A stretch of 28,571 bases of DNA, taken from the IMG/VR virus record IMGVR_UViG_3300035011_000011, positions 1 through 28,571 of that record; one strand, written 5' to 3'. This document shows, piece by piece, positions 1 through 28,571 of the stretch; the stretch's first letter is position 1, and each line of letters begins with the position of its first letter. The DNA is from a virus. The translations under genes were made by a program, and so were the position numbers. The notes under the pieces were generated by a model. That model made no database searches. It saw only the letters and a program-made list of their open reading frames with translations, and was not told where the DNA came from.

Positions 1-216
1 ATGAACGACGATGGATACAGGGTGATCTCGGTCGAGGACGATCCGAAGTTGCTACAAGAGGCGCTGGACAAGATCAGCGACGATCAGGGCGTGGCGATCA
101 ACGTCCTTTGGCTCCCCTCCCGACAGGTCACTGTCGGCGGCGAAACCAAGGCGGCGGAATCCGGATATGTGATCGTCGCCGATTACGGCGTGGAAGACCC
201 TGAACCGCGCGGCTAA
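1..216 (+). CDS. Small hypothetical protein (71 aa), possibly DUF4177/DUF1737-like
   Basis: The 71-residue acidic protein opens with a YRVIS strand, has a central helix (about residues 13-27) and ends with a YVIVADY strand, a strand-helix-strand-strand layout like small DUF4177/DUF1737-type proteins. I infer that likeness from the pattern only; there is no catalytic motif and no membrane segment. The ATG is the first base of the window, so the ribosome binding site cannot be seen and an upstream extension cannot be excluded. It ends with TAA, followed about 25 bases later by a hairpin that may be its terminator. It lies on the same strand as the packaging genes but is separated from them by more than 200 bases and a reverse ORF, so it may belong to the preceding operon. 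Confidence 0.6.
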   Translation: MNDDGYRVISVEDDPKLLQEALDKISDDQGVAINVLWLPSRQVTVGGETKAAESGYVIVADYGVEDPEPRG

Positions 217-242
217 AGGCAGCGCGCGACTGACAATGTTGA

Positions 243-270
243 GCCCGCACGGTTCGCCCTGCGGGCATTT
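243..270 (+). terminator. Hairpin after the first gene, probable weak terminator
   Basis: GCCCGCA (243-249) pairs perfectly with TGCGGGC (260-266) around a 10-base loop. ATTTTC follows. The position 27 bases after the stop of the first gene fits an intrinsic terminator, though the T-run is short. Confidence 0.45.
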
Positions 271-290
271 TCATGCGCGCTCCATCTTCA

Positions 291-334
291 ACGATTTAGC
301 ATAAATCAAAAATCATTGTTGACGATTTCGATAA
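291..334. repeat. Pair of ACGATTT-N2/3-ATAA direct repeats, operator-like
   Basis: ACGATTTAGCATAA (291-304) and ACGATTTCGATAA (322-334) are direct copies with a 31-base offset in the only AT-rich stretch of this end. Same-face spacing is typical of regulator binding sites, but no regulator is known here. Confidence 0.3.
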
Positions 335-407
335 GATGATTCAGAACCATCTCCACAAGGCGAATCGTCTCCTCCCGGATGTACGGAGTTGAGACGCCGC
401 CAGAGCG

Positions 408-434
408 AAGCCCGGTTGCCAGCGAGCCGGGCTT
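408..434. terminator. 8-bp GC hairpin, possible terminator
   Basis: AAGCCCGG (408-415) pairs with CCGGGCTT (427-434) around an 11-base loop, followed on the + strand by TGTCGTTT. It also lies just past the stop of the reverse ORF at 448, but that side has no T-run. It may end a short + strand transcript from the AT-rich region. Confidence 0.35.
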
Positions 435-447
435 TGTCGTTTCAGGG

Positions 448-690
448 TCATTTGCGGCACTTGATCACGCCCACGTCACGGATCGATGCGGCGCCGCCGC
501 CGTAGCTGTTCACGTCCAGCCGATTGGAACTTGTCCGCTCGACCGATGCGACGGTCTCACCGTGGTTGCTCTTCCAGTCCGGGCTGCGCTCACTTGATTG
601 CCGGGCCGCCTTGGCCAGCTCGTGCTGGCGCCGACGCCTCCATGCCAAGACGTCTTCGGTTGACGTTGGCCCGTTCCGCTTCTTGCCCAT
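448..690 (-). CDS. Small basic hypothetical protein (80 aa)
   Basis: This reverse-strand ORF encodes a charged 80-residue protein with an Arg-rich helix at about residues 13-30 and a polar, Gly-containing C-terminal half. Its codons look like those of the neighbouring genes (many GTC, GAC, CGG, AAG), which argues for a real gene over a shadow frame. No domain is recognised. It is divergent from the HNH gene starting at 717, with only 26 bases between the two start codons. A GC-rich GGGGGC-like stretch precedes the ATG as a weak ribosome binding site. Function unknown; a chance ORF remains possible. Confidence 0.45.
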   Translation of the reverse strand: MGKKRNGPTSTEDVLAWRRRRQHELAKAARQSSERSPDWKSNHGETVASVERTSSNRLDVNSYGGGAASIRDVGVIKCRK

Positions 691-716
691 CGCATTGCCC
701 CCGGCGGGAACAGACT

Positions 717-1049
717 ATGGCACGCCTCCGCGCCCTCCCGCCACGCCTCGGCAAGGCGCCGTCCCGATGGCCCAGCCAGGCCAAGCGCACCGATCCAGAG
801 CTAGGCACGGCCGCGCATAAGGACTGGTCCCGCGCCGTGAAGGAACGCGCCGGGTATCGCTGCGAAGACCCGGACCATGACGCGCGCCAGCCTCGAGGCG
901 GCGCAGGCGTCACCGTCTACGCCGATCACATAGAGGAACGGCAGGACGCCCCCGACAAGGCGCTCGACATCAGCAACGGCATGTGTCGCTGCGCTGCCTG
1001 CCATACCCGCAAGACCCATAGGGCCAGAACAGAGCGGCTGAAGGCCTGA
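717..1049 (+). CDS. HNH endonuclease (110 aa), likely packaging-associated
   Basis: A small HNH nuclease. The ββα-metal motif is visible as Asp70-His71 (ADHI), Asn87 (ISNG) and His96 (CHTRK). Candidate zinc ligands are Cys49 and His54 in the first half and the Cys92-x-x-Cys95 pair. The frame is open further upstream, but the stretch before 717 reads as low-complexity Arg/Pro/Ser sequence and overlaps the reverse ORF, so I choose the ATG at 717, which has GGCGGGA about 10 bases upstream. HNH proteins next to terminase genes are known in HK97-type cos phages, where they work with the terminase in cutting DNA at cos. The position, one gene before the small terminase, fits that role. A selfish homing nuclease is the alternative. 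Confidence 0.85.
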   Translation: MARLRALPPRLGKAPSRWPSQAKRTDPELGTAAHKDWSRAVKERAGYRCEDPDHDARQPRGGAGVTVYADHIEERQDAPDKALDISNGMCRCAACHTRKTHRARTERLKA

Positions 1050-1214
1050 TGCCAGCCAGCGGCCACGACAAGCGATCCTAGTGCCCTTCGGCGCGGCTTC
1101 GGACCACAGGGGGGGGCGGGTCTGATCTCTGGGGCCGACAGGGGCCGCCACCGCTCGGGGTCGAACGGAGAGAATTTCTTGGGCTTTGAATCCGGAATTT
1201 CGACGGGGCTTTGA
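1050..1214. other. GC-rich gap before terS, candidate cos region
   Basis: No gene is seen between the HNH gene and the small terminase. The gap contains a run of eight G at about 1110-1117, a tandem GGGGCCGACA/GGGGCCGCCA pair at 1131-1150, and an 11-base direct repeat GGGCTTTGAAT at 1181-1191 and 1206-1216, the second copy covering the terS start codon. Packaging sites of cos phages commonly lie just upstream of terS. The assignment is by position and repeats only; no cleavage site can be read from sequence. Confidence 0.35.
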
Positions 1215-1664
1215 ATGCCGAAGGTTTCAAAGGGCGTGGGCAGGGGCGGGGCTCGGCCCGGCGCTGGCCGAAAGCCGAAGGTCGCGAAGGTGCAGGAGGC
1301 TGTAGAAGCCGCTGCCCCAGTCGTTTCTCAGGCGCAGGCGTTTGATTTGACCGCCGAGGCGCGCGATGGCGCCAAGAAGGCGATCGAGCGGCTGAACAAG
1401 ATCATCGAGCACGGCACGGAAGCCGCGGCGATCAAGGCGACTGCGCTCCTGCTCACATGGGGCTTCGTGACGCCGGCGAATGCGAAGGCTTCGGCCGCTG
1501 CGGATTCCTACAGGCCGCCGGCTCCGGCTCAAGATGGTCCTGTCGCGCCGGCCGCGCCGCTCGGCAAGCGTGAGCAGCGCCAGGCCAACGCTGAGCAGAG
1601 CACCAAGGAAGGCGTCTACGCCGTGCCGAACCCGCCGCGGCTGGCCGTGGACAATACGCGCTGA
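1215..1664 (+). CDS. terS: Terminase small subunit (149 aa)
   Basis: The small terminase recognises the packaging site and recruits the large subunit. The N-terminus carries GRGGARPGAGRKP (about residues 8-21), a Gly/Arg signature common at the start of phage small terminases. A helical region (about 45-85, AKKAIERLNKIIEHGTEAA) could form the oligomerisation or DNA-binding part, and the tail is Ala/Pro-rich and probably disordered. It sits directly before terL with a five-base gap, the canonical order. No sharp helix-turn-helix is visible, so the call rests on the N-terminal signature and the position. The ATG has only a GGGG stretch as ribosome binding site. Confidence 0.75.
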   Translation: MPKVSKGVGRGGARPGAGRKPKVAKVQEAVEAAAPVVSQAQAFDLTAEARDGAKKAIERLNKIIEHGTEAAAIKATALLLTWGFVTPANAKASAAADSYRPPAPAQDGPVAPAAPLGKREQRQANAEQSTKEGVYAVPNPPRLAVDNTR

Positions 1665-1669
1665 CCGCG

Positions 1670-3409
1670 ATGCTCGATTGGTCCACCGCCTGCAGGGACT
1701 GGGAACGCCGGATCGTCGCCGGCGAGCCGCTCGTCACAGTCGGCGCGCTGTTCCCGGCAGAGGCTGAGGATGCGCTGGCGGTGTTCAAGTCGCTGAGGAT
1801 CGTCGAAGCGCCTGGACAGCCGACCTTCGGCGAGGCTGGAGATCAGTGGGTCTTTGATTTCGTCGAAGCCATCTTCGGCGCCTACGACGCCAGCACCGGC
1901 CGGCGGGAGATCAATGAGTTCTTCCTCTGCGTGGCCAAGAAGAACGGGAAGAGTTTGATTTCGGCGGGTATCATGCTCACCGCCCTGATCCGCAACTGGC
2001 GAGCGTCGAACGAGCTCATCATCATCGCGCCGACGATCAAGGCGGCGGGCAATGCCTTCAAGCCGGCGGCGGATATGGTGCGGGCTGACCCAACGCTCAA
2101 CGCCGCCGATCAGGGCTTCCTGCATATTCAGGATCATCTGCGGACGATCACGCACCTGAAGACCGGCGCGACGCTTCGGATCCTGTCGGCTGAAGGCTCC
2201 ACGGTCGTGGGCAACAAGGCTGGCTTCGTCCTGATCGACGAGCTTTGGGAGTTCGGTACGAGCGCCAAGGCGGACTCGATGCTGAAGGAGGCCACTGGCG
2301 GCCTCGTCGGGCGCCCTGAAGGCTTCGTGATCTCGATCAGCACGATGGCCGACGCGCCTCCGACGGGGGTGTTCAAGGACAAGCTCAATTATGCGCGCCG
2401 GGTGCGCGATGGGGAGATCCACGACCGCAAATTCCTGCCGGTGATCTACGAGTTCCCGCAGGCGATGATCGACAGCATGGCTTATGAGCGGCCGGAGAAT
2501 TTCTACGTCACGAACCCCTTTGTCGGGCGAACGGCAACAGGGTGCGATTGGATCACCTACAAGCTCGGTGTCGAGAAGGAGAAGGGGCCGGAATCTCGGA
2601 ACGTCTTCCTCGCCAAGCATCTCAACATCGAGATCGGCCAGGGGCTTCGGACCGACAATTGGGCCGGCGCCGTGTTCTGGCCCAAGCGCGCCGACAAGAC
2701 GCTGACCCTGGCGACGCTGATTGAGCGGAGTGAGGTCGTCGTGGTCGGGATCGACGGTGGCGGCTTGGATGACCTGCTCGGCCTCTGCTTCATCGGCCGG
2801 GAGAAGGTCACGCGCCGGTGGCTCTGCGTTTGCTACGGCTGGGGTCATCGCATCGTGCTGGAGCGGCGCAAGGAGATCGCGCAGAAGCTGATCGACCTCG
2901 CCAAGACCGAGTATTTCAAGATCGTCGAGGACGAGTCGGCGCTCGACATCGCCCAGATGGCTGACAAGGTCGAGATGGTGCGAGACGCCGGACTGTTCCC
3001 GGAGAAGGCGGCGATTGGCTGCGACCCTGCCGGCGTCAACGACATCGTCGACGAGCTCGAGCGGCGCGGGTTCAGCGTCGAAGTCGATGGCGACATCGGC
3101 GAGATCATGCAGGTCCGGCAGGGCTACAGCCTGCAGAACGCCGTGAAGGTGGCCGAGCGCCGCGTGGCGCAGGGCACGCTGATCCATGACGGGTCTGATC
3201 TGATGACCTGGTGCGTCGGGAACGCGAAGGTCGAGCAGAAGGGCAACGCCCTGATGGTCACGAAGCAGATTGCCGGCGTCGCGAAGATCGACCCGGTCAT
3301 GGCGATGTTCAACGCGGTGACGCTGATGGCGCTGAACCCGGAAGCGAGTGGTCGCTCCTTCTGGGCTTCGGAAGATGCTGTCGATCGGCTCCTGGATGCG
3401 ATGGGATAG
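1670..3409 (+). CDS. terL: Terminase large subunit (579 aa), HK97 type
   Basis: The packaging motor ATPase and nuclease that drives DNA into the prohead and cuts it. The ATPase domain shows a Walker A variant VAKKNGKS (88-95) and Walker B FVLIDE (186-191), with the ISISTMADAP segment (about 221-230) in the position of the coupling motif. The C-terminal RNase H-like nuclease begins near VVVGIDGGG, with Asp362 as candidate metal ligand and Asp367/368 close by. Length matches the Terminase_1/HK97 gp2-like family, with both domains present and no truncation. It follows terS by five bases and precedes portal, protease and capsid, so the packaging function is secure. Confidence 0.95.
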   Translation: MLDWSTACRDWERRIVAGEPLVTVGALFPAEAEDALAVFKSLRIVEAPGQPTFGEAGDQWVFDFVEAIFGAYDASTGRREINEFFLCVAKKNGKSLISAGIMLTALIRNWRASNELIIIAPTIKAAGNAFKPAADMVRADPTLNAADQGFLHIQDHLRTITHLKTGATLRILSAEGSTVVGNKAGFVLIDELWEFGTSAKADSMLKEATGGLVGRPEGFVISISTMADAPPTGVFKDKLNYARRVRDGEIHDRKFLPVIYEFPQAMIDSMAYERPENFYVTNPFVGRTATGCDWITYKLGVEKEKGPESRNVFLAKHLNIEIGQGLRTDNWAGAVFWPKRADKTLTLATLIERSEVVVVGIDGGGLDDLLGLCFIGREKVTRRWLCVCYGWGHRIVLERRKEIAQKLIDLAKTEYFKIVEDESALDIAQMADKVEMVRDAGLFPEKAAIGCDPAGVNDIVDELERRGFSVEVDGDIGEIMQVRQGYSLQNAVKVAERRVAQGTLIHDGSDLMTWCVGNAKVEQKGNALMVTKQIAGVAKIDPVMAMFNAVTLMALNPEASGRSFWASEDAVDRLLDAMG

Positions 3410-3411
3410 CA

Positions 3412-3597
3412 ATGAGCAACCAGGACACGAAAGCTCGTCGCGAAGGTTTCGGCCGCGCCCTCCTGTGTGACGCCGCTGCCGTTAGCGGCGTGGGGCTGAT
3501 CTCGTTTGGTGCATGGCAGGTCTATGCGCCGGCTGGCCCGATCGTCCTGGGGCTGCTGCTCGTCGCCGGCGCGCTGATCGGAGCCAGGAATCTCTGA
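3412..3597 (+). CDS. Small single-helix membrane protein (61 aa)
   Basis: A short protein with a charged N-terminus (about 1-18) and one or two closely spaced hydrophobic stretches (about 20-57, rich in Ala, Val, Leu and Gly) ending in ARNL, so probably membrane-inserted with one or a tight pair of helices. It lies between terL and portal; its TGA overlaps the portal ATG by one base (TGATG), implying translational coupling. Small membrane proteins at this place recur in alphaproteobacterial HK97-type prophages, but I know of no assigned function. A role in head assembly at the membrane or a holin-like role is speculation. Confidence 0.7.
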   Translation: MSNQDTKARREGFGRALLCDAAAVSGVGLISFGAWQVYAPAGPIVLGLLLVAGALIGARNL

Positions 3598-4889
3598 TGC
3601 GCGGCTTTATGGGGAGCCTGTTCGGCGGCCAGACGAAGTCTGACGCTGGAACCACCTATGGCCATGTCGATGACCTTTGGCGCGATCTCTTCGGAGGCTC
3701 GGCCAGCGCGTCGGGCCCGCGGGTGACATGGAAGACCGCGCTGCAGGTGACGACGACGTTGCGATGCGCGGCGATCATCGCAGAGGGCATCTGCTCGATC
3801 CCGTGGAAGATCTATCAACGGGTCGAGGTGGAAGGGCGGATAGAGCGGAAGGAAGCGCGTGAGCACCCGCTCTGGGATCTTGTTTCCACCGGCCCGAACG
3901 ACTTTCAGACCAGCTTCGAGTTCCGTGAGCAGGTCGGGCTCCATCTGGCTCTTTGTCAGAACGCCTACGTGTTCTTGAATAAGGTCCGCGGCAAGATCGT
4001 CGAGATGATTGCGCTCGAGCCCGGTCACGTGGCGGTCGAGCGGAACAGGGATTACTCGCTCTCATACCGTGTAACCGGGATCGACGGCGCCCAGCAGACC
4101 TTTCCGCAGGAGACAATCTGGCACATCAAGGGCCGCTCCTGGAACGGGTACATGGGGTTGGAGACGATCGCGCTGGCGCGGGAGGCTCTGGGCCTGGCTC
4201 TCGTCACTGAAGAGTCGCACGCCCGCCTTCACAGCAACGGGGCAAGGCCTTCGGGCGTGCTTTCGGTCGAGGGGAACCTCGATGAGAAGCAGTTTCTGTT
4301 CTACCGCAAGTGGATCGACGCCCATTACAAGGGGGTGGCCAAAACCGGGCGGACGCTGATCACCGATCGCGCCGCGAAATGGCAGTCCTCGCAAATGACC
4401 GGCGTGGACGCGCAGCATCTTCAGACGCGCGGCTTTCAGATCGAGGAAATCTGCCGCGCTATGGGCGTGCTCCCGATCATGGTCGGCTACACGGGCGAAA
4501 AGGGCGCCACATACGCGTCGGCGGAGCAGATGTTCATTGCCCACGTCGTGCACACGGTTCGTCCGTGGCACCGGCGGCTCGAGGGCAGCGGTGACAAGTG
4601 GCTCCTAACCAAACAGGATCGGGATAAAGGCCACTATTTCGGTTTCGTGGACAACGAATTGGTCCGCGGTGACATGAAAACCCGGTTCGAGAGCTACAAA
4701 TCCGGGATCGACAGCGGTTGGATGGCTCCCGAGGAGCCGCGCGCCTTCGAGGACATGCCGTACCTGCCGGGGCTTTCGCGACCCCGAGCCCCGCTCAACA
4801 GCGCGATCGTCGACAAAAACGGCCAGATCGTCCGCCCACCGGCGGCTTCCGCGGCCCCGAATCTCACTCCGCAAGAGGATTTGCCCTGA
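3597..4889 (+). CDS. Portal protein (430 aa), HK97 family
   Basis: Forms the dodecameric ring at the capsid vertex through which DNA enters and leaves, and where the connector proteins attach. Family features are WKTALQVTTTLRCAAIIAEG near the N-terminus (about 42-61), the following segment on the W-K-I-Y type core strand, a Gly-Tyr-rich middle, and the EICRAMGVLPIMVGY motif (about residue 285-300) typical of HK97 portals. The start at 3597 gives MRGFMGSLFGG; an upstream extension in the same frame overlaps the preceding membrane protein and is rejected. The stop overlaps the protease ATG by one base. The C-terminal 40 residues are Pro/Ala-rich and probably flexible. Confidence 0.95.
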   Translation: MRGFMGSLFGGQTKSDAGTTYGHVDDLWRDLFGGSASASGPRVTWKTALQVTTTLRCAAIIAEGICSIPWKIYQRVEVEGRIERKEAREHPLWDLVSTGPNDFQTSFEFREQVGLHLALCQNAYVFLNKVRGKIVEMIALEPGHVAVERNRDYSLSYRVTGIDGAQQTFPQETIWHIKGRSWNGYMGLETIALAREALGLALVTEESHARLHSNGARPSGVLSVEGNLDEKQFLFYRKWIDAHYKGVAKTGRTLITDRAAKWQSSQMTGVDAQHLQTRGFQIEEICRAMGVLPIMVGYTGEKGATYASAEQMFIAHVVHTVRPWHRRLEGSGDKWLLTKQDRDKGHYFGFVDNELVRGDMKTRFESYKSGIDSGWMAPEEPRAFEDMPYLPGLSRPRAPLNSAIVDKNGQIVRPPAASAAPNLTPQEDLP

Positions 4890-5599
4890 TGAGCCAGGAC
4901 AAGGCCGCACGTCTGCAGGTCGATTTCGAGGTCAAGTTCGCGAGCGGCTCGGCCGATGGCTCGTTCTCGGGGTACGGGTCGATTTTTGGGCACGAGGACT
5001 ATGGCGGCGACGTCATTCTGAAGGGTGCCTTCAGCGAGACGCTCAAGGACTGGGGCAAGAAGGGCAAGCTGCCCAAAATGCTGCTCCAGCACGGCGGCGG
5101 CTACTTCGGCGGCGCGGCCGATATGTTGCCCATCGGCGTATGGACCGCCATGAGCGAGGACAGCAAGGGTCTGCAGGTCGAGGGGCGGCTCATCGCGCTC
5201 GATACTGACAAGGGCAAGACGATTTACGCCGGCATGAAGGAAGGCGAGCTCGACGGCCTCTCGATTGGCTACCGAGCGAAGGAATTTACCCTCGGCACCA
5301 AGCCTGAGGAGCCGTATCGGACGATCAAGCGGCTCGACCTCATGGAGGTCAGCGTCGTCCTGTTCGGTATGAACGACAAAGCGCTGATCGAGGCGGTCAA
5401 ATCGGCCGATATCGACGGCATTGAGACCCTTTCCGACGCCGAAAAGCTGCTGCGTGAGGCATGCAGCATGTCGCGGAAAGCCAGCACCGCCTTCGTTTCG
5501 AAGCTGGTGCGCATCGCGCAGCGTGAGGCTGGAGCGAGCAAGAGCCTCGACGGGCTCTTCGAGCAAATCCGCTCGGAAAATCGTCGACTTTCTGCCTGA
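4889..5599 (+). CDS. Prohead maturation protease (236 aa), HK97 family
   Basis: A serine protease packaged in the prohead that removes the capsid delta domains and then itself. The fold signature GYGSIFGHEDYGGDVILKGA lies at 28-47. Catalytic candidates are His68 (LLQHGGG), Ser125 (GLSIGYRA) and Glu153 (LMEVSVV), the same order and spacing as the triad reported for HK97 gp4. The start at 4889 overlaps the portal stop by one base (TGATG); a longer in-frame upstream extension runs inside portal and is rejected. The helical C-terminus (about 180-236) may act as the scaffold-binding region. It is followed 23 bases later by the capsid gene. Confidence 0.93.
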   Translation: MSQDKAARLQVDFEVKFASGSADGSFSGYGSIFGHEDYGGDVILKGAFSETLKDWGKKGKLPKMLLQHGGGYFGGAADMLPIGVWTAMSEDSKGLQVEGRLIALDTDKGKTIYAGMKEGELDGLSIGYRAKEFTLGTKPEEPYRTIKRLDLMEVSVVLFGMNDKALIEAVKSADIDGIETLSDAEKLLREACSMSRKASTAFVSKLVRIAQREAGASKSLDGLFEQIRSENRRLSA

Positions 5600-5622
5600 T
5601 CCACCCCTCACAGGAGGCCAAA

Positions 5623-7002
5623 ATGGCCGATATCGAAGACGTGCTGAAGGACGTTCAGCGCGAAGTGAAGGCTTTTGGCGACAACGTCAGCGGCCTGAAG
5701 AGCACCATGGAGAAGGATCTCGCCGAGGTCCGCAAGCTCGCCGAAGAGGCCGGCACGAAGGCCATGGAGAGCCCGGAGTTCAAGAAGCACATCGAGGCTC
5801 TGACCGCCGGCGTCGAGAAGAAGCACGCCGCGATCGAGGACGCGGTGAAGAAGATCATCGACGAGGCCAAGGCGGGTGCCGATCGTCTCGATGGGTTCGA
5901 GAAGCGCCTCAATCGCCCTGGCGCGGTCAACGGCAACCTCGAAGACGAGGCCAAGGCGGCGCTGGACTTCAAACGCGTCGCGATGTCCCGCCGCGGCGAG
6001 CTGAAGTCGACCACGATCCTGCGTCCCGAGGACGTCAGCCTGGAGGAATACAAGGCGTACTGCGCGGCCTTTGCCGCCTCGCTGCGCCGGCAGGAGAACC
6101 ACCTCAGCCAGGACGAGCAGAAGGCCATGATGGTCGGCTCCGACCCGGACGGCGGCTTTCTCGTCCCCACGCAGACCTCCGCGCGCATCATCACCAAGGT
6201 CTACGAGACCTCGCCGATCGATGAGCTCGCGACGCACGAGACCGTCTCCACCGACGCGCTAGAGATCGCGATCGATACCGACGAGGCCGGCGCCGGCTGG
6301 GTCGGCGAGACCGAGGCCCGGCCCGAGACCTCCACGCCGCAGGTCGGAGTGCAGCGAATCCCGGTGCACGAGATCTATGCCAAGCCGAAGGTCACCCAGC
6401 AGCTGCTCGAGGATGCTGGCGTCGACGTCGAGGCGTGGCTGGGTCGCAAGGTGGCCGAGAAGTTCGCCAGGATGCGCGCTCTTGCGTTCATCTCCGGCGA
6501 CGGCATCAAGAAGCCCCGCGGCATCCTGACGTATTCGGCCGGTTCGGCCGGGGCGCGGGGCACCGTGGCCCAGATCCCGTCGGGCAACGCCAGCGCGCTG
6601 ACCGCGGACGGCCTGATCACCCTGATGTTCTCGCTGAAGGACCGCTATCTGGCGAATGCCAACTGGCTGATGAAGCGCGGCTCGGTCGCCTCGGTGATGC
6701 TCTTCAAGGACTCGCAGGGGCAGTACATCTGGCGCCCGGGCCTCCAGGAAGGGCAGCCCTCGATGTTGCTGGGTCACTCGATCCGGCGCGCCGACGACAT
6801 GCCTGCTGTCGCCGCCGGGACGCTCCCGGTCGCGTTCGGCGACTTCCGGGCGGCCTATACCGTAGTCGACCGCCTCGGCATCCGCGTGCTGCGCGATCCG
6901 TACTCCTCCAAGCCTTTCGTCGAGTTCTACACCCGCGCTCGCGTGGGTGGCGACGTCGTCGACTTCGAGGCGTACGCGCTTCAGGTCGTCTCCGCCTCGT
7001 AA
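5623..7002 (+). CDS. Major capsid protein (459 aa), HK97 fold
   Basis: The shell protein. Residues 1 to about 95 are strongly helical and charged, the delta domain that works as a built-in scaffold and is removed by the protease. The mature part then starts somewhere between about 100 and 140. Family features follow: LRPEDVSLEEYKAYCAAFAA, then MVGSDPDGGFLVP (about 166-178), the usual beginning of the HK97 core, and an FGDFRAAYTVVDRLGIRVLRD-type strand near the C-terminus. The strong ribosome binding site AGGAGG nine bases before the ATG fits the most highly made virion protein. A hairpin follows the gene. Confidence 0.95.
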   Translation: MADIEDVLKDVQREVKAFGDNVSGLKSTMEKDLAEVRKLAEEAGTKAMESPEFKKHIEALTAGVEKKHAAIEDAVKKIIDEAKAGADRLDGFEKRLNRPGAVNGNLEDEAKAALDFKRVAMSRRGELKSTTILRPEDVSLEEYKAYCAAFAASLRRQENHLSQDEQKAMMVGSDPDGGFLVPTQTSARIITKVYETSPIDELATHETVSTDALEIAIDTDEAGAGWVGETEARPETSTPQVGVQRIPVHEIYAKPKVTQQLLEDAGVDVEAWLGRKVAEKFARMRALAFISGDGIKKPRGILTYSAGSAGARGTVAQIPSGNASALTADGLITLMFSLKDRYLANANWLMKRGSVASVMLFKDSQGQYIWRPGLQEGQPSMLLGHSIRRADDMPAVAAGTLPVAFGDFRAAYTVVDRLGIRVLRDPYSSKPFVEFYTRARVGGDVVDFEAYALQVVSAS

Positions 7003-7020
7003 GGCGCGGGAAGCCTCCTG

Positions 7021-7045
7021 AGGGGCGCGCCGAGAGTGCGCCCCT
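7021..7045 (+). terminator. 8-bp hairpin after the major capsid gene
   Basis: AGGGGCGC (7021-7028) pairs with GCGCCCCT (7038-7045) around a nine-base loop, 19 bases after the capsid stop. No T-run follows, so it may be an attenuator, an mRNA 3'-end protector or processing site rather than a full terminator. Confidence 0.4.
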
Positions 7046-7097
7046 GTCCTATTTCAGGCGCCCTGCGCCCTGTCTCACATCGAAAAGGAGCTCCCCG

Positions 7098-7523
7098 ATG
7101 AGGGATCTGATCAGCCACATCGACCTCAAGCGAGGCATCTCGCCCGCTGCGGCGACCACCGATAATTCGGCCTACGTCTCGCAGATCCTCGACCGCCGCG
7201 GCGCCGAGAGCGCGGTGTTCGCGCTACTGACCGGGGCGATCGCCGACACCGACGCCACGTTCACCGTCCTCATGGAGCACGGCGACGCTGCGAACCTCTC
7301 CGACGCCGCAGCTGTGCCCGATGACATGCTCAACGGCACTGAAACGCTCGCCGCGCCGCTGTTTTCCAGCGACGACAAAGTTTTCAAGCTCGGGTACGTC
7401 GGCGGGAAGCGCTATGTGCGCGTAACGGTCACTCCCGCTGCGAACACCGGCAACGTGTTCCTCGCTGGTTTGTGGATCCTTGGTTCGCTGAACCAGCGCC
7501 CCTCGGCCAACCCGCCGGGCTGA
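7098..7523 (+). CDS. Putative head decoration or accessory head protein (141 aa)
   Basis: A β-rich protein: N-terminal MRDLISHIDLKRGISPA, then alternating strands (SAVFALLTGAIADTDATFTV at about 39-58, KLGYVGGKRYVRVTVTP at about 99-115) and a short Pro-rich tail. The pattern matches small proteins encoded just after the major capsid in many HK97-type prophages, which are usually left unnamed. The location suggests a capsid-binding decoration or stabilising protein, but I see no signature that proves it. The upstream sequence AAAAGGAG gives a good ribosome binding site. A longer frame extending back into the capsid gene is a shadow. Confidence 0.65.
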   Translation: MRDLISHIDLKRGISPAAATTDNSAYVSQILDRRGAESAVFALLTGAIADTDATFTVLMEHGDAANLSDAAAVPDDMLNGTETLAAPLFSSDDKVFKLGYVGGKRYVRVTVTPAANTGNVFLAGLWILGSLNQRPSANPPG

Positions 7524-7588
7524 GCCCTATCCGCTGAAGCGACGGGGCGGCGAGCCGCCCTCTCACCCCACCAGAGGAGAATATCGCC

Positions 7589-8224
7589 ATGGCAAAGACC
7601 GGCGTTGTAGCGAAGCCGTTTCCCTATTCGGAGGACGGCGTTTCGATCCGGCAGCTGAAGGAAGGCGAAGTGCTTTCCTTCCCGGACAAGATCTTCGACG
7701 GCCTGAAGGACGAAGGGTTCGTCTCGGCCTCGAACAAGCAGGCGGAGAACGCCGGCCTCGCCGGTGCCCGCGACGGAATTCACGACGAGATGAACAGCCG
7801 GATCGTGGCTGCCTTCGACCAGCATCTCGCAGGGCTGTCCGACCAGGAGCTGAAGGACGTCATCGCTCGCTCGGGCGCGCCCGTCTCCGGCAACCTGGTG
7901 CACGCCGAGCTGATCACGGCCGCAAAGCTGCAGCTCGTGCGAGAGGCCGAGGGCATCAAGCCGGTGCGGGGCGTTGACCCCAACTCTGGTGTCACTGAGC
8001 AGCCGTTGGCCGCTCCTGGTGCGCCCACGCCGCCCTCCGCGGCGGCTGCCGTTGAGAGGCAGAATGCGCAGGCGGCCGCCAGCGAAGCAGATGTCGACAT
8101 TCCCAGCGACTGGCGCGATCGGCACCACACTCAACAGATCAACCTGGCGAAGCGTATCGATCCGTCGGTCAACACCAAGGCGGAAGCCATCGATGTGCTC
8201 GAGAAGGCCACGAAGAAGGCCTGA
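7589..8224 (+). CDS. Head accessory protein with C-terminal HeH/LEM-like segment (211 aa)
   Basis: The N-terminal 60 residues hold KEGEVLSFPDKIFDGLKDEGFVS, a pattern seen in small phage head proteins that follow the capsid gene. The middle (about 65-120) is helical, then comes an Ala/Pro-rich linker (about 135-170), and the last 40 residues (DWRDRHHTQQINLAKRI to the end) resemble the short helix-extended loop-helix segments found at the C-termini of phage neck and head proteins. I infer a head-completion or connector-accessory role from that and from position. A clear AGAGGAGA ribosome binding site precedes the ATG. The stop is three bases before the GTG start of the connector gene. Confidence 0.65.
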   Translation: MAKTGVVAKPFPYSEDGVSIRQLKEGEVLSFPDKIFDGLKDEGFVSASNKQAENAGLAGARDGIHDEMNSRIVAAFDQHLAGLSDQELKDVIARSGAPVSGNLVHAELITAAKLQLVREAEGIKPVRGVDPNSGVTEQPLAAPGAPTPPSAAAAVERQNAQAAASEADVDIPSDWRDRHHTQQINLAKRIDPSVNTKAEAIDVLEKATKKA

Positions 8225-8227
8225 CGC

Positions 8228-8851
8228 GTGCTCACCGTCGTCACCCCCGCCGCCGACCGCAAGTTGCTGACCGAAGCGGAAATGCGCGCGGCGGCGGGGC
8301 TCCCTGCCGATGATGCCAGCCAGGATCCAGCCCTCGCGGCCCTGAACGACGAAGTGTCAGCGATCCTGACGACCGCGTGCCGGGTTGCGCGGGCCGGCGT
8401 TATTGCCCCGACGCTGCGACAAGAGACGCTCTCAGAAACGTTCCGGTCGACATGCGATGGCGAAATGTGGCTCTCGCGCCATCCGGTTGCTTCTGTCACG
8501 AGCATACATCGAGACTCGGATCTGGTGGCGCCGGAGGGATACGCATTCGATGCCGCCACAGGCCGGATCGACCGCATCTTAAGCTCCCCGACGCTTTCGT
8601 GGCGTCCTGGCTCTTATGTCGTCGTCTACACAGCTGGCTGGGCGGACGTGCCGGTAGAATTGAAGCTCGCCGCCAAGAAGCTCGTGGCCGCACTTCGCTC
8701 GGAAACGGCGCGCGATCCGTCCCTCAAGCGAGTGGAGATCCCGGGCGTGATTACCCGCGAATGGTGGGTCGGGCCGAAGGATGACCCGCTGATCCCAGGC
8801 GAGGTGATGTCTTTGATTTCGCCCTTCGTGAACCATGCGCGCGAACCATGA
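8228..8851 (+). CDS. Head-tail connector protein (207 aa), gp6/phiE125 gp8-like
   Basis: Adaptor that docks under the portal. The layout fits the HK97 gp6 / phiE125 gp8 connector families: an N-terminal helical part (about 14-60, with LTEAEMRAAAGLP), a central β-rich insertion (ETFRSTCDGEMWLSRHPVA, about 68-86, and YAFDAATGRIDRI), YVVVYTAGW (about 131-139) and then VPVELKLAAKKLVAALR, the helix that is the hallmark of this family. It starts with GTG at 8228, the only in-frame start that keeps the N-terminal helix. Its end overlaps the next gene by four bases (ATGA). Confidence 0.8.
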   Translation: MLTVVTPAADRKLLTEAEMRAAAGLPADDASQDPALAALNDEVSAILTTACRVARAGVIAPTLRQETLSETFRSTCDGEMWLSRHPVASVTSIHRDSDLVAPEGYAFDAATGRIDRILSSPTLSWRPGSYVVVYTAGWADVPVELKLAAKKLVAALRSETARDPSLKRVEIPGVITREWWVGPKDDPLIPGEVMSLISPFVNHAREP

Positions 8852-9216
8852 GCGCTCCTCAGTTGATCGCTGCGCTCGACAGTGCGCTGCTCGAAGCCGG
8901 GCAGTCCGCGACGCTGCGGCGCCGGATCGGCACGGGGCTCAACACCTTCGTCGATCTCGCTATCAGGGTGAGACTGCAAGGCTACGCGACCACGGACCTC
9001 GTTGCGGGCATCAAGGTCACCGACAGCAAGTTCATCGCGAGCCCGACGCCGATCGTGGCAGCCGGCGCGGCCTGGCCCGGCGCGGCCGGTGGCGGCGCGG
9101 ATATCAAGATCGGCGACTTCATCTTGGTCGAAGGGCGCCAGCGCGCAGTCGTCCAGGTCGACAACATCCGCATCGGCGACGTGCTGGTGCGGATTGAAGG
9201 CCGGGTCAGCGGCTGA
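8848..9216 (+). CDS. Putative head closure / head-tail joining protein (122 aa)
   Basis: A small protein with an N-terminal helix (about 3-18), then mostly β-strands: FVDLAIRVRLQGYATTDLV, an Ala/Gly loop (about 70-85), DIKIGDFILVEG and DNIRIGDVLVRIEGRVS. This size, β-character and place between connector and gp10-like gene match head closure or stopper proteins (lambda FII / SPP1 gp16 position). I do not see a family signature strong enough to name it by sequence alone. Overlaps the connector by ATGA and the next gene by one base, so the three are probably translated together. Confidence 0.65.
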   Translation: MSAPQLIAALDSALLEAGQSATLRRRIGTGLNTFVDLAIRVRLQGYATTDLVAGIKVTDSKFIASPTPIVAAGAAWPGAAGGGADIKIGDFILVEGRQRAVVQVDNIRIGDVLVRIEGRVSG

Positions 9217-9869
9217 TGGCTCGCTTCGAGACGTTCGCCCGCGATCTCCAGATGGCGACGGCCGACCTGGACCCTGCGGTCATCAACCGAGAACTGGCGA
9301 AGTACGCTCGGGCCTCACTCCGGGATGCGATCGCCGGCGGCGAGGCGTCTTCGGTTTACACCAAGTACGTCAACGGCCGCGAGGGCGCCGAGGAAGAAAC
9401 CGTCGAGGTCCCGGGCCCGATCGTCTACGACTTCAGCTACTGGCAGCCGATCCTCGCCTTCGCGCTGGCGGAACTTGAGAAGCGGTCGCCGCGGAAGACC
9501 GGCGATTACATCGCCTCGCATGTCGTGATGGTCGGGTCACAGGTGATGCGGCCCGATGCTGAGATCTCTGCGATGGAGGAAGTTTCCGTCGTCGCGACAG
9601 TGCCTTACGCGAGAAAGATCGAGTCTGGCTTTCAGCGCGTATCGACCGGTGAGGCGGTCTTTCAGGACGTCCGCCGCAAGGTACAGTCGCAGTTCGGGCG
9701 CGCCGTCGATGTGCGGTTCAGGATGGTCTACATCCCGAACGGCTACATCCTGAAGGGGCGCTTCCGACGCGGGCGCAAGCAGTTTTCGCGCACGAAGCTG
9801 CAGCGTGACACGCAGGCCGGCGCCCGCATGACCTATCCCGCCATCGTCATGAGCATGAAGGCTGCCTGA
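9216..9869 (+). CDS. Neck / tail completion protein (217 aa), HK97 gp10-like
   Basis: Likely the protein that completes the head-tail junction or caps the tail. The core of the family is visible as KRSPRKTGDYIASHVVMVG (about 89-107), in which the S-P-x-x-T-G-x-Y turn is characteristic, followed by VPYARKIESGF (about 130-140) as in gp10-like proteins (…YA..lE.G). The N-terminal 85 residues carry an extra segment with YTKYVNGREGAEEE, and the C-terminal tail after 170 is strongly basic (KGRFRRGRKQFSRTK), which might touch DNA. Longer than typical gp10 (about 110-150 residues). Starts in the stop of the previous gene (TGATG). Confidence 0.75.
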   Translation: MARFETFARDLQMATADLDPAVINRELAKYARASLRDAIAGGEASSVYTKYVNGREGAEEETVEVPGPIVYDFSYWQPILAFALAELEKRSPRKTGDYIASHVVMVGSQVMRPDAEISAMEEVSVVATVPYARKIESGFQRVSTGEAVFQDVRRKVQSQFGRAVDVRFRMVYIPNGYILKGRFRRGRKQFSRTKLQRDTQAGARMTYPAIVMSMKAA

Positions 9870-9870
9870 G

Positions 9871-10284
9871 ATGGCCTCGGATGTCGTCTATGAGGCGATC
9901 AGAACCTATCTCTCCGCGGCATGGTCTGAGACCCCCATCGAATGGGAGAACGAGGCGTTCAATCAACCCAGCGATGGCTGGGTCGCCGTCGAAATCGCCG
10001 GCACTTCCTACGCGCAGCAGAGCATTGGCGCTGACGATCCGGCGGAAAACCGGTGGGACGAGGATGGCATCCTCTGGTTGCATGTGATCGTGCCGACCGG
10101 GACCGGCAGCGTCACGGCCAGGCGCTGGGCGAAGCAGCTCGCAGATCTCTTTCGCGGCGCGCGGCTGCTTTCCGATGACCTCGAGTTCCTGGACGCTTCA
10201 ATTGGCGCCGGCGACCGCGGCGTGGATGAGGGGCCGCACTGGATGATCACCGTCAGCGTCGATTGGCGGCGCGAGGAAGCCTGA
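9871..10284 (+). CDS. Tail terminator protein (137 aa), DUF4128-like
   Basis: Predicted ring that stops tail tube growth and joins tail to neck (lambda gpU role). It shows an N-terminal helix (VYEAIRTYLSAAW), IEWENEAFNQPSDGWVAVEI (about 18-37) with the N-x-x-F-x-x-P pattern typical of DUF4128-type tail terminators, GILWLHVIVPTGTGS (about 66-80), ARRWAKQLADLFRG helix and a final ITVSVDWRRE strand. Position right after the gp10-like gene and before the tail tube is the canonical one. It begins one base after the previous stop. Confidence 0.8.
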   Translation: MASDVVYEAIRTYLSAAWSETPIEWENEAFNQPSDGWVAVEIAGTSYAQQSIGADDPAENRWDEDGILWLHVIVPTGTGSVTARRWAKQLADLFRGARLLSDDLEFLDASIGAGDRGVDEGPHWMITVSVDWRREEA

Positions 10285-10300
10285 CAACAGGAGAACCATC

Positions 10301-10507
10301 ATGATGCTCACCGTGTTGAAGTCGTTCCCGCATCCGAGCCGCAGGTTCGCCGCCGGCGACAGCGTCACCGAGATCGAAGCGGCCGAGGGCCCGATTCCCC
10401 TGGAGGATCTGAAGCGCCGGCGGTTCGTGGCCGGCCCGGAGAGCAAGGCCGCGAAGGACACCGCGCCCGCCGGCGAGGTCGCCACGGGGAAGGCCAAGCG
10501 CTCGTAA
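10301..10507 (+). CDS. Small hypothetical protein (68 aa) before tail tube gene
   Basis: A short protein with a β-rich N-terminal half (MLTVLKSFPHPSRRFAAGD, then PLEDLKRRRFVAGP) and an Ala/Lys-rich tail. The first part resembles small phage proteins whose motif, a short strand with F-x-x-G-D and L-x-x-R-R-F-V, recurs between neck and tail tube genes. Function unknown. A GGAG sequence about nine bases upstream supports the start; two consecutive ATG codons (10301 and 10304) are both possible. It is followed by an intrinsic terminator. Confidence 0.6.
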   Translation: MMLTVLKSFPHPSRRFAAGDSVTEIEAAEGPIPLEDLKRRRFVAGPESKAAKDTAPAGEVATGKAKRS

Positions 10508-10574
10508 CCCACCCTGAACTGCCCGCGCGTGGCCCGCGCCGGCATCGAACATTCCGACCCTTGGGCAAGGTGAT

Positions 10575-10600
10575 GGGGCGCTTGGTGGCGCCCCTTTTCT
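10575..10600 (+). terminator. Intrinsic terminator before the tail tube gene
   Basis: GGGGCGC (10575-10581) pairs perfectly with GCGCCCC (10588-10594) around a six-base loop and is followed directly by TTTTCT. It lies 20-45 bases before the tail tube ATG and would reduce read-through from the head/neck genes into the tail genes. Confidence 0.65.
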
Positions 10601-10618
10601 ATTGGGAGCCCTGAAGCC

Positions 10619-12100
10619 ATGACCTCATCGAACCGAGTGCGGGTGAGCTACGTGATGGAGTCGACGCCCGGCGTCACGCCCACGACCCCTCGCATGAAGC
10701 AGGCCCGCCTGACCGGCGAATCCCTTGCCGGCGCGCCGGAGTACGTCGACAGCGACGAGTTGCGCGACGACCGCATGAACGCTGATCCGATCATGGTCGG
10801 CCAGACCTCCGGCGGCGGGATCAACTTCGAGCTGTCCTATCCCCATCCGCAGACCTTCCTTTCGGATGCGCTGGTCTCGGCGCTGTTCTCGGCCTGGCTC
10901 AACACGCCGGAGCGGGACAACGACGGCACGGCCGACAGCGTGATCACCGGCGTGACCGACACGACGGACGAATTCGCCGTCACGACCGGCGCCGCCTTCG
11001 TGGCTGGCCAGCTGCTCCGTTCGACGGGCTTTGCCACCGCGGCGAACAACGGCGTCTGGAAGATCACCACCGGCGGCGCGACCTCAGTCGCGGTGCTCGG
11101 CGCGAACTTGGTGACCGAAGCTGCGCCGCCGGCCACGGCGCGCCTGAAGGTCGTCGGGTTCGAAGGGGCTGCGGCCGATATCACCGCGCTGACGGACGGC
11201 CTCGGCTCGACGGCTCTGGACTTCACCACGCTCGGCCTGCGCAAGGGGCAGTGGATCAAGATCGGCGGCGCCGCTGACGCGACCACCTTCGCCTTCCTGG
11301 TCACGGCCGGCGCTGTGGCGCGCACTGCGGCCTGGGCCCGGATCACCGGCATCGCCGCGAGCAAGCTGACGCTCGACAACCTGCCGTCGGGTTGGGCGAC
11401 GGATGTCGGCACGGGCAAGACCATCCGGGTCTGGTTCGGCGACCAGCTGAAGAACGGCGTGACGCCTGCGCCGATGACGATCGAGCGCGGCTTCATGGGG
11501 CAGCAGGTTCCGACCTACATCGTGAACCGCGGCATGCAGGTCGGTCAGCTCGAGCTGACGATGGAGGCGAAGCAGAAGATCTCCGGCGCCTTCACCTTCA
11601 CCGGGCTCACCGCATCGCAAGGGATCGTGACGCTGGATGCCTCGCCTGATCCGGCGACGACCAACCAGGTGATGGCGGGCAGCGCGAATGTCGGCCGCCT
11701 CGCCGAAGGCGGATCGCGCCTGACGAGCCCGAACTGGGCTCGCCGTGTCTCGTTCACGGTCAACGCGAACCTCGAGGCGCAGGACGCGGTCGACAACTTC
11801 GGCGCGGTCTACATCCGCGAGGGCGAGAACACCGTCACCGGCCAGATCGACACCTACTTCGGCAGCAATGCGGTGCTGCAGAAGTTCTATGACGGCACCG
11901 TCACCTCGCTCAACGGCCGCGTGACCAAGAACAACCAGGCGGTGGTGATCCAGATCCCGCGGGCCACGCTGCGCGGCGGCGGCAACCCTTCGGCCGGCGG
12001 CAAGAACCAGACGGTTTCGGCGCAGTTCGACTTCTCCGGCGCGCTCGACCCGGAGACCGGCGCCAACATCATCTTCGACCGCCTCGAATACTTCGCCTGA
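10619..12100 (+). CDS. Tail tube protein (493 aa) with large insertion
   Basis: The major tail protein forming the tube. N-terminal features fit the TTP_2-type tail tube family: RVSYVMESTPGVTPTTPRMK, LTGESLAGAPEYVDSDELRDDR and the GGGINFELSYPHPQTFLSDAL segment (about 64-85). The C-terminal 200 residues are mostly strands (IERGFMGQQVPTYIVNRGMQV; FTVNANLEAQDAVDNFGAVY) with a final FDRLEYF. At 493 residues it is well above the usual roughly 300. The excess is an Ala/Thr/Gly-rich central region (about 105-280) that may be a surface-exposed domain. A GGGAG sequence upstream supports the start. The next gene starts 175 bases later, after a strong hairpin. Confidence 0.85.
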   Translation: MTSSNRVRVSYVMESTPGVTPTTPRMKQARLTGESLAGAPEYVDSDELRDDRMNADPIMVGQTSGGGINFELSYPHPQTFLSDALVSALFSAWLNTPERDNDGTADSVITGVTDTTDEFAVTTGAAFVAGQLLRSTGFATAANNGVWKITTGGATSVAVLGANLVTEAAPPATARLKVVGFEGAAADITALTDGLGSTALDFTTLGLRKGQWIKIGGAADATTFAFLVTAGAVARTAAWARITGIAASKLTLDNLPSGWATDVGTGKTIRVWFGDQLKNGVTPAPMTIERGFMGQQVPTYIVNRGMQVGQLELTMEAKQKISGAFTFTGLTASQGIVTLDASPDPATTNQVMAGSANVGRLAEGGSRLTSPNWARRVSFTVNANLEAQDAVDNFGAVYIREGENTVTGQIDTYFGSNAVLQKFYDGTVTSLNGRVTKNNQAVVIQIPRATLRGGGNPSAGGKNQTVSAQFDFSGALDPETGANIIFDRLEYFA

Positions 12101-12275
12101 TCCGTCGCGGCTCCGGCCGCGGCGATGAATTGCCCGCTGTGTCGGCGGCGGGTCCAGAAGCCTAGCTGGTCAGTGCCAGCGACGCCGGTTGGTGCCGGCG
12201 GCGAGATGGAAGTGCGCGCACTCCTGGCGGACGGGCCCGACAGCCCGTCCGTCTCCCTCGCATGAAAGCACCACA
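12101..12275 (+). other. Gap with strong hairpin before the G/GT genes
   Basis: CGGACGGGC (12228-12236) pairs with GCCCGTCCG (12243-12251) around a six-base loop, a perfect nine-base stem without a T-run, ending 24 bases before the chaperone ATG. The gap also contains a 46-codon frame (12125-12265) starting MNCPLCRRR with one Cys-x-x-Cys pair; it lacks a ribosome binding site and is not called a gene. No other feature is seen. The hairpin could slow read-through or protect the upstream mRNA end. Confidence 0.45.
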
Positions 12276-12761
12276 ATGGTTCTGAAGCTCTCCTCCCTCC
12301 GAGCCAACCTCGATCGCGAAGCCAAAGGCGATTGGGTTCCCTCGCTCAAGTGGCCGGGCGTCGAGTTCCTCGTCTCCGCCCTGACCAAGCCCTCCTACCG
12401 TATCAAGCGCGACGCTCGCATCCAGCAGCTGTCTCGGCGGTACAAGGGGCAGCCCATCCCCCCCGAGAAGCTGGCGCCGGTCATCGGCCGCCTCTACTGC
12501 GAAGAGATCCTGCACGGCTGGCGGGGCATGGATACGCCCTATTCGCCGGAGGTCGCGCTCGAGACCCTCACCGATCCTGCCTTCCGCGAGGTCGTCTCCG
12601 AGGTCGAATACTGCGCCGGCACCCTCAGCGAGGTCGACCCCGAGTTCTCCGATGATGCCGAGGCGCTCGGTGAGGAGGGCGAGCCGGAGGACGATCTGGG
12701 AAAGTCCGCCGCGCCTTCCGTGCCCGCCTCGAGCGCCGCGGAGACGAGTTCGGCTTCCTAG
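12276..12761 (+). CDS. Tail assembly chaperone, gpG-like (161 aa)
   Basis: Equivalent of lambda gpG, which coats the tape measure protein before tube polymerisation. The helical core (LKWPGVEFLVSALTKPSYRI at about 24-43, and APVIGRLYCEEILHGWRGM at about 67-85) has the pattern of short phage tail chaperones, followed by a helical segment and an acidic stretch (about 115-140, EEGEPEDDL). The slippery heptamer GGGAAAG falls in the zero frame as G-GGA-AAG at codons 142-143. Ribosomes that do not slip end here after 18 more residues. The ATG is chosen as the start that begins MVLKLSSLRA; no strong ribosome binding site is seen. Confidence 0.8.
   Translation: MVLKLSSLRANLDREAKGDWVPSLKWPGVEFLVSALTKPSYRIKRDARIQQLSRRYKGQPIPPEKLAPVIGRLYCEEILHGWRGMDTPYSPEVALETLTDPAFREVVSEVEYCAGTLSEVDPEFSDDAEALGEEGEPEDDLGKSAAPSVPASSAAETSSAS
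12698..12704 (+). promoter_or_regulatory. Programmed -1 frameshift site (GGGAAAG)
   Basis: GGGAAAG lies in the gpG frame as G-GGA-AAG, the X-XXY-YYZ arrangement and the same heptamer used by lambda G/GT. A -1 slip gives codons GGG-AAA then GTC at 12704, and that frame stays open for 128 codons to the stop at 13090. Product: 143 residues of G plus 128, total 271, very close to lambda gpGT (279). Confidence 0.85.
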
Positions 12762-13090
12762 CCGATCTCATGGATGAGGAGCCTGACGCTGCTGCGGCGT
12801 TGGGCGATCAGATCGATGGGATCGAGGACGAAGAGATGCCGCCTTGGGCCGGCTATCTCTTCGATGCCTGGAACGCGCTCACCAACGATCGCCATCGCGG
12901 CGACATGGGCTGGTGCTCTGGCATCTTCTACCAGAGCATCAGCGCGTACGCCCGCGATCACGGCCTAATGGGCGACCTCTTCCCCGACTTCCTGCTCTTT
13001 CTCCGGGCAATGGACGACGAGTACGTCGCCTTTGCCGCCGAGCAGGCCAAGGCCGCCGCCGACAAGGCTCAGCGCGAGCGATCCGCATGA
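12704..13090 (+). CDS. gpT-like part of tail chaperone fusion (by -1 frameshift)
   Basis: This is the downstream part of the G/GT fusion. After the slip at 12698-12704 the reading frame continues as VRRAFRARLERRGDEFGFLADL (22 residues) and then the 106-residue region starting MDEEPDAAAALGDQ at 12770. The latter has a PPWAGYLFDAWNALTNDRHR segment, an FYQSISAYARDHG helix, and a helical Ala/Lys-rich end. In lambda, gpT is only made as the fusion and carries the tape-measure contact. The ATG at 12770 could be used alone, but it lacks a ribosome binding site. The stop overlaps the tape measure ATG (ATGA, 13087-13090). Confidence 0.8.
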   Translation, partial: VRRAFRARLERRGDEFGFLADLMDEEPDAAAALGDQIDGIEDEEMPPWAGYLFDAWNALTNDRHRGDMGWCSGIFYQSISAYARDHGLMGDLFPDFLLFLRAMDDEYVAFAAEQAKAAADKAQRERSA

Positions 13091-16000
13091 CGACAAAGCT
13101 CTCTTCCCTTCGCGTCACCGCTGAGATGGACGTGTCGCAGTATGTGCGCGCGGCTGCTCAGAAGGTGTCTGCGGATGGGGACATGGTCGGGTCGGCCAAG
13201 GTAGTTGGACAGGCTCTGGCGGCGACCGATGCCGCCGCCAGCAAGGCCGTGCCCGGTGTCGCCTCGCTGTCGCGCGTCTGGATCACCGGCTATGGCGACG
13301 CGGCGAAGTTCGAGAGCGCAGTCCGGTCGGTCGGCAAGGCTCTCGATCGAGGGATGGACCCGGCTCGCGCCGCGATTCAACTCGATGGGGTCTATCGAAA
13401 GTTCGGGCAGACGGCCGATGCTGCGAGCCTGGCTCGCCAAGGCTTCGTCGCCTTGGCCCCGGTTGTTGCCGCGCTCAACGATCGCTACGATGTCAACGCC
13501 GCCGTCGCGGACCGCGCGGCCGCCGCGACCAAGCGGCTGGCCGATGCCCAAGCGGCGCAGCAGCGCATCAATGCCTCGTTCGGGATCGGTGCCAGCGCCG
13601 GCTCGGCGCAGGATTCCGCCGATGCGTTCCTGGGATCGGTCGGTGGCCTGGAAGGTGTGGCCAGGGCTCGTGGGCGTGCCGTCGCCGAGAGCTTCACGCA
13701 ATCGCTGAACGAGGGCCTGATCGCCGGCGCCCCGCGTTCGGCGCGGCAATCGGCCAGCGCCTTCACCGACTATTTCGACGCCATCGCCGCTGACATCAAG
13801 CGCCGCGAGGTCGAGGTCGCCGCGAGCGTCGAACGTATGCATGCGGTGCAGCAGCGGCTGCAGCAGGTCCACCGCATCGGCTACCAGTTCGACAGCACGC
13901 CCGGCGCACGCGCGTCGATGTCAGCCTTCATCGAGGAGGATGAGCGCGCGGTTCGCAGCCTGACGCAGGCGTATGATCCCCTGCTTGTGAATGAGCAGCG
14001 GCGCAATGAGGCGTTGAAGACCGCCCAGGGGCTCCTGGCACGGCGGGCTATCGATGAGAAGCAGTACGCGACCATCGTAACCAACGTCGGCAAGGTTCAC
14101 GACGACACTCAGAAGGCGTTGGTAGGCGCGTTCACGGCGACCGGGAAATACACGTCGGGCATGGGCCTCGCCCGCCACGAGATGATCAACTTCGGCCGGC
14201 AGGCGCAGGACGTCTTCGTCTCGCTTGCCTCGGGGCAGGGCGTGCTCACGGTCCTGATCCAGCAGGGCACCCAGATCGTCGACATCTTCGCGTCTTCGCG
14301 CGGCACCGTCGGCGGGTTCCTGGGCCAGATCGGGCCGGTGCTGTTGCGGGCCCTGCCGGCTATCACCGCGGTCACAGCCGCGCTCGGAGCTTTGTATGCG
14401 GCGTTCAAGGTCTCGGGCGAGCAGCAGACGCTCAGCAATTTGCTGTTGGGCGCGGGCCGGGCGTCGGGGCTCACCGGTGGGCAGCTGGAGGGGCTGGCGA
14501 GGGAATCCGCGCAGGCCGCGGACATCACAGTCTCGAACGCCCGCCTGATTGGCGCCGAGTACGTCAAGCTCGGCCGGATCGCGAATGACAACCTGCCGAA
14601 GCTGACCCAGATCACGAAGGACTATGCCGCGGCGACCGGACAGGACCTGAAGAACTCGGCGCAGGAAATCGCTCAGGCTCTCGCTGATCCGACGCGTGGC
14701 GCTCAAGGTCTCAGCGACAAGATCGGCGGGCTCGACAGCACGACGCTGCGGATGATCCGCACCGCGACCGATTTCAACGACAAGCTCCGGGCGCAAAAGC
14801 TCCTGATGGAAGAGCTCGGCCGGGCGACCGACAATGCGGCCGACCAGTCGCTCTCGAAGTGGGACCGCCTCACCAAGGAAATGGGCCTGGTCTTCGGTCG
14901 CCTGAAGGAGGGCGCTGCCGGCTTAGTCATGGGGCCGGATCGCAGCGAAGAAATCGTCGCTGCTCGCGAAAGGATTGGTGGGCTGGAGAGGCGCCTTGCC
15001 AACACTCGTCCTGATAGCCGCTACAGCGATCTTGCGGCCAAGCGGGAGCTTGATGACGAGCGGGGAAGACTGGCGGTCCTGGAGGAAGCCGAGAGGAAGA
15101 CCAGAGACCTAGCGTCGGCGCGCGCTCGCGCCAGCGAGGCGAACAAGCGCGTGGCGGATGGCGAGGCCGCCACGCTCGCCACCAACAACCAGGGCCTCGC
15201 GCAGCGCCTGCGTCTCTACAACGAGACGATCGGGCAGGCGAACACGCTGGAGAAGAGCATCGGCGAGCTTCGTGCCCGCCGCGATGGCATCGGCGTCCCG
15301 GATGCGGCTAATCGAGGCGAATTCGCCACGCTGACGCAGCAAATAAAGGAGCAAACCGAGGCGCTCGAGGCGCAGAAGCGCCGGATCGCCGACCTGCAGT
15401 CCGTCCAGAGTGGACTGACGATGGAGCAAGAGCGGGCGCGCCGCGGCACGGAAATCGACCTGAAGGCTTCGCGGGACAAGACGCTGGCGGACGCTCAGGA
15501 AACCGCCGCTATGCGCGCCCGCAACGAGGTCTTCGGCACGGCGAGGACGCAGGCCGAGGAAGACTTGCGGGTCAAGCAGGCGCAGCGCGAGGCAGCGGTG
15601 CGCGGCACCGTGGCAGTCAACGAGCAGTCGAAGGCGCTCCAGGATGGTATTGCGGTCTCGAACGCGCAGACGGAAGCGTTTCGCCGCGGGGGTGTCGCCG
15701 CCGCCGAGGTCGCTCGCATCCGGAAGGAGGCCGAGCAACAGGCACGCAGCACCGGCGGCGATGTCGAGGTCATCTTCCGGGATCGGCTGAACAAGGAGAT
15801 CGCGGAGACCAAGCGCGGGCTTGCCGAGAAGCTCGCCTTGCAGAAGCAGGAGGTCTCGGCAGCTTCGGCGGCGAATTCCGCAGCTGCGGCCGGCAACCTA
15901 TCCGCGAAGCAGCGCGCGGACCTCGAGGAGCGGCTTCGGATCGAGCGGGAAGCGTACAACAAGCTGATCGCGACCGGGCTGGTCAGCGAGAGGGAGGCGG

Positions 16001-19000
16001 CGCGCCTGGCCCGTGAGCAGGCGAACTCGGTCTCGCGCGCCCAGTCCGCCCGGACCGACAGCGAAGCGCTCGATTACCTCTACCAGCAGAGGCAGACGCT
16101 GGAGGCGCAGCGCAAGCAGATCGAACTCGTCGGGCTGACGCGGTCGGCGAGGTACGAAGAGCTCGAGGTGCTCCGCGCACAGCAGTATCTCGTCGAGCGC
16201 GGCATCTCGCAGGAGAGCGAGCGCGGCAAGGAGATCCTGCGCAACGCGCGATTGATCGGCGAGCAGAACAAGCAGCTGGAGCAGCAGGAGCGCATCCAGC
16301 ATCAGATCCAGCAGGCGCTGGAGTTCAGTGCCGACAGCGTGAAGTCGTTCCTGGACGAGTTACTGACCGGGACCGAAGGTCTGAACGGCGCGCTGAAGTC
16401 GCTCGGCAAGGGCTATCTGTCGGCCTCGATCGACGCGCTCATCTCGGGCAAGGGGCCGCTCGCCGGGCTCACCGGCATGGCCTCGACGACGCGGGACGGG
16501 CAGGGCGGTCTGCTGGGGATGCTCTCCACCGGGATCGCCGGTCTTGGCAAAGAGGTCCAGAAGGGCGCCGAGAAGGGCACCGCCACTGGCGCAGTCACTG
16601 GCTTCGGCGCGATTGCGGCCAACGACAATGGTGGCGGTCTGCTGCGGGGCCTCGGCATCGACGGCAAGCAACTGGCGGGCGGTCTCAGCGCGATCGCTGG
16701 CCTGGCCGGCGCCTATGGCTCGGGCATGCAGGCTGGCTCGTTCGCGCAGGCGGTGGGCGGCGGCGCGCTCTCTGGCGGCATGGCCGGCCTGTCGCTCGCA
16801 GGCGCCGGATTCGGTAGCGCGGCGGTGCTGGGACCGATCGGCCTGATCGCCGGCGCTGGCCTTGCCTATTTCGGCCAGCAGCAGGCGCGCAAGCAGGCGA
16901 GGGAGGCTCGCGAGCGGGAAGCGGCGGAGAACTATCGCCAGGCCCAGCCCGACTTCATCAAGCTCGGTTCGCAGCTGCGCGGCGACCCACAGGGCACGCT
17001 GGCGCAGCAGATCGCCGAAGCGGAGACTTCTGCGCGCAAGCTGGCAGACATCGCCTTCTTCGCGAACAAGCTCGACGAGGCGGCGAAGATCTGGGGCGAC
17101 AGCCAGACCTATCGCAACCGGGTGCTCAGCGAGTTCCGCGACGGCTACGGCGGAAACGTCAGCGCGCTCGAGCAGGGCGTCGGCCCGGACAGCCCGTTCA
17201 GCCGCGCGAAGGAGGCGGTTAAGGCGCTCGGCGATCAGCTCGAGGTCTTCATCGACAACACGAAGACCGCCTTCGGCGACGGCGCGAGCGAGGTCGAGCG
17301 CTCTCGGCAGGCGGCCCGCGACTATGCGGTCGCCGTGCTGGGCGGGGCGAAAGAGCTCTCGGCCGTAGCGAGCCGGATGGAGGAGATCCGCGGCACTGGC
17401 GCCGGGCTGGAGAAGGTGCTGACCGACCTCGGCATGTCCGCAGTCGAGGCTGCCCGGGCTGTCGCGGAGGGAGTGACTGCTGCTCTGGTGCGGCTGAAGG
17501 AGGCCTTCGAGACCGATCTCAGTCGCAAGACTAATGACGCGCTCGACAAGGGCTACCTCAATGATACCGCCGACCTGCTGAAGGAGCTCGCCACGCTGCG
17601 GGCCGACGCAGCGGCGCTCGGCTCCGATCAGGGCCTCGTCACCGATTATTTCACCGCGGCGGCGCAGGGCATCGTCAACGGCGCGAACCTCACCGGACAG
17701 GCCTTCGCGGATCTGCTCGCCCGCTTCCCCGAGCTGATCGGCGTGGTGCGTGAGGCCGGTGTCACGATCGACGCCGTCGCCCGTGCCGCCGAGGCGGCCA
17801 ATCGCCGGCTGTCCTATCAGGACCGCGTCTTCGCCGCGGCGAACGACACCTCGACGCTTGCGGGCCAGCTCGCCGCCTTCGACCGACAGGCGCAGCGCGA
17901 GCGCGAGGCCGAGATCAAGGCCGGCGGCGAGGCGATCAACGATCTCGAGATGGCTCTGGCCGCCGAGCGCCTCAACATCATCGAGGACTTCGCCAACCGC
18001 GCGGCCGAGGAGCAGAAGCGCGCCTTGCAGGAGGCGCAGAACTTCTTCGACAATTTCACGCGCAACCTGAAGCAGTTCGTCGACGGCATGCGGTCCGGCT
18101 CGGACTCCCCGCTTTCCCCGGAAGCGCGGCTCGCGGCGGCGCAGTCCCAGTACAATGCCCAGCTCGCTTTGGCGCAGTCGGGCAATCGCGACGCGATCAA
18201 CGGCCTGACCGGCTATGCCGACGCGCTGCTCGATGCCGGCCGGGCCTTCTACGGCTCGTCGACCGGCTTCCAGACGATCTTCGAGCAGATCGCCGCTCAG
18301 CTGACGGCACTGCCGACGCAGGTCTCGGCCGAGCAGTTCATCGTCGACGCGATCAACGAAAGCCGCGACGCGCTGCTCGCCTCGCTCGACACGAATGGCG
18401 ACGGGATGATCTCGCTGCAAGAGGCGGCGAACACGGCGCTTGCCGCGATCTTCTCCGAGCTCGACCTCAATGGCGATGGCCAGATCAGCAAGCTCGAACT
18501 GATCCGGGGTGCGACGCAGTCGACCGCCGGCGCGACGGAGGCTCAGAACAGTATCCTCGCCGCCCAAAGTAACATCCTCGTCCAGACGCAGGGCATCACC
18601 AATGCGAGCTACAGCCTGCAGGGCAGCGCAAACTCGATCCTGTCGACGCAGGCCGCGCTGCTCGACCAGATCAGGGCACTGAACGGCACTTCCTCGGCGA
18701 CGCTTGCCGCGCTCAACGGCCAGTTCACCCAGCAGACCGTGATCGAGATCGCCGGCTATCGGTCCGAAAACAACATGGTTACCGGCATCAACAAGATCGT
18801 CTTCAACACCGCATCGGCTGCGGCGGCAGCGAAGGCGCCCTTTGTCTTCTCCGGCGGCGGCTTCACCGGCTTTGGCGGCAAGTACGAGCCGGCGGGCATC
18901 GTCCACAAGGGCGAATACGTCATGCCGCAGGAAACCGTGAACCGCTTCGGTCGGCCCTTCATGGAAGCGGTGCATCGCGGCGAGATGCCGGCCGTGCCGA

Positions 19001-19230
19001 TGCCGATGATGCTGCCGCCAGCCAACAACAACGACGGCAGCCGCGCCATCGTCGCTGAGCTCCGGCGCCTGCATGACCGGATCGCCGATCTGGAAGAGCG
19101 CCTTGTTGCGGCGGAGTACGGCGCGGCTGCGGGCATCAAGGCCAGCGTCGACGATGTCTCCAAAGAAACCCGCGCCGCCCGCGCCGATGCGCGTCAGAGC
19201 CGGAACGATCCGCGCAAGCGCGCGGCCTGA
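13087..19230 (+). CDS. Tape measure protein (2047 aa) with EF-hand pair
   Basis: Sets tail length and is ejected first at infection. Residues about 359-402 contain MGLARHEMINFGRQAQDVFV and QQGTQIVDIF, the signature of lambda gpH/TMP_2 proteins. Next come a hydrophobic segment (about 410-440), long coiled coils (about 640-1080), and a Gly/Ala-rich hydrophobic region (about 1172-1265) that could cross the host membrane. Two EF-hand-type loops follow (residues 1768-1779 DTNGDGMISLQE and 1793-1804 DLNGDGQISKLE), then the YEPAGIVHKGEYVMP motif (from 1933), common at TMP C-termini, and a terminal coiled coil. At 2047 residues it is over twice lambda gpH (853), implying a long tail, about 300 nm at 0.15 nm per residue. 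A start at 12844 would overlap the chaperone gene; 13087 in the ATGA overlap is right. Confidence 0.92.
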   Translation: MTTKLSSLRVTAEMDVSQYVRAAAQKVSADGDMVGSAKVVGQALAATDAAASKAVPGVASLSRVWITGYGDAAKFESAVRSVGKALDRGMDPARAAIQLDGVYRKFGQTADAASLARQGFVALAPVVAALNDRYDVNAAVADRAAAATKRLADAQAAQQRINASFGIGASAGSAQDSADAFLGSVGGLEGVARARGRAVAESFTQSLNEGLIAGAPRSARQSASAFTDYFDAIAADIKRREVEVAASVERMHAVQQRLQQVHRIGYQFDSTPGARASMSAFIEEDERAVRSLTQAYDPLLVNEQRRNEALKTAQGLLARRAIDEKQYATIVTNVGKVHDDTQKALVGAFTATGKYTSGMGLARHEMINFGRQAQDVFVSLASGQGVLTVLIQQGTQIVDIFASSRGTVGGFLGQIGPVLLRALPAITAVTAALGALYAAFKVSGEQQTLSNLLLGAGRASGLTGGQLEGLARESAQAADITVSNARLIGAEYVKLGRIANDNLPKLTQITKDYAAATGQDLKNSAQEIAQALADPTRGAQGLSDKIGGLDSTTLRMIRTATDFNDKLRAQKLLMEELGRATDNAADQSLSKWDRLTKEMGLVFGRLKEGAAGLVMGPDRSEEIVAARERIGGLERRLANTRPDSRYSDLAAKRELDDERGRLAVLEEAERKTRDLASARARASEANKRVADGEAATLATNNQGLAQRLRLYNETIGQANTLEKSIGELRARRDGIGVPDAANRGEFATLTQQIKEQTEALEAQKRRIADLQSVQSGLTMEQERARRGTEIDLKASRDKTLADAQETAAMRARNEVFGTARTQAEEDLRVKQAQREAAVRGTVAVNEQSKALQDGIAVSNAQTEAFRRGGVAAAEVARIRKEAEQQARSTGGDVEVIFRDRLNKEIAETKRGLAEKLALQKQEVSAASAANSAAAAGNLSAKQRADLEERLRIEREAYNKLIATGLVSEREAARLAREQANSVSRAQSARTDSEALDYLYQQRQTLEAQRKQIELVGLTRSARYEELEVLRAQQYLVERGISQESERGKEILRNARLIGEQNKQLEQQERIQHQIQQALEFSADSVKSFLDELLTGTEGLNGALKSLGKGYLSASIDALISGKGPLAGLTGMASTTRDGQGGLLGMLSTGIAGLGKEVQKGAEKGTATGAVTGFGAIAANDNGGGLLRGLGIDGKQLAGGLSAIAGLAGAYGSGMQAGSFAQAVGGGALSGGMAGLSLAGAGFGSAAVLGPIGLIAGAGLAYFGQQQARKQAREAREREAAENYRQAQPDFIKLGSQLRGDPQGTLAQQIAEAETSARKLADIAFFANKLDEAAKIWGDSQTYRNRVLSEFRDGYGGNVSALEQGVGPDSPFSRAKEAVKALGDQLEVFIDNTKTAFGDGASEVERSRQAARDYAVAVLGGAKELSAVASRMEEIRGTGAGLEKVLTDLGMSAVEAARAVAEGVTAALVRLKEAFETDLSRKTNDALDKGYLNDTADLLKELATLRADAAALGSDQGLVTDYFTAAAQGIVNGANLTGQAFADLLARFPELIGVVREAGVTIDAVARAAEAANRRLSYQDRVFAAANDTSTLAGQLAAFDRQAQREREAEIKAGGEAINDLEMALAAERLNIIEDFANRAAEEQKRALQEAQNFFDNFTRNLKQFVDGMRSGSDSPLSPEARLAAAQSQYNAQLALAQSGNRDAINGLTGYADALLDAGRAFYGSSTGFQTIFEQIAAQLTALPTQVSAEQFIVDAINESRDALLASLDTNGDGMISLQEAANTALAAIFSELDLNGDGQISKLELIRGATQSTAGATEAQNSILAAQSNILVQTQGITNASYSLQGSANSILSTQAALLDQIRALNGTSSATLAALNGQFTQQTVIEIAGYRSENNMVTGINKIVFNTASAAAAAKAPFVFSGGGFTGFGGKYEPAGIVHKGEYVMPQETVNRFGRPFMEAVHRGEMPAVPMPMMLPPANNNDGSRAIVAELRRLHDRIADLEERLVAAEYGAAAGIKASVDDVSKETRAARADARQSRNDPRKRAA

Positions 19231-19297
19231 CCCCGCCACCCACCGTTGACCACCCCAGCCGGCGCAATCCAGCGCGCGGCCGCAGAAGGACGCCCTC

Positions 19298-19705
19298 ATG
19301 AGCGCGATGTCGAACCACCTGGAGAAGAAGCTGCTCGACCACACGCTTGGCCTGGCTTCATGGACCATGCCGGCCGAGACCTTCGTCGCGCTCTTCACCG
19401 CCGATCCCGGCGAGACCGGCTCGCTGGCGGCCGAGATCTCGTTCACCAGCACGGGCTATGCGCGCCAGAGCGCGACGACCGCGATGGGCCCGACCAATGC
19501 CACGACCGGCATCAGCCTCAACGAGGACGTCATCACGTTTGGGCCTGCCACGGTCGACTGGGGCACCGTTACCCACATGGCGATCATGGATGCGGCGACC
19601 GGCGGCAACGTCCTGCTCTATGGCGCGCTGACCTCGTCGCGCAACATCCAGACCGGCGACAGCTTCCAGTTCGCCGCCTCGCAGCTCAGCATCACGTTTG
19701 CTTGA
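19298..19705 (+). CDS. Minor tail protein, gp80-like family (135 aa)
   Basis: A β-rich small tail protein. It shows ETFVALFTADPGETGSL (about 26-42), GYARQ and, in the second half, FGPATVDWGTVTHMAIMDAA with NVLLYGALT. The layout V-A-L-(F/H)-T-x-D-P-G... Y-A-R-Q ... T-H-(M)-x-I-x-D-A matches the family that includes mycobacteriophage gp80-type proteins, found near the tail tip, where its function is not established. An AAGGA ribosome binding site eight bases upstream supports the ATG at 19298. The next gene is a shorter paralogue. It follows the tape measure by 67 bases. Confidence 0.75.
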   Translation: MSAMSNHLEKKLLDHTLGLASWTMPAETFVALFTADPGETGSLAAEISFTSTGYARQSATTAMGPTNATTGISLNEDVITFGPATVDWGTVTHMAIMDAATGGNVLLYGALTSSRNIQTGDSFQFAASQLSITFA

Positions 19706-19706
19706 G

Positions 19707-19991
19707 ATGAGCGCTCAGATGCGCACTGAGATCGCGCTCTTCAGCGGCGAAAACGAGATCACGGGTGGTGGCTACGCGCGCCAGGCGGCCTACCTCGCTC
19801 CAGAGAATGGCCGGATGGTGAATCAAGAGCAGCTAACCTTCGGCCCGGCGACGGTCGACTGGGGCACAGTCACACATGTGCGGCTGATCTCAGCCAGCGT
19901 CGATGTCGTGTCCCCTATCAACACGGCGCGAACCATCGACCGCGGTGAATATCTCGTGTTCATCCCGCGGACGCTTGACCTGGTCGCCTGA
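19707..19991 (+). CDS. Small paralogue of the preceding tail protein (94 aa)
   Basis: The protein carries GYARQ and TFGPATVDWGTVTHVRLI, the same two motifs in the same order as the gene just before it, so it is a shortened tandem paralogue. The two genes share an identical 17-base stretch (19550-19566 and 19851-19867). It has lost the N-terminal TADPGETG part and most of the TMG/ATTG loop region, and the end differs (YLVFIPRTLDL). I take ATG 19707; a TTG at 19698 in frame is less likely because it overlaps the previous coding sequence. The stop overlaps the next ATG by one base. Role: minor tail protein, not further defined. Confidence 0.65.
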   Translation: MSAQMRTEIALFSGENEITGGGYARQAAYLAPENGRMVNQEQLTFGPATVDWGTVTHVRLISASVDVVSPINTARTIDRGEYLVFIPRTLDLVA

Positions 19992-20683
19992 TGCTTGGCT
20001 TCGGTGCTCTTTCCCAGGCGGCGATCGCGGCGCTTCCGCCCGATCGGCCGCCGCTGGAAGGACATGTCTCGCTGGTCGCGAGCGCGGCTGCTGTTGGGAC
20101 GCCGTCGCGCCTCGCGGCTGGCGGGGTGTCTCTCGCCTCTGCTGCCACACTGGCACCGAGGGCGCGAGCACTCCTGGCCGGGACTTCGTCCATCACCGCT
20201 GCGGCTGGCCTCGCGCCAGCGCCGTCGCGCATCTCCCGACCCTTGGCGGCGCTCTCGGTTTCCATCTCGGCCGTCGCCGTTCCGGCACGCGTTGCGAGGA
20301 CCAGCGTCGCAGTCAGCGCGGGCTCGGCGATCCTTGCGAACCCGCTCGCGATCTTCGGGCCCATCATCTCGCTCGCCGGCTCTTCCTCGCTGTCGCCCCT
20401 CGCGCGTCAGATCCATGTCGATGGCACTGCTCTGGCGGCGTCGGCTTCCGGTGCCGCCACGCCGAGCCGGTTGGCGCGTAGCCCGGTCGCAATCGCCGGC
20501 TCGGCAACGACAGCGCTCGATGCGATCCGGATCAGACCCGGCAAGACCTTGCTCACCGGCCGCGCCATCCTGGAAGCGACGCCGACGACCGCCTATGCCG
20601 ATCTCGTCACCAACACCAAGGTGCAGCTCGTCTACACCGTCGAGCTCTATCCCTGGGCCGTCTCTGACCGGATGGCGGCATGA
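19991..20683 (+). CDS. Ala/Ser/Gly-rich repeat tail protein (230 aa)
   Basis: Starts MLGFGALSQAAIAAL, a beginning I associate with small tail-tip proteins of this phage group. The body, about residues 24-190, consists of repeated units of roughly 18-27 residues of the form G-V-S-L-x-A-x-A-x-L-x-P-x-x-R-x-L (for example GTPSRLAAGGVSLASAATL and ATPSRLARSPVAIAGSATT). The pattern suggests a repetitive β or fibrous stalk. The end, VQLVYTVELYPW, matches segments found in tail proteins next to the hub. The neighbouring hub protein begins with a related repeat stretch. Overlaps the previous gene by one base and the next by ATGA. Function unknown; a tail stalk or fibre part is inference. Confidence 0.65.
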   Translation: MLGFGALSQAAIAALPPDRPPLEGHVSLVASAAAVGTPSRLAAGGVSLASAATLAPRARALLAGTSSITAAAGLAPAPSRISRPLAALSVSISAVAVPARVARTSVAVSAGSAILANPLAIFGPIISLAGSSSLSPLARQIHVDGTALAASASGAATPSRLARSPVAIAGSATTALDAIRIRPGKTLLTGRAILEATPTTAYADLVTNTKVQLVYTVELYPWAVSDRMAA

Positions 20684-22410
20684 TCGGTGGCCCTATCTCA
20701 GGCGCACCGATCGCGTCGGGCTATGGGACGCCGGAGCCGGTTGCGATCGCGCTCTCCGGTCGCGCGACGATCCTCGCGAATGGCCGTGCCGGGTTCGCGG
20801 GATCGCTGAGCCTGTCGGCCGCCGCGACGCTCAGTGCAACTGTCATCCGGGTGAAGTTCGGCGCGGCCGCTCTCAACGGCACCAGCAGCCTGGCGGGCCA
20901 GGCGCTGTTCCGCATCTATGCGGCAACCAAGGAGTTCATTACCCGGCCGACAGACCGTCTCGCCAACACGCCATTCTACGGCACGCTCCAGAAGGCGCTG
21001 CGCTTCGACCGTTCCATCCTGAGCGGTCGCGGGATCGGCGAGATCACCGCCGGCTGGGGTGAGCTCGAGCTGATCAATGCCGAAGCCGACTATGATGCCC
21101 TGATCGACCGCTATGCGATCGATGGCCGTCGCGTCGTCGTGCGCGTCGGGGCCGACGGTGCCTCCTATGATCAGTTCCGCACGCTGTTCGACGGGACCGC
21201 CGCGGACTGGGACGTCGAGGAGGATATCCTGCGGGTCTCGATCCGGGACAACAGCTACAAGCTCGAGGTGCCCGCTTCTCCCTCGCTTTACGCTGGCACG
21301 GGCGGCACCGAGGGCGGTGAGGATCTCAAGGGCAAGCGCAAGCCGCGCGCCTTCGGCCAGTGCGGCAACGTCTCGCCGCCGGCGGAGATCCCGGCTGAGC
21401 TGATCTATCGCGTCAATGACGGGCCGATCCATGCGGTGTCGGCCGTCTATGACCGGGCGGTGGCACTGGCCTTCGCCAGCGATTTCGCTTCCATCGCTGC
21501 GCTGCGCGCAGCGACCACTGGAGCCTTTGGCAGCGGTGCCGCGATCGAGGCCGGCGAGTATGCGACCTGCCTGGCTGACGGCTACATCCGCCTAGGCGGG
21601 TCGCCGGTCGGCACCGTCACCTGCGATCTGATGGGCGACAAGGCCGGTGGCGTCTACGTCGACAGCACGGCCGACATCGTGGAGCGCCTGCTGATCCAAA
21701 CGGCGGGATTGCAGGCCGGCACTGAGCTGAGCCAGCCGTCCTTCGATGGGCTCAATGCCGACCAGCCCAACGCCATCGGCTACTGGATGCCGGCAGGCTC
21801 GGAAGAGACGGTCGCTGCGGTGGCCTCCAGGCTGATGACGGCCGCTGGCGGCTGGGGCGGGTTTCGCCGCAATGGCCGCTTTGAGGTCCATCAGTTCAAG
21901 TATCCGGGCGGCATCCCTTCGGCGCGCTACAACCGGATCGATATCGTCGAGATCAAGCGCGAGCGGCTTCCGGCCGATCTTTCGCCGACGCCCTGGCGCT
22001 GGCGCGTCGGCTGGGGGCGGAACTGGACGGTCCAGACTGATGTCGACGGCCAGAGCGGCGTCACCCCGGCGCGGGTCGCCTTTCTGCGGGAGGAGGTGCG
22101 GCTCGCGGAGGCGTCGAGTGCGACGATCCGGGCCGACCGACCGCTCGGCAAGGATATCGAACCGATCGAGGCGTTCTTCGTCGCCGAGAGCGCCGCGCAG
22201 GCCGAGGCGAGCCGCTTGCTCGATCTCTATGGCCGGTCGAGCGCGCTCTATCGCATCTCGATGAAGGCGCAGGCCTTCATCCACGACATCGGCGACGTAA
22301 TCGAGGTGACCTATTCGCGCTGGGATCTCGGCGCCGGCCGGCTGCTGCGCATCGTCTCCATCTCCGAGGACACCGACGAGAACACCGTCGAAATCGTGGG
22401 GTTCGGCTGA
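20680..22410 (+). CDS. Tail hub / tip protein (576 aa)
   Basis: Begins MIGGPISGAPIASG with three units of the repeat family of the preceding gene (about 22-76), then a conserved block EFITRPTDRLANTPFYGTL, GRGIGEITAGWGELEL, DYDALIDRYAIDGRRVVVRVG, DISIRDN-like ILRVSIRDNSYKLEVP and LYAGTGGTEGGEDLKGKRKP, typical of a large tail protein family in alphaproteobacterial siphophages. The C-terminus (about 490-576, AEASRLLDLYGRSSALYRISM and GDVIEVTYSRWDLGAGRLLRIV) resembles the hub domain of lambda gpJ-type tip proteins. I infer that it forms the tail hub. ATG overlaps the previous stop by four bases; the next gene starts in its stop codon. Confidence 0.75.
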   Translation: MIGGPISGAPIASGYGTPEPVAIALSGRATILANGRAGFAGSLSLSAAATLSATVIRVKFGAAALNGTSSLAGQALFRIYAATKEFITRPTDRLANTPFYGTLQKALRFDRSILSGRGIGEITAGWGELELINAEADYDALIDRYAIDGRRVVVRVGADGASYDQFRTLFDGTAADWDVEEDILRVSIRDNSYKLEVPASPSLYAGTGGTEGGEDLKGKRKPRAFGQCGNVSPPAEIPAELIYRVNDGPIHAVSAVYDRAVALAFASDFASIAALRAATTGAFGSGAAIEAGEYATCLADGYIRLGGSPVGTVTCDLMGDKAGGVYVDSTADIVERLLIQTAGLQAGTELSQPSFDGLNADQPNAIGYWMPAGSEETVAAVASRLMTAAGGWGGFRRNGRFEVHQFKYPGGIPSARYNRIDIVEIKRERLPADLSPTPWRWRVGWGRNWTVQTDVDGQSGVTPARVAFLREEVRLAEASSATIRADRPLGKDIEPIEAFFVAESAAQAEASRLLDLYGRSSALYRISMKAQAFIHDIGDVIEVTYSRWDLGAGRLLRIVSISEDTDENTVEIVGFG

Positions 22411-23201
22411 TGCCGCTTGCAAGTAATGCCCGCATCGGCTGGCAGAACCGTGCCGACGAGGCCGGCATCTCGGCCTCAAGCTTCGTCATCGATACGCCGC
22501 CGGCGATCCTGCAGAACCCGCACGTCGCCCGCAAATGGCGGGGCGTTGCGGGGGAAGCGGAATATCTCACCTTCGATCTCGGCGCGCAGCGCTCGATCGA
22601 CTGCGTCGCGCTGATGGGGCTCAACCTCACCGAGGCGGGGCTCACCCGTATCCGCGCCTCGACCGGCGACAGCTCCGGCCAGCATGGCGATGCCCATGAC
22701 AGCGACCCGGCAGGGGCTAGTGCCGGGCGCGTCAACCCGCGTTACCCGTCGCTCATCCATCTCCTGCCGGCACCGGTCACTGCGCGCTATGTCCGCATCG
22801 ATCTGGCCGAGCCCGGGGCGCCCTACATCGAGGCGGGGCGCGCCTTCATCGGGCTCGCCGAGCAGGTCACCTACAATTTCGCCTTCGGCTGGCAGCGCGG
22901 TTTTGCCGACCGCAGCCGCACGACCAAGAGCCGGGGCGGGCAGACATATATCGACCGTGACAACGGGTATCGCACGCTCGACCTGACCTTCGAGGCGATC
23001 ACGCAGGAACAACGCTACGGGCTGTTCGAGGACGTCGACCAGTTCAACGGCAAGCGCACCGACATCCTGTTCGTCACCGACCCAACCAGTGGTGAGCTCG
23101 GGCGGGACGCGATCTGGGGCCTCGTCTCGGAGATGACGCCGATCGGCCAGCCCCATCATCGGACCTATTCCAAGACCTTCCGCATCGAGGAGCGGCTTTG
23201 A
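22410..23201 (+). CDS. Minor tail protein with discoidin-like domain (263 aa)
   Basis: The N-terminal half resembles a galactose-binding (F5/8 type, discoidin-like) jelly roll: NPHVARKWRGVAGEAEYLTFDLGAQRSIDCVALMGLNLT (about 36-75, the second part of which is the D-L-G-x-x-x-x-I-x-C-V-A-L strand), and ITARYVRIDL-like YVRIDLAEPGAP, AGRAFIGLA near residue 150. Cell-wall or surface sugar binding is the usual role of such domains. The C-terminal half (GRGGQTYIDRD…) has strands and ends FRIEERL. Starts in the stop of the hub gene (TGATG) and ends in the start of the fibre gene, so it is coupled to both. Likely part of the tail tip or adhesion complex. Confidence 0.7.
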   Translation: MPLASNARIGWQNRADEAGISASSFVIDTPPAILQNPHVARKWRGVAGEAEYLTFDLGAQRSIDCVALMGLNLTEAGLTRIRASTGDSSGQHGDAHDSDPAGASAGRVNPRYPSLIHLLPAPVTARYVRIDLAEPGAPYIEAGRAFIGLAEQVTYNFAFGWQRGFADRSRTTKSRGGQTYIDRDNGYRTLDLTFEAITQEQRYGLFEDVDQFNGKRTDILFVTDPTSGELGRDAIWGLVSEMTPIGQPHHRTYSKTFRIEERL

Positions 23202-24004
23202 TGGCATTCAAACTGGGCGATCGCGTCCGCGAGACTTCGACCACGACCGGCACCGGCACGCTATCGCTCGCTGGCGCCGCCGTCGGCTATCAGAGCTTCG
23301 CTAGTGTCCTCGCGAACGGCGATACCTGCTGGTACGCTGCCGCCATGGGGCCCCATTGGGAAGTCGGTCGCGGCACCTTTGCCACCGGATCTCCGCCGAC
23401 CCTGGCCCGCACCACCGTGATCGCAAGCTCGAACGGCGCCGCAGCGGTCGATTTCCCCGCAGGCGACAAAGACGTCTTCATTACGGTGCCAGCCACAGCG
23501 CTCGAGGCACTGGCCCTCATCTCAGCCTTCACTCGCACGCTGCTCGATGACGCTTCGGCCGCAGAAGCGCGGGTGACGCTCGGGGTCCGCAACCAGGCTT
23601 TCTCAGTCAACAAGGGCGGGGCCAATCAGTCGGGCATCGCGTCCGGCGTGATCACGAAGGTTACGTTCGGGATCGAAGCCTATGATCAGGGCGGCTACTA
23701 CGACCAATCGCTTCACAGATGGACGCCGCCGGCCGGGAACGTGCAGGTGCAGGCAATGGTGGCGTATGCGGCGGGGATCGTCGATCAGACTGCACCCCGG
23801 GTATTCATCTATAAAAACGGCTCTGCCTTTGCCTACTCGATCCAGAATACCAGCGGGACGGGAGGCGTCAGCATCGCTGTATCCGCCGAAGATGTCGCCA
23901 ACGGCACTGACTACTACGAGGTCTTCTTCTTCAACGCTTCCGGCATCGACATGACGATTTCGGGTTCGCAGGAACTGACCTCTTTCTGCGGAAAGGTGCT
24001 CTAA
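23201..24004 (+). CDS. Tail fibre / receptor-binding protein with C1q-like head (267 aa)
   Basis: Two parts are seen. Residues about 1-100 form a β-rich N-terminal domain (MAFKLGDRVRETSTTTGTGT, GRGTFATGSPPTLARTT), as in small fibres that attach to the tail tip. After a helical linker (about 105-125, LLDDASAAEARVTLGV) the last 135 residues (FSVNKGGANQSGI to the end) have the C1q/TNF-like jelly-roll pattern: TFGIEAYDQGGYYDQSLHRWTPPAG, VFIYKNGSAFAYSIQN and YYEVFFFNASG. Such heads trimerise and often bind host surface ligands. The ATG at 23201 overlaps the previous stop; a TTG at 23198 in frame is unlikely. The following gene starts in the stop (TAATG). Confidence 0.75.
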   Translation: MAFKLGDRVRETSTTTGTGTLSLAGAAVGYQSFASVLANGDTCWYAAAMGPHWEVGRGTFATGSPPTLARTTVIASSNGAAAVDFPAGDKDVFITVPATALEALALISAFTRTLLDDASAAEARVTLGVRNQAFSVNKGGANQSGIASGVITKVTFGIEAYDQGGYYDQSLHRWTPPAGNVQVQAMVAYAAGIVDQTAPRVFIYKNGSAFAYSIQNTSGTGGVSIAVSAEDVANGTDYYEVFFFNASGIDMTISGSQELTSFCGKVL

Positions 24005-24429
24005 TGATTGCGCTCGGTTTGAAGAACCTCGGGTTCATCCCGCTTGATGACTTCATCGTTGAAGACCATGGCGATGGGCAGGTCCTCGCGGCGTGGCTTT
24101 CGGCACAGCCGCAACCGTCGTCGCAGGAGATAGAAGACGCGGCGCTGCTAGGCCCGATCCCCACGCTCGACGACTACCGTCGCGCGATCCAAAGCCATGT
24201 CGATGCCACCCCTCAGCAGCGCGCCTACGACAGTGGCGTCACCTGTTCCTCCTATGTGAACTCGACGAATCCGACTTGGGCCGCGGAGGCTGCGGCCTTC
24301 GTCGCGTGGCGAGATGCGGTCTGGGCCTATGCCTATACCGAACTCGCCAAGGTCGAGGGCGGCACCCGGCCGCAGCCGAGCGTCGCCGATATCGTTGCCG
24401 AGCTGCCGGCGATGGTCTGGCCGGCCTAG
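24004..24429 (+). CDS. Tail fibre accessory / assembly protein (141 aa)
   Basis: A two-part protein: residues 1-50 with β character (MIALGLKNLGFIPLDDFIVED) and 55-141 with helices. The second part, TLDDYRRAIQSHVDATPQQRAYDSGV, SYVNSTNPTWAAEAAAFVAW and RDAVWAYAYTELAKVEGG, is a motif found after fibre genes in many phages and is related to the DUF4376-type tail fibre accessory proteins. The role inferred is fibre folding or attachment. No catalytic residues are visible. The ATG starts in the TAA of the fibre gene, indicating translational coupling. The stop at 24429 is followed by a reverse-strand gene, so this ends the tail operon. Confidence 0.7.
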   Translation: MIALGLKNLGFIPLDDFIVEDHGDGQVLAAWLSAQPQPSSQEIEDAALLGPIPTLDDYRRAIQSHVDATPQQRAYDSGVTCSSYVNSTNPTWAAEAAAFVAWRDAVWAYAYTELAKVEGGTRPQPSVADIVAELPAMVWPA

Positions 24430-24451
24430 CCGCGGCCGAGCCGCTCCACCT

Positions 24452-24751
24452 TCATCGACCCACGGCCTGCAGGAACAGCGACAGGATGCTCGGCGGCAGC
24501 AGCGCGCCGATCGTGAGGGCGGTCAAGGCGCCTACGGCGAGCCATTTAGTCAGGTTGATGCTGACCAGAATGCCAATGAAAATCGCGAGGCCATACTTGG
24601 AATCCGTCAATTGCGGAAAAGAACCGGCTAGTATGATCGTTGCGACGCAGAGAGCCAGGCCACGAATAGAACGCAAAAATGCGACCCGGATTCTCGGCAT
24701 CAGGCCGTCAAAGAAATCATCGTCGCGATCGGATTCTGTGGCATGGGCCAT
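24452..24751 (-). CDS. Reverse-strand membrane protein (99 aa), moron-like
   Basis: A charged N-terminus (about 1-25) is followed by three hydrophobic stretches (about 27-42, 48-65 and 70-95), so this is a small inner-membrane protein with two or three helices. A holin or superinfection-exclusion role is possible but unsupported. GGAG stands nine bases before the ATG at 24751, whereas it directly abuts an alternative ATG at 24760, so I choose 24751. It is the only clear reverse gene inside the late region, sits between the tail fibre accessory gene and the endolysin, has a candidate promoter at 24781-24808, and a terminator lies at its upstream side, all typical of a moron expressed in the lysogen. 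Confidence 0.65.
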   Translation of the reverse strand: MAHATESDRDDDFFDGLMPRIRVAFLRSIRGLALCVATIILAGSFPQLTDSKYGLAIFIGILVSINLTKWLAVGALTALTIGALLPPSILSLFLQAVGR

Positions 24752-24780
24752 CTTAGGCATCTCCAGCTAGGCAGCAGGCT

Positions 24781-24808
24781 CTCATATCGAAGCTTACAGG
24801 TAATTCAA
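24781..24808 (-). promoter_or_regulatory. Candidate promoter for the reverse membrane gene
   Basis: On the minus strand TTGAAT (24803-24808) is followed after 16 bases by TATGAG (24781-24786), about 30 bases before the chosen start codon. Match to -35/-10 is moderate. Confidence 0.35.
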
Positions 24809-24950
24809 CCACCGCTGCCGGGTGACTTCCGGCACTAAGGCAGGACGGATTGCTGTGTGGCGGAAATGACACCGGAGCTTAGCCGGCCGATTTCTTGGTC
24901 GGCTTGTGACTGAATTCTTCTGCCGGTTCGCCAAGCAAAAAAATTCGACC

Positions 24951-24972
24951 GCCCGCCTCGCGCGGGCTTTTT
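24951..24972 (+). terminator. Intrinsic terminator just before the endolysin gene
   Basis: GCCCGC (24951-24956) pairs with GCGGGC (24962-24967) around a five-base loop and TTTTT follows (24968-24972). Upstream A-tracts (24937-24943) would give a T-run on the minus strand too, so it may work in both directions. It ends 18 bases before the endolysin ATG. Confidence 0.7.
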
Positions 24973-24989
24973 CACGCCCGGAGAAGACC

Positions 24990-25811
24990 ATGACGAAAGC
25001 TGAAGCTCAGCTGGCGCTGATCGCGCACGGCTACGATCTCGGCAAGGGAGGCCCGTCCGGCAAAGGCGACGACGGCCATTGGGGCAACCTGTCTCGCACC
25101 GCCTGCGCCGCCTTCCAACGCGGTCGCGGGCTGGCGGCGACCGGCCTGCTTGATGCCGAGACGGTGAAGGCCCTGCAGGCGGCGATGGCTGAAAAGGCCG
25201 AGCCGCGCGCGCAGGTGAAGCTCGATCGCGCCAAGTTCTTCGCCTACCTCCGCTCGGCCAAGGCGCCAATGTTCGGCACCTCGCTGTCACGCAGCCAGGT
25301 CGCCGGCATCGAGGGCATTCTCGACGCCTTCGCGGTGACCGGAGACGGCCGCGACAAGACGCTGGCTTATGGGCTGGCGACGTCGCGTCGTGAGGTCGGA
25401 GCCGGCATGGTTCCGGTCCGCGAGGGCTTCAAGAAGACGGACGCCGAGGCGCGGGCCTATGTGCTGCGCCACTATCCGACGAAGTACGGCAAGCCGGCCG
25501 GGCCGTGGGGGCACGTCTACTATGGCCGCGGCATCGTGCAGCTCACCTGGCTCAGCAACTATGAGCGCGAGGGCATCGCGGCGGATCCCGACAAGGCGCT
25601 CGAGCCGAAGTTCGCCGCCGAGTTGATGTTCAAGGGGCTGCTCGACGGCCGCTGGAACGGCAAGGGCAAGGGGCTCGCCTACTATCTCCCGACCGGCGGC
25701 CCCGACGATCTCGAGAACGCCCGGCGCACGGTGAACATCACCGATCACTGGGAAGAGATCGCCGGCTTCTATCGCCAATTCATGGGCGCGATCGCCGCGG
25801 GGCGCGCGTGA
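24990..25811 (+). CDS. Endolysin (273 aa): PG-binding domain plus GH19-like domain
   Basis: Degrades peptidoglycan at lysis. Residues 1-65 form a peptidoglycan-binding type 1 domain (GHWGNLSRTACAAFQRGRGL, ATGLLDAETVKAL). The catalytic part, about 80-273, resembles GH19 chitinase-like phage lysozymes: LAYGLATSRREVGAGMVP with Glu135 as candidate acid and VYYGRGIVQLTWLSNYE (177-192), the family hallmark. There is no signal peptide, so a holin is needed for release. The ATG at 24990 has GGAGAAG upstream; an in-frame upstream extension would cross the terminator hairpin and is rejected. DUF6527 starts in its stop codon, so the two are coupled. Confidence 0.88.
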   Translation: MTKAEAQLALIAHGYDLGKGGPSGKGDDGHWGNLSRTACAAFQRGRGLAATGLLDAETVKALQAAMAEKAEPRAQVKLDRAKFFAYLRSAKAPMFGTSLSRSQVAGIEGILDAFAVTGDGRDKTLAYGLATSRREVGAGMVPVREGFKKTDAEARAYVLRHYPTKYGKPAGPWGHVYYGRGIVQLTWLSNYEREGIAADPDKALEPKFAAELMFKGLLDGRWNGKGKGLAYYLPTGGPDDLENARRTVNITDHWEEIAGFYRQFMGAIAAGRA

Positions 25812-26125
25812 TGGGCGCGCGTGGCGTGTTCCGGCTCGCCGAGGGCGGGCGGCTGCTGTTCTGGTGCCCGGGCTGCGACGGTGCTCATCAGGTGCAAGTT
25901 GGCGATGGTCCCGGCCCACGCTGGGGCTTCGACGGCAATTATGATCGCCCGACGCTGACGCCCTCAATCAATGTCACCTACAACGGGCTGGATGCCGGCC
26001 GAGACGGCGCGCCGCCGTCGGTCTGCCACTCCTTCGTGCGTGACGGCCAGATCCAGTTCCTGTCCGACTGCACGCACGCGCTCGCAGGCCAGACCGTCTC
26101 GCTGAAGCCGTTCGCCGAAGACTGA
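25811..26125 (+). CDS. DUF6527 (BubE-like) protein (104 aa)
   Basis: A small protein with FWCPGCDGAH (18-26), WGFDGNYDRPTLTPSINVTY (38-57), VCHSFVRDGQIQFLSDCTH (71-89) and a G-Q-T-V end. These match DUF6527 proteins, formerly often misnamed ammonia monooxygenase in phage annotations. Cys19, Cys22, His26 and the Cys72-His73-Ser74 and Asp86-Cys87-Thr88-His89 groups could bind metal or form an active site. Family members are also found in bacterial ubiquitin-like (Bub) operons, where a protease-like role has been proposed; I recall this only in general terms. No ubiquitin-like or E1/E2 gene is present here. Start ATG in the endolysin stop; the 3' end overlaps a reverse gene. Confidence 0.75.
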   Translation: MGARGVFRLAEGGRLLFWCPGCDGAHQVQVGDGPGPRWGFDGNYDRPTLTPSINVTYNGLDAGRDGAPPSVCHSFVRDGQIQFLSDCTHALAGQTVSLKPFAED

Positions 26126-26331
26126 TCCCAGCCTTTCATAAGCGGGTCGGCGCAGAAGCGTGTCTGCGAGCGGTCAAGTGCCCGACTGATGCGTGCCTTG
26201 TACTCGGCCCACGAGCTGATCGGCGCATGACACGCTGCGCATCGAACCAGCTCAGTTTCCGCGATTGGATCCGGCAGCGAGACCGCCGGGGAACTGCAAA
26301 CCTCACATCCAAAAACGAGATCGCGGTCCAT
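25978..26331 (-). CDS. Zinc-ribbon protein (117 aa), antisense overlap with DUF6527
   Basis: On the reverse strand. The N-terminal 50 residues carry two zinc-binding pairs, Cys9-x-x-Cys12 (FGCEVC) and Cys31-x-x-Cys34 (VRCAACH), and a helix SWAEYKARISRAL. The SD sequence GGAGG lies five bases before the ATG at 26331, much better than the GTG at 26349 or ATG at 26343, so I choose that start. The last 49 codons lie antisense inside DUF6527 and read as non-protein-like sequence. An alternative frame one base away reaches TGA within ADPLMK, so a single indel may have extended an originally 65-residue gene. Function unknown. Confidence 0.6.
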   Translation of the reverse strand: MDRDLVFGCEVCSSPAVSLPDPIAETELVRCAACHAPISSWAEYKARISRALDRSQTRFCADPLMKGWDQSSANGFSETVWPASACVQSDRNWIWPSRTKEWQTDGGAPSRPASSPL

Positions 26332-26410
26332 GGTTTCCTCCATCGCCACGCAAATACGCGCTGGCGTGAAAGCGGTTCCACAAGTTCAGCAAACCGGTGG
26401 GCGGTAGCCT

Positions 26411-26485
26411 TCAAAGCCTTTTGACGGCCTCGCCGTGCAGTGACGAAATGAGCGAAATGCCTGTGCCTATAGTCAGGAAGCTCAT
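26411..26485 (-). other. 24-codon reverse frame linked by ATGA to micro-ORF
   Basis: The frame starts at the ATG that overlaps the TGA of the upstream micro-ORF (ATGA) and ends at TGA 26411. The product is mildly hydrophobic (MSFLTIGTGISLISSL). It is very short and may be chance. Confidence 0.15.
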
Positions 26486-26631
26486 CTGAAAAGACGCAAC
26501 ACCGCGCAGGTGAGAAGCGCCAGCCAGCCGATCTCAACAATCGCCAGCAGGCAGATCAAGAGTATCTCAACCCCTCGACCCGTGACGGTAGTTTTCGCGC
26601 TTTCGCTCCGAACTGAAACAGCCTGTTCCAA
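26482..26631 (-). CDS. Possible 49-aa single-helix membrane peptide (TTG start)
   Basis: A reverse-strand frame that starts at TTG 26631, with an in-frame stop shortly upstream and GCAGGTG as a possible ribosome binding site. The N-terminal 22 residues are polar and basic, followed by a hydrophobic stretch ILLICLLAIV and WLALLTCAVL with one Glu in the middle (about 23-45) and a basic end RLFR. It could be a small membrane protein, but the length, the rare start codon and no recognised family keep confidence low. It precedes the zinc-ribbon gene on the same strand. Confidence 0.3.
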   Translation of the reverse strand: MEQAVSVRSESAKTTVTGRGVEILLICLLAIVEIGWLALLTCAVLRLFR

Positions 26632-27020
26632 ACGCTGACACCTGCTCTACAGCCGTGCCGATCGTCTCAAATTCTGTGCCAGGACCCCGCCTGGGCCCGG
26701 CCGTTGACGCTCGGCCTGCGCCCTCATGGCGGGCCGCGATGCTGAGGCTCGTATGATCAGATTGCTTCTCTCGGCCCGTTATCGACGATGAGTACGAGCT
26801 TCGGTCGGGCCGCCTCCTTCCGGATCTTCTTCAGCGCGATCAACCGCTTCCTCTTCAGCATCTGCTGGATGCTCGAGAGTATTCTTGGGTGTCGTTTCAT
26901 GACGTCCCCGCGTGGCCCCCGCACGGACCATTGCTGATCACCAGCCAGGGCGCACCTCCCCATAAGGGGTACCTCTCGCTTCGCCGACTGCCCCCTACCC
27001 AACATCACATGGAGATCATC
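26632..27020. other. Region without a confident gene
   Basis: Between the reverse micro-ORF and the holin-like gene I find no strong ORF. A reverse frame at 26757-26900 (47 codons, start ATG at 26900) would encode a basic peptide beginning MKRHPRILSSIQQMLKRKR; GGGG eight bases upstream could be a weak ribosome binding site. Base composition is slightly less GC-biased in parts. Short inverted repeats such as CCCCATAAGGGG are present but too short to interpret. The lysis-gene promoter may lie here. Confidence 0.35.
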
Positions 27021-27485
27021 ATGAAGCTGTTCGCCTATCTGGGCGCGCTGGCGCTCGCCTGCGTCGTCATCGTCATGCTCGCCGTCTCGGCCGAGGCGCA
27101 GACCACCATGCCGGACCAGACCTTGTTCGGCCTCTTCCGCCCGCTGCTGACCGAGATCGCGATTGTGGCCGTGCTCGGCCTTGCTGGCTGGCTCGGCAGG
27201 TTCATCGTCGCCAAGCTGAAGCTCGATATCGAAGCTCGGCATCGGGATGCATTTCAGGTCGCCGTGACCAATGCTGCCGGCATTCTCCTCGCCACGGGCG
27301 ATATGCGGCGAGCGGTCGCCTACCTGGCTGGGGCTGCGGCTGACGCAGTGAAGGCCTTCCGCCTTTCCGATGCGGCACTGCCGGAGAAGATCGAGGCCAA
27401 AGCCGGCGCGATGCAGGCTGCCGGTGCCGCGCTGGCGAATGCCGTGAAGATCGGCGCCGTTACCGCCGGCGGCACTCGCGGCTGA
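27021..27485 (+). CDS. Holin-like membrane protein (154 aa)
   Basis: Residues 1-27 look like a signal peptide or first transmembrane helix (MKLFAYLGALALACVVIVML, with AEA-Q as possible cleavage site). A second hydrophobic helix follows (about 42-62, LLTEIAIVAVLGLAGWLG) and then a basic region RFIVAKLKLD and a long amphipathic helical tail. The W-L-G-x-x-I-(V) pattern with a basic segment resembles LL-H-type holins, but the identity is tentative. I choose ATG 27021, with GGAG eight to ten bases upstream (27011-27014), over ATG 27009. Position after the endolysin and before two more small genes fits a lysis role. Confidence 0.55.
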   Translation: MKLFAYLGALALACVVIVMLAVSAEAQTTMPDQTLFGLFRPLLTEIAIVAVLGLAGWLGRFIVAKLKLDIEARHRDAFQVAVTNAAGILLATGDMRRAVAYLAGAAADAVKAFRLSDAALPEKIEAKAGAMQAAGAALANAVKIGAVTAGGTRG

Positions 27486-27496
27486 GGAGCGCCCCC

Positions 27497-27817
27497 GTGG
27501 ACATTTCCGGCCTGCCGGTGGTTCTGCTCAACGCAGGGCCATGGGGCGCCGTCGTGCTCTGGCTGCTCTGGGACCGGCACAACCTGACCCAGAGGCTCGA
27601 TGCCTGTCAGAAAGCCTACACCGCTGATCTCCTGCGGATCGTTGGGGAGGTGACGAAGGCCGTGGTCGCGTCCACCGAGGCGACGCGAACGTCGACGGCC
27701 GCCCAGGAGCGCGCGACCGATGCGCACCGCCAGCTCGCCGAAGCGATCAAGGTTCTCCAGGCTTCGATCACCGGCCTCGAGCGGGACATCGAGCGCCTCG
27801 ATCGGGAGGGCGCGTGA
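27497..27817 (+). CDS. Small membrane-anchored coiled-coil protein (106 aa)
   Basis: N-terminal hydrophobic stretch (about 8-25, LLNAGPWGAVVLWLLW) followed by a polar segment and a long heptad-like helix (about 30-104, rich in Ala, Glu, Arg and Thr). A one-helix anchor with a coiled coil is the build of i-spanins (Rz type) and of some accessory holins, so either is possible. Starts with GTG at 27497, supported by GAGGAG eight bases upstream. Ends in the start codon of the next gene. No family is recognised with certainty. Confidence 0.6.
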   Translation: MDISGLPVVLLNAGPWGAVVLWLLWDRHNLTQRLDACQKAYTADLLRIVGEVTKAVVASTEATRTSTAAQERATDAHRQLAEAIKVLQASITGLERDIERLDREGA

Positions 27818-28077
27818 TGGGTTGGCTCTCGCAATTCTGGGGGCCGGGCCGGCAGCGAATCCAGATGGAGGAGAGCCGCGCTCGCGTTGCCGAGGACCGC
27901 GTTCGTGAAGGCCTGCGCGACCTGACGATCGCGCGCGTCGAGGCGGAGAGGGCTGCTGGCGCCGGCCGACAAGCTGCAGCCAACCAGATCGAGGAAACAC
28001 GCTCGCTGCGGGTCTTGCTGAAAGACGTCATTGCCCGCGTCGGATCCAACACCGCCGCAAGGAATGCAGGTCGATGA
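27817..28077 (+). CDS. Coiled-coil hypothetical protein (86 aa)
   Basis: A short, highly charged helical protein; after MGWLSQFWGPGRQR it is nearly all heptad-like helix (about 15-75, with Arg, Glu and Ala). No membrane segment and no lipobox Cys, which argues against an o-spanin. The start ATG at 27817 overlaps the TGA of the previous gene by one base, and its stop overlaps the following ATG by four, so three genes here form one coupled unit. Function unknown; partner of the preceding coiled-coil protein is a possible guess. Confidence 0.6.
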   Translation: MGWLSQFWGPGRQRIQMEESRARVAEDRVREGLRDLTIARVEAERAAGAGRQAAANQIEETRSLRVLLKDVIARVGSNTAARNAGR

Positions 28078-28571
28078 CGATGCCTACCAACACGCTGCGT
28101 CGCTCTACGCTCCTCGTCATGCTGATCGCTGTGCTGGGCAGTTACCCCGGCGCCATCTGTCTACTGGGGCCGGTGAAGGTGATTGAAATCGGCAATGTCA
28201 TGGTCCTGGCTTTGGCCGCAGGCATCGTCGTGGCCTATGCGCCCGTTGCTCGCGACGCGCTGCGCTACGGTTTGATCGACGGCGCCAATATTCTCTCGAT
28301 CGGGATCTTCGCCAGCTGGCTCGGCGTCGTCATTGCCCGCGGCGGCTCAATCCTCTGGCGGCTCTCGGGCCAGCCGCTCGAATGGCTGAACTCCGGCTGG
28401 TGGGGCTTTCATATCGCCCTTTCCTGCATCGGCGCACTTTGCCACCTGATCGCGCCAGAGGCGGTCGCCGGCCGGATTCCTACAAGGCATTGGATCAAGA
28501 TCGGGCTGCTGGTTGCGCTTGGCGTACTGTTCGCCGGCGTCGTGGCGGTATTCGTTGACCCGCCCGGATAA
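28074..28571 (+). CDS. Multi-pass membrane protein (165 aa)
   Basis: Five hydrophobic segments can be seen (about 11-31, 38-57, 69-88, 110-128 and 142-162), with a polar loop around 95-108 containing RLSGQPLEWLNSGWWG. No signature family is recognised; it could be a holin or an accessory membrane protein of the lysis end. Its ATG lies in the stop of the previous coiled-coil gene (ATGA). The TAA is the last base triplet of the window, so the gene is complete, but whatever follows is not seen. Confidence 0.6.
   Translation: MTMPTNTLRRSTLLVMLIAVLGSYPGAICLLGPVKVIEIGNVMVLALAAGIVVAYAPVARDALRYGLIDGANILSIGIFASWLGVVIARGGSILWRLSGQPLEWLNSGWWGFHIALSCIGALCHLIAPEAVAGRIPTRHWIKIGLLVALGVLFAGVVAVFVDPPG

Follow-up and report, generated by a model that had tools for sequence, protein, structure and literature searches.

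A lambda-type tail assembly chaperone pair with a predicted −1 frameshift site whose heptamer varies in spelling among its relatives

Are the two overlapping genes, G and T, that lie between the tail tube protein and tape measure genes of this viral DNA joined by a programmed −1 ribosomal frameshift, and which parts of such a signal are kept among relatives? Slipping back by one base to join two overlapping tail genes is long known in tailed phages, and conserved tail frameshifts were reportedly the subject of a 2004 Molecular Cell paper. In phage lambda the order runs tail tube, G, T, tape measure, with a −1 shift late in G at the heptamer G_GGA_AAG. The window, by which we mean the whole stretch of 28,571 nucleotides analyzed here, also has terminase, portal and capsid genes besides those for the tail terminator and the tail tube, and the gene order around gpG and T reads as ordinary for a siphophage. 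The locus very probably encodes a lambda-type tail assembly chaperone pair in which a programmed −1 shift would produce a GT fusion. The features concerned, all on the plus strand and in window coordinates, are as follows.

9871..10284, plus strand: tail terminator (context; PF13554, 9.2e-17)
10619..12100, plus strand: tail tube protein (context, 5′ of gpG; PF18906, Phage_tube_2, 6.5e-40)
12276..12761, plus strand: gpG, tail assembly chaperone, the unshifted product of 161 aa (ATG at 12276, stop TAG at 12759-12761; sequence reading and script)
12674..13090, plus strand: −1 open frame (stop TGA at 13088-13090; script)
12686..12690, plus strand: GGAGG, Shine-Dalgarno-like, a possible upstream stimulator 7 nt 5′ of the heptamer (sequence reading)
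12698..12704, plus strand: slippery heptamer GGGAAAG, in phase as G_GGA_AAG (direct reading and script; same place in homologues)
12704-13087, plus strand: T part read after the slip, 128 aa, inside the −1 open frame
12770..12772, plus strand: first ATG of the −1 frame past the slip, a possible re-initiation start 8 nt beyond the gpG stop
13087..19230, plus strand: tape measure protein, 2047 aa (TMP_2, 6.2e-39; PHROG tape measure families)

With 12674 as the first open position of the −1 frame and 12761 as the end of gpG, the shift must fall within 12674-12761. The gpG-frame codons at the heptamer are GGA (12699-12701) and AAG (12702-12704), and reading the 0-frame through AAG and the −1 frame thereafter gives a computed GT fusion of 271 aa (143 + 128), with gpG residues 144-161 being coded for non-slipping ribosomes only. 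The T stop TGA overlaps the tape measure ATG (13087-13089) as ATGA. Rereading and script agreed throughout with the preliminary description, which had already placed gpG, the phase of the heptamer, the −1 frame, the 143 + 128 fusion and the ATGA overlap in this way.

How much does the heptamer itself tell? The chance of finding any in-phase XXXYYYZ within the 29-codon overlap, at rates taken from homologous genes, is 0.054, and that of an in-phase (AAA/GGG)AAAN is 0.0065; taken alone, the window sequence is only suggestive of a slip site. Heptamer frequency was rejected as evidence, GGGAAAG occurring three times on the two strands of the window against 2.67 expected, that is, at chance level and without enrichment.

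Homologous loci were collected by scanning viral contigs, genome contigs, phage records and whole genomes, which gave 231 records, reduced to 122 distinct loci (the window counted among them) after removal of duplicates by G-gene DNA; the genome surveys had matches in 18/397, 5/385, 17/298 and 4/398 genomes, in draws that overlap. An in-phase heptamer and an open −1 frame occur together in 119 of the 122 distinct homologues, where 5.1 of 119 would be expected by chance, and across the homologues the predicted slip site is present far beyond chance. Relatives lacking a slippery site or an open −1 frame, which the preliminary description took as the finding that would count against it, were sought and yielded a single real homologue without a canonical heptamer (L160), besides L113, which is truncated, and L149, whose match is doubtful. 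L160 has an open −1 frame and is either decayed or uses another signal; L113 has a −1 frame of 41 codons; and L149, matched at E 1.8e-4 with a frame of 293 codons, is probably not a homologue.

Both halves of the fusion are homologous to tail assembly chaperones. The computed GT fusion matches phrog_8233 (tail assembly chaperone) as one chain, with residues 4-262 of 271 aligned in a single stretch to profile positions 7-258 (7.2e-10), and also matches phrog_3817. T matches the Pfam family PF23812 (Phage_TAC_18) at 2.3e-08, above its cut-off, and phrog_3817 at 1.2e-11, and gpG alone gave no match in Pfam and weak matches to tail assembly chaperone in PHROG. The earlier proposal of a programmed −1 shift that gives a GT fusion and leads into the tape measure gene is supported by this one-chain match and by the site kept in the homologues.

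In structure models (mean pLDDT 90.0 for gpG, 87.0 for T), the predicted fold of gpG may resemble the HK97 tail chaperone: with VIA-align, the best match to the gpG model in the PDB is HK97 chaperone 2ob9, at a Z of 6.4 that lies below the tool's safe level (next row 3.1), over 101 aligned residues with an rmsd of 6.5 and 12% identity. Foldseek with the gpG model found no match at E ≤ 0.001 in the PDB and 12 in BFVD, several of them named tail assembly chaperone, and a BFVD fold search with the T model gave weak matches to chaperones of phages Loki and CcrColossus. A sequence search of the PDB with gpG and T profiles gave nothing credible. Confidence of the gpG model is lower past residue ~121, which would fit a linker at the slip site.

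Could T instead be a separate gene, with re-initiation at ATG 12770 after the gpG stop and no need of a frameshift? This ATG lies just beyond the gpG stop, and in this respect the window clade differs from other relatives, an ATG 66 nt past the slip being common to the window, L009 (the same as L002), L008 and L010; the annotated start in EBPR siphovirus 3 is this ATG, which overlaps the stop of gpG there. On reading the window, however, no Shine-Dalgarno-like sequence precedes 12770, and re-initiation leaves without explanation both the heptamers of the homologues and the conserved −1-frame residues upstream of the ATG. These lie right after the slip, in a stretch coded in the −1 frame only (KLRxAFRxRL), where R2, A4, F5, R6 and L9 are invariant in 6/6 aligned rows. 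A comparable start is moreover missing in most relatives: the first ATG, GTG or TTG of the −1 frame is located more than 90 nt beyond the slip in 68/119 loci, and only 14/119 have a −1-frame start no more than 25 nt from the stop of gpG, so that a separate T gene is excluded for most homologues. For the window a separate T gene is very unlikely. That the window clade makes both a frameshift fusion and a small amount of T-only product has a somewhat better, still low, probability; conservation of the same ATG within the clade speaks for it, but its methionine lies within a conserved protein stretch, FLxDLM, which is enough to explain that conservation.

Two further routes to a split frame are exceedingly improbable. 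Transcriptional slippage, known for long A runs, might supply the extra frame in place of ribosomal slippage, and L028 does carry eight consecutive A; the runs of GGGAAAG are, however, only three long, six A or GGGAAAC prevail among the relatives, and the phase relative to the codons is the same in all, a constraint that slippage by RNA polymerase does not impose. A decayed gene, split by an ordinary frameshift mutation or a sequencing error, has nothing in its favor besides the split itself and is refuted by the same split recurring at the same place in 119/122 distinct homologues, which come from numerous contigs and genomes. We retain the programmed ribosomal −1 shift as the very probable reading of this locus.

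What, then, does conservation act on? In the 119 loci the heptamer is AAAAAAC in 69, GGGAAAC in 38, GGGAAAG in 5 and AAAAAAG in 3, the rarer spellings being CCCTTTT (2), AAAAAAA (1) and GGGAAAT (1); CCCTTTT is the sole in-phase heptamer of L165 and L166, both from one genome, and sets these apart from the other homologues. On a tree of GT fusions built with the slip-site residues left out, the heptamer has changed at least 21 times (17 changes in the XXX part, 5 in the last base). Closely related to the window and carrying the same GGGAAAG are L002 (Bosea sp. WAO; 90% identity) and L008 (EBPR siphovirus 3); the GGGAAAG of L134 and that of L158 have separate origins on the tree. Across these loci, what is conserved is slipperiness and position, with the spelling free to vary. 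The preliminary description had read the identity with the lambda heptamer as a sign of strong conservation; this does not hold, and since most homologues use other heptamers, the GGGAAAG shared with lambda looks like convergence. Excerpts of PMC5009743 report GGGAAAC, AAAAAAC and GGGAAAG from three haloarchaeal tail viruses, so that heptamer exchange at G/GT sites is, as far as those excerpts go, already published.

The window belongs to a clade of five rows (the window, L002, L008, L010 and L150; support 96), in which the gpG tail extends 13-21 codons past the slip in place of the usual 8 or 0. Over the first 86 of the 119 loci, gpG stops exactly 8 codons (58/86) or 0 codons (15/86) past the heptamer, and the dual-coded length is thus quantized.

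The sequence directly 3′ of the heptamer was then compared among the loci. A predicted stem-loop with co-adapted arms is found there in L003, L012, L015, L021, L023 and most other loci with an AAC heptamer. In a folding profile against synonymous shuffles, run on 77 AAC loci with L113 left out (as it was in a first look at 35 loci), the 42-nt window right after the heptamer has a mean z of −1.43, and all other offsets tested lie between −0.69 and +0.18; for the AAAAAAC relatives the mean z is −1.72, with 77% of the 69 below −1. In a chimera test, the 5′ and 3′ halves of a locus pair better with each other than with halves of other loci: z is −12.9 at the site and ranges from −6.2 to +1.1 over ten control offsets, the non-independence of related sequences keeping the controls away from zero. 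Ranked in this way, 56/115 sequences reach the best tenth when the halves meet at the site, and 7 to 24 do so at each of nine control offsets. The 3′ arm GAAGGC encodes E-G in L015 (GAA GGC) and P-K-A in L023 (CCG AAG GCG), one frame apart, and since it is coded in two frames, protein conservation does not account for it.

Column-based tests gave less. RNAalifold found no consensus pairs over 74 homologous sites, because the 3′ arm is displaced by one or two bases from group to group. With fixed columns in the same 74-site alignment, 61.4% of cells are paired versus 56.2% when shuffled (0/500) and the covariation score is 0.172 versus 0.129 (1/500), with one slid control (+3) reaching 0.175; pairs changed on both sides are not significant (181/500 shuffles). 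Fixed-column pair counting is weak when taken alone, so the case for the stem-loop is made by the synonymous-shuffle profile together with the chimera test.

No stem-loop follows the heptamer in the window, where the z against synonymous shuffles is +1.15 and folding is no better than that of chimeras; L002, L008, L010 and L150, the rest of its clade, are likewise without one, and foldings further downstream differ among the five members. A rule by which heptamers ending in G go without a stem-loop was considered and rejected: the window, L002, L008, L158 and L032 fit it (z +0.9 to +1.8), but L134 (−3.7), L068 (−1.5) and L105 (−1.3) contradict it. Upstream, pairing of the GGAGG of the window to the anti-Shine-Dalgarno sequence is calculated at −9.5 kcal/mol versus −6.5 ± 1.9 for synonymous shuffles, and over the 119 loci such pairing 5′ of the heptamer has a mean z of −0.41, with eight controls at −0.10 to +0.24, which leaves GGAGG a weak candidate for an upstream stimulator.

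The mechanism we propose is as follows. Ribosomes translating gpG would reach G_GGA_AAG, where most would continue to the stop at 12761 and yield gpG (161 aa), and a minority would slip one base back, the tRNAs on GGA and AAG re-pairing with GGG and AAA, to yield the 271-residue GT. Together, gpG and GT would form a coat on the tape measure protein and recruit tail tube subunits. That the shift occurs, how efficient it is, and what gpG and GT do are points that we infer, the roles by analogy with lambda.

Excerpts of the literature bear on the strength of such signals. The highest efficiencies in E. coli belong to XXXAAAG heptamers, with GGGAAAG among the top three of all, and AAAAAAC and GGGAAAC have low efficiency (PMC4066793, in excerpt); the lambda shift is tuned by thiolation of tRNA-Lys (from an excerpt of PMC7618472), and frameshifts of prophage chaperones have been measured at 6-7% (PMC3711429, likewise excerpted). 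From the E. coli strengths and the lambda tuning, as these excerpts give them, it is plausible that the window needs no stem-loop and its AAC relatives do. Loss of the stem-loop in a clade that moved to a strong AAG heptamer is suggestive, without statistical significance: independent pairs on the tree are not significant for a coupling of the AAG heptamer with stem-loop loss, with only four or five independent changes available, and there are counterexamples, L134 having GGGAAAG plus a stem-loop, and L010 and L150, the two AAAAAAC members of the window clade, having neither AAG heptamer nor stem-loop. We hold it possible, and on balance doubtful, that the signal is built of exchangeable parts at near-constant function, an AAC heptamer with a stem-loop standing against an AAG heptamer without one. 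In that reading, AAC heptamers shift a tRNA-Asn and AAG heptamers a tRNA-Lys. If this were true, a switch of A-site tRNA would move control of the G:GT ratio, and hence of tail assembly, between host tRNA modification pathways, from queuosine on tRNA-Asn to 2-thiouridine on tRNA-Lys.

Comparison with described systems places the pair in the known lambda-type G/GT family, with a presumably ordinary function. It is like lambda G/GT (reviewed in PMC5009743) in gene order, a shift near the G end, the identical heptamer and a similar fusion size, and unlike it in the name of the tube protein family, Phage_tube_2 in the window; the likeness drawn here is one of layout and heptamer. The chaperones of Pseudomonas phage M6 and other Yuavirus members (L229, L230) are distant homologues with GGGAAAC in phase and an open −1 frame, and differ in heptamer, in being annotated as two separate CDS and in a remote 9% identity to the window gpG. 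EBPR siphovirus 3 gp12/gp13 (JF412298.1) is of the same clade, with GGGAAAG, a long gpG tail and no stem-loop, but is annotated as two hypothetical proteins. For gp12/gp13 of Acinetobacter phage Loki, an excerpt of PMC5313236 describes a chaperone frameshift predicted at AAAAAAC adjoining the G stop, so that similar predictions for comparable layouts are to that extent published. Loki, on the basis of that excerpt, has the layout of the zero-codon-tail relatives and appears in fold searches of both the gpG and T models; its heptamer is another one, and the likeness drawn is again one of layout and fold search. HK97 chaperone 2ob9, which the gpG model matches best in structure, gave no sequence match by profile. 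Signals of the dnaX or IS3 kind have a stem-loop a few nucleotides past the heptamer, as do most AAAAAAC relatives and unlike the window.

An open-access literature search found no paper on the frameshift signal of this chaperone family. What adds to the finding of the slip site itself is the exchange of heptamers in this family and the predicted stem-loop of most relatives that is missing in the window clade. The family of alphaproteobacterial (and Pseudomonas) phage chaperones would offer a clean, well-sampled case in which selection keeps slipping itself and no particular heptamer. Its natural signals, some followed by a stem-loop and some not, are at hand for studying what determines the G:GT ratio. 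As the preliminary description had anticipated, annotation splits the pair: all three annotated phage records that were opened, EBPR siphovirus 3 (L008) and Pseudomonas phages M6 and Luminis (L229, L230), give two CDS with no join, where one joined CDS plus gpG should stand.

Some observations concern other parts of the window. The tape measure protein, very long at 2047 aa, has EF-hand calcium-binding motifs near residues 1785-1808. Antisense to its gene runs an open frame of 1030 codons (16360-19452, minus strand), which the high GC content probably explains. The product of 24906-25811, with a peptidoglycan-binding domain and a weak glycoside hydrolase 19 match, is likely an endolysin.

Follow-up and report, generated by a model that had tools for sequence, protein, structure and literature searches.

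In the known siphophages, the tail tape measure protein (TMP) occupies the tail lumen as a trimer, its C-terminus being placed in the tip, and the rest of the protein is thought to form a conduit (PMC11101478, PMC11445458). The C-terminus located at the tail tip is the first part to leave in JBD30, T5 and lambda (PMC11445458, PMC11101478), and the TMP density in the lumen of JBD30 is only about 20 Å wide (PMC11445458). No EF-hands are reported at the C-termini of T5 pb2 and JBD30 gp46, which occupy the tip and are expelled first. A second system of reference is that of the RTX proteins, in which C-terminal calcium repeats of variable copy number stay unfolded while in the cytosol and acquire their fold outside, serving as a ratchet against back-sliding (PMC6891781). 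In the literature searched, which was covered in part, EF-hands in a TMP were not described, the matches for EF-hand together with tape measure were unrelated, and one study that screened the structural proteins of phage TP-84 for EF motifs found none, while NCBI automatic annotation labels one TMP of the kind considered here 'EF-hand domain-containing'. Within this partial coverage, EF-hands and TMPs were known separately, and what appears new is an EF-hand array of variable copy number at a fixed TMP site.

The stretch of DNA analysed here (the window) is an IMG/VR record of 28,571 bases from a phage, with genes for the terminase, portal, capsid, tail tube, tail assembly chaperone, TMP and endolysin (Table 1). 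The TMP was assigned from its profiles together with its position behind the G/GT chaperone in the tail operon, as it matched phrog_24 (2e-40) and phrog_16823 (2.3e-44), both of which are tail length tape measure families, and Pfam TMP_2 with 134 bits. An open frame listed from 12844 is longer than the TMP only in that it also spans the chaperone gene, in another frame. The chaperone gene itself (12276-13090) is of the lambda G/GT type, its slippery heptamer being read in frame as G GGA AAG, and a -1 shift at this point gives access to the 12770-13090 frame, which in turn has an ATGA overlap with the start of the TMP gene. Furthermore, a 1030-aa open frame lies antisense to the TMP gene (16360-19452, minus strand) and is probably a codon-usage artefact of GC-rich DNA. 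After the tail region, the gene at 22410-23201 gave a sub-threshold match to the F5/8 type C (discoidin) domain, and its product is a possible carbohydrate-binding tail protein.

Table 1. Features in and around the tape measure gene of the window
Feature	Positions	Strand	Basis and remarks
Slippery heptamer GGGAAAG, lambda-type, of the G/GT tail assembly chaperone	12698..12704	+	Sequence reading; downstream product phrog_3817 and Pfam Phage_TAC_18
Tail tape measure protein (TMP), 2047 aa	13087..19230	+	ATG start at 13087; ATGA overlap with tail assembly chaperone gene
TMP_2 domain (PF06791)	14146..14760	+	TMP residues 435-639
Conserved TMP block SPLSPEARLAAAQSQYNAQLALAQSGNRDAINGLTGYA...SAEQFIVDAI, marking the array site	18040..18354	+	Alignments; in relatives with and without EF-hands
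Predicted EF loop 1, DTNGDGMISLQE, 'even' type of TMP arrays	18388..18423	+	Residues 1768-1779; Pfam and even-hand HMM
Linker AANTALAAIFSEL, 13 residues; the family's usual odd-to-even linker, shortened here	18424..18462	+	Alignments
Predicted EF loop 2, DLNGDGQISKLE, the family's C-terminal 'even' hand	18463..18498	+	Residues 1793-1804; Pfam and even-hand HMM
C-terminal TMP motif GGGFTGFGGKYEPAGIVHKGEYV	18853..18921	+	Downstream of EF pair; common to >40 other TMPs without EF pairs

A sequence-only reading of this DNA had placed two canonical 12-residue EF loops in the TMP, with starts 25 residues apart, and both the loops and the spacing proved exact, leaving 13 residues between the loops. 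Each of them has ligands at positions 1, 3, 5 and 12, Gly6 and a hydrophobic residue at position 8. The same reading had proposed a profile search against the EF-hand families, in which EF-hand_5 (38.7 bits, cut-off 25.9), EF-hand_1 (28.5 bits, cut-off 25.4) and EF-hand_6 (25.1 bits, cut-off 25) exceeded their curated cut-offs in the window TMP. In the whole-record search, the EF pair was the one place in the window where EF-hand_7 exceeded its cut-off (34.4 bits with neighbours), although hmmscan of the whole TMP gave 23.7 bits for this model, below the cut-off of 30. A PROSITE-like loop pattern occurred 0.029 times per shuffled TMP over 2000 shuffles, and none of these 2000 shuffled window TMPs presented a pair of loops 20-40 residues apart; a chance motif was ruled out by these shuffles together with the homologues described below. 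The pair is located about 240-280 residues before the C-terminus.

Loss of acidic residues in close homologues had been named as evidence that would speak against functional loops, and it was not found, because the two nearest relatives with a compact pair (L002 and L122) retained both loops, every ligand and the 25-residue spacing. The first of them, a prophage of Bosea sp. WAO (L002, identical to L061), is 58% identical to the window over the C-terminal 509 aa, with the same loops at the same distance. Over the 37 codons from the first to the last loop residue, the two sequences present 10 synonymous and four non-synonymous differences, with none at loop positions 1, 3, 5, 6, 8 or 12. L122 represents the third compact pair, again with all ligands retained. 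We take the two loops to be a genuine EF-hand pair that selection has maintained, and predict that it binds calcium.

The pair sits immediately behind a conserved block of the TMP, whose consensus upstream of the EF loops is SP..RLAAAQSQY..QLALAQSGDR.AL..ITQYA..LLDA...YASS..FQ.I...L..LP.Q.SAEQF. EF-hands were found at the site following this block in >30 other TMPs, the N-terminal halves of which are of several kinds and the hosts of which, where known, belong to two proteobacterial classes. In these relatives, the usual form is one to six calmodulin-like pairs with loops 33-36 residues apart. A single such pair is present in L036, L052 (EBPR siphovirus 2), L057, L058, L069, L074 and L076, and also in L123, L125, L127, L131 and L133, while L003, L063-L068, L072, L084, L085, L088 and L126 have two or three pairs, in some cases including a hand that is degenerate. 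Larger arrays comprise seven strict loops in L086 and in L132, 10 in L128, 12 (six pairs) in L124 and at least 11 in L143, the TMP of a Halomonas qaidamensis plasmid. This last locus (NZ_CP080628.1, 31963-39438) lies on a 45.9-kb phage-plasmid-like replicon, where the TMP is annotated only as an EF-hand domain-containing protein. The EF-hand_7 scores of the multi-hand arrays tested ranged from 105 to 166 bits. Moreover, the DNA of L143 and L128 contains copies that recur with a period of 405 nt and are 65-77% identical, a pattern expected from tandem duplication.

A total of 129 loops were counted at the array site of 37 loci, 102 of which were distinct, as some loci are near-duplicates. Gly6 was present in 94 of the 102 distinct loops and Glu12 in 101, under a search pattern that left position 6 free, accepted D, E or N at position 12 and partly fixed positions 1, 3, 5, 8 and 9. 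An alignment of 12 sequences had Asp1 and Glu12 invariant in both loops of the terminal pair and Gly6 invariant in the last loop. In most loci, about 190-400 aa separate the last loop from the end of the TMP. The four proteins tested by PHROG beyond the window (L124, L143, L128 and L122) were all TMPs, with phrog_2335, phrog_2854 or phrog_24 as the best match on the N-terminal side, and Pfam TMP_3 was found in L124 and TMP_2 in L122. Since these N-terminal families differ, the array and its block are common to TMPs with different front halves. The pair that had been noticed inside the TMP holds as a pair but not as an isolated one, being the shortest member, or minimal form, of a tandem EF-hand array at a fixed, length-variable, C-terminal-proximal site in a group of siphophage TMPs.

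The array is not present in all TMPs that carry the block. EF-hands were absent from the block site in Caulobacter phage Sansa, Microcystis phage yong1, L059, L060, L062 (Methylobacterium) and L093, with nothing inserted at the array site in L059 and L062. In L078 and L090, the EF-hands are replaced by other tandem helical repeats of about 30 residues each, in view of which the site looks like a general insertion point for repeats. No EF pair was found in >40 TMPs sharing only the C-terminal GGYTG...VHKGEYV motif. Furthermore, an order-wide search of 397 genomes mostly returned ordinary cellular EF proteins, and long open frames with the TMP block appeared in three of these genomes: the Bosea prophage, L092, where the match reaches the last EF loop of the search model, and L093, which has no EF-hands. 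A tblastn search of 50,697 phage records recovered EF-hands at the array site in EBPR siphovirus 2 only, in line with the earlier remark that such motifs are not standard for TMPs. Its gp77 (JF412297) has the same block followed by an EF pair and is 43.5% identical to the window TMP over 66% of the query; it differs from it by a 33-residue spacing and a weaker first loop, and is annotated only as similar to tail protein. The function of the array is therefore not essential to TMPs generally, as related TMPs do without EF-hands at the same site, and by these searches the array is a specific, patchy feature rather than a general TMP trait. In addition, a block-bearing TMP relative on the Azospirillum argentinense plasmid p7 (L144) is annotated as a lytic transglycosylase, which suggests that TMPs of this kind may have an enzymatic domain in another region.

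With regard to described EF-hand families, the loops share the 12-residue D-x-N/D-x-D-G-x-I-x-x-x-E form of the calmodulin-like pairs (EF-hand_7, EF-hand_1 and EF-hand_5), and most relatives share their spacing of 33-36 residues as well. In contrast to calmodulin-like pairs, the TMP hands lie near the C-terminus of a virion protein, number up to 12 or more and are spaced by 25 residues in the window. Adjacent EF-hands of lanmodulins are 12-13 residues apart (PMC10232371), and the window loops, with 13 residues between them, share this separation. However, the proline that lanmodulins have at position 2 of one or more loops is absent from the window (T and L at this position), L002 (T/T) and L122 (T/I), and the window hands are not part of a small periplasmic protein. 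Lanthanide binding, considered on account of the spacing, was set aside, as nothing beyond the spacing pointed to it. The compact dockerin-like pair that had been suggested was also rejected, since a search at E<=1 gave no PF00404 (Dockerin_1) match in the window TMP; marginal PF00404 matches appeared in multi-hand relatives, with far stronger EF-hand_7 scores. The closest counterparts are instead the compact alphaproteobacterial EF pairs and lanmodulin, start spacings of 24-25 residues being common in the cellular EF proteins of Hyphomicrobiales.

The origin of the compact pair was approached with two HMMs, one of 36 'odd' TMP hands (the first of a pair) and one of 36 'even' TMP hands (the second of a pair), excluding those of the window, L002 and L122. 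The even-hand model scored 38.0 bits for loop 1 and 51.5 bits for loop 2, compared to 14.9 and 23.0 bits, respectively, for the odd-hand model, whereas it gave at most 31.7 bits for 51 cellular EF-hands of Hyphomicrobiales and at most 21.8 bits for the odd TMP hands. Because both window loops exceed all these maxima, the pair is read most simply as two even hands, probably joined after the loss of the intervening odd hand; alternatively, an even hand may have been duplicated in part. Unlike the cellular EF proteins that share their spacing, the window hands thus score as even TMP hands, which speaks against this phage having captured a host EF protein independently.

Structure predictions were of low confidence. 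AlphaFold2 with 11 sequences gave a helix-loop-helix-loop-helix arrangement with short strands in both loops, where the pLDDT was only 54-62, and a 90-residue model with the three compact sequences had the same arrangement without loop strands and was no better, the pLDDT being about 50-62 across both runs. With the longer model, Foldseek placed calmodulin 1y6w first (probability 0.90; E 0.056, not significant) and lanmodulin 8fns lower, while no EF match was returned for the short 90-residue model of low pLDDT. VIA-align reported the helical block only, and the EF part was not among its matches.

Taking the presence, homology, ligand conservation, fixed site and copy-number variation of the array as observed, we tentatively favour, at somewhat below even odds, a calcium-driven folding switch that would act during ejection, and rank it above a static site at the tip, a module for an envelope partner and a length filler. 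The TMP would be synthesised in the calcium-poor cytoplasm and packed there, its hands empty and flexible, and they would therefore fit the narrow tail lumen. On opening of the tail tip, the C-terminal part would exit first and meet millimolar calcium outside or in the periplasm, the EF pair, from its position in the protein, being among the first parts of the TMP to do so. The hands would then fold into compact domains, which might stop the TMP from sliding back and/or set a conformation for anchoring or for the DNA conduit. The RTX proteins offer a working analogy, as type I secreted proteins with variable C-terminal calcium repeats that pass a narrow channel C-terminus first, even though their beta-roll fold is unrelated, the phage uses no type I secretion and a ratchet role in phages is only presumed. 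Against such a switch, calcium binding is a prediction from sequence, the compact pair was modelled with low pLDDT, several related TMPs have no EF-hands at the same site, the tail lumen may not be calcium-free after virion release, so that the hands could load inside the virion before infection, and no such switch has been observed in a virion.

A purely structural calcium site comes next and is considered unlikely, although it is the strongest of the competing readings. Here, calcium bound during or after assembly would stabilise the C-terminal region of the TMP at the tip, docked on distal tail or hub proteins, without any switch at ejection. It would suit the holding of the TMP C-terminus in the tip of known siphophages (PMC11101478, PMC11445458), the putative ion on the axis of the JBD30 C-terminal trimer (PMC11445458) and the interval given above between the last loop and the protein end, which is consistent with a fixed near-tip position. 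However, a loop number that ranges at a single site from two to 12 or beyond is hard to reconcile with precise docking, and three folded pairs of ~25 Å abreast would by our estimate need about 54 Å, compared to a tail-tube lumen of 40 Å, a conflict that staggering could avoid.

Rather improbable is an envelope-interaction module, in which the ejected calcium-loaded arrays would bind a periplasmic or cell-wall partner, taking the place of the peptidoglycan-active or peptidase domains that this TMP region has in other phages. Binding modules often contain repeats in variable number. The transglycosylase annotation of the block-bearing Azospirillum relative and the zinc carboxypeptidase in the C-terminal region of the T5 TMP (PMC11445458) would fit such a role, but neither a partner nor an enzymatic motif was found, and the unrelated helical repeats of L090 and L078 favour a mechanical role over specific binding. 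Least probable of all is a length filler, in which any helical repeat would be tolerated and the hands would add only length or flexibility with incidental calcium binding, as the empty site of L059 and L062 and the non-EF repeats of L078 and L090 would allow, because the ligand residues are kept (near-invariant Gly6 and Glu12 over the 102 distinct loops, and unchanged ligands among the window, L002 and L122) and the compact TMPs apparently lost an odd hand while keeping two perfect loops.

Returning to the preferred folding switch, the array in related viruses suggests that calcium helps shape or drive the TMP as it leaves the tail to let the DNA in. In its widest and more doubtful form, the arrays scattered among proteobacterial siphophage TMPs would be calcium ratchets, empty and extended in the tail. 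By folding as they leave it, they would draw the TMP into the envelope or lock it there, and calcium binding would in this way power or time genome delivery. Many phages require calcium for infection, and the virion protein that uses it is mostly unidentified, while the role of the TMP after its exit is an open question in the field. A calcium module that is conserved, can be counted and lies in the first part of the TMP to exit would give a concrete handle on both questions, as it can be removed, mutated at single ligands and studied in isolation.
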